Source: Modestobacter roseus (GTDB lineage: Bacteria; Actinomycetota; Actinomycetes; Mycobacteriales; Geodermatophilaceae). From it: a stretch of DNA of 64,000 bases. A program made the position numbers and the translations under genes. The stretch's first letter is position 1, and each line of letters starts with the position of its first letter. The notes beneath the pieces are model-generated. The model ran no database searches. It was not told where the DNA came from and saw only the letters and a program-made list of their open reading frames with translations. The stretch is from contig NZ_VLKF01000001.1 of assembly GCF_007994135.1 (NCBI RefSeq), positions 2,542,001 to 2,606,000 of the forward strand, given 5' to 3'. Shown here in pieces: positions 1 to 64,000 of this stretch.

Positions 1-2573
1 GTCAGCGCGGTCAGCGCGTCCTCCGCCCCGGCCCGCACCCCCGCGGCGACGCGGGCCCCGCGCTCGCGGGCCGCGCGGGCGGCGGCGGCCCGTTCCCGGG
101 CGGCCCGCTCCTGCCGCGCCTGCCGGCGCAGCGACTCGGCGCGGCCGGACAGCGATCGGGCCCGCTCCTCGGCGGTGCGCACCGCCAGCCGGGCCTCGGT
201 CTCGGCCTGCCGGGCCGCGGTGGCCTCCGCGCGCAGCCGGTCCCGCTCCTCGGTCGAGGGCTCCTCGTCGACCGGCGCGGCCTCGGCGGCGGCCAGCCGG
301 TCCGCCAGCTCGGTCAGCCCGGCGACGGCCTGCTCGTGGGCCTGCTCGGCCCGCACCCGCGCGGCGTCCAGCCGGTCGGCCTCGGCGACGGCCGAGCGGG
401 CGGCGGCACCGAGCTCGGCGAGCTCCGCCGCCGCGACCGACCGGGCCCGGTCACCGGCCTGGCGGGCGGTGAGGGCGGCGTCGACGTCGGCGGAGCGGTC
501 GGTGGCCACCTGTCGGGCCACGGCGAGCTGTTCGGCGAGCTCGGCGGCGGCGATGCTGGCCGCCTCGAGGGCGGCGGTGGCCTCCTCGACCCGTGCGCGC
601 ACCTCGAGGCCGGAGGGGGCGTTGGCCTGCCCACCGGTCGCCCAGTCGGCGCCGAGCAGGTCACCCGCGCCGGTGACCGCCCGGACGCGCGGATGGGTGC
701 GCACCAGGGCCACGGCGGCGGGGAGGTCGGCGACGACGGCCACCCGCTCCAGCGCACGGGCCAGGGCCGGCCCGAGCTCGGCGGGCGCCTGCACCAGGTC
801 CAGGGCCCAGCGGGCGCCGGCGGGCAGCTCGGGCCAGCCGTCGCGGGAGACTGGCGGGAGCCCCCCGGTGACCAGCAGCCCGGCCCGGCCACCGGCGCCG
901 TCGGCCAGGTGGGCGAGCACGTCGGCCGCCTCGGCCACCCCCGCGACGACGACGGCGTCGGCCAGGCCACCGAGCGCGGCGGCCAGCGCCACCTCGGCGC
1001 CGGGGGTCACGGTGAGCCGGTCGGCGACCGGGCCCAGCACGCCGGGCAGCCCGGCATCGAGCACGGCGGCGGCTCCGTCGGCGGGGGCCAGCCCGAGGGC
1101 GAGGGCGTCGCGGCGGGCCTGCGCGCCGGCCCGGTCACGCTCCGCGGCGCGCTCGGCGGCGGTGAGATCGGTGACGGCGCGCACCGCCTCGCGGTGCGCG
1201 GTGACCGCCGCCGCGTGCGCCTCGGCCAGGTCGGTGTCGTCGCCGGCGTCGTCGGTGAGCTCCTCGCGCCGGCGGGCCAGCCGCTCGGCCGCGGCCTCGG
1301 CCCGCTCGGTCGCCTCCGCCGCGGCCGCGGCGAGGCGCTCGGTCTCCGCCTCCCCGGCGGCGGCGCGGGAGCGGCCGGCGGCCACCTGGCCGGAGAGCCG
1401 GGCCAGCTGCTCACGCCGGTCGGCGAGCGCCCGGGCGGCGGCGACCAGCGCCCGCTCGGCGTCGGCCAGCGCGGTCTCGACGTCGCTGCGGACGGCGACC
1501 GCGGTGGCGAGCCGGGCCCGTTCGGCGTCCAGGGAGGCGCCGAGCTCGCGCTCGGTGGTCTCGACCCGGTCGGCCTCCGCGTCGAGCTGCTCGGGGTCCC
1601 GGCCCGCGGGGCCGGCCGGGGGCGCGGCGGAGAGGTGCCGGTGCCGCTCGGCCGCCAGCTGGGCGACGCTGCGGAACCGCTCCCCCAGGGTGGACAGCCG
1701 GTACCAGGCCTCCTGCGCGGCGGCCAGCTGCGGTGCGTCGGCGGCCAGCTGCCGCTCCAGCGCCGACTCGGCGCGGGACGCCTCGGCGAGCGACTGCTCG
1801 ACCACCGCCCGCCGGGCGCGCGCGGCGGTCTCGTCGGCGACGTCCTTGTCCAGCGCGTCGCGCAGGCCCACGAGGTCGTCGGCGAGCAGCCGGAGCCGGG
1901 AGTCGCGCAGGTCGGCCTGCACCCCGGCAGCACGCCGGGCCACCTCGGCCTGCCGGCCCAGCGGCTTGAGCTGGCGGCGCAGCTCCGCGGTCAGGTCGGT
2001 GAGCCGGTCGAGGTTGGCCTGCATCGCGTCGAGCTTGCGGAGCGCCTTCTCCTTGCGCTTGCGGTGCTTGAGGACCCCGGCGGCCTCCTCGATGAAGGCG
2101 CGGCGGTCCTCCGGGCGGCCGGAGAGCACCGCGTCGAGCTGCCCCTGGCCGACGATGACGTGCATCTCGCGGCCGATGCCGGAGTCGCTGAGCAGCTCCT
2201 GGACGTCGAGCAGGCGGACCTTGTCGCCGTTGATCTCGTACTCGCTCTCCCCGGAGCGGTACATGCGGCGGGTGATCGACACCTCGGTGTAGTCGATCGG
2301 GAGCGCGCCGTCGGCGTTGTCGATGGTGAGCGTCACCTCGGCCCGGCCCAGCGGCTGGCGGCCGGCCGTGCCGGCGAAGATGACGTCCTCCATCTTGCCG
2401 CCGCGCAGGCTCTTGGCGCCCTGCTCGCCGAGCACCCAGGCGATCGCGTCGACGACGTTGGACTTGCCCGAGCCGTTCGGGCCGACGACGGCGGTGATGC
2501 CCGGCTCCAGGCGGAGCGTCGTCGGCGACGCGAAGGACTTGAAGCCCTTGAGCGTCAGGCTGGACAGGTGCAC
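1..2573 (-). CDS. smc: Chromosome segregation ATPase SMC (N-terminal part, cut by left edge)
   Basis: SMC is the long coiled-coil ATPase that compacts and segregates the chromosome with ScpAB. About 857 codons are visible. The Walker A motif GPNGSGKSN lies at residues 31-39. It is followed by the N-lobe with a GIGREMHVIVGQGQLD segment, a long Ala/Arg/Glu coiled coil from about residue 170, and a hinge-like globular stretch at about 500-640. The frame then re-enters coiled coil and stays open to the edge. The C-terminal signature and Walker B lie outside the window. I chose the GTG giving VHLSSLTLKGFKSF because this matches the usual SMC N-terminus. The gene is transcribed leftward and follows a hairpin element downstream of the small coiled-coil gene. 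Identification is firm. Confidence 0.95.
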   Translation of the reverse strand, partial: MHLSSLTLKGFKSFASPTTLRLEPGITAVVGPNGSGKSNVVDAIAWVLGEQGAKSLRGGKMEDVIFAGTAGRQPLGRAEVTLTIDNADGALPIDYTEVSITRRMYRSGESEYEINGDKVRLLDVQELLSDSGIGREMHVIVGQGQLDAVLSGRPEDRRAFIEEAAGVLKHRKRKEKALRKLDAMQANLDRLTDLTAELRRQLKPLGRQAEVARRAAGVQADLRDSRLRLLADDLVGLRDALDKDVADETAARARRAVVEQSLAEASRAESALERQLAADAPQLAAAQEAWYRLSTLGERFRSVAQLAAERHRHLSAAPPAGPAGRDPEQLDAEADRVETTERELGASLDAERARLATAVAVRSDVETALADAERALVAAARALADRREQLARLSGQVAAGRSRAAAGEAETERLAAAAAEATERAEAAAERLARRREELTDDAGDDTDLAEAHAAAVTAHREAVRAVTDLTAAERAAERDRAGAQARRDALALGLAPADGAAAVLDAGLPGVLGPVADRLTVTPGAEVALAAALGGLADAVVVAGVAEAADVLAHLADGAGGRAGLLVTGGLPPVSRDGWPELPAGARWALDLVQAPAELGPALARALERVAVVADLPAAVALVRTHPRVRAVTGAGDLLGADWATGGQANAPSGLEVRARVEEATAALEAASIAAAELAEQLAVARQVATDRSADVDAALTARQAGDRARSVAAAELAELGAAARSAVAEADRLDAARVRAEQAHEQAVAGLTELADRLAAAEAAPVDEEPSTEERDRLRAEATAARQAETEARLAVRTAEERARSLSGRAESLRRQARQERAARERAAAARAARERGARVAAGVRAGAEDALTAL

Positions 2574-2610
2574 GGTGAAACCCTAGCTCCGGCCGACGAC
2601 GGAAAGCCGC

Positions 2611-2680
2611 TGCTGGAACGGCCTCGCCGCAGGGCACCGCCCCGAGCGGAGCGAGGGGTGGGAGGCGGCGAGGTCCTTCT
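2611..2680 (-). repeat. Post-stop hairpin element, copy A
   Basis: On the minus strand the stop codon of the upstream gene is followed by AGAAGGACC and a nested hairpin, ending in GGCCGTTCCAGCA. The outer arms are CCTCGCCGC and GCGGCGAGG. The same layout occurs at 7742-7811, 35929-35998 and 57449-57518. It has no strong U-tract, so it is either a non-canonical terminator or a 3'-UTR structure. It lies between the coiled-coil gene and smc. Confidence 0.75.
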
Positions 2681-2872
2681 TCAGGCCAGGGCGGGGGCGG
2701 CCGACTCGTCGGCCAGGGTGAGCAGCTCGCGGGCGATCACGTTGTCGCGCTCCTCGCGGAGGACGGCGAGCTCCTCCTCCAGGCGGCGTACCCGCGCCCG
2801 CAGCGCGGCGTTCTCCTGGGCCATCCGGAGCTCGTGCGGAGCGACGACGGAACCGAACAGGGCCTTGGCCAT
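2681..2872 (-). CDS. Small coiled-coil protein, 63 aa, unknown function
   Basis: The protein begins MAKALFGSVV and then forms one uninterrupted Glu/Arg/Leu heptad-rich helix (about residues 14-50) with a short Ala-rich tail. There is no signal peptide or membrane segment. I chose the internal ATG because the MAKAL start is followed at once by conserved-looking sequence, while the upstream extension is not. It is transcribed in the same direction as smc, with hairpin element copy A between them. I recognise the type (short coiled-coil proteins of Actinobacteria) but no defined function. Reality of the gene is likely; role is unknown. Confidence 0.7.
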   Translation of the reverse strand: MAKALFGSVVAPHELRMAQENAALRARVRRLEEELAVLREERDNVIARELLTLADESAAPALA

Positions 2873-3020
2873 GACTGAGCGGCCTCTCACTGACAGGAGG
2901 TGGTTCCCCGTGCACCGACGAGGCGGTCTGCACGGGCTGGTCGTCTCAGGGTGACACCCGTCTCGACCTGGGTCAACGGATGCACTACCGCCTCACCGTG
3001 TCGGGTGGATGTCGCCTTGG

Positions 3021-3293
3021 TCACCCCGTGGTGAAGCCGTGCACGCCCCGCACCACGTCGTCCCGCGCCTGCACGCCGCGCACCGTGCCGGGGGCGTCCG
3101 CGCCGTCCAACCCGGCCAGCACCGCCGCGACGTCGTCGGCCGGCCCCTCCAGCACGACCTCCACCCGGCCGTCGGGCAGGTTGGTCGCCGAACCGGCCAG
3201 GCCCCGGGCGGTGGCCGCGCGGTGCACGAAGAAGCGGTAGCCGACGCCCTGGACCAGGCCGTCGACGAGCGCGACCACCCGCCGCGCGCTCAT
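3021..3293 (-). CDS. acyP: Acylphosphatase
   Basis: Hydrolyses acyl phosphates such as carbamoyl phosphate and 1,3-bisphosphoglycerate in the cytosol. The 90-residue protein has the family signature [13 protein letters not shown] with the phosphate-binding Arg at residue 20, and the second signature [15 protein letters not shown] with the catalytic Asn at residue 38. Length is normal. The ATG overlaps the mutM stop codon (ATGA), so it is the downstream, translationally coupled partner of mutM. acyP next to smc and mutM is also the mycobacterial order. Confidence 0.93.
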
Positions 3294-4162
3294 GCGCGCC
3301 GCCGGGGACGCGGCTGGCACTGCGGGCAGCTGTAGCTGGACCGGTTCATGAACTGCTCCCGGACGACGGCGGTGCCGCACCGCGGGCAGGGCCGGTCCTC
3401 CTGCCCGTAGACGGCCAGGTGCCGGGAGAAGTAGCCGCTCTGCCCGTTGACGTCGACGTAGAGCGAGTCGAACGACGTGCCGCCCTGCGCCAGCGACTCT
3501 CCGAGCACGTCCCGGATGCCCTCCAGCAGCGCGCCGACCTGCGGGCGGGTGAGCTTGTCGGTGGGCCGGGCACCGTGCAGCTGGGCGCGCCAGAGCGACT
3601 CGTCGGCGTAGATGTTGCCCACCCCGCCGATGAGCGTCTGGTCCAGCAGCGCCCGCTTCACCTCGGTGCGGCGCCGGCGGAGGGCGGCGGTGAACGCCGC
3701 CTCGTCGAAACCGGGGTCCAGCGGGTCGATGGCGATGTGCGCGAGACGGGGCGGCAGCCGGTCACCGGTGGTCTCCTCGACGGCCAGGCCGCCGAAGGTG
3801 CGCTGGTCGACGAAGCGCAGCTCCCGGCCGCCGTCGGTGAACCGGAAGCGGGCCCGCAGGTGCACCTCGTCGGGCTCGCTGCGCTTCTCCACCAGCAGCT
3901 GGCCACTCATCCCCAGGTGCGCCACCAGCGCCCGGTCGGCCGGGACGCCGTCGGCTCCGGCCAGCGGCAGCCACAGGTACTTGCCGCGCCGGTGGGCGGC
4001 GGTGAACGTGGCCCCGGTCAGCGTGGCGACGAAGTGGTCGACGCCCTCCAGGTGCCGGCGGACGGCGCGGGGGTGGTGCACCTCGACGGTGGCGACGGTG
4101 CGGCCGGCCACCCAGCGCTCCAGCCCGCGCCGGACGACCTCGACCTCGGGGAGCTCGGGCAC
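3290..4162 (-). CDS. mutM: Formamidopyrimidine-DNA glycosylase / AP lyase
   Basis: Base-excision repair enzyme that removes 8-oxoguanine and formamidopyrimidines. The catalytic N-terminus is intact after Met removal (PELPEVE, with nucleophilic Pro and Glu). The conserved Lys lies in RRGKYLWL at residue 61. A C-terminal zinc finger has Cys at 259, 262, 279 and 282. Length is 290 aa, with a GTG start directly abutting the rnc stop codon (TGAGTG, no spacing). Its stop overlaps the acyP start. No defect is visible. Confidence 0.96.
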
Positions 4163-4993
4163 TCAGACCCCCGTCTCGCCGGCTGTCCCGCCTTCGGGCC
4201 CCGGCTCGGCCGACAGGGCCCGCCAGGCGGCCTCCGCGGCCTCCTGCTCGGCGGCCTTCTTGGTGCGGCCCGAACCGCGGCCGCGGGCGGCGCCGGCCAG
4301 CAGCACCGACGCGGTGAACGTCTTGGCGTGGTCGGGGCCCTCGTCCTCGACCTCGTAGACCGGTGCGCCCAGCCCCTGCGCGGCGCCCAGTTCCTGGAGG
4401 CTGGTCTTCCAGTCCAGGCCGGCACCGCGGGTGGCCGACTCGGCCAGCAGCGGGTCGAACAGCCGGTGCACGATCGAGCTGGCGACGTCCAGGCCGCGGC
4501 CGAGGTGGATCGCGCCGATCAGCGCCTCGAGGGCGTCGGCGAGGATCGAGTCCTTCTCCCGGCCGCCGGTGGTCTGCTCACCGCGGCCGAGCAGCAGGTG
4601 CGGACCGATGCCACCGTCGCCGAGGGAGCGGGCGACCTTGGCCAGCGAGGTCATGTTGACCACCGACGCCCGCAGCTTGGCCAGCTGCCCCTCGGGCAGG
4701 TCGGGGTGGCTGCGGTAGAGCTCGTCGGTGACGACCAGGCCGAGCACCGAGTCGCCGAGGAACTCCAGGCGCTCGTTGGTGGGCAGGCCACCGTGCTCGT
4801 AGGCGTAGGACCGGTGGGTCAGCGCCAGGGTCAGCAGGTCACCGGGGAGCGAGACGTCCAGCGCGTCGGCCAGCCAGCGGGCGGCCTGGACGGCGTGCGT
4901 CCCACCGGTGGGGAAACCGCCACCGGCGTCCACCGCCGACGGCTGCACGGAGCCGTCGGCGGTGGACGCCGGTGTCGTGGTCGAGCTCGCCAC
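4163..4993 (-). CDS. rnc: Ribonuclease III
   Basis: Double-strand-specific endoribonuclease for rRNA and mRNA processing. The RNase III signature [12 protein letters not shown] sits at about residues 73-84, followed by the second acidic cluster ([16 protein letters not shown]). A double-stranded RNA-binding domain fills about residues 195-265. The chosen GTG gives a 276-aa protein that begins 24 nt after the rpmF stop codon. Two later in-frame GTG codons (before VQPSAVD and VDAGGG) are also possible, and the first 30 residues are low-complexity Thr/Ser/Ala. The gene identity is firm; the exact start is not. Confidence 0.93.
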
Positions 4994-5016
4994 GCGGGGA
5001 GCGGTTGCGGAGCTGG

Positions 5017-5196
5017 TCAGACCGCGAGGGTCTGACGGCCGTCGTACTGACCGCAGGTCGGGCAGGCCTGGTGCGGCGGCTTGAGCTCGCGGCAGGCCGG
5101 GTTCTGGCAGGCGGCCAGGGTGGGGGCGGTCGTCTTCCACTGCGAACGGCGGGACCGGGTGTTCGCGCGCGACATCTTCCGCTTCGGGACGGCCAC
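5017..5196 (-). CDS. rpmF: 50S ribosomal protein L32
   Basis: The 59-aa protein begins [17 protein letters not shown], the standard L32 start, and carries a zinc ribbon of four Cys (C30, C35, C45, C48). The first pair is spaced C-x4-C rather than the commoner C-x2-C. The zinc-binding form is the Cys-plus paralogue. It starts with GTG one base after the DUF177 stop codon, and rnc follows. The DUF177-rpmF-rnc order is a widely conserved operon. Confidence 0.95.
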
Positions 5197-5197
5197 G

Positions 5198-5878
5198 TCA
5201 GTTCTCCTCTGGGTCGGTGCGGGCGGACCCGGACTGGGACCCCTCCGCGGTGTCGGTCAGGTTCGCGAAGCGGTCGGCCAGACCGGCGAACCGGGGGTCG
5301 ATCACCTCGTGCGAGTGGTCGGCGGGCAGGTCGTCGAGCCGCTCACCGCAGTCGACGCACAGCCCCGCGCAGTCGGGCGTGCAGGTGGGCGACAGCGGCA
5401 GGGTGAGCACCACGGTGTCGCGGACCAGAGGCGCGAGGTCGATCGCGTCACCCTCGATCCGGCGCACCTCGTCCTCGGCGCTGGTGGCCTCGGTGGTGCT
5501 GCCCTCGTAGGCGTACAGCTCCTGCACGTCCAGGGTCAGGGTGTCCGAGAGCGGCTCCAGGCAGCGGGCGCACTGGCCGGTCACCGGGACGTCGACCTCG
5601 CCGGAGACGAGCACGCCCTCCATGACCGACTCCAGCCGCAGCCGCAGCTCGACCGGCGCGCCTTCGGGGACGCCGATCATCTCCACACCCCAGCCCCCGG
5701 GGGCGGGCAGCGTCTTGTCCCACTCGCGCAGCGAGCCGGCGCGGCGGCCCAGCTCACGGAGTTCGACCTTCCACGCCTTGGCGGCGGCCCGCTCCGCGGC
5801 GGTCGCGGCGGGGTCGCCGGCAGGACGCCGGGCGTCGGTGGACGCGGCGTCGGAGCGGCGGGCGGAGGCAGCAGGCAT
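5198..5878 (-). CDS. DUF177/YceD family protein
   Basis: YceD-family proteins lie directly upstream of rpmF in most bacteria and are linked to 23S rRNA accumulation and ribosome assembly. This 226-aa copy has the family core ([12 protein letters not shown], then the [16 protein letters not shown] cluster of Cys pairs) and the acidic C-terminus. The ATG giving [10 protein letters not shown] was chosen over an upstream extension of 26 residues that lacks homology-like character. It is 1 bp from rpmF and 137 bp downstream of the SepIVA-like gene. Confidence 0.9.
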
Positions 5879-6015
5879 GTCAGTACTCGTCGTCGTCGGT
5901 GTGGGGTGCCGGCACGGCCCCGCGCGGACGGCGCGGGACGGCACGGAGCCGGACAAGCGTCCAGCCTACCCGATCCTCGGCGGGCACCCGCCGGGCGCCG
6001 GGGCCGGGGCAGCCG

Positions 6016-6705
6016 TCAGGAGGACCTGAGGTTGCTGCGTGCCTGCTCGACCGAACGTGCCATGTGGGCGAGGGTGTTCCCGAAGTCGGCGAGCCGGGTG
6101 TCGACGTACTCGTCGACCTCGGCCCGCATCCGGGCCACCTCCGCCACCGTCTGGGCGCCGAGCTCGTCGGCGCGGGCGACGGCGGTGCGGTAGACCTCGG
6201 TCTCGGTGAGCAGCCGCTCGTTCTCGGCGACGCCCTCGGCGACCAGCTGCTCGGCCTGCGCCCGCCCCTCGGCGACCAGCTGGTCGCGCAGCCGCTCGGC
6301 CTCGGCGACGACGGCCTCGGCCTCGGCCTCGGCGCGGGCCAGCAGGTCGTCGGCCTGCTCGCGGGCCTGGGAGAGCAGCTCGTCGCGCTGCCGCCGGGCG
6401 GTGCCGACCATCTCCTCGCGCTGGCGGCGCGCGGCGGCGACGACCTGGTCGCTCTCGCTGCGGGTGCGCCCGGTCAGCCGCTCGGCCTCGGCCTGCGCCT
6501 GCTGGAGGATCTCGGTGCGCTGCTCGACGATCGCGCCGGCGGCGTGCACCTCCTCCGGGAGCGTCTCGCGCAGCTCGTCGAGCAGGTCCAGCAGGTGGTC
6601 GCGCGGGACCATGCAGGAGCCCGACATCGGCACGCTGCGGGCGTTCTCGATCACCGTGGTCAGCTCGTCCACGGTCTCGTAGAGCCGGTACACGACCTCG
6701 GTCAT
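6016..6705 (-). CDS. sepIVA: SepIVA-like DivIVA-domain cell-division protein
   Basis: The 229-aa protein begins with a short domain (MTEVVYRLYETVDELTTVIE) and continues as a long Glu/Ala/Gln/Arg coiled coil to the C-terminus, with no membrane segment. That design and the position next to DUF177, rpmF, rnc and mutM match Rv2927c (SepIVA) of mycobacteria, a septal factor for cell division. The ATG overlaps the coaD stop codon (ATGA), so the two are translationally coupled. A general DivIVA/Wag31-type name would also be fair; the symbol rests on context as well as sequence. Confidence 0.78.
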   Translation of the reverse strand: MTEVVYRLYETVDELTTVIENARSVPMSGSCMVPRDHLLDLLDELRETLPEEVHAAGAIVEQRTEILQQAQAEAERLTGRTRSESDQVVAAARRQREEMVGTARRQRDELLSQAREQADDLLARAEAEAEAVVAEAERLRDQLVAEGRAQAEQLVAEGVAENERLLTETEVYRTAVARADELGAQTVAEVARMRAEVDEYVDTRLADFGNTLAHMARSVEQARSNLRSS

Positions 6706-7187
6706 GCGGATGCCTCCCCTGCCCGGGCCACCAGCCGGTCGTTGACGGCCTTGGGGACCAGTGACGAGACGTCGCCGCCGAACCTGGCGATCTGCTTTAC
6801 CAGGCTGGAGGACAGGTGGCCGACCTGGGGTGCGGTGGGCACGAACAGCGTCTCGACGCCGGCCAGTTCGCGGTTCATCTGCGCCATCTGCAGCTCGTAC
6901 TCGAAGTCGCCGACGGCACGCAGCCCCTTGACCACCACCGGCAGGTCGTTCGCCGTGCAGTAGTCGACCAGCAGGCCGGAGAAGCTGTCGACGACGACGT
7001 TCGGCAGGTCGACGACGGCTTCACGCAGCAGCGCCATCCGCTCGTCGACGTCGAACAGGCCTGCCTTGCCCGGGTTCACCAGCACCGCGACGACCAGCTC
7101 GTCGTACAGCGCGGCGGCGCGGCGGATGACGTCGACGTGGCCGTTGGTGACCGGGTCGAACGAGCCGGGGCAGACCGCGCGCCTCAC
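6702..7187 (-). CDS. coaD: Phosphopantetheine adenylyltransferase
   Basis: Fourth step of coenzyme A synthesis: transfers AMP from ATP to 4'-phosphopantetheine. The 161-aa length is normal. The nucleotidyltransferase motif GSFDPVTNGH is at residues 8-17 (T-x-G-H), and the second motif appears as GHLSSSLVK near the C-terminus. The GTG start overlaps the rsmD stop codon (GTGA). rsmD-coaD pairing is widely conserved. Upstream codons up to 7259 are read-through from the rsmD region and not part of the protein. Confidence 0.96.
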   Translation of the reverse strand: MRRAVCPGSFDPVTNGHVDVIRRAAALYDELVVAVLVNPGKAGLFDVDERMALLREAVVDLPNVVVDSFSGLLVDYCTANDLPVVVKGLRAVGDFEYELQMAQMNRELAGVETLFVPTAPQVGHLSSSLVKQIARFGGDVSSLVPKAVNDRLVARAGEASA

Positions 7188-7738
7188 AACGAGCGACCGT
7201 ACCGGAGCACGGCCTCGCCGTAGCGCCGATCGCGCAGCCCGGTGATCGGTGTCGGCCACTCGAACGGCGCGTCCCGGCTGGCGCGCTCGACCACGACGAC
7301 CGCCTCCGGGGCCAGCCAGCCGCCGTCGGCCAGGGCACGCAGCACGCCGAGCACCTCGGCGTCGTCGATGGCGTAGGGCGGGTCGGCGAGCACCAGGTCG
7401 AACGCGGCCGGGGCCGGCCCGGCGACCACGGCGGTCACCTGCCCCTGGACGACGCGCGCGCCGGGCAGGCCCACGGCCTCGACGTTGGCGCGGAGCACCG
7501 GCAGCACCCCGGCCCCGGACTCCACGAACACCGCCTCCGCCGCCCCGCGGCTCAGCGCCTCCAGGCCCAGCGCGCCGGTGCCGGCGTACAGGTCGAGCAC
7601 CCGGGCGCCGTCCAGGTCGAGCAGCGAGTTCAGGGAGTTGAACAGCCCCTCGCGGGCACGGTCGCCGGTGGGCCGCACCCCGGCCCGCGGCACCTTCAGC
7701 CGCCGCCCGCCCGCGGTTCCCGCGATGATCCGCGTCAT
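7184..7738 (-). CDS. rsmD: 16S rRNA (guanine(966)-N(2))-methyltransferase
   Basis: Methylates G966 of 16S rRNA using S-adenosylmethionine. It begins MTRIIAGTAGGRRL, the usual RsmD start. The SAM-binding motif is DLYAGTGALG at residues 49-58 and the catalytic motif DPPY is at 119-122. Length 184 aa is typical. It overlaps coaD by 4 nt. Upstream lies hairpin element copy D, which separates it from recG. Confidence 0.95.
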   Translation of the reverse strand: MTRIIAGTAGGRRLKVPRAGVRPTGDRAREGLFNSLNSLLDLDGARVLDLYAGTGALGLEALSRGAAEAVFVESGAGVLPVLRANVEAVGLPGARVVQGQVTAVVAGPAPAAFDLVLADPPYAIDDAEVLGVLRALADGGWLAPEAVVVVERASRDAPFEWPTPITGLRDRRYGEAVLRYGRSL

Positions 7739-7741
7739 AGG

Positions 7742-7811
7742 TGTCCCCCCACCCCTGGCCCGGTCCAGAGGCTCACCCCGAGCTCGCGAGGGGTGAGGGG
7801 GACCGGGTCCT
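7742..7811 (-). repeat. Post-stop hairpin element, copy D (divergent)
   Basis: It starts on the minus strand immediately after the recG stop codon with AGGACCCGGTCC. The outer arms are CCCGGTCC and GGACCGGG. The inner arms are CTCACCCC and GGGGTGAG around a TCGCGAGCTC loop. It keeps the architecture of copies A-C but lacks their GGCCGTTCC tail. It is likely the recG 3' end or terminator. Confidence 0.65.
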
Positions 7812-10004
7812 TCAAGCCTTCTCCAGGTAGTCGGCGCGGTCGTCCAGCGCCAGGGCGGCGACCGCCGCGGCGAGCTCCGGGTGGTCGGCGAGCCCGCGGC
7901 CCTCCTCGACCAGCCGGGTGGCCTCCACCCGCGCCTCGGCGATCAGGTGCTCGTCGTCGAGCAGCGACAGCAGCCGCACCCCCGACCGCCGCCCGGACTG
8001 CGCAGCGCCGAGCACGTCGCCCTCCCGGCGGGTCTCCAGGTCCAGCCGGGCCAGCTCGAAGCCGTCGGTCGTGGCGGCGACCGCGGCGAGCCGCTGGCCG
8101 GTGGCCGAGGTGGCGGGCGCCTCGCTGACCAGCAGGCACAGCCCGGGGTGCTTGCCGCGCGCCACCCGGCCGCGCAGCTGGTGCAGCTGGCTGACGCCGA
8201 ACCGGTCGGCGTCCATCACCACCATCACCGTGGCGTTGGGCACGTCGACGCCGACCTCGACGACGGTGGTGGCGACCAGCACGTCGACCTCGGCGGCCGC
8301 GAAGGCCCGCATCCGGGCCTCCTTGTCCTCCGGGGTCATCCGGCCGTGCAGCACCTCGACCCGCAGCTGCGCCAGTGGCCCGGCGCGCAGCTCCTCGGCG
8401 ACGTCGAGCACCGCCAGCGGTGGTCGACGGTCGCTGCCGCCCTTCTCGTCCTCGGGCGGGGCGCCGTCCTCGCCGCCGGGGCCGTCGTCCTTCTCACCGG
8501 GGAGGTCACCGATGCGCGGGCAGACGACGTAGGCCTGCCGCCCGGCGGCGACCTCCTCGCGCACCCGCTCCCAGGCGCGGTCGAGCCAGCTCGGCTTCTC
8601 CCGGACCGGCACCAGCGAGCTGGACACCCCGCCGCGGCCGGCGGGCAGCTGGCGCAGCGTGGAGGTCTCCAGGTCGCCGTAGACGGTCATCGCCACGGTG
8701 CGCGGGATCGGGGTGGCGGTCATCACCAGCACGTGCGGCGGGCGGTTGCCCTTGGCCCGCAGCGCATCGCGCTGCTCGACGCCGAACCGGTGCTGCTCGT
8801 CGACGACGACGAGCCCCAGGTCGGCGAACTCCACCCCCTCCTGCAGCAAGGCGTGCGTGCCCACCACGATGCCGGCGCTTCCGTCGGCGACCGCGGCCCG
8901 CGCCTCGCGCCGGACCGCGGCCTTCTGCGAGCCGGTGAGCAGCACGACCCGGGTGCCGGCCGGGTCGCCGTCCAGCTCGCCGGCCCGACCGAGCGGACCG
9001 AGGACGGCGGCGAGGCTGCGGGCGTGCTGGGCGGCGAGCACCTCGGTGGGCGCCAGCAGCGCGGCCTGCCCCCCGGCGTCGACGACCTGGGCCATCGCCC
9101 GCAGCGCGACGACGGTCTTGCCCGAGCCGACCTCGCCCTGCAGCAGCCGGTTCATCGGCTGCTCGCGAGCGAGCTCCGCGGCGAGCTCCTCCCCCACCTC
9201 GCGCTGCCCGTCGGTGAGCGCGAACGGCAGCGCGGCGTCGACGGCGTCGAGCAGGCCACCGGCGCGGCGGGGGCGGGCGATCCCGGGCTCGAGCGCGGCG
9301 GCGCGGCGGCGGCCGGCCAGGGTGGCCTGCAGCACCAGCGCCTCGTCCCACTTGAGCCGCTCGTCGGCGGAGTCGACCTGCTCCTGGGACTCCGGGCGGT
9401 GCTTCCAGCGCAGCGCGGTGGCCAGCGGCACCAGCCCGTGCCGCTCGCGGACCGGCGCGGGCAGCGGGTCGTCGAGCGCCTGCTGCAGGGAGCGCTCGTC
9501 GTCCAGCAGCAGCTTCACCGACTTCTGGATCACCCAGCTGGAGACGTCCTTGCTGGCCGGGTAGATCGGCACCAGCGCCCGGGCCCAGTCGTCGTCGTCC
9601 CCGGTGATCACGTGGCAGTCGGGGTGGGTGAACTGCAGGTCGCCCTGCCACTTCCCGACGCTGCCGGCGAACAGCCCCCAGGCGCCGACCTCGAGGTGGG
9701 CGTGCCGGTGGTTGAAGAAGACCAGCCGCATGCTGCCCGCGCCGTCGCCGACGGTGACCTCGGTGATCGTGCCGCGGCGCTGGCGCATCGGCCGGCTGCT
9801 GACCTTCTTCACCTGGGCGAGCACGGTGACCCGGTCGCCGACCTGGAGGTCCTCCAACCGGCTCATCTCGCCGCGGCGCGCGTACCGGCGCGGGTAGTGC
9901 CGCAGCAGGTCGCGGACGGTGTGCAGCGAGAGCTGGTCGGCCATCGCCTTCGCCGTCTTCGGCCCCACCACCTTGCCCAGCGGGGTGTCCATCGCCAGCG
10001 CCAC
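7812..10004 (-). CDS. recG: ATP-dependent DNA helicase RecG
   Basis: Branch-migration helicase that reverses stalled replication forks. The 730-aa protein has the N-terminal wedge/OB domain (about 1-150), Walker A GEVGSGKT at 290-297, the Walker B box DEQH at 402-405, TATPIPRT, and a C-terminal motif VI region QLRGRVARG. The middle has a short Glu/Asp/Gly-rich insertion (after CPRIGDLPGE). The GTG start gives VALAMDTPLG; the ATG four codons on is an alternative. Its upstream 21 bp are a near-perfect tandem copy of the end of the preceding gene. Confidence 0.95.
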   Translation of the reverse strand: MALAMDTPLGKVVGPKTAKAMADQLSLHTVRDLLRHYPRRYARRGEMSRLEDLQVGDRVTVLAQVKKVSSRPMRQRRGTITEVTVGDGAGSMRLVFFNHRHAHLEVGAWGLFAGSVGKWQGDLQFTHPDCHVITGDDDDWARALVPIYPASKDVSSWVIQKSVKLLLDDERSLQQALDDPLPAPVRERHGLVPLATALRWKHRPESQEQVDSADERLKWDEALVLQATLAGRRRAAALEPGIARPRRAGGLLDAVDAALPFALTDGQREVGEELAAELAREQPMNRLLQGEVGSGKTVVALRAMAQVVDAGGQAALLAPTEVLAAQHARSLAAVLGPLGRAGELDGDPAGTRVVLLTGSQKAAVRREARAAVADGSAGIVVGTHALLQEGVEFADLGLVVVDEQHRFGVEQRDALRAKGNRPPHVLVMTATPIPRTVAMTVYGDLETSTLRQLPAGRGGVSSSLVPVREKPSWLDRAWERVREEVAAGRQAYVVCPRIGDLPGEKDDGPGGEDGAPPEDEKGGSDRRPPLAVLDVAEELRAGPLAQLRVEVLHGRMTPEDKEARMRAFAAAEVDVLVATTVVEVGVDVPNATVMVVMDADRFGVSQLHQLRGRVARGKHPGLCLLVSEAPATSATGQRLAAVAATTDGFELARLDLETRREGDVLGAAQSGRRSGVRLLSLLDDEHLIAEARVEATRLVEEGRGLADHPELAAAVAALALDDRADYLEKA

Positions 10005-10042
10005 GTCACTCCACCCCGACCACTGTCACTCCACCCCGACCA
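10005..10042. repeat. 20-bp tandem duplication at the DhaL-recG junction
   Basis: GTCACTCCACCCCGACCA occurs at 10005-10022 and again at 10025-10042, a period of 20 bp. The second copy is the 3' end of the DhaL-type gene including its stop codon. The first copy forms the entire intergenic spacer and supplies a GGGGTGGAG ribosome-binding region to recG. Confidence 0.85.
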
Positions 10043-11648
10043 GCAACGGGAGCGCACCCTCGCCGCCGGCGTGGCGCAGCACCTCGACCGTGGGGTGCAC
10101 GGCGGCCAGGTGCGCGCACACGGCGTCGCCGAGCGCCTCGTCGCCGGCGACGACGGTGGTCAGCTCACCGCCGGCGGAGAGCAGCCGGTCCAGCAGCTCG
10201 GCGGCGACGGCGGCCTGGTCGACACCGATGACGACGACGTCGCCCTCCGCGCTGCCCAGCACGTCACCGGCGGAGCAGCGGCCGGCCGAGGTGAGCGCCT
10301 CGTGCTCGGCGACGGTGACCTCCGCCCAGCGGGTGGCGGCAGCGGCCTCGGCCATGGCGATCACGTCGTCGCCGAACCGGCGCGCGGGGTCGGCGACGGC
10401 GAGCGCGGCCACGCCTTGCACCGCCGAGCGGGTGGGGACGACGACGACGTCGCGCCCCTCCGCCCGGGCCCGCTCGGCCGCCCGCGCCGACACGGCGGTG
10501 ACCTCGGGGTGGTTGGGCAGCAGCACGACCTGCTCGGCGCCGGTGCCCAGCACCGCGGCCAGCACCTCGTCCTCGACGACGGCGTCGACCGGGGCGGTGA
10601 GCACGGTGACCCCCTCCTCGGCGGCGAAGAGGTCGGCCAGGCCGGCCGAGCAGGCCAGCGCCACCACCGCGCGGACCCCGGGCGCGGCCGCCGGCGGGCG
10701 CACCGGGGCCAGCGGGGTGACCGCGATGCGGTGCGGTCGGCCGGCCTCGATCCCGGCCTCGATCGCCGCACCGACGTCGTGCACGTGGACGTGGACGTTC
10801 CACTCCCGCCCGCCGGGGGTGTCGACGCCGACGACGACCAGCGAGTCACCGAGCGCCGCCAGCCGGTGCTGCAGCGCGGTGACGGCGGCCTCGTCGGAGT
10901 CGGCCAGCAGGTACTGCACCTCGCTGCCGGGGCCGGCGGGGGGCTGGCCGACCAGCGGTGCGGGAGCGGCCCGGTGCCGGTGCGGCCGGCCGGCGAGCGG
11001 CGGGCGCGCCGGGACCTCCCCGGTGACCGTGCCGACGAGCGCGTCCAGCACCAGGCACCAGCCGGCACCGCCGGCGTCGACCACCCCGGCGTCGCGGAGG
11101 ACGGCGAGCTGGCCGGGGGTGGCCTGCAGCGCGGTGCGTGCGCCGTCGGCGGCGGCCCGGACGACGTCGGGCAGCGCGTCGCGCCCGGCCTCGACCTCGG
11201 CCACGGCGGCGTCGGCCCCGGCGCGGGCGACGGTGAGGAAGGTGCCCTCCTCGGGGTCGGCCACCGCGCCGTAGGCGGCCCGTGCCGCGGCGGCGAGGGC
11301 CCCGGCGAGCACCGGGCCGTCGACCCGCGGGGCACCGGCCAGCCCGTCGGCCAGGCCGCGCAGCAGCTGGGCGAGGATCGCGCCGGAGTTGCCGCGGGCG
11401 CCGAGCACCGCGCCACGGGCGAACGCCGTCCACGCCGGTTCACCGGCCGCCGTCGTCAGCTCGGCCCGACCCGCCTCGGCGGTCAGCAGCAGGTTGGTGC
11501 CGGTGTCGCCGTCGGGCACCGGGAAGACGTTGAGCTCGTCCAGCCGGCTCCGGGAGGCGGACAGCGTCTGGACGACGGCGGCGCTCCACCGGCCGACCGC
11601 CGCGTCGTCGAGCACCTGCAGCACGGACGGGAGGGTACCGGCGCCCAC
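10026..11648 (-). CDS. DAK2/DhaL-domain protein, fatty-acid-kinase (FakA)-like
   Basis: Cytosolic protein of 540 aa. The N-terminal DhaL-type ATP-binding domain (about 15-200) has the metal/ATP motif VFPVPDGDTGTN and GARGNSGAIL. The C-terminal half is the FakA-type domain with EVQYLL and VVVLPTRSAVQG-like segments. In Firmicutes FakA phosphorylates fatty acids held by FakB. No FakB/DegV gene is visible here, so the substrate is not settled. The gene lies upstream of recG, as in many Actinobacteria. It is divergent from rpmB. The start could also be a GTG a few codons in (before LDDAAV). Confidence 0.85.
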   Translation of the reverse strand: MGAGTLPSVLQVLDDAAVGRWSAAVVQTLSASRSRLDELNVFPVPDGDTGTNLLLTAEAGRAELTTAAGEPAWTAFARGAVLGARGNSGAILAQLLRGLADGLAGAPRVDGPVLAGALAAAARAAYGAVADPEEGTFLTVARAGADAAVAEVEAGRDALPDVVRAAADGARTALQATPGQLAVLRDAGVVDAGGAGWCLVLDALVGTVTGEVPARPPLAGRPHRHRAAPAPLVGQPPAGPGSEVQYLLADSDEAAVTALQHRLAALGDSLVVVGVDTPGGREWNVHVHVHDVGAAIEAGIEAGRPHRIAVTPLAPVRPPAAAPGVRAVVALACSAGLADLFAAEEGVTVLTAPVDAVVEDEVLAAVLGTGAEQVVLLPNHPEVTAVSARAAERARAEGRDVVVVPTRSAVQGVAALAVADPARRFGDDVIAMAEAAAATRWAEVTVAEHEALTSAGRCSAGDVLGSAEGDVVVIGVDQAAVAAELLDRLLSAGGELTTVVAGDEALGDAVCAHLAAVHPTVEVLRHAGGEGALPLLVGVE

Positions 11649-11821
11649 CGACGGGAGCTGTTCCCACGCTCCCCGGGCTCCGGCCGTCCCGGCCGGTCCG
11701 ACGGCCGCTGCGGGGACCGGCTACAGTGGTCTCCAGTCTGCGTGTGGGTACCCGTGTGCCCGTGTCCGAACGACCTCGCTGCAAACGACTTACGTTGAAC
11801 GACTTCTGGGAGTGATCCACC

Positions 11822-12013
11822 GTGGCTGCCGTGTGCGATGTCTGTGGCAAGGGGCCCGGTTTCGGTATGTCGGTGTCGCACTCGCACCGCCGCACGCCGC
11901 GCCGTTGGAACCCGAACATCCAGTCCGTGCGGGCTGCGCTCTCCGGCGGTGGCCGGCAGCGCATGAACGTCTGCACCTCCTGCATCCGCGCGGGCAAGGT
12001 CGTCCGGGGCTGA
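11822..12013 (+). CDS. rpmB: 50S ribosomal protein L28
   Basis: The 63-aa L28 begins AAVCDVCGKGPGFG after a GTG start and has the conserved core SHSHRRTPRRWNPNIQ. Two Cys pairs (CDVC and CTSC) make it the zinc-binding form. A GGGAG ribosome-binding site precedes the start. It is divergent from the DhaL gene with about 170 bp between, which holds a possible TACAGT -10 box at 11722-11727 but no clear -35. A strong terminator follows. Confidence 0.96.
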   Translation: MAAVCDVCGKGPGFGMSVSHSHRRTPRRWNPNIQSVRAALSGGGRQRMNVCTSCIRAGKVVRG

Positions 12014-12055
12014 CACCCCGGAACTGATCGCCCCCGGCTCCGGCCGGGACACCAG

Positions 12056-12088
12056 ACCCCGGAGGTCCTCGTGACCTCCGGGGTCTTT
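12056..12088. terminator. Intrinsic terminator after rpmB
   Basis: Perfect 11-bp stem ACCCCGGAGGT / ACCTCCGGGGT with a 7-nt loop and a CTTT tail on the plus strand. It sits between convergent rpmB and the cytidylate-kinase-like gene and could serve both. Confidence 0.85.
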
Positions 12089-12128
12089 CGTGTGCCCGTC
12101 GACCCCCCGTGGGTTCGGCGGGGCCGGG

Positions 12129-12755
12129 TCAGCGGCCGATGCCCCGCGCCCGCGCGGCGGTGACGACCAGCTCGACGACGGTGTCGTGCGGCAGCTCGGT
12201 GCTGTCCACCACCAGGTGGTAGTGCCGCGCCTCGGCCGGGTCGCACCGGTAGAAGTGCCGCACGTAGGCGGTCCGGGCGGCGTCGGCGGCGTCCCGCTCC
12301 CGGCGCACGTCGTCCTCCGGCCCGCCCCGGTGGGCCAGCGCGGCGGCCAGCCGCCGGTCGGGGTGCCCGTCCAGCCGCACGTGCAGCACGTCGGGGCGGT
12401 CGCGCAGCACCATCGCCGCCGCCCGGCCGAGCACCACACCCCCGGCGCCCTCGGCGATCTCGGCCAGCACCCGCTCGGTCTGCACCCGGTAGGCGCGCTC
12501 GTCGGGCAGCGTCGAGGTGGGCAGCACCCCGCCGACCGGGTCGGGCATGGTGCCCAGCGAGGTGACCAGCCGCCACAGGCCCCGGGTGATCGTCTCGTCG
12601 TTGGCCTCCGCCTCGGCGACGGGGACGCCGAGGCGGCCGGCGACCTGGGCCGGGATCACCCGGTCGTGGAACGGCAGCCCGAGCCGCTCGGCGACGGCGG
12701 GGGCGATCTCCGCCCCGCCCGCACCGAACGACGCCGACACCGTCACGACGCCCAT
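12129..12755 (-). CDS. Cytidylate kinase-like family protein
   Basis: The 208-aa protein has the P-loop NTPase start of the cytidylate-kinase-like family (VVTVSASFGAGGAEIAPAVAE), where the Walker A is degenerate compared with the GPSGAGKST of true Cmk. It also has the FHDR segment and an Arg-rich lid. The family is common in Actinobacteria and its substrate is unknown. The ATG lies inside the 3' end of the GNAT gene (13-bp overlap), so it is the third gene of a thiL-GNAT-kinase series. It ends before the rpmB terminator. Confidence 0.8.
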   Translation of the reverse strand: MGVVTVSASFGAGGAEIAPAVAERLGLPFHDRVIPAQVAGRLGVPVAEAEANDETITRGLWRLVTSLGTMPDPVGGVLPTSTLPDERAYRVQTERVLAEIAEGAGGVVLGRAAAMVLRDRPDVLHVRLDGHPDRRLAAALAHRGGPEDDVRRERDAADAARTAYVRHFYRCDPAEARHYHLVVDSTELPHDTVVELVVTAARARGIGR

Positions 12756-13270
12756 GCGTCCTCCCCACCCGTTGCGTCCCCGCGGACCGGGGCCAGGTCC
12801 TTGCCGAGGAACACCGCCTCCGGGGAGTCCGCGTACATGCCGTAACCCATGACGGGCGTGTAGCCGTGCCGCGCGTACAGCGCCAGCGCCTCGGGCTGCC
12901 GGTCGCCGGAGTTGAGGAGCAGGTGCCGGTGCCCGGCATCGGCGGCGGTGCGCTCGAGCTCGGTGAGCACCCGGGCGGCCAGCCCGCGGCGCCGGAACGC
13001 CGGCTCCACGTACATCCGCTTCAGCTCGACGGTGCCCGACGCCCGGTCGTGCACCCGCCAGCCGCCGCACGCCGCGGGCACGCCGTCGACGTCGGCGACG
13101 AGGAACAGGCCCTGCGGCGGTGCGAACTCCGCAGGGTCGACGACCGCGCCGTCCCGGCCGCCGTAGCGGACCACGTACTCCTGCTGCACCCGCTCGATGA
13201 GCTGCTGGGCCACCGGGTCGGCGTAGCCGACCGTGCGCAGCCGCACGCCCTGCTCAGCCGAAGTGGACAT
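12743..13270 (-). CDS. GNAT family N-acetyltransferase
   Basis: The 175-aa protein carries the GNAT fold signatures: the beta4-alpha3 acetyl-CoA loop RRRGLAARVL after KRMYVEPAF, and the C-terminal ALALYARHGYTPV. The substrate is unknown. The ATG (MSTSAEQGVR) overlaps the thiL 3' end by 17 bp and its own 3' end overlaps the next gene, so all three are likely co-translated. The tail after GKDL is low-complexity. Confidence 0.88.
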   Translation of the reverse strand: MSTSAEQGVRLRTVGYADPVAQQLIERVQQEYVVRYGGRDGAVVDPAEFAPPQGLFLVADVDGVPAACGGWRVHDRASGTVELKRMYVEPAFRRRGLAARVLTELERTAADAGHRHLLLNSGDRQPEALALYARHGYTPVMGYGMYADSPEAVFLGKDLAPVRGDATGGEDAWAS

Positions 13271-14276
13271 GTCCGGCCCCCTCCCCCAGGTCGGCGGCCA
13301 CCTGCGCGGCGGGCACGCCGTCCACCTCGACCCCGGACGCGTCGTCGTGCACCCGGCCGATGACGGTCCAGCCCTCCGGCAGCGCCGCGGTGGGCGGGAA
13401 GGTGGCCACCAGGGCATGGTCCTCGCCGCCGGTGAGCACCCAGCCCAGCGGGTCGCCCCCGAGGGCGGCGGCCACCTGGGGCAGGGGGCCGGTGACGAAG
13501 GCGGCGAGCGTCGCGCGGTCCAGGTCGATGCCCACGCCGCTGTCGGCGGCCAGGTGGCCGGCGTCGGCGAGCAGCCCGTCGCTGGTGTCGCACATCGACG
13601 TCGCCCCGGCGTCGGCCGCGGCCGGGCCGGCGGCGTAGGGCGGGGTGGGACGGCGGTGCGCGGCGATGGCCGCGGCCGGGGCGCGGAAGCCGCGGCGCAG
13701 CACCGCCAGCCCGCAGGCCGACCAGCCGAGCCGGCCGGCGACGGCGACGACGTCCCCGGGGCGAGCGCCGTCGCGGCGGACCGGGGCGCGCCCGCCCAGG
13801 TCGCCCAGCGCGGTGACCGACAGGACGACCGACGACGAGTCCGGGGCGCTGGCCACGGTGTCCCCGCCGACGACCGCGGCACCGAAGGGCGCGCACTCGG
13901 CCGCCATGCCGTCGGCCACGCCCTCCAACCAGACCGCGGGGGTGTCGGCGGGGCAGGCCAGCCCGACCAGCAGCGCGGTCGGGACGGCGCCCATCGCGGC
14001 GACGTCGGCGAGGTTGGCGGCGGCGGCCTTGTGCCCGACGTCCTCGGCGGAGGACCAGTCGCGGCGGAAGTGCCGGCCCTCGACCAGCACGTCGGTGCAG
14101 GCCACGACCCGCCCGTCCGGGGCGCGCAGTACCGCGGCGTCGTCCCCGGGGCCGACCTCGGCCACCCGGGCGGAGCCGGAGCGGGCGAGCACCCGGGCGA
14201 TCAGCCCGAACTCGCCGACCACGCCGATGGCGTCGGCGGGATCGGGTCGGGGCACCAGCGGCCGGGGGCGAGTCAC
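13254..14276 (-). CDS. thiL: Thiamine-monophosphate kinase
   Basis: Phosphorylates thiamine phosphate to thiamine diphosphate, the last step of the pathway. The 340-aa protein has the ThiL/PurM-type motifs GPGDDAAVLRAPDGR, CTDVLVEGRHF, GGDTVASAPDSSSVVLSV and CDTSDGLLADAGHLA, and the C-terminal TGGEDHALVATFP. Length is normal. It leads the thiL-GNAT-kinase series and is divergent from the Lrp-like gene. Confidence 0.95.
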   Translation of the reverse strand: MTRPRPLVPRPDPADAIGVVGEFGLIARVLARSGSARVAEVGPGDDAAVLRAPDGRVVACTDVLVEGRHFRRDWSSAEDVGHKAAAANLADVAAMGAVPTALLVGLACPADTPAVWLEGVADGMAAECAPFGAAVVGGDTVASAPDSSSVVLSVTALGDLGGRAPVRRDGARPGDVVAVAGRLGWSACGLAVLRRGFRAPAAAIAAHRRPTPPYAAGPAAADAGATSMCDTSDGLLADAGHLAADSGVGIDLDRATLAAFVTGPLPQVAAALGGDPLGWVLTGGEDHALVATFPPTAALPEGWTVIGRVHDDASGVEVDGVPAAQVAADLGEGAGHVHFG

Positions 14277-14383
14277 CGGGCACCTCCTGCCGCTGGGGTA
14301 CGTTGCCGGTCGGTCTGCCGTTCGGCAGGCTCGTTCCGCCCCCAGCCGTTGCCGACGTGGTGACGCCCGAGGAAGGTCAACCC

Positions 14384-14617
14384 GTGGTTCACGCCTACAT
14401 CCTCATCCAGACCGAAGTCGGCAAGGCAGCCGCGGTCGCCGCGAGCATCGGCGAGATCGCCGGCGTGACCAAGGCGGAGGACGTGACGGGCCCCTACGAC
14501 GTGATCGTGCGGGCCGAGGCGAACAACGTCGACGAGCTCGGCCGGCTGGTCGTGGCCCGGGTGCAGTCGGTCGACGGCATCACCCGCACGCTGACCTGCC
14601 CCGTCGTCAACATCTGA
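14384..14617 (+). CDS. Stand-alone Lrp/AsnC ligand-binding (RAM) domain protein
   Basis: The 77-aa protein is a single RAM domain (VHAYILIQTEVGKAAAVA, VTGPYDVIVRAEA, TRTLTCPVV) with no DNA-binding HTH. Such proteins form oligomers and may bind amino acids or modulate full-length Lrp proteins. A GAGGAAGG ribosome-binding site lies just upstream of the GTG. The DUF3515 gene follows 5 bp later. Divergent from thiL. Confidence 0.88.
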   Translation: MVHAYILIQTEVGKAAAVAASIGEIAGVTKAEDVTGPYDVIVRAEANNVDELGRLVVARVQSVDGITRTLTCPVVNI

Positions 14618-14622
14618 GGCAC

Positions 14623-15237
14623 GTGAGCACCGCCCCGGACGCTCCCGCCGACCCCGCGCCGTCCCCGGCGCCCGACCCGCTGCGCCGGGCCGCGCTGATC
14701 GCGCTGGCCGTCGCGGTGCCGCTGGTGGCCGCGCTGCTCGTGGTGGTCAACGTCGTCGGGGGGAACGAGGAACCGGACGGCGACGACGACGCGGTGGCGG
14801 AGATCTCGGGCACGACGTCGGCGCCGCGCGGGGACCTGCCGCCGGTGGAGGTCGACACCCCGGAGGTGACGCCGGAGGCGGAGCTCGCCTGCCCGGTGCT
14901 GATGGACCAGCTGCCGCTGGAGCTGGCCGGGGAGACCTCGCGGATGGTCAACTCGGACTCGGTGTTCGCCTACGCCTGGGGCGACCCGGCCCAGGTGCTG
15001 ATCTGCGGCGTCGACCCGGTCACCGCCGGGCAGCCGGACACCACCGAGATCCAGCTCAGCGGCGTGCAGTGGCTGGTCGACACCTCCGCCCCGGAGGCCA
15101 ACGTGTGGACGACGGTCGACCGGCTGGTGCCGGTGCAGGTGACCGTGCCCGAGAGTGCGGACAGCTCGCTGCCGCAGGCGCTGAGCCCGATCATCGCCAC
15201 CACGCTGCCCGTCACCGACCCGTCCGCCACCGACTGA
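14623..15237 (+). CDS. DUF3515 family membrane-anchored protein
   Basis: The 204-aa protein has a Pro/Ala-rich cytosolic start, one transmembrane helix (about residues 24-46, RAALIALAVAVPLVAALLVV) and an extracellular domain with two Cys (LACPVL, VLICGV) that could form a disulfide. It matches DUF3515, a family seen near thiL and ddl in mycobacteria. Function is unknown. It is translated right after the Lrp-like gene. Its end marks the left border of the accessory island. Confidence 0.82.
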   Translation: MSTAPDAPADPAPSPAPDPLRRAALIALAVAVPLVAALLVVVNVVGGNEEPDGDDDAVAEISGTTSAPRGDLPPVEVDTPEVTPEAELACPVLMDQLPLELAGETSRMVNSDSVFAYAWGDPAQVLICGVDPVTAGQPDTTEIQLSGVQWLVDTSAPEANVWTTVDRLVPVQVTVPESADSSLPQALSPIIATTLPVTDPSATD

Positions 15238-15369
15238 CCGACGGTTCGCCGACGGCGCCGCAGCCAGTCCAGGCTGAGAGCGAGAAGACCGAGAACCCGG
15301 TGAGAACGCCATGCTCGGTCCGGCGAGGTATTCCGAGCAGATGGGGGCGGAAGCATCACGGGCAAGGGG

Positions 15370-15689
15370 TCAATCAACCTGGTGCACCCCGCTGCCAACT
15401 TTGGTGGGATCGGCGAGGTTGCGCAGGCCCACGCCGCGATCGGTCAGGTCGTGGCTCGGTTCGGGGTGTCGCAAACGGTGCGGCCGAGTCGGTCGAGGGT
15501 GTTCACGACGGACTCATCGACGGGACGGGCGAGGGCCAGGAGTGCGGTCAGCCCGGGGCAGTCGGTGGTAGCGCCGGACTTCCTGTCCAGCCAGATCCAC
15601 TCGGGAGCGACGCCGGCGGTCGTGAGGGCGTCGACCTGGCGGTCGAGATCCCGCTGGGTCGTCGAGACCCGCTCATACACAAGATCCAC
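15370..15689 (-). pseudogene. Serine-recombinase (resolvase) remnant, frameshifted and truncated
   Basis: The first frame reads DLVYERVSTTQRDLDRQVDAL with the catalytic Ser (residue 9), then LDRKSGATTDCPGLTALL and VVNTLDRLGRTV, all typical of the resolvase catalytic domain. After DTPNR the frame ends. A shift of one base recovers HDLTDRGVGLRNLADPTKV, the expected continuation, before a stop. The HTH DNA-binding domain is missing. A GTG start gives residue 1. Likely remnant of a Tn3-type or related element and inactive. Confidence 0.8.
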
Positions 15690-16070
15690 ACCCGGGGGTT
15701 ACCGGCGACGTCTGACAAGTCGGAGGCGGTTGGGTGAAGTGAGACGGCGTTTTGAGACGATCTCGGAGACGGTGACGACCTGTGGACTTGATTCGTTGGA
15801 CTGGTGGCAGCGCGGGTGTCTCACTTCCAAGGATGTGAGACGGTCCGCCCGAGCGTGAGGTGACGCCTCTGGTGCCACGGCACATCGCGTTCGGTAAGGC
15901 CTCAAATGGCCGGAAGGCCACACGACCCGACTAGCACGATGCCAGCGACCCTTAAGTCCCCATCGCGGCGCTAGCGTGGCCGGATTAGGTGGAGCTAGGC
16001 GGCCGGGCCAACCCAGTTCGGTCGCCTAGCTTAATCGCGCCTCCTTATGTGGATTCGGGTCTGGGTCGTA
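15690..16070. other. Gene-free stretch with repeated GTGAGAC motifs
   Basis: No credible gene in 381 bp. GTGAGACGG occurs at about 15738 and 15836, and its inverse GTCTCACTTCC at about 15821. This pattern just upstream of the resolvase remnant suggests an old resolution site or element end. Base composition falls from here rightward. Confidence 0.4.
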
Positions 16071-16541
16071 TCACCTGAATGGGTAGCGTGTCCGCCGCAC
16101 CCCGGTCCGCCGCTTTTCGGCCATTTGAGCTAAATACCCCCAACCGCACAAGTATGCGAAGACGGCGGTAAATGCAGCTAGACCCGACTGAATTGCGTCA
16201 GAACTGTTGGCGAGGCCGCCCACCAAGAAGGCCACCCCTACTGTCAATGGGAGAAGATGGCGAGAGTCGGTGGGTGAGACTGATCCTCCTAGTCGGCGCT
16301 TCAACTGCAGTCTCGGGACAAGCGCCGAGCGCCAGTAGAATCCCAACGTAAAGCACAAGATCAGTACAGCTCCGATAAAGCAAACTAAACGCACCGATGA
16401 CGTGGTCGGCTGTAGAAATCGCCAAGTCAGCTGGACTGCGCCACCAAGGATGGCGATCGTCGCGGCCAGCGTAACCAATGAGAGAACTCGGTCGACCCGC
16501 TCAGGCTTAGTCCAGCTGCGGATCCATCCTGCTTTCGCCAT
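16071..16541 (-). CDS. Small 4-TM membrane protein, possible immunity/partner protein
   Basis: The 156-aa protein (MAKAGWIRSWTKPERVD) has four predicted helices: VLSLVTLAATIAILGG, LVCFIGAVLILCFTLGF, LLPLTVGVAFLVGG and AAFTAVFAYLCGWGYLA. It ends in an Arg-rich tail. The ATG overlaps the stop codon of the LGFP/RTX gene (TGATG), so translation is coupled. Codon use has many A/T third positions, unlike the core genes. Not recognised. An immunity or membrane partner role for the secreted protein is inference from coupling alone. Confidence 0.6.
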   Translation of the reverse strand: MAKAGWIRSWTKPERVDRVLSLVTLAATIAILGGAVQLTWRFLQPTTSSVRLVCFIGAVLILCFTLGFYWRSALVPRLQLKRRLGGSVSPTDSRHLLPLTVGVAFLVGGLANSSDAIQSGLAAFTAVFAYLCGWGYLAQMAEKRRTGVRRTRYPFR

Positions 16542-18749
16542 CAGAAACACCAAGCTCCCTTGTAGTGCCCCGGGACTACGGCAACGGTCGGCGCGGGCCC
16601 TGGGAAAGCGAGACCGTACTTGACCTTCAAGCATGTATTCGCGTAGAACCTGGCCGACACTGCCCAAGCCATCACGTTACCCACCGTCCACAGGACGAAG
16701 AAGTTCACGCCCGGCACGAACACAAGGAGTGCGAGCGCGGTCGCGTAGCTCCCGCCGGCCATCAGGCGGGTCTCCTTCTTGTTGAAGTAGGCCGTGCCAG
16801 TAATCCAACCCCAGGTGAACCTGGGATCTGCTACAACGGGGTATGCGTACGACATCTTGGTGTGTTCTACAACTTGAACGAGCGTAGTGCCTATGACCTC
16901 GTATCGGGTTGGCACCCCGGTGCCGTTGACGTCCTTGGCCCACGGAGCGCTCACGGCACCAATTAGAGTGCCATTCGTGCCGCGAATCTCTACGGACCCG
17001 TCCGCCAGGCGGGTCATCCGCGCAGTCGGAGGAAGAGACATTTCGTACTCATAGCGGGTAGGCGCTGCGGCACTCGAGATAACCGTTGCAAAGCGGACGC
17101 TCTCATCGCCAAGCTTTTGCACCGTCAAGCTGTCGTCATTCTCGGCGCCATAAACAGTAGTTCCGTCTTGAGCTGTTGTTGCCTTTTGCGAAGTGGCTAG
17201 ATCTGGCAGTTGTACTCCAAGTTGAGTGGTTTGACCAGAAGCATCTTTCGAAGTCAGTAGTACAGGATTCGTGGAGGCGGACGGCGCCATGACACTTGTT
17301 GTTGCGCCGGAGTCGATGGACTGAGCAGCGGCGTATTGATCGCTTGCTATCGGCTGGAGCATCTCAGCGTCCTGCGATGGCGACGCTGCGTTGACCATGT
17401 CGGCCACTGCATCGGCCGGTCCCTGGACTCTGATCGTCTCACAGTCCGACATGTCACCCGATTCTTCGTCTTCCGTGCAGATATCGATACCGCTTCCGCC
17501 TTGCGAGATGTCCTTGGACGGTCCGCCGTTCAGGGTGTCATCGCCCACATCTCCGTTCAGGCGGTCTTCGCCGAGCCCTCCATATATGAGGTCAGTCCCC
17601 GCCCCACCGCTTAGAAGATCGTGTCCGTCATCGCCGTGCAGGACGTCGTCACCTTCGTCACCCTCCAGGGTGTCGTCTCCACTGCCACCCCGGAGCAAGT
17701 CGGCACCGTCGCCACCAGTCAGTACGTCGCCACCGTCTTCTCCCGACAGGTCGTCGTCACCTTGACCACCGATGAGCCGATCATCGCCCGTGCCGCCGCG
17801 GATTGTGTCGTTGCCCAAACCTCCGATGATCACGTCATTTCCTGCTTGGCCACTGGCGGAGTCGTCGCCCTCACCCAGGTCGATCCAGTCATTGCCGGGC
17901 CCGCCGAAGACGATGTCGTCACCACCCAGCGCTTCTACTCTGTCGTCTCCTCCCAGTGCGCAGATGATGTCTGGACCGGCAGTGCCGACGATAATGTCGG
18001 GACCACTGGTTCCCATGACTGTACAAGGCACTGCGATGGCATTTGTGTCGGTAAAAAGGGTTGTTCCAACGAATTCTTGAACTTTCCCCTCCGAAATCGG
18101 ACGCTCTGCGCTCCTCGGGTAGCCGAACGTTGACTCGACTCCACCTGCCGCAAGCCACAGGTCGCGCGTCTGTCCAGTGACTGGATGTGCCCCGGTGGCG
18201 GGTGAGTGGTAAATGGAGCCGCCTTGAAAGTCGTTATAGCTGCCGCCGTTGACGTTGGTGGGGTCGCTGGTGGGGAAGCCGAGGTAGCTGCGTTCCCAGT
18301 TCATCGCTGCGTACTTGGCGCGGATGGGGCCTTGGACGTAGTAGGCGGCGGGTGCTCCGGGGGTGGAGTACATGATGGCGTCGCCGGAGAAATACTGGTG
18401 GAAGTGGTTGGGCTGGGCCATGCCGTACTGGGGGCTGGTGGGGTAGCCCAGAGGGCCGTTTTCGTAGCCGGTGGCGGCCCACTTGCTGCGGATGGGGCCG
18501 TTGCCGATGTCCCAGGCGTTCGTGGCCGGGGAGTAGTAGATGGAGCCGCGCTGGAAGTGGTTGAAGCAGCCGCCGTTCTGCAGACCGCAGGTCTGGCCGG
18601 TGGTGGGGTAGCCGAGGTGGCTGCCTTCCCAGCCGATGGCTGCCCACCGGTCTCTGATCGCGCCGGTGATGTCCTGGGCGCCGGTGGCGGCGGTCCAGTA
18701 GATGGACCCGCGTTCGAAGTGGTTGTAGCAGCCGCCGTCACGTAGCCCT
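16541..18749 (-). pseudogene. LGFP-repeat / RTX-type secreted protein, 5' end lost at IS3
   Basis: About 735 codons remain. From the broken 5' end there are LGFP repeats (GSHLGYPTTG, NGPLGYPTSP, RSYLGFPTS, ESTFGYPRS), a cell-wall-binding type. Then follow about ten RTX-like nonapeptides (GGxGxDxx, roughly 17480-18000), a linker, and a C-terminal module starting YPVVADPRFTWGWITGTAYFNKKET with a hydrophobic segment and ending GAWCF. This last module recurs at the ends of actinobacterial secreted proteins. The signal peptide and start are gone: homology stops at the IS3 inverted repeat. An ATG inside the IS keeps a frame open but is not native. Confidence 0.75.
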
Positions 18750-18811
18750 GAAGTGACCCCCGTCGGCTGAACACCTCCAGACTTGGCATCAGCCAAGGAG
18801 GGAGGGCCCGG

Positions 18812-19102
18812 ATGGGCCGACGGAGCAAGTACCCCGAGGAGTTCCGGCAGCGAGCCGCGCAGCTGGTGCTGGACAGCCGCCGCAGCGTCCGCGAGGTCGC
18901 CAGTGAGCTGGGCATCAACCACGAGACGCTGCGCAACTGGGTCACCGCCGAGAAGCGTCAGCGAGCCGATGGGCCGGCCGCGCTCAGTGCCGACGAGCGG
19001 ATGGAGCTGGCCCGGCTGCGGCGCAAGGTCGCTGAGCTGGAAGTCGAGCGGGAGATCTTGAAAAAAGCCGCGGTCTTCTTCGCTCGGGAGACGGGCCGGT
19101 GA
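18812..19102 (+). CDS. IS3-family transposase OrfA
   Basis: The 96-aa protein has the IS3 helix-turn-helix (EEFRQRAAQLVL, VASELGINHETLRNWV) and a C-terminal leucine zipper (ELARLRRKVAELEVEREIL). It binds the element ends. Near its end the run G-AAA-AAA at 19060-19066 is a plausible -1 slippage site. A shift there enters the orfB frame without a stop and would make the OrfAB transposase. Confidence 0.93.
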   Translation: MGRRSKYPEEFRQRAAQLVLDSRRSVREVASELGINHETLRNWVTAEKRQRADGPAALSADERMELARLRRKVAELEVEREILKKAAVFFARETGR

Positions 19103-19995
19103 GCCGCGGACTGGTCTGCGAGTTCATCGCCGCGGAGAAGACCAGCTACGGCGTGCGCCGTCTCTGCCGAGTGTTTCGGATCAGCCCCACCAGCTTCTAC
19201 GCATGGGCCGCCCGCGCCGGCGGGCCGACAGCCGGCGAGCTCGACGAGGCCTACGCGATCGAGGCCGCTCGTGAGGCCTGGGTAGCCCACCGCCGGATCT
19301 ACGGCGCCCGCCGGCTGACCGCAGAAGTCCGCGACCGCGGGCACGGCTGGAACCGGAAACGGGTTGCGCGGCTGATGCGGCTGGGTGCGATCGAGGGCGT
19401 GCACCGGCGCCGGCGAGGCAAGTACGGCCGCCGCGCGGTCTCCACCGCGACCGCCCCGGACCGGGTGGAGCGGAACTTCACCGCGGCCGCCCCCAACCAG
19501 CTGTGGGTCGCCGACATCTCCTACCTGCGCTCCTGGGAAGGCTTCGTCTACCTCGCCGTGGTCGTCGACGCCTTCAGCCGCAAGGTCGTCGGCTGGGCGA
19601 TGGCCGACCACCTGCGCACCGAGCTCGTCCTCGACGCCGTCGGCATGGCCATCACCACCCGCAAGCCCGCTGCAGGAACGGTGCACCACACCGACCGCGG
19701 CAGCCAGTACACCTCCTATGAGTTCGGCAAGGCGCTGCGCGACTCCGGGGTACTGGCCTCGATGGGCCGGGTCGGGTCGGCATTCGACAACGCGATGGCC
19801 GAATCGGTGTTCGCCACGCTGAAGACCGAACTGATCTACCGCCGCTCCTGGCCCACCCGCCACGAGCTGGAGATGGAGGTCTTCTCCTACCTCGAAGGCT
19901 TCTACAACACCCGCCGCCGGCACTCCCGGCTCGGCAACCTCAGCCCCACCGACTACGAGAACATGCACCTGACACAGAACGAGGTGTCCGCCTGA
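19099..19995 (+). CDS. IS3-family transposase OrfB (DDE catalytic domain)
   Basis: The 298-aa protein has the HTH_21 segment (SRRIYGARRL-type) and an rve integrase core. The DD(35)E triad is visible as D139 (WVADISYL), D199 (HHTDRGSQY) and E235 (AMAESVFATLKTE). It ends RRRHSRLGNLSPTDYE, as usual. It overlaps orfA by 4 nt in the -1 frame. No defects are visible, so the element may still be active. Confidence 0.95.
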   Translation: MSRGLVCEFIAAEKTSYGVRRLCRVFRISPTSFYAWAARAGGPTAGELDEAYAIEAAREAWVAHRRIYGARRLTAEVRDRGHGWNRKRVARLMRLGAIEGVHRRRRGKYGRRAVSTATAPDRVERNFTAAAPNQLWVADISYLRSWEGFVYLAVVVDAFSRKVVGWAMADHLRTELVLDAVGMAITTRKPAAGTVHHTDRGSQYTSYEFGKALRDSGVLASMGRVGSAFDNAMAESVFATLKTELIYRRSWPTRHELEMEVFSYLEGFYNTRRRHSRLGNLSPTDYENMHLTQNEVSA

Positions 19996-20013
19996 CGGGG
20001 GTCACTTCAGGGC

Positions 20014-21255
20014 ATCGGTGCGGGAGGCACATCGATGAGCGATCTCGGCCACGCGATCTTCTGCGGGCTGGACGTCGGCAAAGGCACCCATCACGCGGTG
20101 GCACTGGACCCTGACGGGAAGCGGCTGCACGATGCCGCGCTACCGCAAGACGAGCAGCGGTTGCGCCAACTGTTCACCGGCCTGCAGGTTCACGGCGACG
20201 TGCTGGTGGTCGTGGATCAGCCGGCCACAATCGGTGCGCTGCCGATCGCGGTCGCCCGGGACGTGGGATGCCAGGTCGCCTACCTGCCCGGGCTGGCGAT
20301 GCGCCGGATCGCGGACCTGCACCCGGGGTCGGCCAAGACCGACGCCCGGGACGCCTACGTCATCGCCGAGGCCGCCCGGACCATGCCGCGCACACTGCGC
20401 CAGGTCGATCCCGGTGAAGAAGTGCTGGCCGAGCTCGGCGTGCTGATCGGATTCGACGATGACCAGGCCGCCGAGGCCACCCGGCTGAGCAACCGCATCC
20501 GCGGGCTGCTCACCCAGATCCACCCCGCCGCCGAGCGAGTACTCGGTCCTCGAGTGAGCACCACGGTCGTGCTGGAGTTGCTCTCCCGTTTCGGCGGCCC
20601 CGCCGGACTTCGCGCAGCCGGCAAGCGGCGACTGATCACCGTTGCCCGCAAGGCCGCACCCCGCGCTGGCGAGCAACTGGTCACCGACCTGCTCGCCGCA
20701 CTCGACGAGCAGACAGTGGTCGTTCCCGGCAGCGCAGCCGCGGAGAAGGTGCTGCCGCGGCTGGCCGAATCCCTGGCCCAAGTGCTCACCCAACGGCGGC
20801 AGATCGCCGAGGAAGTGGAAGGGATCCTCGATGCCCACCCTCTTGCCAAGGTCCTGACCTCGATGCCCGGCGTGGGGATCAGGACCGCAGCCCGCATCCT
20901 GCTCGAAGTCGGCGACGGCAGCGCCTTCCCGACCTCCGGGCACCTGGCCGCCTACGCCGGCCTGGCGCCGGTCACCCGCCGCTCGGGCTCCTCGATCCGC
21001 GGCGAGCACCCGCCCCAGGGAGGCAACAAGCAGCTCAAGCGGGCACTGTTCCTCTCCGCCTTCGCCGCCCTGGCCGACCCAACCTCACGGGCCTACTACG
21101 ACCGCAAGCGCGCCGCCGGGAAACGACACAACGCCGCCCTCATCTGCCTGGCCCGACGCCGAGTCGACGTCCTGTTCGCCATGCTCCGCGAAGGCACCCT
21201 CTACGAGACCCGGTCCGCCCGACCGGCTTGACCGGACCCATAGGGACACCCCCCC
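20014..21255 (+). mobile_element. IS110-family insertion sequence (left end apparently missing)
   Basis: One DEDD transposase gene with a right flank ending near GGACCCATAGGGACACC, a sequence of the kind seen at IS110 ends. Only about 21 bp separate the IS3 right end from the start codon, too short for the usual non-coding left end. Boundaries are estimates; IS110 elements lack strong inverted repeats. Confidence 0.7.
20035..21231 (+). CDS. IS110-family transposase
   Basis: The 398-aa protein has the RuvC-like DEDD domain (GLDVGKGTHH with D13; VVVDQPATIG; KTDARDAYVIA) and the C-terminal Transposase_20 domain (LTSMPGVGIRTAARIL, AYAGLAPVTRRSGSS, GNKQLKRALFLSAF) with the conserved Ser. A GGGAGG ribosome-binding site lies 7 nt before the ATG. 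The coding region is intact. Known IS110 relatives use a bridge RNA made from the non-coding end. That end seems absent on the left here, so mobility is doubtful. Confidence 0.93.
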   Translation: MSDLGHAIFCGLDVGKGTHHAVALDPDGKRLHDAALPQDEQRLRQLFTGLQVHGDVLVVVDQPATIGALPIAVARDVGCQVAYLPGLAMRRIADLHPGSAKTDARDAYVIAEAARTMPRTLRQVDPGEEVLAELGVLIGFDDDQAAEATRLSNRIRGLLTQIHPAAERVLGPRVSTTVVLELLSRFGGPAGLRAAGKRRLITVARKAAPRAGEQLVTDLLAALDEQTVVVPGSAAAEKVLPRLAESLAQVLTQRRQIAEEVEGILDAHPLAKVLTSMPGVGIRTAARILLEVGDGSAFPTSGHLAAYAGLAPVTRRSGSSIRGEHPPQGGNKQLKRALFLSAFAALADPTSRAYYDRKRAAGKRHNAALICLARRRVDVLFAMLREGTLYETRSARPA

Positions 21256-21285
21256 CGATACTGACCGATCGCTTCTCTCGACGCG

Positions 21286-21462
21286 CTATCGCCTTTCCCT
21301 TGTTGCTCCGGCAATGATCCCGAACGCGAGTATGGCCATCAGCGAGAACGTAAGCACGAGTAACAATCCGCGATCATTGGCTATCGAATCCCATAGTCCC
21401 CAGATCCCCAACGGAAGCAGGATGATGCCGACAATAAGACGCGTGCGCTGGATTGGTCTCAT
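21286..21462 (-). CDS. Small 2-TM membrane protein coupled to the RHS gene
   Basis: The 58-aa protein (MRPIQRTRLIVGIILLP) has two helices, IVGIILLPLGIWGLW and LLLVLTFSLMAILAFGIIAG, and a basic tail. The ATG lies 2 nt beyond the RHS stop codon; a GTG one codon earlier overlaps the TAG. No Shine-Dalgarno is evident, which fits coupling. Position behind an RHS tip is where immunity proteins usually sit, but the family is not recognised and the role is inference. Confidence 0.55.
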   Translation of the reverse strand: MRPIQRTRLIVGIILLPLGIWGLWDSIANDRGLLLVLTFSLMAILAFGIIAGATRERR

Positions 21463-21464
21463 CA

Positions 21465-23390
21465 CTAGAAGCAAGAGTCGATAACGCTGGCTATGGCAAA
21501 GGTGCCGAAGATAGACGATACCCCGTATTCGGCTACCAGGCCAGCGAATGCAAGGGCCGAAATTCCACCCGAAGCGGCAATGCCGGCTAGGGCGACTGCC
21601 GTTGCACTGCCTGCACCGATAACTCCGAGGATTGACAAAGCACAGGAGGAGATGAGTCCAGTCGGGTCGGATCGGTTGCAGGGATTCCCTGCGGCGTAGA
21701 GGTAGTCGTTGGCTTCTTGGCCGCTGGGGTCGGTCTGGGTGAAGCGGCCGTGGGTGGGGTCGTAGTAGCGGGCGCCGAGTTTGATCAGCCCCGAGTTGGT
21801 GTCGGTGTAGCCCTGGCCGTAGCGGTAGGGGTTGGTGGCGGCGTAGCTACCGGTGCTGGTCTTGGTGGCCCCGTAGGCGCTGTAGGTGTAGGCCGCGGCG
21901 ACTGTGCCGGTGGTGGTTACGAGGGTGCGGACGGCGTCGACCTGGTCGGTGAAGGGGTAGTAGCTGGTCGCACCGTTCGGGTTGGTGATGCTGCCCTGGC
22001 GCACGGCGATCAGCGTGCCCTGCGGGTCCCGGACCGTCCAGGTGCCTGAGCCCGAGGCCGCGGACCAGGCGGGTGCCGGAGAGAGCGGGCTGAGGCCGAA
22101 GGTGGTGTTCCCGGCGGTAACCCGGTCGTTGTTGCCGGTTCCGGCGTAACCCGAGGTAACCGCGGTGCCGCCGGTGGGGGTGGTGGTGACGGCCTGATCG
22201 CGGTCGTTGTAGGCCACCGTGCGCCCGGGGCTGGACTTGGCGGTGGTCTGGTTGCCGTTGCCGTCGTAGCTGAAGCCGCTGCCGGTCAGGCCGCTGCCGG
22301 TGGCGCCGGTGAGCTGGTTGGCCGCGTCGTAGCTCAGCTGCTGGGCCGGGTTGGCGGTGGTGCAGGTGGCGCCGGCGGCGGTGTAGCTGCGGGTGCGGTT
22401 GCCGGCGGCGTCGTAGCAGAACGCCTCGTAGTCCACGCTCGCCCCGCCGGCGGTGGGGGTGGTGTTGGCGATGGTGAGCCGGTCGAGGGCGTCGTAGCTG
22501 TAGGCGGTGGTGCGGGCGGTGACCGCGTCCCGGATGGAGGTGACCAGTCCGGTGTCCTTGGTCGGGTTCTCCGCCGTGGCCGGGACGGTGGGGTCGGTGT
22601 AGACCAGGGTCAGGTCCAGCCGGGTGCTGCCGGCAGCCGTGCCCTTGATGTTGGTCGGCCGGCCGGAGCCGTCCAGGGTCCAGGTCTGGGTGGCCCCGCC
22701 GGGGTAGCGGACGCCGGTGCGCTGCCCGTCGTCATCGACCCGGAAGAGGATGCACTTGGTGGAGGCCGCACCGGGGCTGGTGTAGCTCTGCCCGGAGCAC
22801 GTGCCGCCGGGCTCGGCGATGGAGGTCAGCTGGTTGGCGGTGTTGTAGCCGTAGGTGATCTGCCCGCCGGTGTCCTGGTAGCCGACCAGCAGCCCGAGGC
22901 CGTCGTAGTCCAGGTAGGTGTCGCCCTCGGGGGCTTCGATGGACTGGATGCGGTCGACCAGTTGGGCGTGACGGTTGTACTGGGTGTAGCGGGTCTGGGT
23001 GCCGGCGGGGTTGTACTCGGCGACCGAGCGCAGCGGCCCGTCGCCGGTGATGTAGCGGGACTCGGTGGAGCCGTCGTCGTGCCGGGTCCAGGCCACCCGG
23101 TCCAGCCGGTCGTAGCCGTAGCGGGTTTCCTTGCCGTTGCCGTCGGTCAGGCTGGTCAGCCGGGAGAGGGCGTCCCAGGTGTAGGTCTGCACCCCCCGCC
23201 CGGTGGTGGTCGCGCCGTCGGCGGTGGTGCCCGGCGGGATCATCGTGGCCAGCTGGCCGGCGGTGTCGTAGCGGTAGGCGGTGCGGTGCGCGGTGGTCGC
23301 CGCCGCCGATGCCCCGGGGGTGTAGAGGGCGTCGCGCTCCTCGCACAGCACCCCGGTCTTGGTCGCACTCGGCGCGCCGCCAGTTGCCAT
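21465..23390 (-). CDS. RHS/YD-repeat protein, 5'-truncated
   Basis: The 641-aa protein is made of YD repeats (YRYDTAGQLATM, YTWDALSRLTSL, YGYNTANQLTSI, YSYDALDRLTIA). It then has the RHS-associated core (YRYGQGYTDTNSGLIKLGARYYDP, GRFTQTDPSGQ, YLYAAGNPCNRSDPTGL). The 64-residue tip after this is short and hydrophobic (about 48-104 bp-scale helices such as ALSILGVIGAGSATAVALAGIA). Family members are usually over 1000 aa with an export domain; none is present, and an in-frame TGA lies just upstream. Probably a 3' fragment or an orphan tip cassette. Core codon use is GC-rich, but the tip is A/T-richer. Confidence 0.8.
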   Translation of the reverse strand: MATGGAPSATKTGVLCEERDALYTPGASAAATTAHRTAYRYDTAGQLATMIPPGTTADGATTTGRGVQTYTWDALSRLTSLTDGNGKETRYGYDRLDRVAWTRHDDGSTESRYITGDGPLRSVAEYNPAGTQTRYTQYNRHAQLVDRIQSIEAPEGDTYLDYDGLGLLVGYQDTGGQITYGYNTANQLTSIAEPGGTCSGQSYTSPGAASTKCILFRVDDDGQRTGVRYPGGATQTWTLDGSGRPTNIKGTAAGSTRLDLTLVYTDPTVPATAENPTKDTGLVTSIRDAVTARTTAYSYDALDRLTIANTTPTAGGASVDYEAFCYDAAGNRTRSYTAAGATCTTANPAQQLSYDAANQLTGATGSGLTGSGFSYDGNGNQTTAKSSPGRTVAYNDRDQAVTTTPTGGTAVTSGYAGTGNNDRVTAGNTTFGLSPLSPAPAWSAASGSGTWTVRDPQGTLIAVRQGSITNPNGATSYYPFTDQVDAVRTLVTTTGTVAAAYTYSAYGATKTSTGSYAATNPYRYGQGYTDTNSGLIKLGARYYDPTHGRFTQTDPSGQEANDYLYAAGNPCNRSDPTGLISSCALSILGVIGAGSATAVALAGIAASGGISALAFAGLVAEYGVSSIFGTFAIASVIDSCF

Positions 23391-23431
23391 GGGACCTGCA
23401 CTTGATCAAGTCGGCGCCGGCGCCGTGGCGA

Positions 23432-23572
23432 CTACTTCTTTGATCGCAAGTACATGACCACAGCAAAGAGCAGGACCACGAATACTGCGATCGCAATGCC
23501 CACAACGGGGCTCGTTGACCCGCCCGTACTGTTCGTTGGATTGTTCGTTACCGCCAGGATGAGCACCTGCAC
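23432..23572 (-). CDS. Tiny single-pass membrane peptide A (46 aa)
   Basis: Short N-terminus with a Thr/Asn/Gly/Ser stretch (NNPTNSTGGSTSP), one strong transmembrane helix (VVGIAIAVFVVLLFAVVMYL) and a basic end RSKK. A second GTG at 23566 has better spacing to GGTGGA and may be the real start (44 aa). It resembles the peptide at 23728-23856 in layout and sequence. Not a recognised family. Confidence 0.5.
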   Translation of the reverse strand: MQVLILAVTNNPTNSTGGSTSPVVGIAIAVFVVLLFAVVMYLRSKK

Positions 23573-23727
23573 TCCACCAGTAACGGGCGTTGTCGGTCTC
23601 CGTGGTGCGGACGGCAGCGATCACGAAGTCCAGGCTCATGCCTCCCGCTCCGTCCTCTCGCCGGTGAGGTTCGCGTCCGGTTCGCGACCCTCCACCGACA
23701 CTCGCACCGCACTCGTCGGGCGTCGTC

Positions 23728-23856
23728 TCACTTCTTCCTCATCCGCTTGACGAGCAAGCCGATCACAGCAATCGCCATGATCACACCGACGATGACGAAG
23801 CTCGCCGGGCTGCTGTCACCGCCGCTGTAACTCGTATTCGCGGCCAAGATCTGCAC
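23728..23856 (-). CDS. Tiny single-pass membrane peptide B (42 aa)
   Basis: Begins VQILAANTSYSGGDSSPAS, then one transmembrane helix (FVIVGVIMAIAVIGLLV) and a basic end KRMRKK. A GGAG ribosome-binding site lies 7 nt before the GTG. It shares with peptide A the order ILA - Asn/Ser/Gly linker - SP - helix - Arg/Lys end. Two such short frames in a row on the same strand support real genes. Confidence 0.5.
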   Translation of the reverse strand: MQILAANTSYSGGDSSPASFVIVGVIMAIAVIGLLVKRMRKK

Positions 23857-24021
23857 TGTCGACTCCGATCACTGGGTACGGGCTTCCACGAACGGCACGT
23901 CATCGAGACCGGCCGGACGGTCAACGGCGCCGGGGACATCCCCGTTACGATGTCGGCGCCAAACGCTACGGCTCCCCACGCCGGCCCTCCTGCGGGCAAC
24001 GCCCGGCCGACCTCGACCCGG

Positions 24022-24246
24022 TCAGCTGGACAGCCAGTCGGCGACGACCAGCCCGACGCCGGCGACGAGCAGCACCGCTCCCGCGAGTGCGGCGCCCCTT
24101 CGATCGTGGTCGAGGGGCTTCTCCTCGCGGTCGCTCACGCCGAGCCACCGGTTGCCCTTCTCGTTCATCGCCGAGATGACCGACCGTCCGGTGATGAGGA
24201 GCACTCCTGTCAGAGCGAGCGCCCCACCGATCACCACCCCGGCCAC
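24022..24246 (-). CDS. Small 2-TM membrane protein, 74 aa
   Basis: Two hydrophobic helices (VVIGGALALTGVLLITG near the start and AALAGAVLLVAGVGLVVA near the end) flank a charged cytosolic loop (NEKGNRWLGVSDREEKPLDHDRR). AAGGGA precedes the GTG by 9 nt. Unknown function. It is the rightmost gene of the accessory island, next to the lipoprotein-ddl pair. Confidence 0.6.
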   Translation of the reverse strand: MAGVVIGGALALTGVLLITGRSVISAMNEKGNRWLGVSDREEKPLDHDRRGAALAGAVLLVAGVGLVVADWLSS

Positions 24247-24311
24247 CGGCTCGAATCCCTTCAGCGATCACTCAGACCCGGAGAACGGGTGCAGGGTCGA
24301 CATCTCGGCTC

Positions 24312-24974
24312 TCAGTTGTCCGGGAGCTGGGCGAGCTGGTCGGCGACGACGGCGGACAGCTCGGTGCGCGCCTCCTCCGCCGTCGGCTGCACCGAGGCCA
24401 CCGCGACGGTGAACGCCCCGCGGGTGCACCAGGCGAACGCCGGCGGCCCCTCCAGCCCGTGCTCGGGCACCGCCTCGGGCATGGCCATCAGCACGCAGTC
24501 CTCCGGCAGGCCGGCCGGCGCGTGGTCCAGGGTGCCGCCGTAGTACTCGGCGTCGTTGCGGGCCAGGTCCTCGGCGTAGGTCGCCGCGCCGGCCGGGTCG
24601 GCGAACTGGTCGATGAAGACGCTGGTGATCCGCGGACCGTCGCGCCAGAACCGCTCCCACCCGCGCAGGTACCCGTACTCGCCGAGCACCTCCTCCTGCT
24701 GCTGCGCGTCCTCGCCGTAGCCGGCGACGTCGTCGACCGTCTTCTCCCCCGCCGGCGGGTCCAGGTCGTCGTCGGGCACCCGGGGCAGCCCGGAGGGCAC
24801 CTCGTCGACCAGCAGCTCCTCCAGCTCCCGCGCGTCAGTGGGCAGCGACGGGGCCGGGCTCTGCGCCAGGGAGGTCTGCGGCGCCGGCTCGGTCTCCGCG
24901 CAGCCGGCACACACCGGGGCGACCGCCAGCAAGGCTGCCGCCAGCGCCCAGCGCGGCCACAGCCCGGAGGTCAT
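24312..24974 (-). CDS. Predicted exported lipoprotein, unknown function
   Basis: The 220-aa protein has a signal peptide (RWALAAALLAVAPVCAGC) with a possible lipobox ending at Cys25, although Cys at -3 is unusual. An acidic Pro-rich linker and a globular domain with WERFWRDGPRITSVFIDQFADP and paired Cys (EDCVLM, AWCTRG) follow. Its ATG overlaps the ddl stop codon (ATGA). Coupling to ddl suggests a cell-envelope role, but I recognise no family. Confidence 0.7.
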   Translation of the reverse strand: MTSGLWPRWALAAALLAVAPVCAGCAETEPAPQTSLAQSPAPSLPTDARELEELLVDEVPSGLPRVPDDDLDPPAGEKTVDDVAGYGEDAQQQEEVLGEYGYLRGWERFWRDGPRITSVFIDQFADPAGAATYAEDLARNDAEYYGGTLDHAPAGLPEDCVLMAMPEAVPEHGLEGPPAFAWCTRGAFTVAVASVQPTAEEARTELSAVVADQLAQLPDN

Positions 24975-26089
24975 CCGGCGTCCAGCGCGCTGCGCACCAG
25001 CCGGTCCACCAGCTCCGGGTAGCTGACGCCGGACGCCGCCCACATCCGCGGGAACATCGAGATCGGCGTGAAGCCGGGCATCGTGTTGACCTCGTTGACC
25101 ACCAGCCGGTCCGCGCCGGTGGCCGGGTCGGTGGAGAGGAAGAAGTCGACCCGGGCCAGCCCGCGGCAGTCCATCGCCAGGTAGGCCCGCCGGGACATCT
25201 CCTGCACCGCCGCGGTCTGCGCCGGCGTCAGGTCGGCCGGGACGTCGAACTCCACGGCGTCGGCGAGGTACTTCGCGTCGAAGTCGTACCAGTCGGTGCC
25301 CGGCCGCAGCCGGATCTCCGCCGGCAGGCTGGTGTCCGGCACCGGGGAACCGGGCCGGGCGAGCACCCCGCACTCCACCTCGCGGCCGGGGACGGCGGCC
25401 TCGACGACCACCTTCGGGTCGACCGCGGCCGCCGTCGCCACCGCCGCGGGGAACTGCGCCCAGTCGGTGACCTTGGTGATGCCGATGCTGGAGCCGGCCC
25501 GCGAGGGCTTCACGAAGACCGGCAGGCCCAGCCGCTCCCGGGCCGTGGCGTCGAGCAGCTCGGGATCGGCGCTCAGCGCGCCGGCGGCGTCGCGGAGCAC
25601 CACGTGGTCGCCCTGCGGGATGCCGGCGGCGGACAGGAGCTTCTTGGTGAACTCCTTGTCCATCGACGCCGCGCTGGCGAACACCCCGGAGCCCACGTAG
25701 GGCAGCCCCGACATCTCCAGCAGGCCCTGGATGGTGCCGTCCTCGCCGTAGGCGCCGTGCAGCACCGGGAAGACGACGTCGACCGCGGTGAGCCGGCCGA
25801 TCGCCTGACCGGCGTCCAGCACCGCCAGGCCCCGCCCGGCCGGGTCGCCCACCAGGCAGACCGCGGTGCCGTCGGTGACCTCGGGCAGCTGCCCGGCGTC
25901 GATGGCCAGCGCCTTGCCGTCGTGCAGCACCCAGCGGCCGTCGCGGGTGATGCCCACCGGCACCACGTCGTAGCGCTCCGGGTCCAGCGCGGCCAGCACG
26001 CTGCCGGCCGAGACGCAGGAGATCGCGTGCTCCGCGCTCCGCCCGCCGAACACGACCGCGACCCTCGTCTTGCCCGGCTTCCCCGTCAT
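24971..26089 (-). CDS. ddl: D-alanine--D-alanine ligase
   Basis: Makes the D-Ala-D-Ala dipeptide of peptidoglycan. The 372-aa ATP-grasp enzyme has the N-terminal GGRSAEHAISCVSAGSVL, the HGAYGEDGTIQGLLE substrate loop, MDKEFTKKLL, PVFVKPSRAGSSIGITKV and the C-terminal metal-binding LVVNEVNTMPGFTPISMFP. The ATG giving MTGKPGKTRVAVV is the natural start. ddl next to gpsA is the conserved actinobacterial order; here a cystathionine-lyase gene lies between. Confidence 0.96.
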   Translation of the reverse strand: MTGKPGKTRVAVVFGGRSAEHAISCVSAGSVLAALDPERYDVVPVGITRDGRWVLHDGKALAIDAGQLPEVTDGTAVCLVGDPAGRGLAVLDAGQAIGRLTAVDVVFPVLHGAYGEDGTIQGLLEMSGLPYVGSGVFASAASMDKEFTKKLLSAAGIPQGDHVVLRDAAGALSADPELLDATARERLGLPVFVKPSRAGSSIGITKVTDWAQFPAAVATAAAVDPKVVVEAAVPGREVECGVLARPGSPVPDTSLPAEIRLRPGTDWYDFDAKYLADAVEFDVPADLTPAQTAAVQEMSRRAYLAMDCRGLARVDFFLSTDPATGADRLVVNEVNTMPGFTPISMFPRMWAASGVSYPELVDRLVRSALDAG

Positions 26090-26100
26090 CGCCGCCGACC

Positions 26101-27285
26101 CTAGCCGAGCGGGCGGCCGGCCACGGCAGGCAGCGCGGAGAGCCCGGCCTCGAGGTCGGCGACGAGGTCGGCGGTGTCCTCGATGCCGCAGGAGAAGCGC
26201 ACGAACCCGGCCGGGACGGCGTCCCCGCCCCACTGCGCCCGCCGGTCGACGGTGGTGTGCACGCCACCGAAGCTGGTCGCCGCGGCGAAGAACCGGGTGG
26301 CCGCGACGAACGCCGCCACCGCCTCGGCGTCGGCGAGCTCGGCGGAGACGACCCCGTTGGGGCGCAGCATCTGGCGCTGGGCCAGCGCGAACGACGGGTC
26401 GCCCGGCCGCCACGGCCAGCGCACGTCCCGCACCGCTGGGGAGCCGGCCAGCACCTCGGTGAGCGCGGCGGCGTTGGCCGCCTGCCGGGCCAGCCGCAGG
26501 TCCAGGGTGCCCATCGAGCGGTGCGCCAGCCATGCCTCGAACGCCCCGGGGGTGTTGCCGGTCGTCTTGCGCCAGGCGGCGATCCGGGTGTTGAGCTCGC
26601 GGCCCCGCTCGGTGTGGGCGGTGCTCACGTGCCCCAGGAGCACGTCGCTGTGGCCGGTCAGCGCCTTGGTGTCCGACGCGACGACGACGTCGGCCCCCAG
26701 CGCCAGCGGGCGCTGGCCGATCGGGGTGGCCGTGGTGTTGTCGACCACCAGCACCGCGCCGGCCGCCTGGGTGGCCGCGGCCACGGCGGCGATGTCGCAG
26801 ACGTCCAGCTGCGGGTTGCTGGGGGTCTCCAGCAGCACCAGCCGGGCGCCGTCGAGGTCGCCGCGGGCGGCGACGTCGGCGATCTCCAGGGTCGGCACCA
26901 GCTCCACCTGCACGCCGAACCGGGCCAGCTCGTCCCGGGCGAGCACCCGGGTGGCGTAGTAGCCGTCCGACGGCAGCACCACCCGGTCACCGGGGCCGGC
27001 CAGCGCGAGGACCGCGGAGCTGATCGCCGCCATGCCGGTGGCGAAGGACAGGCAGTCGCCGCCGTCCAGCTCACCGACCGCCCGCTCGAACACCCGCAGC
27101 GTCGGGTTGTCCGGCCGGGCGTACCCGTCGGCGCCCTGCCAGCCGGGGGCCTGGTCGCCGAGGTGGTACGGCGCGGCGAACACCGGGGAGGGCCGCAGCG
27201 GGGCACCCGGCACCAGGGGCTCGTCGCCGGCGTGCACCAGCCGGCTGCCGTCACCCAGCTCGGCGGGCAGGTCAGGGGTGGTCAC
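26101..27285 (-). CDS. Cystathionine gamma-lyase/gamma-synthase family PLP enzyme
   Basis: The 394-aa protein is a Cys/Met-metabolism PLP enzyme: the SFATGMAAISSAVLAL segment, DNTTATPIGQRPL with the PLP-contacting Asp, and the Schiff-base Lys in VVASDTKALTGHSDVLLG. The C-terminal RFSCGIEDTADLVADLEAGL is typical. Lyase versus synthase cannot be told from sequence alone; the family contains both. GTG start. It sits 11 bp from ddl but is not overlapped, so co-transcription is possible. Confidence 0.85.
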   Translation of the reverse strand: MTTPDLPAELGDGSRLVHAGDEPLVPGAPLRPSPVFAAPYHLGDQAPGWQGADGYARPDNPTLRVFERAVGELDGGDCLSFATGMAAISSAVLALAGPGDRVVLPSDGYYATRVLARDELARFGVQVELVPTLEIADVAARGDLDGARLVLLETPSNPQLDVCDIAAVAAATQAAGAVLVVDNTTATPIGQRPLALGADVVVASDTKALTGHSDVLLGHVSTAHTERGRELNTRIAAWRKTTGNTPGAFEAWLAHRSMGTLDLRLARQAANAAALTEVLAGSPAVRDVRWPWRPGDPSFALAQRQMLRPNGVVSAELADAEAVAAFVAATRFFAAATSFGGVHTTVDRRAQWGGDAVPAGFVRFSCGIEDTADLVADLEAGLSALPAVAGRPLG

Positions 27286-27321
27286 AGGAGTCCTCCACGG
27301 GGGTGCGACAGTGACCCGGGG

Positions 27322-28317
27322 CTATTCGGGCTTGGCCTCGCGGGACATCATCTCGCGCACCATCCGCGCCGCCGACTCCCCCTCGTGGCACACCCGGACG
27401 ACGGCTTCGGTGATCGGCACGTCGACCCCGTGGGCGCGGGCCAGGTCGAGCACCGAGCGGCAGCTCTTGACCCCCTCGGCGGTCTGCCGGGTGATCTGCT
27501 CGACCTCCGCGACCGACATGCCCTGGCCGAGGTGCTCGCCGAAGGTGCGGTTGCGCGACAGCGGGGAGGAGCAGGTGGCCACCAGGTCACCGAGCCCGGC
27601 CAGCCCGGCGAAGGTGGCGGCGTCCGCGCCCAGGGCCAGGCCCAGCCGGGTGGTCTCGGCCAGGCCCCGGGTGATCAGCGAGGCCCGGGTGTTGTCGCCG
27701 TAGCCGAGCCCGGCGGCGATGCCGCAGGCCAGCGCGATGACGTTCTTCACGGCGCCACCGAGCTCGCAGCCCACCAGGTCGGCGTTGGTGTACGGGCGGA
27801 AGTACCGGGTGTGGCAGGCGGCCTGCAGCGCCGCGGCGCGGTCGGTGTCCGCGCAGGCGATCACGGTGGCCGAGGGCTGCTCCTCGGCGATCTCCCGGGC
27901 CAGGTTCGGGCCCGACAGCGCGGCCACCCGGTCGGTGCCGGCGCCGGTGACCTCGCTGATCACCTCGCTCATCCGCTTGGTGGTGCCCAGCTCCACGCCC
28001 TTCATCAGCGACAGCAGCGTCGCGTCCGGCGGCAGCTGGGGCGCCCAGCCGGTCAGGTTGCGCCGCAGCGTCTGGCTGGGCACGGCCAGGACGACGACGT
28101 CGGCGCCGTCCAGCGCCTCGGCGGCGTCGCTGGTGGCCCGCACCGCGTCGGGCAGGCGCACGCCGGGCAGGTACTCGGCGTTCTCCCGGGTGCCGGCGAT
28201 GGCCTCGGCCAGCTCGGGACGCCGCGCGTGCAGGGTCACCGTGCTGCCGGCGTCGGCGAGCACCTTGGCGAAGGTCGTGCCCCAGGAGCCGGCGCCGAGC
28301 ACCGCGGCCCGGGTCAC
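27322..28317 (-). CDS. gpsA: NAD(P)H-dependent glycerol-3-phosphate dehydrogenase
   Basis: Makes sn-glycerol 3-phosphate for phospholipids. The 331-aa protein has the Rossmann motif [14 protein letters not shown] at residues 8-21, [17 protein letters not shown], the catalytic Lys region [17 protein letters not shown] and [20 protein letters not shown]. The GTG start overlaps the plsC stop (GTGA), so acyltransferase and dehydrogenase are coupled and feed the same phospholipid pathway. Confidence 0.95.
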
Positions 28318-29105
28318 GCCGCGTCCCCGGGCAGCGTGCGGAGGGACGGGCGGGGGTGGAAGGCGGTCGGCGGGGTCTGGCCGCGCACCTCACCGAGCTC
28401 GTCGCGGACCCGGGTCATCACCAGGTCGGTCACCTCGCGCAGCAGCTCGGGGCTCAGCGCCCGGCCGGCGCGGACGTCGGCCCGCTGGGCGGAGAGGTCG
28501 ACCGGCTCCCCCACCCGGTACTCCACCGGGGTCCGCAGCCGCAGGTGCAGCTTCCTGGCGTGGTAGTCGTGCACCCGCTGCGGACCCCACTGGGCCACCG
28601 GCAGCACCACGGCGTCGGTGGACAGCGCCAGCCGGGCCACCCCGGTGCGCGCCTGCATCGGCCACCAGTCCGGGTCGCGGGTGACCGACCCCTCCGGGTA
28701 GATCACCACCACCGCGCCGGCGTCGAGGGCCTGCTTCGCCGCGTGCACCGAGGAGCTGGCCGTGCTCGACCCCCGGGAGACCGGGAACTGCCCGGCGGCA
28801 CGCAGGATCGTCCCGGCCAGGCCGCGGAACAGGGCGTCCTTGGCGAGGAAGTGCGGTACCCGCCCGGCGTCCCAGACCAGCCGGGCGCAGCCCAGCGGGT
28901 CGAGCACCGAGACGTGGTTGGCCACCAGCAGCACCCCGCCGGCCGGCGGGATGCGGTCGGCGTGCCGGTAGCGCAGCCGGAACACCAGCGAGGCCGCCGG
29001 GTACACGACGAGCACGCACAGCCACAGCGCGAACGGCACCGGCCGGCGGGTCGCCCAGCGGGGCGGCCTACGGCCCGGCGGGCCCTGCTCCTGCGACACG
29101 TGCAC
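28314..29105 (-). CDS. plsC: 1-acyl-sn-glycerol-3-phosphate acyltransferase
   Basis: The 263-aa protein begins with a short polar stretch, then a membrane helix ([18 protein letters not shown]) and the PlsC domain: the catalytic NHVSVLDP (H-x4-D) and YPEGSVTRD. It forms phosphatidic acid at the membrane. A GGAGGAG ribosome-binding site precedes two GTG codons (29105, 29099); the first is used here. Its 5' end overlaps the amidohydrolase 3' end by 38 bp and its 3' end overlaps gpsA. Confidence 0.9.
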
Positions 29106-30720
29106 CCTCTCCTCCCGGGGCCGACGGCTCCTGAGCCGGTGACCCGACTCGTGATCGTGCCCCCCGCCCCCCGGTCGTGCGCAAGCGCCCCTGGCCCAGC
29201 TCCCCGCCGCGGTGGGTGAACCGGCCGCCGACCAGGGTGGCGAGCACCTCCGTCGTCCGCAGGCCGGCGGCGCCGTCGCGGGCCAGCACGGTGGCCGGCG
29301 GCTCGGCGACGACGACCAGGTCCGCGACGTCGCCCACCCGGACGGCGTCGCGGCCACCGCTGGCCGCCCGCAGCGCGACCGCCAGGTCCAGGTGCTGCTC
29401 GGGGTGCCAGGCGGCACGCTCGTCCAGCGACCGGTGCACGGCGGCGGCGATCCCGTCCCAGGGGTCCAGCGCGGCCACCGGGGCGTCCGAACCCAGCGCG
29501 AGCTCCGCCCCGGCGCCGGCGAGCGCGCCGTAGGGGAACGCCGTGCCCGTCGCGCCGGCCCAGTGCAGGTCGGCGGCGTCCCGGTCGTCGACGGCGTGCC
29601 GCGGCTGCACGCTGGCCACCACGCCGAGCTCGGCGAAGCGCGGCAGGTCGCGGTCGGCCACCTGCTGGGCGTGCTCGATCCGCCCCGGGGCGCCGACGGC
29701 GGCGAAGCCGTCCAGGGCGACGGCGGTGGCCCGGTCGCCGATGGCGTGCACCGCGAGGTCCAGCCCGGCCGCGCTCGCCCGGCGCAGCAGCCGTTCCAGC
29801 TCCGCCGGCGGGGTGCGCAGCAGCCCGTGCGCCTCCGGCCCGGTCACACCGGGGTAGGCGTGTGAGCAGTACGCCGTCCGGGTGCCGAGCGACCCGTCGA
29901 CGAACACCTTCAGCGGGCCCAGCCGCACGCGGTCGGCGGCCACCGGGTCGGTCAGGCCGGGCAGCGGGTCGCCGCTGCGCAGGCCCGCGGCGAGCACGTC
30001 GTCCAGCCGGTCGACGTAGACGCCGGCGGCCACCCGTACCGCCGGCCCGCCCGGGCGCAGCGCCGCGCGCCGCACCCACGAGGTGACCAGGTCGTCGAAC
30101 TCCAGGTCGACCACCGCGGTCACCCCGCGGGCGGCCGCGGCGTCGGTGGCCGCCAGCACCCACTCGTCCCGGACGTCGGGGCCGGCGGACTCCGCGGCCG
30201 CGTAGACCCGCATCGCCTCGTGCTCCCGCAGCACGCCGTCGGCGGTGCGCAGCCCCAGCCACCGGACGGCCGCGGTGCTGCACCAGGCGGTGTGCAGGTC
30301 GCCGCTGACCACCACCACCGGCAGCCCGGGCAGGGCGGCGTCGAGCACCGCGGCGTCCGGGCCGGTGGTCCACAACGCGTCGCGGAAGCCCTGGGCGACG
30401 ACGACGGCGTCCCCGGCCGGCGGCGCCGCGGCCACCACCGCGGCGATCATCGCCGCCACCTGCTCCGCGGAGCCGGCGGTGGAGACGTCGATCCGGCGGC
30501 GGGCTGCCGCCCACTGTTCCAGGTGCACGTGCGCGTCCCGCAACCCGGGCAGCAGCACCGCGCCGTCCAGATCGACCACCTCGACACCGTCGGGCAGCCG
30601 GTCCAGGCCGGGCGCACCGCCGGACAGGTCGTCGGCGATCGCCACCACCCGGCCGGCGGTGACCAGCACGTCCCGGACCGCGGTCCCGAGCCGGGCCCGG
30701 CGCAGCAGCAGGCCGCTCAC
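29068..30720 (-). CDS. Amidohydrolase family protein (YtcJ-like)
   Basis: The 550-aa metal-dependent hydrolase has the [11 protein letters not shown] metal site, [42 protein letters not shown] and [22 protein letters not shown]. These place it in the amidohydrolase-3 group, whose substrates are largely unknown. The C-terminal 40 residues are low-complexity and run into the plsC start. GTG start overlaps the serine-hydrolase stop (GTGA). Confidence 0.88.
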
Positions 30721-32126
30721 CGCGGCTCCCCGGCCACCTGCGCGGCGCGGCGGGCGCGGAAGGCGTCGACCGGCCAGGCGGTGATCCCGCCGATCCGGAC
30801 GGCGGTGGCCGCACCGTCGTCGCCCCACTCGTAGGTGATCGGCTCCCCCGCCGAGCCGAAGCCGGCCACCGACTCCTGGCGCAGCGTGTCGCCGTCGACG
30901 ACGGCCAGCTCCAGGTGCTCGTCGGCCGGCGCGGTCGAGCCGGGGTGCAGCAGCACGAGGCGGCCGCCGAGCAGGGCGACGTCGGTGACCCCCCACAGGT
31001 TGGCGAACCGGCCGGAGAACCGGGCCAGGTCCGCACCGGCGGCGTCCTCGGGCGCGGCCAGCGCCAGGTCGACCAGCCCGACCAGCCCCCGGGCGAGCAC
31101 GTCGGCCGGGCCCTCCAGGCAGTTGGTCAGCACGCTGACCACCAGCTGCGCCTCCGGGTCGAGCCAGGTGCGGGTGATGTGCCCCGGGTAGCCGCCGCTG
31201 TGGCCGACCAGCCGACGCTCGCCCACGGTCTTCAGGTCCATGCCCAGCCCGTACCAGCGGGCCTCCTGCCCGTGCGCGCGGATCTCGGACTCCGGGCGGC
31301 GCATCAGCCGCTTGGCCGCCTCGGGCAGCAGCCGGTCGTCACCGGTCGCGTGCGCGGCGAAGAACGCCGAGAGGTCGCGGGCGGTGGACCAGAAGCCGGT
31401 GGCCGCGGCCATCGCCCGGGTGTCGACGTGCGGGATGCGCAGCCGGGTCAGCTCGCCCTCCAGCAGCGCGGTGTGCCCGGCCGCGTACTCCGCCGCGCGG
31501 GCCGGCTCCCACTCCGGGCCGGTGTCGGTCAGCCCGAGCGGGTCGACCACGGCGCGCTGCACGTGCTCGGCGTACCCGGTGCCGGTCACCGCCTCGACCA
31601 CCTGGCCGAGCAGGGAGTAGCCGACGTTCGAGTACTTGAAGTGCTCGTTGCGGCCGAAGACGACGGCGTCCGGCCCGACCACGAGCTCGCTCAGCCGCTG
31701 CGCGTCCGGGAAGGCGTGCAGCAGCTGCCAGAAGTCGTTGTCCGCGCCGTCGCGCAGCAGCCCGGACTGGTGGCCCAGCAGCTCCCGGACGGTGACCGCC
31801 GCGACCGCCGCGGGCAGCCCGGGCACCCAGGAGCCGACCGGGTCGTCCAGCCGCAGCCGCCCGGCCTCGACCAGCTGCAGCACCGCGGTCGCGGTGAAGG
31901 TCTTGGAGTGCGAGGCGACCCGGAACAGGTGCCGCGGGGTCAGCGGCGCCCCGGTGGTCTCGTCGGCGACCCCGAGCGCGACGTCGAGGACCAACCGGCC
32001 ACCCACCCGGACGGCGGCCTGCACGCCGGGCACCCGCCCCCGCCGGCGCTGGTGCTCCAGCCACGACTGCAGGTACGGCGCGGCCGCGGTGACGACGTCG
32101 GCGGTGCGGTCGGGGGTGCTGGGCAT
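30717..32126 (-). CDS. Serine hydrolase, beta-lactamase/class C family
   Basis: The 469-aa protein has SHSK at residues 72-75 (S-x-x-K), YSN at 165-167 and GHSGGYPG (H-x-G) after 320. That is the triad of class C beta-lactamases, D-aminopeptidases and esterases. There is no signal peptide at the chosen ATG ([10 protein letters not shown]), so a cytosolic peptidase or esterase is more likely than a true beta-lactamase. The C-terminal 120 residues form an extra lipocalin-like domain. It leads an overlapping chain with the amidohydrolase, plsC and gpsA. Confidence 0.88.
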
Positions 32127-32220
32127 GCTCGGGCGCTCCTCGGGAGGGGACGGTGCCGCAGCAGCCCACCACACGGGCGCGCGGGCGGTGTGCTCACATG
32201 GCCCGGTGCACCAGTGGTCA

Positions 32221-32874
32221 GTGCAGCAGTGGTCCGTGGTCGTGCCGGCCAAGCGGCTGGTGTCGGCCAAGACGCGGCTGACCCCGCTCACCAGCGGGCT
32301 CGGCGCCGCGGGCACGGCCCGGCACGAGGAGCTGGTGCTCGCGCTGCTGGCCGACACCGTCGCCGCGGCGCTCGCCGCCGACGCCGTCGCCGGGGTGCTG
32401 GTGGTCACCGACGAGCCGCGGGCCGCCGCCGTCGTCGGCGCACTCGGGGCGGCCACCGTGGGCGACGAGCCCGACCGCGGGCTCAACGCCGCCCTGGAGC
32501 ACGGCGCGGCGCACGCCCGGCGCACCGGCGCGACCGCCGTCGCGGCGCTCTCCTCCGACCTGCCGGCGTTGCGCCCGGCCGAGCTGACCGCGGCCCTGCG
32601 CGCGGCGGCGGCACACCCGCGGGCCTTCGCCGCCGACGCCGCCGGCACCGGGACGACGCTGCTCTGCGCCGGCCCCGGCGCCGCCCTGGACCCCCGGTTC
32701 GGGCGCGCTTCGGCCACCGCGCACGCGGCCAGCGGCGCCGTCCCGCTGGGCGGGAGCTGGCCGGGGCTGCGCCGCGACGTCGACACGCCTGCCGACCTGC
32801 GGTCCGCCGCGCGGCTCGGGCTGGGCCCGCGCAGCACGGATCTCCTCTCGGACACCCTCTGGTCACCTCGGTGA
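32221..32874 (+). CDS. cofC: 2-phospho-L-lactate (phosphoenolpyruvate) guanylyltransferase
   Basis: Makes the GDP-activated side-chain precursor of cofactor F420. The 217-aa protein starts [20 protein letters not shown], the nucleotidyltransferase N-terminus, and has [14 protein letters not shown] and [15 protein letters not shown]. An upstream in-frame GTG at 32206 lies in a 15-bp imperfect tandem repeat (GTGCACCAGTGGTCA / GTGCAGCAGTGGTCC), which leaves the exact start open. cofC-ppk1-mutT1 is the mycobacterial order. Confidence 0.9.
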
Positions 32875-32888
32875 GGCAGGATCGACCC

Positions 32889-34964
32889 GTGCCTGCCGCC
32901 GACCCGACGCTCCCCGCCGACCGGTTCCTCAACCGTGAGCTCTCCTGGCTGGACTTCAACGCCCGGGTGCTCGAGCTGGCCGAGGACGACAGCCTGCCGT
33001 TGCTGGAGCGGGTGAAGTTCCTCTCGATCTTCGCCAGCAACCTCGACGAGTTCTTCATGGTCCGGATCGCCGGCCTCAAGCGCCGGCAGAGCACCGGCCT
33101 CACCGTCCGCTCCCCCGACGGGCTGACCATCCGCGAGCAGCTCGCCCTGGTCACCGAGCGCACCCAGGACCTGATGCACCGGCACGGCGGCGTCTTCACC
33201 AAGGACGTCACGCCGCTGCTGGAGGCGCAGGGCATCCGGATCCTGCACTGGAGCGACCTCGCCGACACCGATGCGATGCGCCTGCGCGAGTACTTCCGCG
33301 ACCAGGTGTTCCCGGTGCTCACCCCGCTGGCGGTCGACCCGGCGCACCCCTTCCCCTACATCAGCGGGCTGTCGCTGAACCTGGCGGTCTCCGTCCGCGA
33401 CCCGGACACCGGCGCCCCCCGCTTCGCGCGGGTCAAGGTGCCCAACAACGTGCCGCGGTTCATCCCGGTGTCCCCGGCCGGGGGGCAGCACAGCGACGCG
33501 ACGGCGGTCTTCCTCCCGCTCGAGGACCTGATCGCCGCGCACCTCGGCCAGCTGTTCCCCGGCCTGGACGTGCTCGACCACCACCTGTTCCGGGTCACCC
33601 GCAACGCCGACCTCGAGGTCGAGGAGGACCGGGACGAGGACCTGCTGCAGGCCCTGGAGCGCGAGCTCGCCCGGCGCCGGTTCGGGCCGGCGGTGCGCCT
33701 GGAGATCACCGCGTCGATGGACCCGCAGATCCTCGACGTGCTCGTCTCCGAGCTGGAGATCAGCCCGTCCGACGTCGTCTCGGTGCCCGGGCTGCTGGAC
33801 CTGGCCTCGCTGATGGAGCTCTACGACCTGGACCGGCCCGAGCTCAAGGACGACCCGTTCGTGCCGGCCACCCACCCCCGGCTCTCCGAGGGCGAGACCC
33901 CCAAGAGCGTGTTCGCGACGCTGCGCGAGGGCGACGTGCTGGTGCACCACCCCTACGACTCCTTCGCCACCAGCGTGCAGCGGTTCATCGAGCAGGCCGC
34001 CGCCGACCCGCACGTGCTGGCGATCAAGCAGACGCTCTACCGCACCTCGGGTGACTCCCCCATCGTCTCGGCGCTGATCGAGGCGGCGCAGGCCGGCAAG
34101 CAGGTCGTCGTCCTGGTGGAGATCAAGGCCCGCTTCGACGAGGAGGCGAACATCAGCTGGGCCCGTTCGCTGGAGCGGGCCGGCTGCCACGTCGTCTACG
34201 GGCTGGTGGGGCTCAAGACGCACTGCAAGACGGCGCTGGTGGTCCGGATGGAGAACGGGGTGATCCGCCGGTACTGCCACATCGGCACCGGCAACTACAA
34301 CCCGAAGACCGCCCGGATCTACGAGGACCTGGGCATCCTCACCGCCGACCCCCGGGTGGGCGCCGACCTCACCGACCTGTTCAACACCCTCACCGGTTAC
34401 TCCCGGCAGACCACCTACCGGTCACTGCTGGTGGCGCCCCGCGGGGTGCGCACCGGGCTGGTGGAGCGGATCCGCCGCGAGGCCCGGCACGCCGCCGAGG
34501 GGCGCGCGTCGGGCATCCGGATCAAGGTGAACTCCCTGGTCGACGAGCAGATCATCGACGCGCTCTACGAGGCGTCCCTGGCCGGCGTGCCGGTCGAGCT
34601 GCTGATCCGCGGCATCTGCGCGCTGCGCCCGGGGGTGCCGGGGCTGAGCGAGAACATCCGGGTGCGCTCGATCGTGGGCCGCTTCCTGGAGCACTCGCGG
34701 GCGATCAGCTTCGTCAACGACGGCGAGCCCGAGTGGTGGATCGGCAGCGCCGACCTCATGCACCGCAACCTCGACCGCCGGGTGGAGGTGCTGTTGCGGG
34801 TGAACGACCCGGCCGCCCAGCGCCAGCTGCAGCAGGTCTTCGACGGCGCGCTCGCGCCCGACGTGCTCAGCTGGGAGCTGTCCGCCGACGGGAGCTGGCG
34901 CCGCTGCGGGCAGCGCGACCACCAGCGGGAGCTGCTCACCGGGCGGGGTGAGCACGCTGCCTGA
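32889..34964 (+). CDS. ppk1: Polyphosphate kinase 1
   Basis: Membrane-associated enzyme that polymerises the ATP gamma-phosphate into polyphosphate. The 691-aa protein has the N-domain ([31 protein letters not shown]), the head domain, and the two PLD-like catalytic domains. The phospho-acceptor His is residue 464 in [13 protein letters not shown], and a second conserved His lies in [17 protein letters not shown] lies 7 nt before this GTG. A GTG at 32871 overlapping the cofC stop is an alternative. The 3' end overlaps the Nudix gene by 17 bp. Confidence 0.96.
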
Positions 34965-35928
34965 GCCCGCCCCGCTGATCCCGGCGGCCGGCGGTGCGCT
35001 GTGGCGCCGCCGCCCCGACGGCACGCTCGAGACCGCACTGGTGCACCGGCCCAAGTACGACGACTGGTCGCTGCCCAAGGGCAAGCTCGACCCCGGGGAG
35101 CACCCGCTGCTGGCCGCCGTGCGGGAGGTCGACGAGGAGACCGGCCTGCGCACCGTCGTCGGCCGGCGCAGCGTGCAGACCCGCTACGAGCACCGGCAGG
35201 GCCCCAAGCGGGTCGACTACTGGGTGATGCGCGCCGCCGGCGGTGACTTCGTGCCCAACGACGAGGTCGACGAGCTGCGCTGGCTGTCCCTGCCCGACGC
35301 CGACCGGGTGGTCAGCCACGACCACGACCGCGCGGTGCTGCACGACCTGGCCCGCACCGACGTGCCGCGGATGCCGCAGCTGCTGCTGGTCCGGCACGCG
35401 TCGGCCGGTGAGCGCGGCGACTGGGACGGCCCGGACGACGAGCGCCCGCTGGACCGCCGGGGCCGCGGGCAGGCGGCCGCGCTGGCCGCGGTGCTGCCCG
35501 CCTTCGGCCCCGTCCGGGTGCTCGCCGCGCCACCGGTGCGCTGCCGGGAGACGGTGACGCCGCTCGCGGAGGAGCTGGGCCTGCCGGTGGGCGAGGTGCC
35601 CGAGCTCGGCGAGGACGGCTTCGAGGCCGACCCCGAGGCGGGGCTGGCCGTCGTCGAACGGCTGCTGACCACCGACGCGCCGGACGACGGCGTGACCGTG
35701 GTGTGCAGCCAGGGCGGGGCGATCCCCTCGGTGCTGCTCTCCCTCGGGGTGCGCTGGCACGGCACCGCCGGGGCGCTGTGGCCGCCGGCGGCCAAGGGCA
35801 GCGTGTGGGCGCTCAGCGGCCGGCCGGGCGCGCTGGCCGCGGACTACTACCGCGACTTCACCGCCGACCCGGCGGCGCCGTCGGGCCGGGCGACCGGCAC
35901 CGCCGGCCGGGTCGCCGCCACCAGCTGA
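34948..35928 (+). CDS. mutT1: MutT1-like Nudix hydrolase / histidine phosphatase fusion
   Basis: Two domains in 326 aa. The Nudix domain (1-135) has the complete box [23 protein letters not shown]. The histidine-phosphatase domain (about 145-320) has [10 protein letters not shown] with the catalytic His. This matches mycobacterial MutT1, which degrades 8-oxo-GTP/dGTP and dinucleoside polyphosphates. It overlaps ppk1, which suggests linked control of nucleotide hygiene and polyphosphate. It ends directly at hairpin element copy B. Confidence 0.92.
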
Positions 35929-35998
35929 GGAAGGACCCCGCTGCCCCCCACCGCTCGCACGCTCGCGGTGGGCCCCTGCAGCGGGGCCGTTCCAGCAG
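35929..35998 (+). repeat. Post-stop hairpin element, copy B
   Basis: The mutT1 TGA is followed by GGAAGGACCCCGCTGCC. The outer arms are CCCCGCTGC and GCAGCGGGG. The inner arms are CCCACCGC and GCGGTGGG around a TCGCACGCTC loop. The tail is GGCCGTTCCAGCA. It sits between convergent mutT1 and leuD and may terminate both. Confidence 0.8.
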
Positions 35999-36004
35999 CT
36001 GGCG

Positions 36005-36610
36005 TCAGGCGGGCAGGGCGGGGAGCGCCTTCGGCTTCCAGGACGGGCGCTGCGCCTCGAACGCCGCGACGTCGTCCAGGTGGCGCTCGGTGAGCCCGAC
36101 GTCGTCCAGCCCCTCCAGCAGCCGCCAGCGGGTGTAGTCGTCGATCTCGAACGGCACCGTGACGTCGGCGTAGGTGACCTGCTTGGCCCGCAGGTCGACC
36201 GTCACCGCCGTCGCCGGGTCGGCCTCGATCGCGGCCCACAGCGCCTCGACCTCCGGCTGCGCCATCAGCACGGTGAGCAGCCCGGACTTGGTCGAGTTGT
36301 TCTTGAAGATGTCGGCGAACCGGGAGCTGATCACGACCCGGAACCCGCCGTCGAGCAGCGCCCAGACGGCGTGCTCCCGGGAGGAGCCGGTGCCGAAGTC
36401 GGGGCCGGCGACCAGCACCGAGGCGTCGGCGTACTCCGGCTGGTTGAGCACGAAGTCCGGCTCGTTGGTGCGCCAGGCGACGAACAGCCCGTCCTCGAAG
36501 CCGGTGCGGGTGATCCGCTTGAGGTACTCCGCCGGGATGATCTGGTCGGTGTCGACGTTGCTGCGCCGCAGCGGGGCGGCGCTGCCGGTGTGCGTGGTGA
36601 AGGCGTCCAT
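36005..36610 (-). CDS. leuD: 3-isopropylmalate dehydratase small subunit
   Basis: Partner of LeuC in the isomerisation of isopropylmalate (leucine synthesis). The 201-aa protein has the swivel-domain motifs [34 protein letters not shown] and [18 protein letters not shown]. Length is normal. It lies 19 bp downstream of leuC. Confidence 0.96.
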
Positions 36611-36629
36611 GGTGCGGCTCTCCAGCGGG

Positions 36630-38051
36630 TCAGACGGTCGTCGGGACGGCGTCGGGCAGGTCGGCGGGGGCGGTGAGCCGGCCGGTCAGCGCGGTGGCCG
36701 CGGCGACCGCCGGGGAGACCAGGTGGGTGCGACCGCCCTTGCCCTGCCGGCCCTGGAAGTTGCGGTTGCTGGTCGACGCCGACCGCTCGCCCGGCTTGAG
36801 CTGGTCGGGGTTCATGCCCAGGCACATCGAGCAGCCCGCGCCCCGCCACTCGGCGCCGGCGTCCAGGAAGACCTGGTCCAGCCCCTCGGCCTCGGCCTGC
36901 AGCTTCACCTGCACCGAGCCCGGGACGACGAGCATCCGGGTGCTCTCGTCGACGTGCTTGCCCTTGAGCAGCGCGGCGGCGACCCGGAGGTCCTCGATCC
37001 GGCCGTTGGTGCACGAGCCCAGGAAGACGGTGTCCACCTCGATCTCGCGCAGCGGGGTGCCGGCGGTCAGGCCCATGTACGCCAGCGCAGACTCGGCGGC
37101 CCGGCGCTCGCTCTCGTCGGCGATCTGCGCCGGGTCGGGCACGCTGGCGTCGATCGGCAGGCCCTGGCCGGGGTTCGTGCCCCAGGTGACGTAGGGGGTC
37201 AGCGACGCGGCGTCGATGCGCACCTCGCGGTCGAAGACGGCGTCGTCGTCGGTGCGCAGCGTGCGCCACTGCGCGACGGCGGCGTCCCAGTCCGCACCCT
37301 GCGGCGCGTGCGGGCGCCCCTGCAGGAAGTCGAACGTCGTCTGGTCCGGGGCGATGAGCCCGGCCCGGGCGCCGGCCTCGATGGACATGTTGCAGATCGT
37401 CATCCGGGCCTCCATCGACAGCGCCTCGATCGCGCTGCCGCGGTACTCGATGACGTGGCCCTGGCCGCCGCCGGTGCCGATCTCGGCGATGACCGCCAGG
37501 ATGATGTCCTTGGCGCTCACCCCGGGCGGCAGCTCGCCGTCGACGGTCACCGCCATCTGCTTGGCCGGCAGCTGGGGCAGCGTCTGGGTGGCCAGCACGT
37601 GCTCGACCTCGCTGGTGCCGATGCCGAAGGCCAGCGCGCCGAACGCCCCGTGGGTGGAGGTGTGGCTGTCGCCGCAGACGATCGTCGTGCCGGGCTGGGT
37701 GAGCCCGAGCTGGGGGCCGATGACGTGCACGATGCCCTGGTCGCGGTCGCCCATCGGGGCCAGCCGGATGCCGAACTCGGCGGCGTTGCGCCGCAGCGCC
37801 TCGACCTGGGCGCGGGAGACCGGGTCGGCGATCGGCTTCAGGATGTCCAGCGTGGGGACGTTGTGGTCCTCGGTGGCCATGGTCAGGTCCGGCCGCCGGA
37901 CGGTGCGACCCGCCGCGCGCAGGCCGTCGAAGGCCTGCGGGCTGGTCACCTCGTGCACGAGGTGCAGGTCGATGTAGAGGAGGTCGGGCTCCCCCGCCGT
38001 CCGCCGCACGACGTGCTGCTCGTACACCTTCTGCGCCAGGGTCGTGCCCAC
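36630..38051 (-). CDS. leuC: 3-isopropylmalate dehydratase large subunit
   Basis: The 473-aa aconitase-type subunit binds a [4Fe-4S] cluster through Cys in FLGSCTNGR and GCSMCLGM. Other family motifs are [37 protein letters not shown] and [20 protein letters not shown] lies 7 nt before the GTG start, which settles the start against the longer open frame. leuC is divergent from the IclR gene, with 66 bp holding a palindromic operator candidate. Confidence 0.96.
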
Positions 38052-38080
38052 GGTGCGTCCTCCTCGATCGGGCGATGCGG

Positions 38081-38110
38081 TTGACCGTCTCACCCACTGG
38101 GATGCGAGTA
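38081..38110. promoter_or_regulatory. leuC-iclR divergent promoter/operator candidate
   Basis: The 66-bp spacer contains a TTGACC box (38081-38086). Next to it is the imperfect palindrome CTCACCCACTGGGATGCGAG, centred on CCCACTGGG at 38093-38101. IclR regulators of the NdgR/LtbR type bind such divergent leuCD spacers. The assignment is by position. Confidence 0.5.
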
Positions 38111-38117
38111 TTGCTGC

Positions 38118-38819
38118 GTGGGACAGCCTAACCCCGTTGCCGTGCTGGACAAAGCAGTGGCCATCCTCCGCGCCGTGAGCGACGACCCGGCCACGCTCGC
38201 CGAGCTGGTGACCCGCACCGGCCTGCCGCGCGCGACCGCGCACCGGCTGGCCACCGCCCTGGAGGGCCACCGCCTGCTGCGGCGCACCGCGGGTGGCGCC
38301 TGGGCACCCGGCCCCGGCCTCGCGGAGCTGGGCCGAGGTGGCGCCGACCTGGCCGACCTCGCCGGCCGGTACCTGCCGGGGCTGCGCGACGCGACCGGGG
38401 AGAGTGCCCAGTTCTACGTGCGCGACGGGGGCAGCCGGGTCTGCATCGCGGCGGCCGAACGGCTGAGCGGGCTGCGCGACACCGTGCCGGTGGGCGCTCG
38501 CCTCCCGCTCACCGCCGGGTCGGCCGCCCACGCCCTGCTGGCCTTCGCCCCCGCCGACGAGGTGAACGCCCTGCTGCCCTCGGCGAGCTTCACCGCCCGC
38601 ACCCTGCTCGACGTCCGGCGTCGCGGCTGGGCGCACAGCATCGCCGAGCGCGAACCGGGGGTCGCGTCACTGTCGGCCCCGGTCCGCGACGGCACGGGCG
38701 GGGTGCTGGGCGCGATCTCGATCTCCGGCCCGATCGAACGGCTCGGGCGCCGGCCCAGCCCGGAGGTGGTGGCCGCGGTGCTCGAGGCAGCACTGACCCT
38801 CTCCCGCGCCGCGCGCTGA
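38118..38819 (+). CDS. IclR-family regulator of leuCD (NdgR/LtbR type)
   Basis: The 233-aa protein has an N-terminal winged HTH ([39 protein letters not shown]) and a C-terminal IclR effector domain ([47 protein letters not shown]). In Streptomyces (NdgR) and Corynebacterium (LtbR) the orthologue next to leuC controls leucine and other amino-acid genes. Divergent position supports the same here. Confidence 0.88.
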
Positions 38820-38861
38820 CCGCACTTGATCGTTGATACGTAGTTCCGTACTTTCGGCGTC

Positions 38862-39368
38862 GTGGACGACGCCCGGCTGACCCGGATCGAGCAACGACTG
38901 GCGGCGCTGGAGGCACGGCTGATCGCCGTGCCGGCCGGCCCACCGGCGCCGGAGCAGTTCTGGCTGCTGCACGCGCTCGCCACCGAGGCGGCCGGGCTGC
39001 CCGGCGGCGCGGTGGCCTACGGCGGCCAGGTGCGGCTGCCCGGGGGCGAGGAGTACGCCTGGCAGCGGACGCACGGGGCCGAGGAGGTGCGCGCCGCGGA
39101 CCCCGAGGAGGACGACGCGCTCGCCGCGGCCCTGTCCGCACTGGCCCACCCGGTGCGCCTGCGACTGCTGCGCGAGGTGCTGGGCGGCACCACCACGACC
39201 GCGGCGCTGGCCGCGCTCCCCGGGCTGGGCACCACCGGCCAGCTGCACCACCACCTGCGGCAGCTCACCACCGCCGGCTGGCTGCGCACGACCGCTCGCG
39301 GCGCGTACGGGGTGCCGCCCGAGCGGGTCGTCCCGCTGCACGTCGTCCTGGCGGCGGTGTCGTCGTGA
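38862..39368 (+). CDS. ArsR-type HTH regulator
   Basis: The 168-aa protein has an N-terminal helical part (RLTRIEQRLAALEARL) and a C-terminal winged HTH (LSALAHPVRLRLLREVL, TTAALAALPGLGTTGQLHHHLRQLTTAGWL). No metal-binding Cys cluster is visible, so it may sense something other than metals. It precedes and overlaps the M23 peptidase gene (GTGA). An inverted TACG/CGTA pair at 38837-38852 upstream could be its operator. Confidence 0.78.
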   Translation: MDDARLTRIEQRLAALEARLIAVPAGPPAPEQFWLLHALATEAAGLPGGAVAYGGQVRLPGGEEYAWQRTHGAEEVRAADPEEDDALAAALSALAHPVRLRLLREVLGGTTTTAALAALPGLGTTGQLHHHLRQLTTAGWLRTTARGAYGVPPERVVPLHVVLAAVSS

Positions 39369-40201
39369 GCGCGGGCGACGTCGGCACGGCCACCGGCCCG
39401 GTGGTGCGCCGGCTCGCAGCCCGGATCCGGCCGCCGCTGCTCCCGCTGGGCATCCTGCTGATCCTGGCCGACGCCCTCGGGGTGCTGCGGTGGACGGCAC
39501 TGCTGGGCATCGCCGTCCTGCTCGGCGCCGGGCTGCTCGAGCGGGTGCGCCCGCCCGCGGCACCGCTGCGGGTCGTCGAGTCGCCGGTGCGGGGACCCTG
39601 GCGGGCACTCAACTCCCCCGCCACCAAGGTGCCCTCGCACGGCACGCACGGCCTGGGCCAGACCTGGGCGATCGACCTGGTGCTCGACCCGCCCGACGGC
39701 AGCCGCCCGGAGCTCGGCTCCGGCGGCCAGTGGCGCCGGCCCGAGGAGTACCCCGCGTTCGGCACGCCGCTGCTCAGCCCGGTCGACGGCGTGGTGGTCC
39801 GGGTGCACCAGCGGCGGCGCGACCACCGGGCCCGCAGCGGCTGGGTGTCGCTCCTGTACCTGATCGTGGTGGAGGGCTTCGTCCGGTCGTTCGGTGGCGC
39901 GCGCTGGATCGCCGGCAACCACGTCGTCGTCCGGGCCGACGACGGGGTGCACGCCGCCCTGGTGCACCTGCGACGGGGCTCGGTCCGGGTGCGGCCGGGC
40001 GAGCGGGTGGCCGCCGGCCAGCAGCTGGCCGAGTGCGGGAACTCCGGCAACAGCAGCGAACCGCACCTGCACGTCCAGCTCTGCGACTCACCCCACCTGG
40101 CTGCCGCCGGGGGCCTGCCGATGGCCTTCCGGGCCGGCGCGCCGGACGGCACCGACGGGCTGCCGGCCAACGGCGAGCTGCTCGGGGCGACCGGGTCCTG
40201 A
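39365..40201 (+). CDS. M23 family metallopeptidase, membrane-anchored
   Basis: The 278-aa protein has one or two N-terminal hydrophobic helices (LLPLGILLILADALGVL, ALLGIAVLLGAGLL), then a LytM-type domain. The zinc ligands appear as HGTHGLGQTWAIDL and EPHLHVQL (H-x-H). Such enzymes cut peptidoglycan cross-bridges, although some act as inactive scaffolds. Coupling to the HTH gene suggests local control. A strong bidirectional terminator follows. Confidence 0.85.
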   Translation: MSAGDVGTATGPVVRRLAARIRPPLLPLGILLILADALGVLRWTALLGIAVLLGAGLLERVRPPAAPLRVVESPVRGPWRALNSPATKVPSHGTHGLGQTWAIDLVLDPPDGSRPELGSGGQWRRPEEYPAFGTPLLSPVDGVVVRVHQRRRDHRARSGWVSLLYLIVVEGFVRSFGGARWIAGNHVVVRADDGVHAALVHLRRGSVRVRPGERVAAGQQLAECGNSGNSSEPHLHVQLCDSPHLAAAGGLPMAFRAGAPDGTDGLPANGELLGATGS

Positions 40202-40206
40202 CGCAC

Positions 40207-40242
40207 GACGGCCCGCAGCGGGAACACCCGCTGCGGGCCGTC
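40207..40242. terminator. Bidirectional terminator hairpin
   Basis: Perfect 16-bp stem GACGGCCCGCAGCGGG / CCCGCTGCGGGCCGTC with the loop AACA. It lies between the convergent M23 peptidase gene and the small membrane protein gene. There is no U-run. Confidence 0.8.
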
Positions 40243-40259
40243 GGCGGGTCGTGCCGGGA

Positions 40260-40574
40260 CTACCGGCCGGCGGTGTCCGCGCCGCCGGTCGGGTCCTCGA
40301 CCGCCTCGTCGTCCTCGACGACGACCGGCCGCAGCCGGGTCCAGACGGCGAAGGTGAGGGCGAAGACCACCATGCCCAGGCCGACCCACAGGTTCGCGTT
40401 CCAGCCGCCGGTCTTGGCCGCGTCGGCATCGCTGAAGTCGACGATGCCGACGACCACCAGGACGATGCCGTAGAACCCGATCAGCCCGGCGATGACCGTA
40501 CGGACGTCGTAGGCCCCCGCGGTGTGCTTGCGGCCGGCCGCCTCAGCGGCCTGCCCGTTGGATCCGGTGCTCAT
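40260..40574 (-). CDS. Small 2-TM membrane protein, symporter partner
   Basis: The 104-aa protein has two helices (VIAGLIGFYGIVLVVVGIVDF and NANLWVGLGMVVFALTFAVW) and an acidic tail (VVVEDDEAVEDPTGG). It is 31 bp downstream of the sodium symporter gene on the same strand. It may assist the transporter; this is inference from position. No named family. Confidence 0.75.
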   Translation of the reverse strand: MSTGSNGQAAEAAGRKHTAGAYDVRTVIAGLIGFYGIVLVVVGIVDFSDADAAKTGGWNANLWVGLGMVVFALTFAVWTRLRPVVVEDDEAVEDPTGGADTAGR

Positions 40575-40605
40575 GGGGTGCTCCTCTCGAGGGTGCTGGC
40601 CGCGG

Positions 40606-42282
40606 TCAGCGGAAGATCAGGTTCAGGGCGATGACGAGCACCAGCGAGATGCCGGCGAGCTTCGTCGGCGACTGGTACCAGGGCAGCTTGTGCGCATCGG
40701 GGTCGGTGCGCACCTCCTTGGGCGTCTCGGAGTAGACGAGGCCGGCCAGTTCTGAGACCGGCTTGGGCGTCGTGACCATGCTGACCCCGACGCTGACGGC
40801 GATGTCGACCACGAACGCCGCGCCCGCGGCGACGAAGCTCGCGCCCTGCCCCTCCAGGCCGATCACGCCGGTCTCGCTCAACGACCAGACCAGCACCGCG
40901 GCGAGCGTGCCGGACACCAGCCCGGTCCAGCCGGCCGTGGGCGTCATCCGCTTCCAGAACATGCCGAGGATGAACGTGGCGAACAGCGGGGCGTTGAAGA
41001 ACCCGAACAGCGTCTGCAGGTAGTCCATCAGGTTGTCGAAGTTGGCGGCGATGAGCGCGGTGAAGATGGCGATCACCGTGGCGCCGACCGTGGCCAGCCG
41101 CCCGACCCGCAGGTAGTACTCGTCGGGCCGGTCCTTCTTCACGTACTGCTGCCACAGGTCGTAGCTGAAGACGGTGTTGAAGGCGGAGATGTTGGCTGCC
41201 ATGCCGGCCATGAAGGAGGCGAGCAGACCGGCGATCGCCACGCCCAGCAGGCCGTTGGGCAGCACGTCGCGGATCAGCAGCAGGATCGAGTCGTTGTAGG
41301 TGACCCCCGGGTCCCCGCCGGCCTTCAGGTCCGCGGTCTCGTTGACCAGGACCGCGGCGATCATGCCGGGGACGATGACGATGAACGGGATGAACATCTT
41401 CGGGAACGACCCGATGATCGGGGTGCTCCGGGCCGCCGACATCGACTTGGTCGCCATCGCCCGCTGGACCTCGACGAAGTTCGTCGTCCAGTAGCCGAAG
41501 GAGAGCACGAAACCCAGGCCGAAGACGATGCCGATGACCGACAGCACCGGGTTCTCGATGCTGGTCAGGTCCGAACCCGGCCAGGAGCTCAGGTCGTTCT
41601 CGTTGCCGCTGTCCCGGATCGCGTCGATCAGGCCACCGACGCCACCCACCCGGTGCAGGCCGATGAGCGTCAGCGGCAGCAGCGCGGCCACGATGACGAA
41701 GAACTGCAGCACCTCGTTGTAGATGGCCGCGGAGAGGCCGCCGAGGGTGATGTAGCTGAGCACGATGACCGCGGCCACGATCAGCGAGATCCACTGCGGC
41801 CAGCCGAGCAGCGCGTTCACGATGGTGGCCAGCAGGTACAGGTTGATGCCGGCGATGAGCACCTGGGCCAGCGCGAAGCTCAGCGCGTTCACCAGGTGCG
41901 CCCCGGTGCCGAACCGCCGGCGCATGAACTCCGGCACGGACCGGACCTTCGAGCCGTAGTAGAAGGGCATCATCACGACGCCCAGGAAGAGCATCGCCGG
42001 GACGGCGCCGATCCAGAAGTAGTGGAACGTGGCCATGCCGAACTGGGCACCGTTGGCCGACATGCCGATGATCTCGACCGCGCCGAGGTTGGCCGAGATG
42101 AAGGCCAGGCCGGTCACCCAGGCCGGCAGCGACCGGCCGGAGAGGAAGAAGTCGAGGCTGTCGGACACGCGCCGCCGGGCGGCGAAGCCGATGAGCAGCA
42201 CGACAGCGAAGTAGGCGACGACGAGCAGGTAGTCGACGAAGTTGGCGTCGAGCCGCAGCGTCTCGTCAGCAGCGAGCACCAC
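40606..42282 (-). CDS. Sodium:solute symporter (SSS/SGLT family)
   Basis: The 558-aa protein has about 14 membrane helices and the SSS features SDSLDFFLSGRSLPAWVTGLAFISANLGAVEIIGM and YYGSKVRSVPEFMRRRFG (SSS signature), GLLASFMAGMAANISAFNTVF, and GFFNAPLFATFILGMFWKR. It probably takes up a sugar or similar solute with sodium; the solute cannot be told. AGGAGG precedes the GTG start (VVLAADETL). A perfect inverted repeat lies 105 bp upstream. Confidence 0.9.
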   Translation of the reverse strand: MVLAADETLRLDANFVDYLLVVAYFAVVLLIGFAARRRVSDSLDFFLSGRSLPAWVTGLAFISANLGAVEIIGMSANGAQFGMATFHYFWIGAVPAMLFLGVVMMPFYYGSKVRSVPEFMRRRFGTGAHLVNALSFALAQVLIAGINLYLLATIVNALLGWPQWISLIVAAVIVLSYITLGGLSAAIYNEVLQFFVIVAALLPLTLIGLHRVGGVGGLIDAIRDSGNENDLSSWPGSDLTSIENPVLSVIGIVFGLGFVLSFGYWTTNFVEVQRAMATKSMSAARSTPIIGSFPKMFIPFIVIVPGMIAAVLVNETADLKAGGDPGVTYNDSILLLIRDVLPNGLLGVAIAGLLASFMAGMAANISAFNTVFSYDLWQQYVKKDRPDEYYLRVGRLATVGATVIAIFTALIAANFDNLMDYLQTLFGFFNAPLFATFILGMFWKRMTPTAGWTGLVSGTLAAVLVWSLSETGVIGLEGQGASFVAAGAAFVVDIAVSVGVSMVTTPKPVSELAGLVYSETPKEVRTDPDAHKLPWYQSPTKLAGISLVLVIALNLIFR

Positions 42283-42386
42283 CGGGGGTGTCCCTCCTGG
42301 GTCGGGATGGCGGGCCCCCGACACCCTCGTGCGGCGGCCCCTGTTCTGCCGTCAGGGGCGGGGCACGAGGGTCCAGCGCGGTGATC

Positions 42387-42412
42387 AGCAACGGGACGCT
42401 AACACCGTTGCT
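42387..42412. promoter_or_regulatory. Operator candidate upstream of the symporter
   Basis: Perfect 8-bp arms AGCAACGG and CCGTTGCT separated by 10 nt, in the promoter region of the symporter gene. This is the geometry of a LacI/TetR/GntR-type site. No cognate regulator is adjacent. Confidence 0.5.
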
Positions 42413-42468
42413 GTGAGCAAGCATTCCGGCGTTCACCGGGACGGGTGACGACCCGTGACCGGGAACAC

Positions 42469-42502
42469 GAGAGCCCCCGACCCGGGTGGGTCGGGGGCTC
42501 TC
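42469..42502 (-). terminator. Terminator after tRNA-Glu copy 1
   Basis: 15-bp perfect stem GAGAGCCCCCGACCC / GGGTCGGGGGCTCTC, loop of 4 nt, 5 nt after the tRNA 3' end. Duplicated with the tRNA. Confidence 0.8.
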
Positions 42503-42507
42503 CGCTG

Positions 42508-42580
42508 TAGCCCCGAAGGGATTCGAACCCTCGCTACCGCCGTGAGAGGGCGGCGTCCTGGGCCGCTAGACGACGGGGCC
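42508..42580 (-). tRNA. tRNA-Glu (CTC), copy 1
   Basis: 73 nt without encoded CCA. Acceptor GGCCCCG pairs with CGGGGCT (a G-U at the first pair), discriminator A. The anticodon loop CTCTCAC reads CTC. T-arm GGTTCGAATCC. Same sequence as copy 2. Confidence 0.95.
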
Positions 42581-42652
42581 GTGCGCGCAGAGATGGTGCC
42601 ACACCGGCCCGGCCGGATCGACACCCGGGGGTGGGTGGGCTCCGGAGACGAC

Positions 42653-42686
42653 GAGAGCCCCCGACCCGGGTGGGTCGGGGGCTCTC
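42653..42686 (-). terminator. Terminator after tRNA-Glu copy 2
   Basis: Identical to the hairpin at 42469-42502, again 5 nt after the tRNA 3' end. The repeat period is 184 bp. Confidence 0.8.
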
Positions 42687-42691
42687 CGCTG

Positions 42692-42764
42692 TAGCCCCGA
42701 AGGGATTCGAACCCTCGCTACCGCCGTGAGAGGGCGGCGTCCTGGGCCGCTAGACGACGGGGCC
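42692..42764 (-). tRNA. tRNA-Glu (CTC), copy 2
   Basis: Identical 73-nt tRNA-Glu, 184 bp from copy 1, part of a tandem duplication of tRNA plus terminator. The gltX gene lies about 1.6 kb away. Confidence 0.95.
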
Positions 42765-42807
42765 AGGCGTACTGCTCGGTGGTGCTGGAGGAGATGGTGC
42801 TTCCTCG

Positions 42808-42879
42808 CTGGGGTACCAGGACTCGAACCTAGACTAACGGAACCAGAAACCGTCGGGCTGCCAATTACCCCATACCCCA
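42808..42879 (-). tRNA. tRNA-Gln (CTG)
   Basis: 72 nt. Acceptor TGGGGTA pairs with TACCCCA, discriminator G. The anticodon loop TTCTGGT reads CTG. T-arm GGTTCGAGTCC. It is first in the tRNA series and close to gltX; in many Actinobacteria GluRS also charges tRNA-Gln, with later amidation. Confidence 0.95.
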
Positions 42880-42964
42880 ATGGCCGTTCATCGCCTTGCG
42901 GCGACGGGAAGAAACGATACCCGATGCGCGGGGAGCGTGTGGAGGCACCCCCCTCCCCGGCGCG

Positions 42965-44338
42965 TCAGCCCCCCGTCGGCCGGGCCCAGCGGTCGTCCGG
43001 CGGGGGCGGCGCCGCGTGCCCGGGCGGCCCGTAGGCGGGCGGCGCGTACCCGGGCGGGCCGTAGGCGGGCGGCCCGTAGGCGGGCGGGCCGTAGGCGGCC
43101 GGCCCGTAGGCGGGCGGCCCGTAGGCGGGCGGCCCGTACGCCGACTGCGGGACGGCCGGCGGCCCGACGTGGTGCGGGACGCCCTGGGACGGCCACCCCG
43201 GCCCGCTCGGGGCCTGGGACGTCACCCGCAGGTCCAGCGCCGGGCTGAGCAGCTCCGGGTGCAGCCGACGGCTCAGGCCGCGCACCCACAGCACGTAGGC
43301 GACCATGCCGACGGCGCCCAGCAACGCCGCCCACCAGCCGAGCAGGTCGTCGGAGGCGTCGGCGGAGACCGCGCCACCCAGGGCGCCCCCCAGCAGGAAG
43401 ATCACCACGTTGTTCACGGTGTGCGCGACGATCGCCGCCTCGAGGCCGCCGGTCCACCAGACGACGGCGGAGAAGGACAGGCCCATGGCGAACCGGTAGA
43501 GGAACGACTCGACGTCCGGTGGGAGGTGGGCGGCGGAGAACAGCGTGGCGGTGACCAGCGCGGCGACCAGCGCACCGGCCCGCGGCCGGCCGATCCAGCC
43601 CGCGATGGCCTGGCTGAGGTAGCCGCGGAAGGCGTACTCCTCCGCGGCGGCCTGCAAGGGGGTGGTGAGGACCACGACCAGCACCAGCCAGCCGTAGGAG
43701 GCCGACGGCCCGGTGACGCCGCCCGGCCCGGTCACGGTGTCGATGACCACCAGCACGGCCACCGCGGCGCCCAGGGTGGCCAGGCCGCGCCAGCCCAGCG
43801 GCCGGAACAGCCGCCAGCGCAAACGGCCGAGGACCGAGGAGGACCAGCCGATCCGCATGCCGTGCGCCACCGACCAGCACAGCCAGATGATCGGGATCGC
43901 GACGATCAGCGAGATGTTGGTCAGCAGCAGCACGCCGGCGTCGGTGAGGTCCATGTACAGGTCGACGGTGAGGCCGGTGAACAGCGCGATCCCGCCGATC
44001 ACCGCACCGGCGACGACGTACAGCACGACGAGCAGCAGCAGCCCCAGCACCGGTCGCCACCAGGCCCAGTCGCGGGTCCGCATGAGCAGCGCGTAGGGCT
44101 GCGGGGCATCGTGCGGGGGCGCCCCGGGTGGCGTGACCGGCCGGCTCTGCCGGCGGCGCCCGGTCGGGGGCGCCGGCGGCCCGGGAACGGCCGCCGGCGG
44201 GTACCAGACGGCCACCCGGGGCACGACCGGCGGCGCACCGGCCGGGCCCGTGGGCGGTGGGCCGGCGTAGGACTGACCCGGCGGGCCGGCGTAGGGCTCC
44301 CCCGGCTGCCCGCCGGGCCAGCCGCCCCAGCCGGTCAT
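42965..44338 (-). CDS. CPBP family intramembrane glutamic protease
   Basis: The 457-aa protein has a Pro/Gly-rich cytosolic start, about eight helices and the CPBP motifs [12 protein letters not shown] (EExxxR), a second His in FSAAHLPP and HTVNNVVIF. The C-terminus is a cytosolic tail with tandem AYGPP repeats. Family members cleave prenylated or other membrane proteins; the target is unknown. The ATG overlaps the gltX stop (ATGA). Confidence 0.88.
43020..43143. repeat. 15-bp tandem repeat encoding AYGPP units
   Basis: Reading on the minus strand, GCC-TAC-GGG-CCG-CCC units repeat about eight times with minor variants (AYGPA, GYAPP). The tract is prone to slippage. It codes the proline-rich tail of the CPBP protease. 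Confidence 0.85.
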
Positions 44339-45804
44339 CCCGTCGCGATCCCGCGGGCGGCGGCCAGCCGGGCCAGGGTGCGCTCGCGGCCCAGCAGCTC
44401 GATCGACTCGTACAGCGGCGGGGAGACCGTGCGGCCGCTGACCGCCACCCGCACCGGCCCGAACGCCTGGCGCGGCTTGCGGCCCAGCCCGTCGACGAGG
44501 GCCTCCTTCAGCGCCGCCTCGATCGCCGGGGTCTCCCAGGCGGCCAGGTCGCGCAGCGCGGCCGTGGCGGCGTCGAGCACCTCCCCCGCGCCGGCGCCCA
44601 GCTGCTTGGCCGCGGCGGCCTCGTCGATCTCGACGTCGTCGGTGAAGAGGAAGCCCAGCAGACCGACGGCGTCGGAGAGCACGATCATGCGCTCCTGGGC
44701 CAGCGGGGCGATCGCCGTCAGCACGCGCTGCTGCTCGGGCGTCGGCGGGTCGGCGACCAGCCCGGCCGCGGCCAGGAAGGGCGTGACCCGGGCGCGGAAC
44801 TCCTCGACCGGCAGTGCCCGCAGGTGGGCGGCGTTGATCGCCTCGGCCTTCTTGAGGTCGAAGCGCGCGGGGTTGGCGCTGACCCGGGTCACGTCGAAGG
44901 CCTCGACCATCTCCTGGACGGAGAAGACGTCGCGGTCCTCGGCGATCGACCAGCCCAGCAGCGCCAGGTAGTTGACCAGCCCCTCGGGCAGGAAGCCGCG
45001 CTCCCGGTAGACGTCGAAGTTGGACTGCGGGTCGCGCTTGGACAGCTTCTTGTTGCCCTCGCCGTTGACCAGCGGGAGGTGCCCGAAGCGGGGCGTGCCG
45101 GCGGCGACGCCGATGTCGGTGAGCGCCCGGTACAGCGCGAGCTGCCGCGGGGTGGAGGGCAGCAGGTCCTCCCCGCGGAGCACGTCGGTGACGCCCATCA
45201 GCGCGTCGTCGACGGGGTTCACGAAGGGGTAGAGCGGGGCGCCGTTGCCGCGGACCAGCACGAAGTCGGGCACCGAGCCGGCGGCGAAGCGCACCTCGCC
45301 GCGCACCAGGTCGGTCCAGCTGATGTCCTCGTCGGGCATCCGCAGCCGCAGCACGGGCTGGCGGCCCTCGGCGCGGAAGGCGGCCTTCTGCTCCTCGGTG
45401 AGGTGGCGGTCGGCGTTGTCGTAGCCCAGCTTGGGGTCCTGGCCGGCGGCCCGCCGGCGCGCGTCGACCTCCTCGTTGGTGGAGAACGACTCGTAGGCGT
45501 GGCCGGCGGCCAGCAGCTTCGCGGCGACCTCCCGGTAGACCTCCGCCCGCTCCGACTGGCGGTAGGGCCCGTTGGGACCGCCCACCTCGGGGCCCTCGTC
45601 CCAGTCCAGGCCCAGCCAGCGCAGGGAGTCGAGCAGGTGCCGGTAGGACTCCTCGGAGTCGCGGGCGGCGTCGGTGTCCTCGATGCGGAACAGGAAGCTG
45701 CCGCCGGTGTGCCGGGCGTGCGCCCAGTTGAACAGCGCCGCCCGCATCACCCCGACGTGCACCAGCCCCGTCGGGGACGGGCAGAACCGGGTCTTGACGC
45801 TCAT
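44335..45804 (-). CDS. gltX: Glutamate--tRNA ligase
   Basis: The 489-aa class I synthetase begins [16 protein letters not shown] (HIGH box as HVGV) and has the KMSKS-type KLSKR in [15 protein letters not shown]. The all-helical anticodon-binding domain follows. Length is normal. It is probably non-discriminating, as in other Actinobacteria (family knowledge). The ATG overlaps the FAH gene stop (ATGA). The cognate tRNA genes lie downstream beyond the protease gene. Confidence 0.96.
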
Positions 45805-46613
45805 CGGGCGCCACCGGCGGTGGAGGTCGGGTCGGCACCGGCCACGGAGCTGGTCAGCGTGCCCAGGCCCTCGATGGTGCACTCGACGCGCTGACCGGGG
45901 CGGATCGGCCCGACGCCGGCGGGGGTGCCGGTGAGCACGACGTCGCCGGGCAGCAGCGTCATCACCTGGGAGACGTGCGAGATCAGCCGCGGGACGTCGA
46001 ACAGCAGCTGGCTGGTGCGGCCGGACTGGCGGAGCTCGCCGTCCACGCTGCAGGTGATCTCCAGGTCCGCCGGGTCCTTGCCCAGACCGGCCAGGTCGGT
46101 CTCGATCCACGGGCCCAGCGGGCAGAACGAGTCGAAGCCCTTCGCCCGGGTCCACTGCCCGTCGCTGCGCTGCATGTCCCGCTCGGTGACGTCGTTGCCG
46201 ATCGTGTAGCCGAAGATGCTGGCCGGCGCCTGCTCCGGGGTGACCTGACGGGCCCCGCGGGCGCCGATGACGACGGCGAGCTCCACCTCGTGGTGCACGT
46301 TGGTGCTGCCCGGCGGGATGCGGATCGCGTCGCCGGGGCCGATCACGGTGGTGGAGGGCTTGAGGAAGAACAGCGGCTCCGCCGGCGCCTCACCGGTGTT
46401 CATCTCCTTGACGTGGTCGGCGTAGTTCTTGCCGATGCCGACCACCTTGCTCGGCAGGATCGGCGAGAGCAGCCGGACGTCGGCAGCGGCGAACCGCTGG
46501 CCGGTGAAGGAGATCTGACCGAACGGGTGGCCGTCGATCTGGGCGACCTGACCGTCCCCGTCGAGGACCCCGAAGGACATGCCGGCTGGGTGGGCGTAAC
46601 GGACGATGCGCAC
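45801..46613 (-). CDS. Fumarylacetoacetate hydrolase family protein
   Basis: The 270-aa protein has the FAH N-terminal domain and the catalytic core ([41 protein letters not shown] with metal ligands, [27 protein letters not shown]). The reaction may be acylpyruvate hydrolysis or oxaloacetate decarboxylation; the sequence cannot decide. GTG start. Order FAH-gltX is conserved in mycobacteria. Confidence 0.9.
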
Positions 46614-46643
46614 GCCGCCAGGCTAGTCGGGGTCGACCTGCGG

Positions 46644-48269
46644 TCAGCCCGCCCGGTGCCGGACCGCGTAGGTGAGCGCGTCGACCAGGGCGTGCCAGGA
46701 GGCCTCGACGATGTTGTCGTGCACGCCGACGGTGGTCCACTCCCCCGCGCCGTCGGTGCTGTCGATGAGCACCCGGGTGGTGGCGCTGGTGCCGCCGTTC
46801 CAGCCCAGGATGCGCACCTTGTAGTCGGCCAGCGACACCCCGGCGAGCGCCGGGAACCGGCCGACGAGGGCCTGGCGCAGCGCGTTGTCCAGGGCGTTGA
46901 CCGGCCCGTTGCCCTCCGCGGTGCTGATGACCCGCTCCCGTTCCCCGGTGGCGGTGTGCACGTGCACCTTCACGGTGGCCTCGCTGACCACCACGCCGTT
47001 GCCCCAGTGCTCGACCGAGGTGCGGTAGCTCTCCAGCTCGAACAGCGGCTCGGGGGCGCCGGGCAGCTGGGCGCGCAGCAGCAGCTCGAAGGAGGCGTCG
47101 GCGGCCTCGAACGACCAGCCGTCGGCCTCCAGCACCTTCACCTGGTCGACCACCCGGCCGATCGCGTCGCCCTGGCCGGTGAGGTCCACGCCCAGCTCGC
47201 GGCCCTTGAGCTCGACCGAGGCGCGGCCGGCCATCTCGGTGACCAGGATGCGCATGTCGTTGCCGACGACGGCCGGGTCGAGGTGGTTGTAGAGCTGCGG
47301 GTCGACCTTGATGGCGCTGGCGTGCAGGCCCGCCTTGTGGGCGAACGCGGAGGCGCCGACGAAGGGCTGGTGGTCGTCGGGGGCGATGTTGGCCAGCTCG
47401 GCGATGGCCGCGCTGACCCGGGTGAGCTCCGGCAGGCACTCGGCCGGCACCACGGGCAGGCCCATCTTGGTGACCAGGTTGCCGATCAGCGCGAACGTGT
47501 CGGCGTTGCCGGCGCGCTCGCCGTAGCCGTTGGCGGTGCCCTGCACGTGCGTCACCCCGGCCTCCACCGCGGCCAGGGAGTTGGCGACGGCGCAGCCGGT
47601 GTCGTCCTGGCAGTGGATGCCGAGCCGGCCGACGACCTGGCCCCGCACGTCGGCCACCACCCGGGCCACGCCCATGGGCAGCATGCCGCCGTTGGTGTCG
47701 CACATGACCCCGACCTCGGCGCCGGAGGCGAACGCGGTGGCCAGCACCCGCACCCCGTAGCCGGGGTCGACGGCGTACCCGTCGAAGAAGTGCTCGCAGT
47801 CGACGAACACCCGCCGTCCGGCGGCGACCAGGTGGCTCACGGTGTCGGCCACCATGGCCAGGTTCTCCTCCAGCGTCGTGCGCAGCGCCTCGCGCACGTG
47901 CCGGACGTCGGACTTGGCGACGATGCAGACCACCGGGGCCCCGGAGTCCAGCAGGGCCTGCACCTGCGGGTCGTCCTCGACGCGCACCCCGGCCTTGCGG
48001 GTCGCACCGAAGGCGACCAGCTGCGCGTGCCGCAGCTGCAGCTCGGTGCGCGCGCGGGCGAAGAACTCGGTGTCCTTGGGCAGCGCACCCGGCCAGCCGC
48101 CCTCGATGAAGCCGACACCGACCTCGTCCAGCAGCCGGGCCACGGCGAGCTTGTCGGCCACGGAGTAGCTGACGCCCTCCCGCTGGGCGCCGTCGCGCAG
48201 CGTGGTGTCGAAGACGTGGAAGTCCAGATCGGTCGGCACCGGGTCGGTCAGCACCGGGTCGGTCAGCAC
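46644..48269 (-). CDS. cimA: (R)-citramalate synthase
   Basis: Condenses pyruvate and acetyl-CoA in the threonine-independent route to isoleucine. The 541-aa protein has the HMGL-like barrel (FHVFDTTLRDGAQREGVSYS, GGWPGALPKDTEFF, GIHCQDDTGCAVANSL, VQGTANGYGERAGNAD, AFAHKAGLHASAI) and a C-terminal LeuA regulatory domain. GGAGG lies 5 nt before the GTG. The N-terminus has an odd VLTDPVLTDP repeat from a 15-bp tandem duplication. The upstream attenuator with Ile codons supports an isoleucine role over LeuA. Confidence 0.93.
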   Translation of the reverse strand: MLTDPVLTDPVPTDLDFHVFDTTLRDGAQREGVSYSVADKLAVARLLDEVGVGFIEGGWPGALPKDTEFFARARTELQLRHAQLVAFGATRKAGVRVEDDPQVQALLDSGAPVVCIVAKSDVRHVREALRTTLEENLAMVADTVSHLVAAGRRVFVDCEHFFDGYAVDPGYGVRVLATAFASGAEVGVMCDTNGGMLPMGVARVVADVRGQVVGRLGIHCQDDTGCAVANSLAAVEAGVTHVQGTANGYGERAGNADTFALIGNLVTKMGLPVVPAECLPELTRVSAAIAELANIAPDDHQPFVGASAFAHKAGLHASAIKVDPQLYNHLDPAVVGNDMRILVTEMAGRASVELKGRELGVDLTGQGDAIGRVVDQVKVLEADGWSFEAADASFELLLRAQLPGAPEPLFELESYRTSVEHWGNGVVVSEATVKVHVHTATGERERVISTAEGNGPVNALDNALRQALVGRFPALAGVSLADYKVRILGWNGGTSATTRVLIDSTDGAGEWTTVGVHDNIVEASWHALVDALTYAVRHRAG

Positions 48270-48306
48270 AAGGTCCTCCGGGTGAGGTGGGTCGTCCCCA
48301 GACACG

Positions 48307-48361
48307 AAAAAACCTCCCGGGGTACGGGAGGTTGCGCGCAGTCGGGGAGGAGACTGCGCGC
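48307..48361 (-). promoter_or_regulatory. Transcription attenuator of cimA
   Basis: On the minus strand the leader stop codon runs into hairpin 1 (GCGCGCAGTC / GACTGCGCGC, loop TCCTCCCC). A terminator follows (AACCTCCCG / CGGGAGGTT, loop TACCC) with six T. The loop CCTCCC of hairpin 1 can pair with GGGAGG of the terminator arm, giving a possible antiterminator. Confidence 0.88.
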
Positions 48362-48393
48362 TAGGCGATGATGATCGGGGCGGTGGCGTCCAT
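48361..48393 (-). CDS. cimA leader peptide MDATAPIIIA
   Basis: A 10-codon reading frame ending in ATC ATC ATC GCC TAG, directly before the attenuator hairpins. Ribosome stalling at the three Ile codons would sense charged tRNA-Ile. No Shine-Dalgarno is seen; TTCACT lies 7 nt before the ATG, so the RNA may be leaderless. Confidence 0.85.
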   Translation of the reverse strand: MDATAPIIIA

Positions 48394-48501
48394 CGGGTCG
48401 AGTGAAGCACGCCGGCCGCGGATGTGGAACGCCCCGTCCACTGCCTGGGACGCGAGGTCGCCGGCGCGCCGTGCGCCGCCGGGTCCGCATACGGTGCCGG
48501 C

Positions 48502-48864
48502 GTGATCGAGGTGGGCGCCCGGCGGCGCAACCAGCCGGCACCGCCGCACGTGCTCTACGCGGCCCTGACCACGCCGGATCGCGACCCCGCCCGGAATTGG
48601 CTGCTGCTGCTGGCCGACGAGCGGCGTCCGGCGGTCGTCGAGGCCGAGGAGCCCGGGCTGGTGGTGTGGTCGTCGCTGTGGCCTCGCCGGCCCGACGCCC
48701 GCATCCGGTTCGAGCTGCCGGCCGACGCCTCCGGCCAGGGCACGGACCTGCGCTGGGTGCTGCTGGTGGACGAGCCGCCGCCGGACGCCTCGTTGCTCGG
48801 CCACCTGCGCCGCCGGGTCAACGAACTGGTCAACGCGAACCTGAGGTACACGCTCGGCCAGTAG
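48502..48864 (+). CDS. SRPBCC-like hypothetical protein
   Basis: The 120-aa protein (VIEVGARRRNQPAPPHVLYAAL) has alternating strand patterns and a long final helix (SLLGHLRRRVNELVNANLRYTLG), which resembles the SRPBCC/polyketide-cyclase fold. It is not certain. The GTG lies 6 nt after TACGGT, a -10-like box, with no ribosome-binding site, as in leaderless actinobacterial messages. It is convergent with leuB (6 bp apart). Confidence 0.65.
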   Translation: MIEVGARRRNQPAPPHVLYAALTTPDRDPARNWLLLLADERRPAVVEAEEPGLVVWSSLWPRRPDARIRFELPADASGQGTDLRWVLLVDEPPPDASLLGHLRRRVNELVNANLRYTLGQ

Positions 48865-48870
48865 CGCCGG

Positions 48871-49893
48871 TCAGCCGCCGGCGAGCGCGGCGAGCCGGTC
48901 GCCGACCTCCGCGGTGCGGATCTGCGCCTTCGGGTCACGGGTGGACAGGTCGAAGGCGACCGCCGCGTTGACCTTCTTCGCCAGCTCCGGGCGGCCCAGG
49001 TGCTCCAGCATCAGGGCCACCGACAGCACGGTCGCGGTGGGGTCGGCGATGCCCTGCCCGGCGATGTCGGGGGCGGAGCCGTGCACCGGCTCGAACATGC
49101 TCGGGTTGGTGCCGGAGACGTCGAGGTTGCCGCTGGCGGCCAGCCCGATGCCGCCGGTGACCGCGGCCGCGACGTCGGTGACGATGTCGCCGAAGAGGTT
49201 GTCGGTGACGATCACGTCGTACCGGGCCGGGTCGGTGATGAAGAACATCGCCGCGGCGTCGACGTGCTGGTAGGCGACGGAGACCTCCGGGAACTCCGCG
49301 GCCACCTCCTCCACCGTGCGCGACCACAGCGACCCGGCGTGGGTGAGCACGTTGGTCTTGTGGATCAGCGTCAGGTGCTTGCGCGGGCGGGCGGTGGCCC
49401 GCTCGAAGGCGTACCGGACCACCCGCTCGACGCCGAAGGCGGTGTTCAGGCTGACCTCGGTGGCCACCTCGTGCGGGGTGTCCCGGCGCAGCACGCCGCC
49501 GTTGCCGACGTAGGGGCCCTCGGTGCCCTCGCGGACGCAGAGCATGTCGATCTCGCCCGGGTCGGCCAGCGGGCTGCTCACGCCGTCGAAGAGCCGGGCC
49601 GGGCGCAGGTTGACGTGGTGGTCGAGCTCGAAGCGGAGCTTCAGCAGCAGGCCGCGCTCGAGGATGCCGGCCGGCACGCTGGGGTCGCCGACGGCGCCGA
49701 GCAGGATCGCGTCGTGCTGGCGCAGCTCGTCGAGCACCGCGTCCGGCAGCAGCTCGCCGGTGCGCTGCCAGCGGGCCGCGCCCAGGTCGTACCGGGTCGT
49801 CTCGACGTCCGGCGCCACCGCGCCCAGGACCTTGAGGCCCTCCGCCACCACCTCGGTACCGATGCCGTCTCCAGGGACCACTGCCAGCCGCAT
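48871..49893 (-). CDS. leuB: 3-isopropylmalate dehydrogenase
   Basis: Oxidative decarboxylation step of leucine synthesis. The 340-aa protein has [51 protein letters not shown], and the signature [15 protein letters not shown] followed by [19 protein letters not shown]. Length is normal for the short actinobacterial type. ATG start. leuB lies apart from leuCD, as in mycobacteria. Confidence 0.96.
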
Positions 49894-50016
49894 GAGGCCA
49901 GAGGTTAGTGGTCGCCGTCTCCCGCACCACTACCCGCACACGCCGGACGCCCCCGGCGAGGGAGGTCCTCACCGGGGGCGCCGGGGTGCTGCGGGGTCGG
50001 TGGTACGGGGGTCAGG

Positions 50017-50051
50017 GCCGGCCGGCCCGGCGTGGTGCCGGGCCGGCCGGC
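50017..50051. terminator. Terminator of the subtilase gene
   Basis: Perfect 15-bp stem GCCGGCCGGCCCGGC / GCCGGGCCGGCCGGC with a 5-nt loop, right after the subtilase stop. A second hairpin (CGCCCCCGG / CCGGGGGCG, 49949-49981) lies further on. Confidence 0.8.
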
Positions 50052-50055
50052 ACCG

Positions 50056-53000
50056 TCACGGGGCGGCCGGTCGCTCCCCCACCGGGACGAACTGGGTGCG
50101 CCCCGGGCCGGTGCTGCCGTTGTGCTGCAGCACCACCATCGCGCCCTTGGGCCCGCCGACGGCGGTGTCCTGGGCGTAGGCCGCCGGGTCCTGCGTCACC
50201 GAGATGGTGCTCCCGCCGGTGACCGGGACCAGCACCGCCGGGCCACCCGCGGCGGTGAACGACAGCCCCGGGTGCAGCGGGTCGAAGCTCATCCGCTCCC
50301 CCGCCAGCTCCGCGCCGCCGTCCGGCCCGGTGACCGTGCCCAGGTCGTCGACCGTGCCGTAGGCGCTGGTCGACTGGACCCCGAGGGAGACCCGGCCGGT
50401 GACCAGCGGCATCACCGACAGCGGCGCGGACAGCAGCTGGACGTCGGAGTCGAAGGCGTTGGTGTCGATCGTGCCGTCGGCGACGTTCAGGTAGCCGATC
50501 CACGGGTTCCCCCGGGGCAGCAGGTTGTACGCCCGGTCGGTGACCACGACCAGCGGCGCGTCGTAGTCGGCGATCCGGTAGGTGGTCACCTGGTAGTCCC
50601 AGGCGCCGTCACCGGTCGCGTCGAGGTAGACGCCGTAGTTCACCGCGGTCTCCGGGGAGGTGTACTTCCCGTGCGCCGAGACCCCGACGTAGAGCCACGG
50701 GTCCTGCGGGCTGACCGCGACGTCGGAGGCGACGCCCACCTGGGCCAGGTCCACCGACCGCTCCAGCTCGGACTTGTAGCAGTCCGCGCGGGCCTCGGTC
50801 GTGCACCTGGGCAGCTGCGGGCTTGCGCCCAGCCGCTCGAAGGCGCTGCCGAGGGAGGTGTAGGCCGTAGGGTCACCGAGGGTGCCGTTGGCCACGCCGC
50901 GGCCGACCAGCGCGATCGTCTTCCCCGGCTGCCGGTCCTGGGCGACCAGGTTCGACGCCGGCTTGGCGTTGGCGTGCACCGGCACCCGCAAGGTCGGCGC
51001 ACCGCCGGTGCCCGGGGTGAGCACCACCCGGCCGCTGGCCTCGCCGAGGAACTGCCGCCCGTCGTCGGTGACCACGGTGGGGTCGGCCACCTTGCGCAGC
51101 TGGTCCCGGGTGACCGTCATGACCACGTTGACCACGGTCTTGGTGTTCGGGGCGACGGCGACCACCGACGGCTCGACCCGGTAGCTGACCCCGGGCTGCT
51201 GGGCCAGCGCCTCGTAGGCGAGGCGGTAGCGGACGGTCCGGTCGCTCTTGTTCGACACCGTGACCTGCCGGTTCTGCACCACCTTCGGGTCGACGGCCTC
51301 GACGACCCCGAAGGACGCCGACACGACGCCACTGCCGGCGTTCGCGTAGGCCAGCACCTGGTTGTCCAGCGCAGCCTTGGCGTCGATCCGGCCGGCGCCC
51401 TGACGGTTCGGTCCGTACACGGTGCCGTCGGCGGTGTGCACGTCGTGGACGGCGGTGTTCATGAGGTCGGCCTTGACCTCCTCCGTCGTCCAGTCCGGGT
51501 GGGCGGCGCGGACGAGCGCGGTGACCCCGGAGGTGGTCGGCGCGGCCATCGAGGTGCCGGACTCGCTGACGCCCTGGGTGCCGGTGCCGACCGCGGCGGA
51601 GTACAGCGTCACGCCGGGCGCGGAGACGTCCGGCTTGAGGCCGTTGGCCTGCCGGCTGCTGCGCGAGGAGAACGACGCGAGCAGGTCCACCTGCGCCGGG
51701 TCGTCGACCGTGGCCGCGTCCTTCAGGCTCGGCCCGAAGGTGACGGTGACCGGGCCGGCCACGACCGCGTCGGCCAGCGCCGCGCCGTCGGTGGCCGTGG
51801 TGAGGATGCCCGGGATCTGCGGGACGCCGGTGATGCCGGTCTCCAGCAGGTCGTCGTCACCGATGATCATGAAGCCGATCGCGCCGTGGTCGCGGGCGTT
51901 GCCACCCTTGGCCACCGAACCGCAGGCGAAGCCGGCGGCCTCGATGAGCACGATCTCGCCGCTGTAGTCCCCGCTCCAGGACGCACAGCCGGTCGGGTCG
52001 TCGCCGGCCTCGGGCAGCACCACCGGACCGGTGACGTCGGGCTTCACGGCCCCGGACTCGTCCAGGTCGCTGTAGGAGACCGACCGCAGCCCGGGCCGGA
52101 CGCCCTCGGGTCCGCCGCCGGAGACGACCTGCCAGCCGTCGAAGACCCCGTAGCCGTCGTTGGAGGCGGCGACGCCGATGCCCCGCGGGGCGTTGCCGGG
52201 CGAGCCGCCGATGTCGTAGCTGTCGCCGGCGTTGCCGGCCGACATCACCACGAGCATGCCGCGGGCCATCGCCTCGTTGGCGACCATCGCGTCGGCGTCG
52301 TCGGCCAGGCCGTAGTCCGATCCGAGGGAGAGGTTGACCACGTCGAGGTGGTCGTCGATGGAGCCGTCACCGTTGGGGTCCATCGCCCACTCGATGGCCT
52401 GGACGGTGACGTCGGTGGACCCCTCACAGCCGAAGACCTTCAGCGCGTACAGCTCGGCGTCCGGCGCCATGCCGGGGCCGATGCGCAGGCTGCCGGCGTC
52501 GAAGCCGTCGCCGTAGCCACCGCGGTAGGTGGCGCCGTCGGCGGTGACCCCGTACCCGGCGGCCGTGCCGGCGACGTGGGTGCCGTGGCCGTTGCAGTCC
52601 AGCGGGTTGTCGTCGGGGCGGGCGACCGGCTGGTAGTCGGGGCTGGACGGGTCGGCGTTGTAGTCGTCACCGACGAAGTCGTGCCCACCGACCACCTTCG
52701 CGTTGGGGTACACCCCGGCCGGCGCGGGTGCCGCCTCGGCGGCCTGGAGGGCGGCGAACTGGGCGACGTCGCCGCTTCCGCCGAAGTCGGCGTGGGTGTA
52801 GTCGATGCCGGTGTCGATGATCCCGACCGAGACGCCCGCGCCGGTGTTGCCCAGGTCCTGCCAGGCGGCGACGGCGTCGACGACCCGGGCGGCACCGGTG
52901 TTGCTGATCGTCTTCGGGGTGATCGGGAGGACCGCGGTCACCCCGGGCAGCGTCCCCAGCGCGGCCTGGTCGGCCGCGTCGGCGGCCACCGCGACGCCGG

Positions 53001-53481
53001 TGACGACGGTCGAGGCGGTGTAGAGCACCTCGGCCTCCGGCACGGTCGCCGGCAACTCGCCGACGACGTCGGCCGCGGCGGCCTCCACCTCCGGCTTCGC
53101 CGCGCGGGCGGCATCGGCCGCCTGGGCCGCGCTCCCGGAGGCCAGGGCGTCGGCGTAGACCTGCGACGTCGCCGGCGTGTCCAACTGGAGGAAGAACGAG
53201 GCCGGCCCGCTCGCGGGGAGTCCGGCCGAGCCCTGGGCCGCCACGGCCGCCTGCACCTGTGCCAGCTGGTCCGCGCTCAGCTCCGCCTGCGCCCGGTCGC
53301 CGATCGGGGTGGCCGGCGCGGCCAGCGCCGCGGTCGTCCCCCCGGTGGTCACCAGGGCCGCCGCGACGGCGACGACCCCGGTCCGGACGGCGACGCGTCG
53401 GCGCCCCGCCCGGTTCGTGTGTGTGCTGTTCGAACCCACGTGCACCCCTGTCCGATGTTCCTGCGCGAGGTCCGCCTGCAC
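50056..53481 (-). CDS. Secreted S8 subtilisin-like serine peptidase
   Basis: A 1141-aa exported protease. Signal peptide about residues 30-55 (VAVRTGVVAVAAALVTTGGTTAALA). Inhibitor I9-like propeptide (about 90-190). Peptidase S8 with D223 (GIIDTGID), H299 (NGHGTHVAG) and S644 (GTSMAAP). A PA domain is inserted between H and S (CASWSGDYSGEIVLIEAAGFACG). Fibronectin-III-like and C-terminal beta domains (from about 730) follow. There is no LPxTG anchor. The GTG at 53445 (VHVGSNST) could be the true start. It ends at a strong terminator. Confidence 0.92.
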   Translation of the reverse strand: MQADLAQEHRTGVHVGSNSTHTNRAGRRRVAVRTGVVAVAAALVTTGGTTAALAAPATPIGDRAQAELSADQLAQVQAAVAAQGSAGLPASGPASFFLQLDTPATSQVYADALASGSAAQAADAARAAKPEVEAAAADVVGELPATVPEAEVLYTASTVVTGVAVAADAADQAALGTLPGVTAVLPITPKTISNTGAARVVDAVAAWQDLGNTGAGVSVGIIDTGIDYTHADFGGSGDVAQFAALQAAEAAPAPAGVYPNAKVVGGHDFVGDDYNADPSSPDYQPVARPDDNPLDCNGHGTHVAGTAAGYGVTADGATYRGGYGDGFDAGSLRIGPGMAPDAELYALKVFGCEGSTDVTVQAIEWAMDPNGDGSIDDHLDVVNLSLGSDYGLADDADAMVANEAMARGMLVVMSAGNAGDSYDIGGSPGNAPRGIGVAASNDGYGVFDGWQVVSGGGPEGVRPGLRSVSYSDLDESGAVKPDVTGPVVLPEAGDDPTGCASWSGDYSGEIVLIEAAGFACGSVAKGGNARDHGAIGFMIIGDDDLLETGITGVPQIPGILTTATDGAALADAVVAGPVTVTFGPSLKDAATVDDPAQVDLLASFSSRSSRQANGLKPDVSAPGVTLYSAAVGTGTQGVSESGTSMAAPTTSGVTALVRAAHPDWTTEEVKADLMNTAVHDVHTADGTVYGPNRQGAGRIDAKAALDNQVLAYANAGSGVVSASFGVVEAVDPKVVQNRQVTVSNKSDRTVRYRLAYEALAQQPGVSYRVEPSVVAVAPNTKTVVNVVMTVTRDQLRKVADPTVVTDDGRQFLGEASGRVVLTPGTGGAPTLRVPVHANAKPASNLVAQDRQPGKTIALVGRGVANGTLGDPTAYTSLGSAFERLGASPQLPRCTTEARADCYKSELERSVDLAQVGVASDVAVSPQDPWLYVGVSAHGKYTSPETAVNYGVYLDATGDGAWDYQVTTYRIADYDAPLVVVTDRAYNLLPRGNPWIGYLNVADGTIDTNAFDSDVQLLSAPLSVMPLVTGRVSLGVQSTSAYGTVDDLGTVTGPDGGAELAGERMSFDPLHPGLSFTAAGGPAVLVPVTGGSTISVTQDPAAYAQDTAVGGPKGAMVVLQHNGSTGPGRTQFVPVGERPAAP

Positions 53482-53754
53482 GCACCGTCAGACGGACCAG
53501 ACAGAGAGTGGTCATTGCCGTCGCTAACGGCCAATAGACCGTTCGGAGCAGTCATGGCGTCCAGGTGGCGCATCTGCCACACCTGGTCGGGCGCTGTGTT
53601 CGTCTTCTGTTCCGAGGATGTTCCACTGCTCGTGGCGTGGGCCGTTCGGCCCAGTGCCGGTGGCGCATACGACACGATCGATCCGCTCTCAACGACCCGA
53701 CCCGTTCCGTCGGGCAACGACCTCGAACCAGGACGCAACGGGCCCGGAAGCGAC
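53482..53754. other. Gene-free promoter region of the subtilase
   Basis: No credible gene. It holds the inverted pair AACGG / CCGTT at 53528-53545 and a small hairpin (CCCGAC / GTCGGG, 53697-53713). Composition is lower in GC than its neighbours, as expected for a promoter region. Confidence 0.5.
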
Positions 53755-53788
53755 GAGGCCGCGCCGTCCGGGTGGACGACGCGGCCTC
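53755..53788 (-). terminator. Terminator of serA
   Basis: Stem GAGGCCGCG / CGCGGCCTC extended by CGTCC / GGACG after one mismatch, 15 nt beyond the serA stop codon. Confidence 0.75.
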
Positions 53789-53802
53789 GGGGCGCGGTGG
53801 GC

Positions 53803-55416
53803 TCAGGCGGGGTTGAGGTCCGCCGCCCGCACCTGGCGGGCACCGATGCGCCCGGCGATGTCGGCGAGCAGCTCGCCGCTGACCGGGCTGTCGACGGTGA
53901 CCGCCATGAGCGCGTCACCGCCCTGCGTGGTCCGGCTGACCTGGGCGCCGGCGATGTTGATGCCCGCCTCCCCCAGCGCGGCACCCACGGCGCCGACCAC
54001 CCCGGGCCGGTCCGCGTAGACGAAGAACAGCAGGTACCCGTCGGCGGTGAGGTCGAGGTCGAACCCGCTGACCTCGGTCAGCTTCGGCACCTGGTTCTTG
54101 CCGTAGAGGGTGCCGGAGACGGCTACCTCGGTGCCGTCGGCCATCGCCCCGCGGATGCTGATCAGGTTGCGGTAGTCGGGGCTCTCCGTGCTGCTGGACA
54201 GCCCCACCTCCAGGCCTCGCTGGTCGGCCAGCAGCGGGGCGTTGACGTAGGTGACCGGCTCCTCGACGACGTCGGAGAAGACCCCGCGCAGCACCGCGAG
54301 CTGGATGACGGAGACGTCGAACTCGGCGATCTTGCCCTGCACCTCGACGTGCACCGACTGGGCCAGCCCACCGGCCACCGCGGTGAACACCCGGCCCAGC
54401 TTCTCCGCCAGCGGCAGCCCGGGCCGGACGTCCTCGGCCACCACGCCGCCGGCCTGCACGTTGACCGCATCCGGCACGAAGTCGCCCTGCAGCGCCAGGC
54501 GCACGCTGCGCGCCACCGCGGTACCGGCCTTGTCCTGGGCCTCGGTGGTGGAGGCGCCCAGGTGCGGGGTGACGACGACGTTGGGCAGCCCGAACAGCGG
54601 GCTGTCGGTGCACGGCTCCTTGGCGTAGACGTCGATGCCCGCCGCGCCGACCTGGCCGGACTGCAGCGCCTCGGCCAGCGCCGCCTCGTCGACCAGCCCA
54701 CCGCGGGCGGCGTTGACGATGATCACGCCGCGCTTGGTCGCGGCGAGCTGGTCGCGGCCGATCAGGCCGAGGGTCTCCGGCGTCTTCGGCAGGTGGACGG
54801 TGATGAAGTCCGCCTCGCGGAGCAGCTCGTCGAGGCTGACCAGCCGGACGCCGAGCTGGGCGGCCCGGCCGGGCTGGATGTACGGGTCGTAGGCGATCAG
54901 GGTGACGCCGAAGGCGGCCAGCCGCTGGGCCACCAGCACGCCGATGCGGCCGAGCCCGACCACGCCGACGGTCTTGTCGGTGACCTCGACGCCGGTGAAC
55001 TTCGAGCGGGCCCACTTCCCGTCGCGCAGCGAGGCGTCCGCGGCCGGGATGTGCCGGGCGGCGGCCAGCAGCAGCGCGACGGCGTGCTCCGCGGCGCTGA
55101 CGATGTTCGACGTCGGCGCGTTGACCACCAGCACACCGCGCTCGGTGGCGGCGGGGACGTCGACGTTGTCCAGCCCGATGCCCGCCCGCGCGACGACCTT
55201 CAGCCGGGGGGCCGCGGCGAGCGCCTCGGCGTCGATCTGGGTGGCGGAGCGGATGAGGACGGCGGAGGCCTCGGCCAGCGCCGGCAGCAGCGCGGCGCGG
55301 TCGGCGCCGTCGACGTGGCGGATCTCCACGTCGTCGCCCAGCACCTGCAGGACGCTGGGTGCGAGCTCTTCGGCGATGAGGACGACGGGCGCGGTCCCGG
55401 GCGTGGTGGCGGTCAC
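53803..55416 (-). CDS. serA: D-3-phosphoglycerate dehydrogenase
   Basis: First step of serine synthesis. The 537-aa long form has the D-2-hydroxyacid dehydrogenase core (VVARAGIGLDNVDVPAATERG, GVVGLGRIGVLVAQRL, NAARGGLVDEAAL, VVVTPHLGASTTEAQ with catalytic His). It also has the allosteric substrate-binding domain and a C-terminal ACT domain (FVYADRPGVVGAVGAALGEAGINIAGAQVSR). This is the mycobacterial type I layout. GTG start. Confidence 0.96.
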   Translation of the reverse strand: MTATTPGTAPVVLIAEELAPSVLQVLGDDVEIRHVDGADRAALLPALAEASAVLIRSATQIDAEALAAAPRLKVVARAGIGLDNVDVPAATERGVLVVNAPTSNIVSAAEHAVALLLAAARHIPAADASLRDGKWARSKFTGVEVTDKTVGVVGLGRIGVLVAQRLAAFGVTLIAYDPYIQPGRAAQLGVRLVSLDELLREADFITVHLPKTPETLGLIGRDQLAATKRGVIIVNAARGGLVDEAALAEALQSGQVGAAGIDVYAKEPCTDSPLFGLPNVVVTPHLGASTTEAQDKAGTAVARSVRLALQGDFVPDAVNVQAGGVVAEDVRPGLPLAEKLGRVFTAVAGGLAQSVHVEVQGKIAEFDVSVIQLAVLRGVFSDVVEEPVTYVNAPLLADQRGLEVGLSSSTESPDYRNLISIRGAMADGTEVAVSGTLYGKNQVPKLTEVSGFDLDLTADGYLLFFVYADRPGVVGAVGAALGEAGINIAGAQVSRTTQGGDALMAVTVDSPVSGELLADIAGRIGARQVRAADLNPA

Positions 55417-55591
55417 GGGGCAACAGCCTAGGAGCGCGGCCGCCCCGCCGGTCGGGCCGGTGTCGCCGGTCCCACTGGGTGGACGCCGGGCGGACACCCC
55501 GACCGCCCGGGTGAGGCGTGCTTGCCCCCCGCCGCCCGGCGCCCGCATCCTGACCGCAGCGCCGGTGCCGCCGGCCCGTGCGGAGGAGACC

Positions 55592-56335
55592 ATGAGCAAC
55601 GACCCGGACGCCCCCGGCCGGCAGGAGCCCGGCTGGGGCCAGCAGCCGCAGTCCGGCCCGCCGTCCCCCTACGGGCAGTACGGCCAGTCCCCGCAGCCGG
55701 CGCCCTGGGGCCCCTACGGTCCACCGCCCCAGCAGACGTCCCCGCCCGCGTCGTGGGGCCAGTACGGCCAGCAGCCGCAGTACGGCCGGTACGGGCCCTA
55801 CGGTGGCGCTCCCGGCGGCTTCGACCCGGCGCTGCCCCCCGCCCGGCCCGGCGCGGTCATCACCGCGGCGGTGCTGGCCTTCGTCTACGCGGCGCTCGGG
55901 GTGCTGGTCGCCCTCGGCCTGTTCGCCGGTGGCGCGTTCCTCGACGACCTGGTCGACGCGAGCCTGGCCGCCGACCCCTCGCTGGGCAGCGACGTGGGCG
56001 CGGAGGAGGTCGGCACCCTGCGCGGGATCATCGTGCTGATGGGGGTCCTCGCGCTGGCCTGGACGGTGGTGATGGCCTGGGGCGGCGCGCTGGCGCTGCG
56101 CGGCCGCAGCCGGGTACTGCTGCTGGTCGGGGCGTCGATCTCGGTGGCGGCCACCGGGTTCCTGCTGCTGTCCGCCGTCCTCACGGCCGCCGCCGGGGAG
56201 CCCGGGATGGCCGGCCCGCTGGTCTTCTCCCTGGTGCTCTTCCTCGGTGCGCTCGCCGTCCTGGTGCTGCTGTGCCTGCGCCCCGCCGCGGACTACTTCG
56301 ACGCACACCGGGCCCGGCGGCAGGCCCGGCGGTGA
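55592..56335 (+). CDS. Proline/glutamine-rich N-terminus, 4-TM membrane protein
   Basis: The 247-aa protein has a cytosolic tract rich in Pro, Gln, Gly and Tyr with repeated YGQYGQ/PYGPP motifs (about 1-90). Four helices follow (VITAAVLAFVYAALGVLVALGLFAGG, GIIVLMGVLALAWTVVMAWGGALAL, VLLLVGASISVAATGFLLLSAVL, PLVFSLVLFLGALAVLVLLCL). A GGAGGAG ribosome-binding site precedes the ATG. It resembles actinobacterial DUF4190/Tic20-like envelope proteins; function unknown. Convergent with ilvC. Confidence 0.8.
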   Translation: MSNDPDAPGRQEPGWGQQPQSGPPSPYGQYGQSPQPAPWGPYGPPPQQTSPPASWGQYGQQPQYGRYGPYGGAPGGFDPALPPARPGAVITAAVLAFVYAALGVLVALGLFAGGAFLDDLVDASLAADPSLGSDVGAEEVGTLRGIIVLMGVLALAWTVVMAWGGALALRGRSRVLLLVGASISVAATGFLLLSAVLTAAAGEPGMAGPLVFSLVLFLGALAVLVLLCLRPAADYFDAHRARRQARR

Positions 56336-56339
56336 ACGC

Positions 56340-56375
56340 GGACGGCCCCCGCAGCGTGCGCTGCGGGGGCCGTCC
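56340..56375. terminator. Bidirectional terminator hairpin
   Basis: Perfect 15-bp stem GGACGGCCCCCGCAG / CTGCGGGGGCCGTCC with a 6-nt loop, between the convergent membrane-protein gene and ilvC. Confidence 0.82.
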
Positions 56376-56392
56376 GTGCGGTGCGGGCACGA

Positions 56393-58045
<1,653 letters not shown>

Positions 58046-58046
<1 letters not shown>

Positions 58047-59979
58047 CAGACCTGGCCCTCTCCGAAGACGGGCCGCACGTCGCGCGCGGCCATGATCTCG
58101 TCGTTGCTCGCGCCGGCGGCGACCATCGGCCACACCTGGGCGTCGGAGCCGACGACGAAGTCGATCACCACGGGGGCGTCGTTGATCGCCATCGCCTTCT
58201 CGATCACCCCGTCGACGTCGTCCTTGATCTCGCACCGCAGCCCCACGCAACCCAGCGCCTCGGCCAGGGTGACGAAGTCGGGGATGCGCACCGGCTTGGC
58301 CGCCCCCGGCTTGCCGCTGTGGGTGTTCAGGTGGGTGTTGGAGTAGCGCCCCTCGTAGAAGAGCGTCTGCCACTGCCGGACCATCCCGAGGTTGCCGTTG
58401 TTGATCACGGCCACCTTGATCGGGATGCCCTCGATGGCGCAGGTGGCCAGCTCCTGGTTGGTCATCTGGAAGCAGCCGTCGCCGTCGATGGCCCACACGG
58501 TCGTGCCGGGAGCGCCGTACTTGGCGCCCATGGCCGCCGGGACGGCGTAGCCCATCGTGCCCAGCCCGCCGCTGTTGAGCCAGGTGCCCGGCTTCTCGTA
58601 GCGGATGAACTGGGCGGCCCACATCTGGTGCTGGCCGACGCCGGAGGTGTAGATCGCGTCGGGCCCCGCGATCGCGCCGAGCCGCTCGATCACGTACTGC
58701 GGGGACAGCGCGCCGTCCTCGGGCCAGTCGTAGCCCAGCGGGTAGCGGGTGCGCCAGTCGTCCAGCTGGGTCCACCAGGCAGCGAGGTCGGAGGTGTGGC
58801 CGGCGGCCTGCTCGGCGCGCAGCGCGGTCACCAGCTCGGCGATGGTCTCCTTGGCGTCGCCCACGATCGGGACGTCGGCCTTGCGGTTCTTGCCGATCTC
58901 GGCCGGGTCGATGTCAGCGTGCACGACCTGCGCCTCGGGCGCGAAGCTCGACAGCTGGCCGGTGACCCGGTCGTCGAACCGGGCGCCGAGGGCGATCAGC
59001 ACGTCGGACTTCTGCAGGGCGGTGACCGCGGCGACGGTGCCGTGCATCCCGGGCATGCCCAGGTTCTGCCGGTGGCTGTCGGGGAAGGCGCCGCGGGCCA
59101 TCAGCGTGGTGACCACCGGGGCGCCGGTCAGCTCGGCCAGCTCGGCCAGCTCGGGGCTGGCGCCGGCCTTGAGCACCCCGCCTCCGACGTAGAGCACCGG
59201 CCGGCTCGCCCGGGCGATGAGCGCCGCCGCCTCGCGGACCTGCTTGCCGTGCGGGCGCGTCGTCGGCTTGTAGCCGGGCAGGTCCAGCCGCGGCGGCCAG
59301 CTGAAGTCGGTGGTCGCCTGCAGGGCGTCCTTGCTGATGTCGACCAGCACCGGGCCGGGGCGGCCGGTGCCGGCCAGGTGGAAGGCCTCGGCGATCGCCT
59401 GCGGGATGTCGTCGGGGTCGGTGACCAGGAAGTTGTGCTTGGTGATCGGCATGGTGATGCCGCGGATGTCCGCCTCCTGGAAGGCGTCGGTGCCGATCGC
59501 CGCGCTGGGCACCTGGCCGGTGATGGCCACCACGGGCACGGAGTCCATGTAGGCGTCGGCCAGCGGGGTGACCAGGTTGGTCGCGCCCGGTCCGGAGGTG
59601 GCCATGCAGACGCCGACCCGGCCGGTGGCCTGGGCGTAGCCGGTGGCGGCGTGCCCGGCGCCCTGCTCGTGGCGCACCAGCACGTGCCGGACGGCGGAGT
59701 CGAACAGCGGGTCGTAGGCGGGCAGGATCGCTCCGCCCGGGATGCCGAACACGACCTCGACCCCGACCGCCTCGAGCGCGCGGACCAGGCTCTGCGCCCC
59801 GGTGATGCCGGTGGCGGGCTCGGCGGCGGCCGCGGCGATCGAGCGCTCGGTGGCCTCGACCCCGAGCGTCGCGGCGGCGGCGGCCTCGGTGGGGCGACCG
59901 GCGTGGCCGGTGCGGGACCGGCTCCCGGCGCGGCGGTGGGGCCGGGGGCCGCTGCGGTGCGGCCGGTGCTGGTGCTCAT
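58046..59979 (-). CDS. ilvB: Acetolactate synthase large subunit (apparent N-terminal frameshift)
   Basis: ThDP enzyme making acetolactate/acetohydroxybutyrate. The conserved protein starts at [16 protein letters not shown] and has [15 protein letters not shown], the catalytic Glu in [10 protein letters not shown], and the ThDP motif [16 protein letters not shown]...NN. As sequenced, its frame has no ATG/GTG between the attenuator and the conserved core. The ATG at 59979 has a good AGGGAG site and codes a typical Ala/Pro/Thr-rich start, but one base out of frame. Adding one C to the CCCC run at 59891-59894 joins both. The only in-frame start (GTG at 60079) lies inside the terminator. Confidence 0.88.
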
Positions 59980-60055
59980 TGTCGACGATCTCCCTGGGCG
60001 GGTGGGGTGCTGCGGCGGGTCGCTCGATGGTCGGGCCGAGCGGTGCCCGGCCAAC

Positions 60056-60116
60056 AAAAAACCCCTCGTGCCGTGGCACGGAGGGGTGGCGCGTCGGTCG
60101 GGAGGGACCGGCGCGC
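60056..60116 (-). promoter_or_regulatory. Transcription attenuator of ilvBNC
   Basis: On the minus strand there is a pause-type hairpin (GCGCGCCGGTC / GACCGACGCGC) with a CCCTCC loop. A terminator follows (ACCCCTCCGTGCC / GGCACGAGGGGT, one bulge) with six T. The layout is the same as at cimA. The hairpins lie just after the leader peptide. Confidence 0.88.
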
Positions 60117-60126
60117 TAGCGGATCG

Positions 60127-60174
60127 CTACGAGACCAGGAGCACGGAGCAGACGGGTGCGGGGCACCGGACCAC
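60127..60174 (-). CDS. ilvB leader peptide VVRCPAPVCSVLLVS
   Basis: A 15-codon frame (GTG start) with GGGGAGGGG 6 nt upstream. It contains Val-Val at the start, one internal Val and a terminal Val-Leu-Leu-Val run before Ser and TAG. The stop lies a few nt before hairpin 1. This would sense branched-chain aminoacyl-tRNA. Confidence 0.8.
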   Translation of the reverse strand: MVRCPAPVCSVLLVS

Positions 60175-60253
60175 TGTGCGCCCCTCCCCGTCCCGGCGTC
60201 AACAGCTGCGTCTCATCCAGTGGACAGCGGCGTGAGCGAACGTGGGACGGCGG

Positions 60254-62998
60254 TCAGCGGCCGCCCGCGGCGGCCGGCTCGCCGTCGAGGAGCGTGGCGT
60301 CGAAGGAGTCGATGACCGCTGCCAGGCCCTCGGGTCCGACGGGCCGCCCGAGCAGGTGGCCCTGCAGGTACCGGCAGCCCAGCACCTGCAGCGCGGCCAG
60401 CTCCCCCGGCGTCTCCACCCCCTCGGCGACGACGTCGATCGAGAGCCGGCGGCCCAGCTCGATGACCGTGTGCACCAGGGCGGCGCTGCGCTCGTCGGCC
60501 TCGATGCCGGCCAGGAACTCCCGGTCCATCTTGAGCACGTCCACCGGGAGCCGGGTGAGGTGGGCGAACGTCGAGTAGCCGCGGCCGAAGTCGTCCAGGG
60601 AGATCACGCAGCCCATGTCGTGCAGCGTCTGCAGGTCGCCGTCGGCCCGGTCGGGCTGGCCGAGGAAGAGCGACTCGGCGACCTCCAGCATCAGCCGCCG
60701 CGGGGGCAGCCCGGAGCGCGCCAGCGCCGCGGCGACGTCGGGGACCAGGCTGCCCGACTGCAGGTGCCGGACGCTGATGTTCACCCCCAGCTGCAGGTCC
60801 CGCCCCTGGCGCAGCAGCCCGGCGAGCTCCGCGGTGGCCTGCTCCAGCACCCAGCGCTGCAGCGGCACGATCAGCCCGTCGTCCTCGGCCAGCGGGACGA
60901 ACTCCGCCGGCGGCACCGGCCCGAGCACCGGGTGGTCCCAGCGCAGCAGCGCCTCCACGCCCAGCACCCGGCGTTCCACGGTGCCGACGACCGGTTGGTA
61001 CTCCAGCCGCAGCTCGCCCCGGGCCAGCGCGTCGGGCAGGTCCCGGGCGAGCCGGGTGCGCCGGCCGGTCGCGCTGTCGGCCGCCTCGCCGTGGCGGCGC
61101 ACGCAGCCCTTGCCGGCCGCCTTGGCCGCCCGCAGCGCGAGGTCGGCGGAGCGGATGGTCACGGCCACCTCGTCGACCGGGTCGAGCGCGGTCACCCCGA
61201 TGCTGCAGGAGACGTCGAAGACCAGGTCCGGGTCCGCACCCGGCGTCGGCACCGCCCGGTGCACGCCGGCGAGCTCGGTGACCACCCGCTCGGCCAGCGC
61301 CGTCGCCTCCGACAGCCCACCGCGCACCACGACGGCGAACTCGTCGCCGCCGAGCCGGCCGACCAGGTCACGGTCGCGGACGGTGGCGCGGAGCCGGTCG
61401 GCGACCTCGATCAGCAGCAGGTCACCCGCCTCGTGCCCGGCGACGTCGTTGACCGCCTTGAAGCCGTCCAGGTCCAGCAGGAGCAGGCAGCCGGCCTCGC
61501 CGGCGGCCGCACGGCTGCGGGCCCCGGCCAGCGCTGCCATCAGGCGGGCCCGGTTGGGCAGCCCGGTCAGGTAGTCGGTGTAGGCCAGCCGCTCGAGCTC
61601 CAGCTCGACCGAGCGCCGGTCGTCGACGTCGCGCAGGTGGAGCACCAGCCCGTTCCCGCCGCGAGCCGCGCCGCGCGGGGCGCCCTCGGGGGCGGCGTGC
61701 AGCGCCTCCGACGGGATGACCCGGACCGGCTCGAACGGCCGCCACCCGCCGTCGCGGGTGCGGAGCCGGAAGGAGCGGCCGCTCGGGTCGTCCAGGTCGG
61801 CGGCGGCCAGCACGCGCACCAGGTCGGCGCGGTCCTCGGGGTGGACGAAGTCCAGCAGCGGCCGTCCTTCCAGGTCGCGCGCGGCCCAGGCAGCCGGACC
61901 CTTGCCGGCCCCGGACGCCCAGGTGATCGCGCCCCGCTGGTCCAGCACGATGGTGATGTCCGCGGCGCTGTGCACCAGCGTGCGGAAGTACGCCTCGGCG
62001 CGCAGCACCTGACGGGTCAGCCGGGTGGCGTCGGCGGCCCAGAGCAGCGTGCGGGCCAGGGTGGCGGCCAGCAGAACCCCGGTCGCCACCGCCTCCAGCA
62101 CGCTGATCGGCCGCCCGCCGGCCCACCCGGCCAGCAGCAGGAGGACGACCCCGAACGCCAGGCAGTAGCTGACCAGCACCCCCGCCAGCGGGGTGACCAC
62201 CGGGTCGGCGTCCTCGTCGGTGCCCGGGCCCGGGTCCGCGTCGAGCGCCAGCGTCGTGGCCGCCAGGCCAGCCACGTAGGCCACGGCGGTCAGTGCGTCC
62301 CACCCCGCGGCAGGCTCCGCGGCCGCGATCGACCCGCTGGTCAACGTCACCGCCAACGCACCGAGCGCGAGCAGCAGCCAGCCGGCGGCCCGGCGGCGTG
62401 CCGGACCCACCGAGGCCAGCGTGACCAGCCCGACCGCGACGAGCACCGCGCTGGCCGCCGGGTACCCGGAGGTAAGCAGCCGATCGGCACCGGCCGCCCG
62501 CGGGGCGACCGCGGGGAGCACCACCTCGACCAGGACACCGAGGGCGATCAGCGCGACGGCGCCGTCGAGGGCCACCTGCAGGCTCGCCCGCCCGCCCGCG
62601 GCACGCGCGAGCAGGTACCACAGCACCAGGGCGAGCGGTGCAGTGGCGGCCAGCGCCACGTCGGCCGGCCCTCCGGTCTGCGGGTTGACCCCGGCGCCGG
62701 TCACGCCGCGGATCAGCTGTCCGGCCCCGACCAGGGCGGTGATGACCGCGAAGGTTCGCCACACGCCCGGGGACACGGCGCCGGGACGGCGGCTGTGCCG
62801 GTGCACCAGCACGCCCACGATCAGGGTGGTCGCCCCCGCCAGCAGCGGGCCGGCGTGGCGGGACAGGCCGGCGGGCGCCAGGACGGGGAGCGCGGCCAGC
62901 CCCGCGGCGACGGCGGCCAGCGCGACCAGCACCGTGGTGCGCGGCCACGTGCCGGTCGCCGGCGGCGCCACACCCGGGCACCCCCGCGGAGCGTTCAC
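60254..62998 (-). CDS. Membrane GGDEF-EAL protein with PAS domain
   Basis: The 914-aa c-di-GMP enzyme has about nine N-terminal helices (to about 350), a PAS domain (about 370-480, FRTLVHSAADITIVLDQRGAITWAS), GGDEF (RLGGDEFAVVV, about 549) and EAL (VLGVEALLRWDHP, about 682). It also has intact DDFGRGYSTF and EGVET. Both active sites look complete, so it could make or cut c-di-GMP. The GTG overlaps the stop of the neighbouring gene (GTGA). Confidence 0.93.
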   Translation of the reverse strand: MNAPRGCPGVAPPATGTWPRTTVLVALAAVAAGLAALPVLAPAGLSRHAGPLLAGATTLIVGVLVHRHSRRPGAVSPGVWRTFAVITALVGAGQLIRGVTGAGVNPQTGGPADVALAATAPLALVLWYLLARAAGGRASLQVALDGAVALIALGVLVEVVLPAVAPRAAGADRLLTSGYPAASAVLVAVGLVTLASVGPARRRAAGWLLLALGALAVTLTSGSIAAAEPAAGWDALTAVAYVAGLAATTLALDADPGPGTDEDADPVVTPLAGVLVSYCLAFGVVLLLLAGWAGGRPISVLEAVATGVLLAATLARTLLWAADATRLTRQVLRAEAYFRTLVHSAADITIVLDQRGAITWASGAGKGPAAWAARDLEGRPLLDFVHPEDRADLVRVLAAADLDDPSGRSFRLRTRDGGWRPFEPVRVIPSEALHAAPEGAPRGAARGGNGLVLHLRDVDDRRSVELELERLAYTDYLTGLPNRARLMAALAGARSRAAAGEAGCLLLLDLDGFKAVNDVAGHEAGDLLLIEVADRLRATVRDRDLVGRLGGDEFAVVVRGGLSEATALAERVVTELAGVHRAVPTPGADPDLVFDVSCSIGVTALDPVDEVAVTIRSADLALRAAKAAGKGCVRRHGEAADSATGRRTRLARDLPDALARGELRLEYQPVVGTVERRVLGVEALLRWDHPVLGPVPPAEFVPLAEDDGLIVPLQRWVLEQATAELAGLLRQGRDLQLGVNISVRHLQSGSLVPDVAAALARSGLPPRRLMLEVAESLFLGQPDRADGDLQTLHDMGCVISLDDFGRGYSTFAHLTRLPVDVLKMDREFLAGIEADERSAALVHTVIELGRRLSIDVVAEGVETPGELAALQVLGCRYLQGHLLGRPVGPEGLAAVIDSFDATLLDGEPAAAGGR

Positions 62999-64000
62999 AC
63001 CGCCCGCCCGACGAGCCCGGGCCACAGCCGCCCCGCGCCAGCGTCCAGCAGCTCGGTGAGCGCACCGAGCGGGACGGGCCGGGAGAGCAGGAAGCCCTGC
63101 GCGAAGCCGCAGCCGACGCCCTCCAGCACGGCGAGCTGGCTGGTGGTCTCCACGCCCTCGGCGACCACGTCGATGCCCAGCGATGCGCCCAGGCCGACGA
63201 CGGACTCGCACACCACCCGGGTGTAGGCGTCCCGGTCGACGGCGGCCAGCAGCGCCCGGTCGAGCTTGATCACGTCGACCGGGAGCCGACCCAGCCGCGG
63301 CAGGGCGGACCGGCCGCTGCCGAAGTCGTCGAGGGCCAGGTGCACCCCCATCAGCCGCAGCGCGGTCACGTCGTCGATCACGTGCGGGCCGTCCAGGGCC
63401 GCCTCGGGCACCTCCACCACGAGCCGCTCGGGCGACAGCCCGCTGGCTGCCAGCGCGGTCGTGACGTCGGCGACCAGCGTGCCGGCGGCCAGGTGGGCGG
63501 CGGAGACGTTGACCCCGAGCCGGAGCGGCGCCGGGCCGTGCTGCGGCAGCTGCTGCACCCCGGCGGTGGCCTCGGCCAGCAGCCAGCGCTGCAGCTCGAC
63601 CACCAGACCGGCGCGCTCGGCGACCGGCAGGAACTCCTCCGGCTGCACCTCGCCGTGCACCGGGTGCCGCCAGCGCAGCAGCGCCTCCACCCCGGCGACC
63701 TGGTGGTCGGTCAGGGACACGATGGGCTGCCAGACGAGCGTGAGCTCACCCCGTTCGCGGGCGCCGACCAGGTCGCGGCGCAGCTGGTCCCGGCGGTCCC
63801 GGGCGGCGGTCAGCTCCGGGCGGTAACGGCGCACCGAGCCCGGCCCCGCCGCGCGGGCGTCGAGCACGGCCAGGTCGGCCCGGTCACTGGCCTGGCGGCC
63901 GGTGAGGCCGGGCGGCAGCGCCACGACGCCGACGACGGCGGTGAGGTCGACCAGGCCGGCATCGGTGCCGATCGGCGCCTCGATGACGGCCAGGCAGCGT
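62995..64000 (-). CDS. EAL-domain protein with degenerate GGDEF remnant (cut by right edge)
   Basis: The frame is open to the edge, about 335 codons visible. The first part (CLAVIEAPIGTDAGLVDL to PGSVRRYRPEL) resembles the end of a GGDEF domain but lacks the motif in view. EAL follows (GVEALLRWRHPVHG, VNVSAAHL, LALDDFGSGRSALPRLGRLPVDVIKLDR, VVAEGVETTSQL). Catalytic residues appear present, so c-di-GMP hydrolysis is likely. It overlaps the GGDEF-EAL gene by 4 nt, so two c-di-GMP proteins are co-translated. Confidence 0.85.
   Translation of the reverse strand, partial: RCLAVIEAPIGTDAGLVDLTAVVGVVALPPGLTGRQASDRADLAVLDARAAGPGSVRRYRPELTAARDRRDQLRRDLVGARERGELTLVWQPIVSLTDHQVAGVEALLRWRHPVHGEVQPEEFLPVAERAGLVVELQRWLLAEATAGVQQLPQHGPAPLRLGVNVSAAHLAAGTLVADVTTALAASGLSPERLVVEVPEAALDGPHVIDDVTALRLMGVHLALDDFGSGRSALPRLGRLPVDVIKLDRALLAAVDRDAYTRVVCESVVGLGASLGIDVVAEGVETTSQLAVLEGVGCGFAQGFLLSRPVPLGALTELLDAGAGRLWPGLVGRAV

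Follow-up and report, generated by a model that had tools for sequence, protein, structure and literature searches.

The 64-kb window, by which we mean the whole stretch of Modestobacter DNA analyzed here, carries four copies of a short hairpin element directly behind the stop codons of unrelated genes (Table 1). All four were recovered where they had been predicted, with borders set by a covariance model (R1), and each begins, as claimed, 0–4 nt past a stop codon. In the copy between recG and rsmD, AGGACC follows directly after the recG TGA, and the copy lies within an open frame that opens at TTGA, on the recG stop, and closes on the ATGA of rsmD; the absence of GGCCGTTCC from it was likewise borne out. 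The inner stem has one A.C pair on the gene strand in most copies and an A-U pair in copy 3, and three of the four fold-energy z values are modest for GC-rich DNA. At gathering score, the sole Rfam matches of the window are three tRNA genes in a row (42508-42879, minus strand) and no Rfam family was found for the element; a literature search covering titles and abstract openings gave no account of this repeat.

Table 1. Element copies, their neighbouring genes and the parts of copy 3 in the 64-kb window (bits, scores of model R1; z, fold-energy z value)
Feature	Position	Strand	Remarks
Element copy 1	2615-2679	-	79.1 bits; z -1.39; TGA + 1 nt of the 63-aa gene; upstream of smc
63-aa protein gene	2681-2872	-	without Pfam or NCBIfam match; coiled-coil by eye
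rsmD	7184-7738	-	far neighbour of copy 2
Element copy 2	7757-7810	-	47.7 bits; z -0.42; between recG and rsmD
recG	7812-10004	-	upstream gene of copy 2
mutT1	34948-35928	+	best NCBIfam match, below the cut-off of that model
Element copy 3	35930-35993	+	90.7 bits; z -4.03; TGA + 1 nt of mutT1
Copy 3, outer stem 5' arm	35930-35944	+	GAAGG, bulged A, CC, variable arm; from structure and pair counts
Copy 3, inner stem and TCGC..GCTCG loop	35947-35972	+	8 bp
Copy 3, outer stem 3' arm	35978-35992	+	variable arm, GGCC, bulged G, TTC; from structure and pair counts
leuD	36005-36610	-	convergent with mutT1 and copy 3
ilvC	56393-57418	-	far neighbour of copy 4
Element copy 4	57452-57516	-	68.1 bits; z -1.76; TAG + 2 nt of ilvN; upstream of ilvC
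ilvN	57519-58025	-	upstream gene of copy 4

An exact end-to-end pattern of the element had 12 matches in the genome, against none for a backward control pattern, and R1, built from 12 copies, gave 90 matches at E ≤ 1 among the 150 candidates scored (best E 1.4e-16). About 88 distinct copies (92 matches less 4 antisense echoes) were counted in 1.25 Mb of sequence, which represents 28% of the genome and was picked to contain matches. The covariance-model search suggested along with the original prediction found further copies behind stop codons, with covariation among them, and the four hairpins of the window are more than chance, being members of a recurrent family.

The element is about 64 nt long and, where it has a 3' extension, reaches about 75 nt at most; AGCACGTCACC continues many of the top copies. 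Covariation was analyzed in 52 exact-end copies of 64 nt, selected for their ends and aligned without gaps. Pairing was found in 95.1% of 1144 cells, both sides had changed at 11 pairs, and double changes occupied 112 cells against 25.6 in shuffles, a value reached by none of 500 shuffles; the number of further pair types was less telling, as 51 of the 500 shuffles reached it. In the variable arms 354 of 364 cells pair, against at most 299 in 1000 shuffles, and sliding of the pairing partner abolished the covariation signal. The copies are related by descent and these counts are not independent events, but the claim that the outer arms differ and still pair in each copy stands on strong covariation. 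GG-A-CC and GG-CC-G-TTCC, with two bulged bases, are fixed in this end-selected set. In the copies of the own genome, the 5' GAA is kept in 66, 66 and 76 of 79, and GGCCGTTCC is intact in 17 of 80.

For placement, genes in the 1.25 Mb were called with our own codon model. Among the 83 copies scoring ≥ 33 bits, 63 begin within 8 nt past a sense stop, mostly after TGA plus 1 nt, and the other 20 lie farther behind a sense stop (7), have an opposite-strand upstream neighbour (8) or sit inside a called gene (5), three groups in which some cases may be gene-call faults. The orientation, said to be always that of the upstream gene, follows this gene as a rule and not absolutely: by our own gene calls, the 88 copies comprise 38 tandem, 33 convergent, 5 '<<', 4 divergent and 8 inside a called gene. 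A copy was present at 66 of the 1106 gene ends tested (32 convergent, 34 tandem), with a convergent share of 32/66 against 343/1040 among the other ends. The stop codons at these ends (59 TGA, 5 TAG, 2 TAA) match those of the other 1040 (944, 87 and 9). CTGA precedes 48 of the 59 TGA copies at gene ends in the own genome, but this preference (p = 0.005 against all other ends) was given up, as it vanished against ends with gaps over 60 (p = 0.41). TGA as the only target was rejected too, since non-stop TGAs are plentiful in 3' regions, yet the copies sit at stops: for 1008 TGA stops there are 2179 other TGAs in non-coding DNA, the 3' regions behind 579 element-free ends contain 491 sense TGAs that are not stops, compared to 522 TGA stops, and the copies ≥ 9 nt behind a sense stop have TGA at that place in only 2 of 7 cases. 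A TGA target alone is therefore insufficient for the adjacency to stops, and selection or a link to translation is missing from such an account. Some sequence preference of the target remains, as AGT takes the place of TGA in 9 of the 56 copies without a called stop (a set including a few double counts or missed stops) and in 5 of the 12 TAG copies, compared to ~0.5% per position in non-coding DNA; AGT-N also precedes nested reverse copies at two loci (L121 and L126).

The recG|rsmD junction was compared in 81 sequences (80 loci plus the window), of which 37 show a stop/start overlap, 16 are separated by a spacer of < 40 nt and 28 contain an insert of 62–215 nt. The element makes up 26 of the 28 inserts, 25 of them matched by R1 at E ≤ 1 (in L145 and L195 with no better than about 0.07) and one, in L190, decayed and recognized by eye; the other two, in L123 and L124, are a 71-nt in-frame insert at about 12199-12269 that is unrelated to the element. 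The frame opened at the recG stop ends exactly at the rsmD start in 27 of the 28 inserts and in 25 of the 26 element copies (the exception is L147, and in L120 the frame is intact but has no start codon), where one third would be expected if the frame were irrelevant, with the qualification that the sequences share ancestry. Since the two unrelated inserts and 13 of the 16 short spacers also keep the frame, the rule is one of the junction rather than of the element, and it would most simply be read as translational coupling. In the own genome, the 33 tandem copies listed include 4 such frame chains, the one at recG being among them.

By its RecG relatives the window belongs to a Modestobacter. 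R1 matches were found in 22 of 22 congeners, the 16 genomes from other families included in the same draw had none, and the wider search found them in 101 of 112 genomes of the family (own genome and congeners counted), which was coded in our data and which we infer to be Geodermatophilaceae. In the order, 53 of 298 genomes had matches, 50 of them within the family; the remaining 3 genomes hold 5 copies, three of which are no more than about 0.6 kb away from the end of a contig. One of the stretches concerned is 86% identical to own-genome DNA across 1 kb, and these copies may stem from transfer or contamination, which are indistinguishable here. Copy numbers per genome, often lower bounds, vary widely. 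The nine genomes of genus codes g22–g24 had no matches, and in a deeper search G039 had none, G067 only three (at E 0.2–0.5), and G055, G045 and G114 had 2, 4 and 5 sound matches, while their genus-code mates hold from 13 to at least 48 copies; within genus code g18 alone the range is from none to at least about 47.

Presence of the element at recG|rsmD, where it has 26 bearers, was followed on a RecG tree whose 80 rows are the window and 79 loci (the partial L196 being left out); it changes at least 20 times when two states are counted, and 21 times with three. Some of these changes are probably losses, as is suggested by the 3' sequence shared between L171 and L174, and among the matches listed some 'empty' sites resemble decayed copies, so that a large part of the 20 changes may be due to loss. 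Reverse-strand copies are nested inside forward copies in L120, L121, L126 and L129. At the end of a gene that we take from its C-terminus to be rpmB, copies of different arm types stand between the stop and a separate hairpin common to many species. Among the pairs listed from the comparison of filled and empty sites (909 candidate pairs), most of them too diverged to be read, there was no clear target-site duplication and no recent pair with near-identical flanks. The Y1 transposase domain PF01797 was found in none of the 112 family genomes, compared to 5 of 14 control genomes, and a RAYT-driven REP was rejected on this basis; a reverse transcriptase was rejected as mobiliser too, being present in 49 of the 112 genomes, untied to copy number and absent from copy-rich genomes, G015 and G004 for example. 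A single exact pattern, used to look for phage carriage, had no matches in viral contigs.

Of the three readings offered originally, a mobile palindrome at gene ends fits best, given the junction inserts, the nesting and the range of copy number within g18. We consider it probable that the element is a dispersed palindrome of the mobile type, similar to MIRUs and REPs, that spread through the Geodermatophilaceae and was retained mainly where it abuts stop codons. New copies would be inserted, presumably by active transposition and an enzyme behind it, after short motifs such as TGA-N or AGT-N, and would be kept mostly directly behind stop codons. At an ordinary gene end such a copy would form an untranslated hairpin; at recG|rsmD almost all copies can be read as a short open frame from the upstream stop (DTGA) to the downstream start (DTGA), so translational coupling could continue across it, and a ribosome translating this putative frame would melt the hairpin. 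In tight convergent gaps, some copies may since have been adopted as terminators. A benefit of the element to its host is putative.

A close counterpart in arrangement are the MIRUs (mycobacterial interspersed repetitive units), which are likewise short dispersed repeats of an actinobacterial lineage, apparently mobile, and placed so that an internal open frame is coupled to the following gene at -4 nt (PMC12548453). The element likewise occupies DTGA stop/start overlaps, as 26 of the 81 recG|rsmD sequences carry it where 37 keep the overlap, and its internal frame overlaps both neighbours by 4 nt in 25 of the 26 copies there. Unlike a MIRU, however, it is a covarying hairpin that occurs in another family and for the most part at gene ends, where it has no such frame. 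REP/REPIN elements, with their RAYT transposases, are comparable as palindromes dispersed outside genes in many copies and subfamilies; the element differs from them in the absence of the Y1 transposase from the family, in abutting stop codons and in its length of about 64 nt. For MIRUs we know of no mobiliser. Integron attC sites are also imperfect hairpins with bulged bases that adjoin a stop codon and favour the opposite strand, but the ends of the element do not fit the attC boxes, and its neighbours are housekeeping genes and not cassettes. The element is not classed as a MIRU, to which it is likened by arrangement and by its behaviour at a coupled junction, nor as a REP, as the transposase is absent, nor as a terminator, for which the tests were mixed.

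That last reading, a lineage-specific intrinsic terminator acting in both directions at the stop codon and silenced where it is translated, is rather unlikely as a general account, and a genus-specific version was dropped after the family-wide search and the recG junction. Intrinsic terminators lacking a U tract, TRITs among them, are known from actinobacteria (PMC3526491), and the element resembles the mycobacterial TRIT type in being a gene-end hairpin with no U tract that is frequent in convergent gaps. U tracts are indeed not required in this genome: the strong native hairpins at 77 tandem and 99 convergent element-free ends (tiles L060–L119) have a T fraction of 0.16–0.19 after the stem. 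The original remark that no good U-tract follows the element holds for the gene-strand tail, whose T fraction is 0.12 in the 8 positions counted from the last C's of the stem, but it is not distinctive. Besides the raised convergent share of element ends, native hairpins of ≤ -25 kcal/mol follow the element at 28% of 32 convergent ends, as if replaced by it, compared to 61% of 90 sampled control ends with gaps of 40–100 and 39% of 75 with longer gaps. At -18 kcal/mol, however, the convergent value (44%) equals that of the long-gap controls (43%), though it stays below the 71% for gaps of 40–100, and tandem ends show no replacement at this threshold (29% of 34 vs. 30% of 90 sampled ends). In convergent gaps the element may plausibly have replaced a terminator; in tandem gaps no such replacement was seen. 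The native strong stems are also of another kind, starting at a median of 13–17 nt after the stop and forming, in the examples shown, long near-perfect palindromes, so the element differs in shape and place, besides being an open frame inside an operon. Termination may account for copies in convergent gaps, but it leaves unexplained the frame-keeping copies in the coupled junction recG|rsmD and those upstream of a separate hairpin at rpmB, and a few species do nearly without the element.

The original prediction also held that the RNA structure is selected, a claim that the comparison of strands does not support as it stands. In 55 exact-end copies the imperfect pairs on the gene strand are 57 A.C against 4 G.U, 44 of the 57 at one inner pair, and the alignments of the own genome and of the family gave 126 vs. 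31 and 152 vs. 33; two inner pairs supply most of this excess, and without them the ratios fall to 47 to 27 and 57 to 32. As RNA, the opposite strand is the more stable of the two in 55/55, 84/92 and 100/103 copies (the set of 92 includes four antisense-echo rows), and with DNA parameters it is the more stable one in 54 of 55. As the gene strand is less stable and its imperfect pairs are mostly A.C and not G.U, selection may act on the opposite strand or on DNA; the asymmetry may come from single-stranded DNA, antisense RNA or the copying of one arm from the other. One reading built on this, which goes beyond the mobile palindrome favoured above and which we hold to be unlikely, is that of a single-stranded mobile hairpin that would act through the strand opposite the gene, with its insertion or retention tied to translation termination, so that it would recognise stops, or survive at them, whatever their sequence and serve as a translated bridge in coupled gene pairs.

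The same asymmetry would suit a terminator or roadblock against antisense transcription, in which the stable opposite-strand hairpin is followed by UCCUUC and antisense RNA ends at the stop codon, and the better conservation of the 5' GAA than of GGCCGTTCC and a tail T fraction of 0.33 on the opposite strand, compared to 0.12 on the gene strand, point the same way. We nevertheless find this quite improbable. About half of the copies next to stops (34 of 66) are flanked by genes in tandem, so that none faces them; most of the A.C excess comes from two inner pairs; and the same asymmetry would be expected of a hairpin of single-stranded DNA. REP elements near stop codons can act within the mRNA, and the gene-strand placement behind stop codons and the conserved bulges (in copies chosen for their ends) would agree with a 3'-end stabiliser, a processing site or a ribosome-stalling hairpin, but such a role is highly improbable for a gene-strand RNA that is the less stable strand, has few G.U pairs and is an open reading frame at recG|rsmD.

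The family provides a natural experiment, with the same hairpin untranslated behind stops and as an open frame in a coupled operon, in dozens of copies in most genomes. The influence of stop-codon hairpins on termination could be tested directly on it, and so could the way in which short repeats spread while leaving operons intact, a question common to MIRUs. It also advises caution: structure alone is not enough to annotate such hairpins as terminators.

Several local arrangements of the element were seen in passing. Five loci (L039, L044, L061, L202 and L203) have tandem repeats of the 3' half after a complete copy, which look as if they came from template slippage, and at G049:C24:140445-140640 three copies lie head-to-tail with a period of 66 nt. 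Two copies, L074:12053-12114 and L092:10399-10460, are found in paralogous stretches that are 87% identical over 1154 nt, the former being antisense inside a gene that presumably encodes a DUF222/HNH protein of the 13E12 repeat type.
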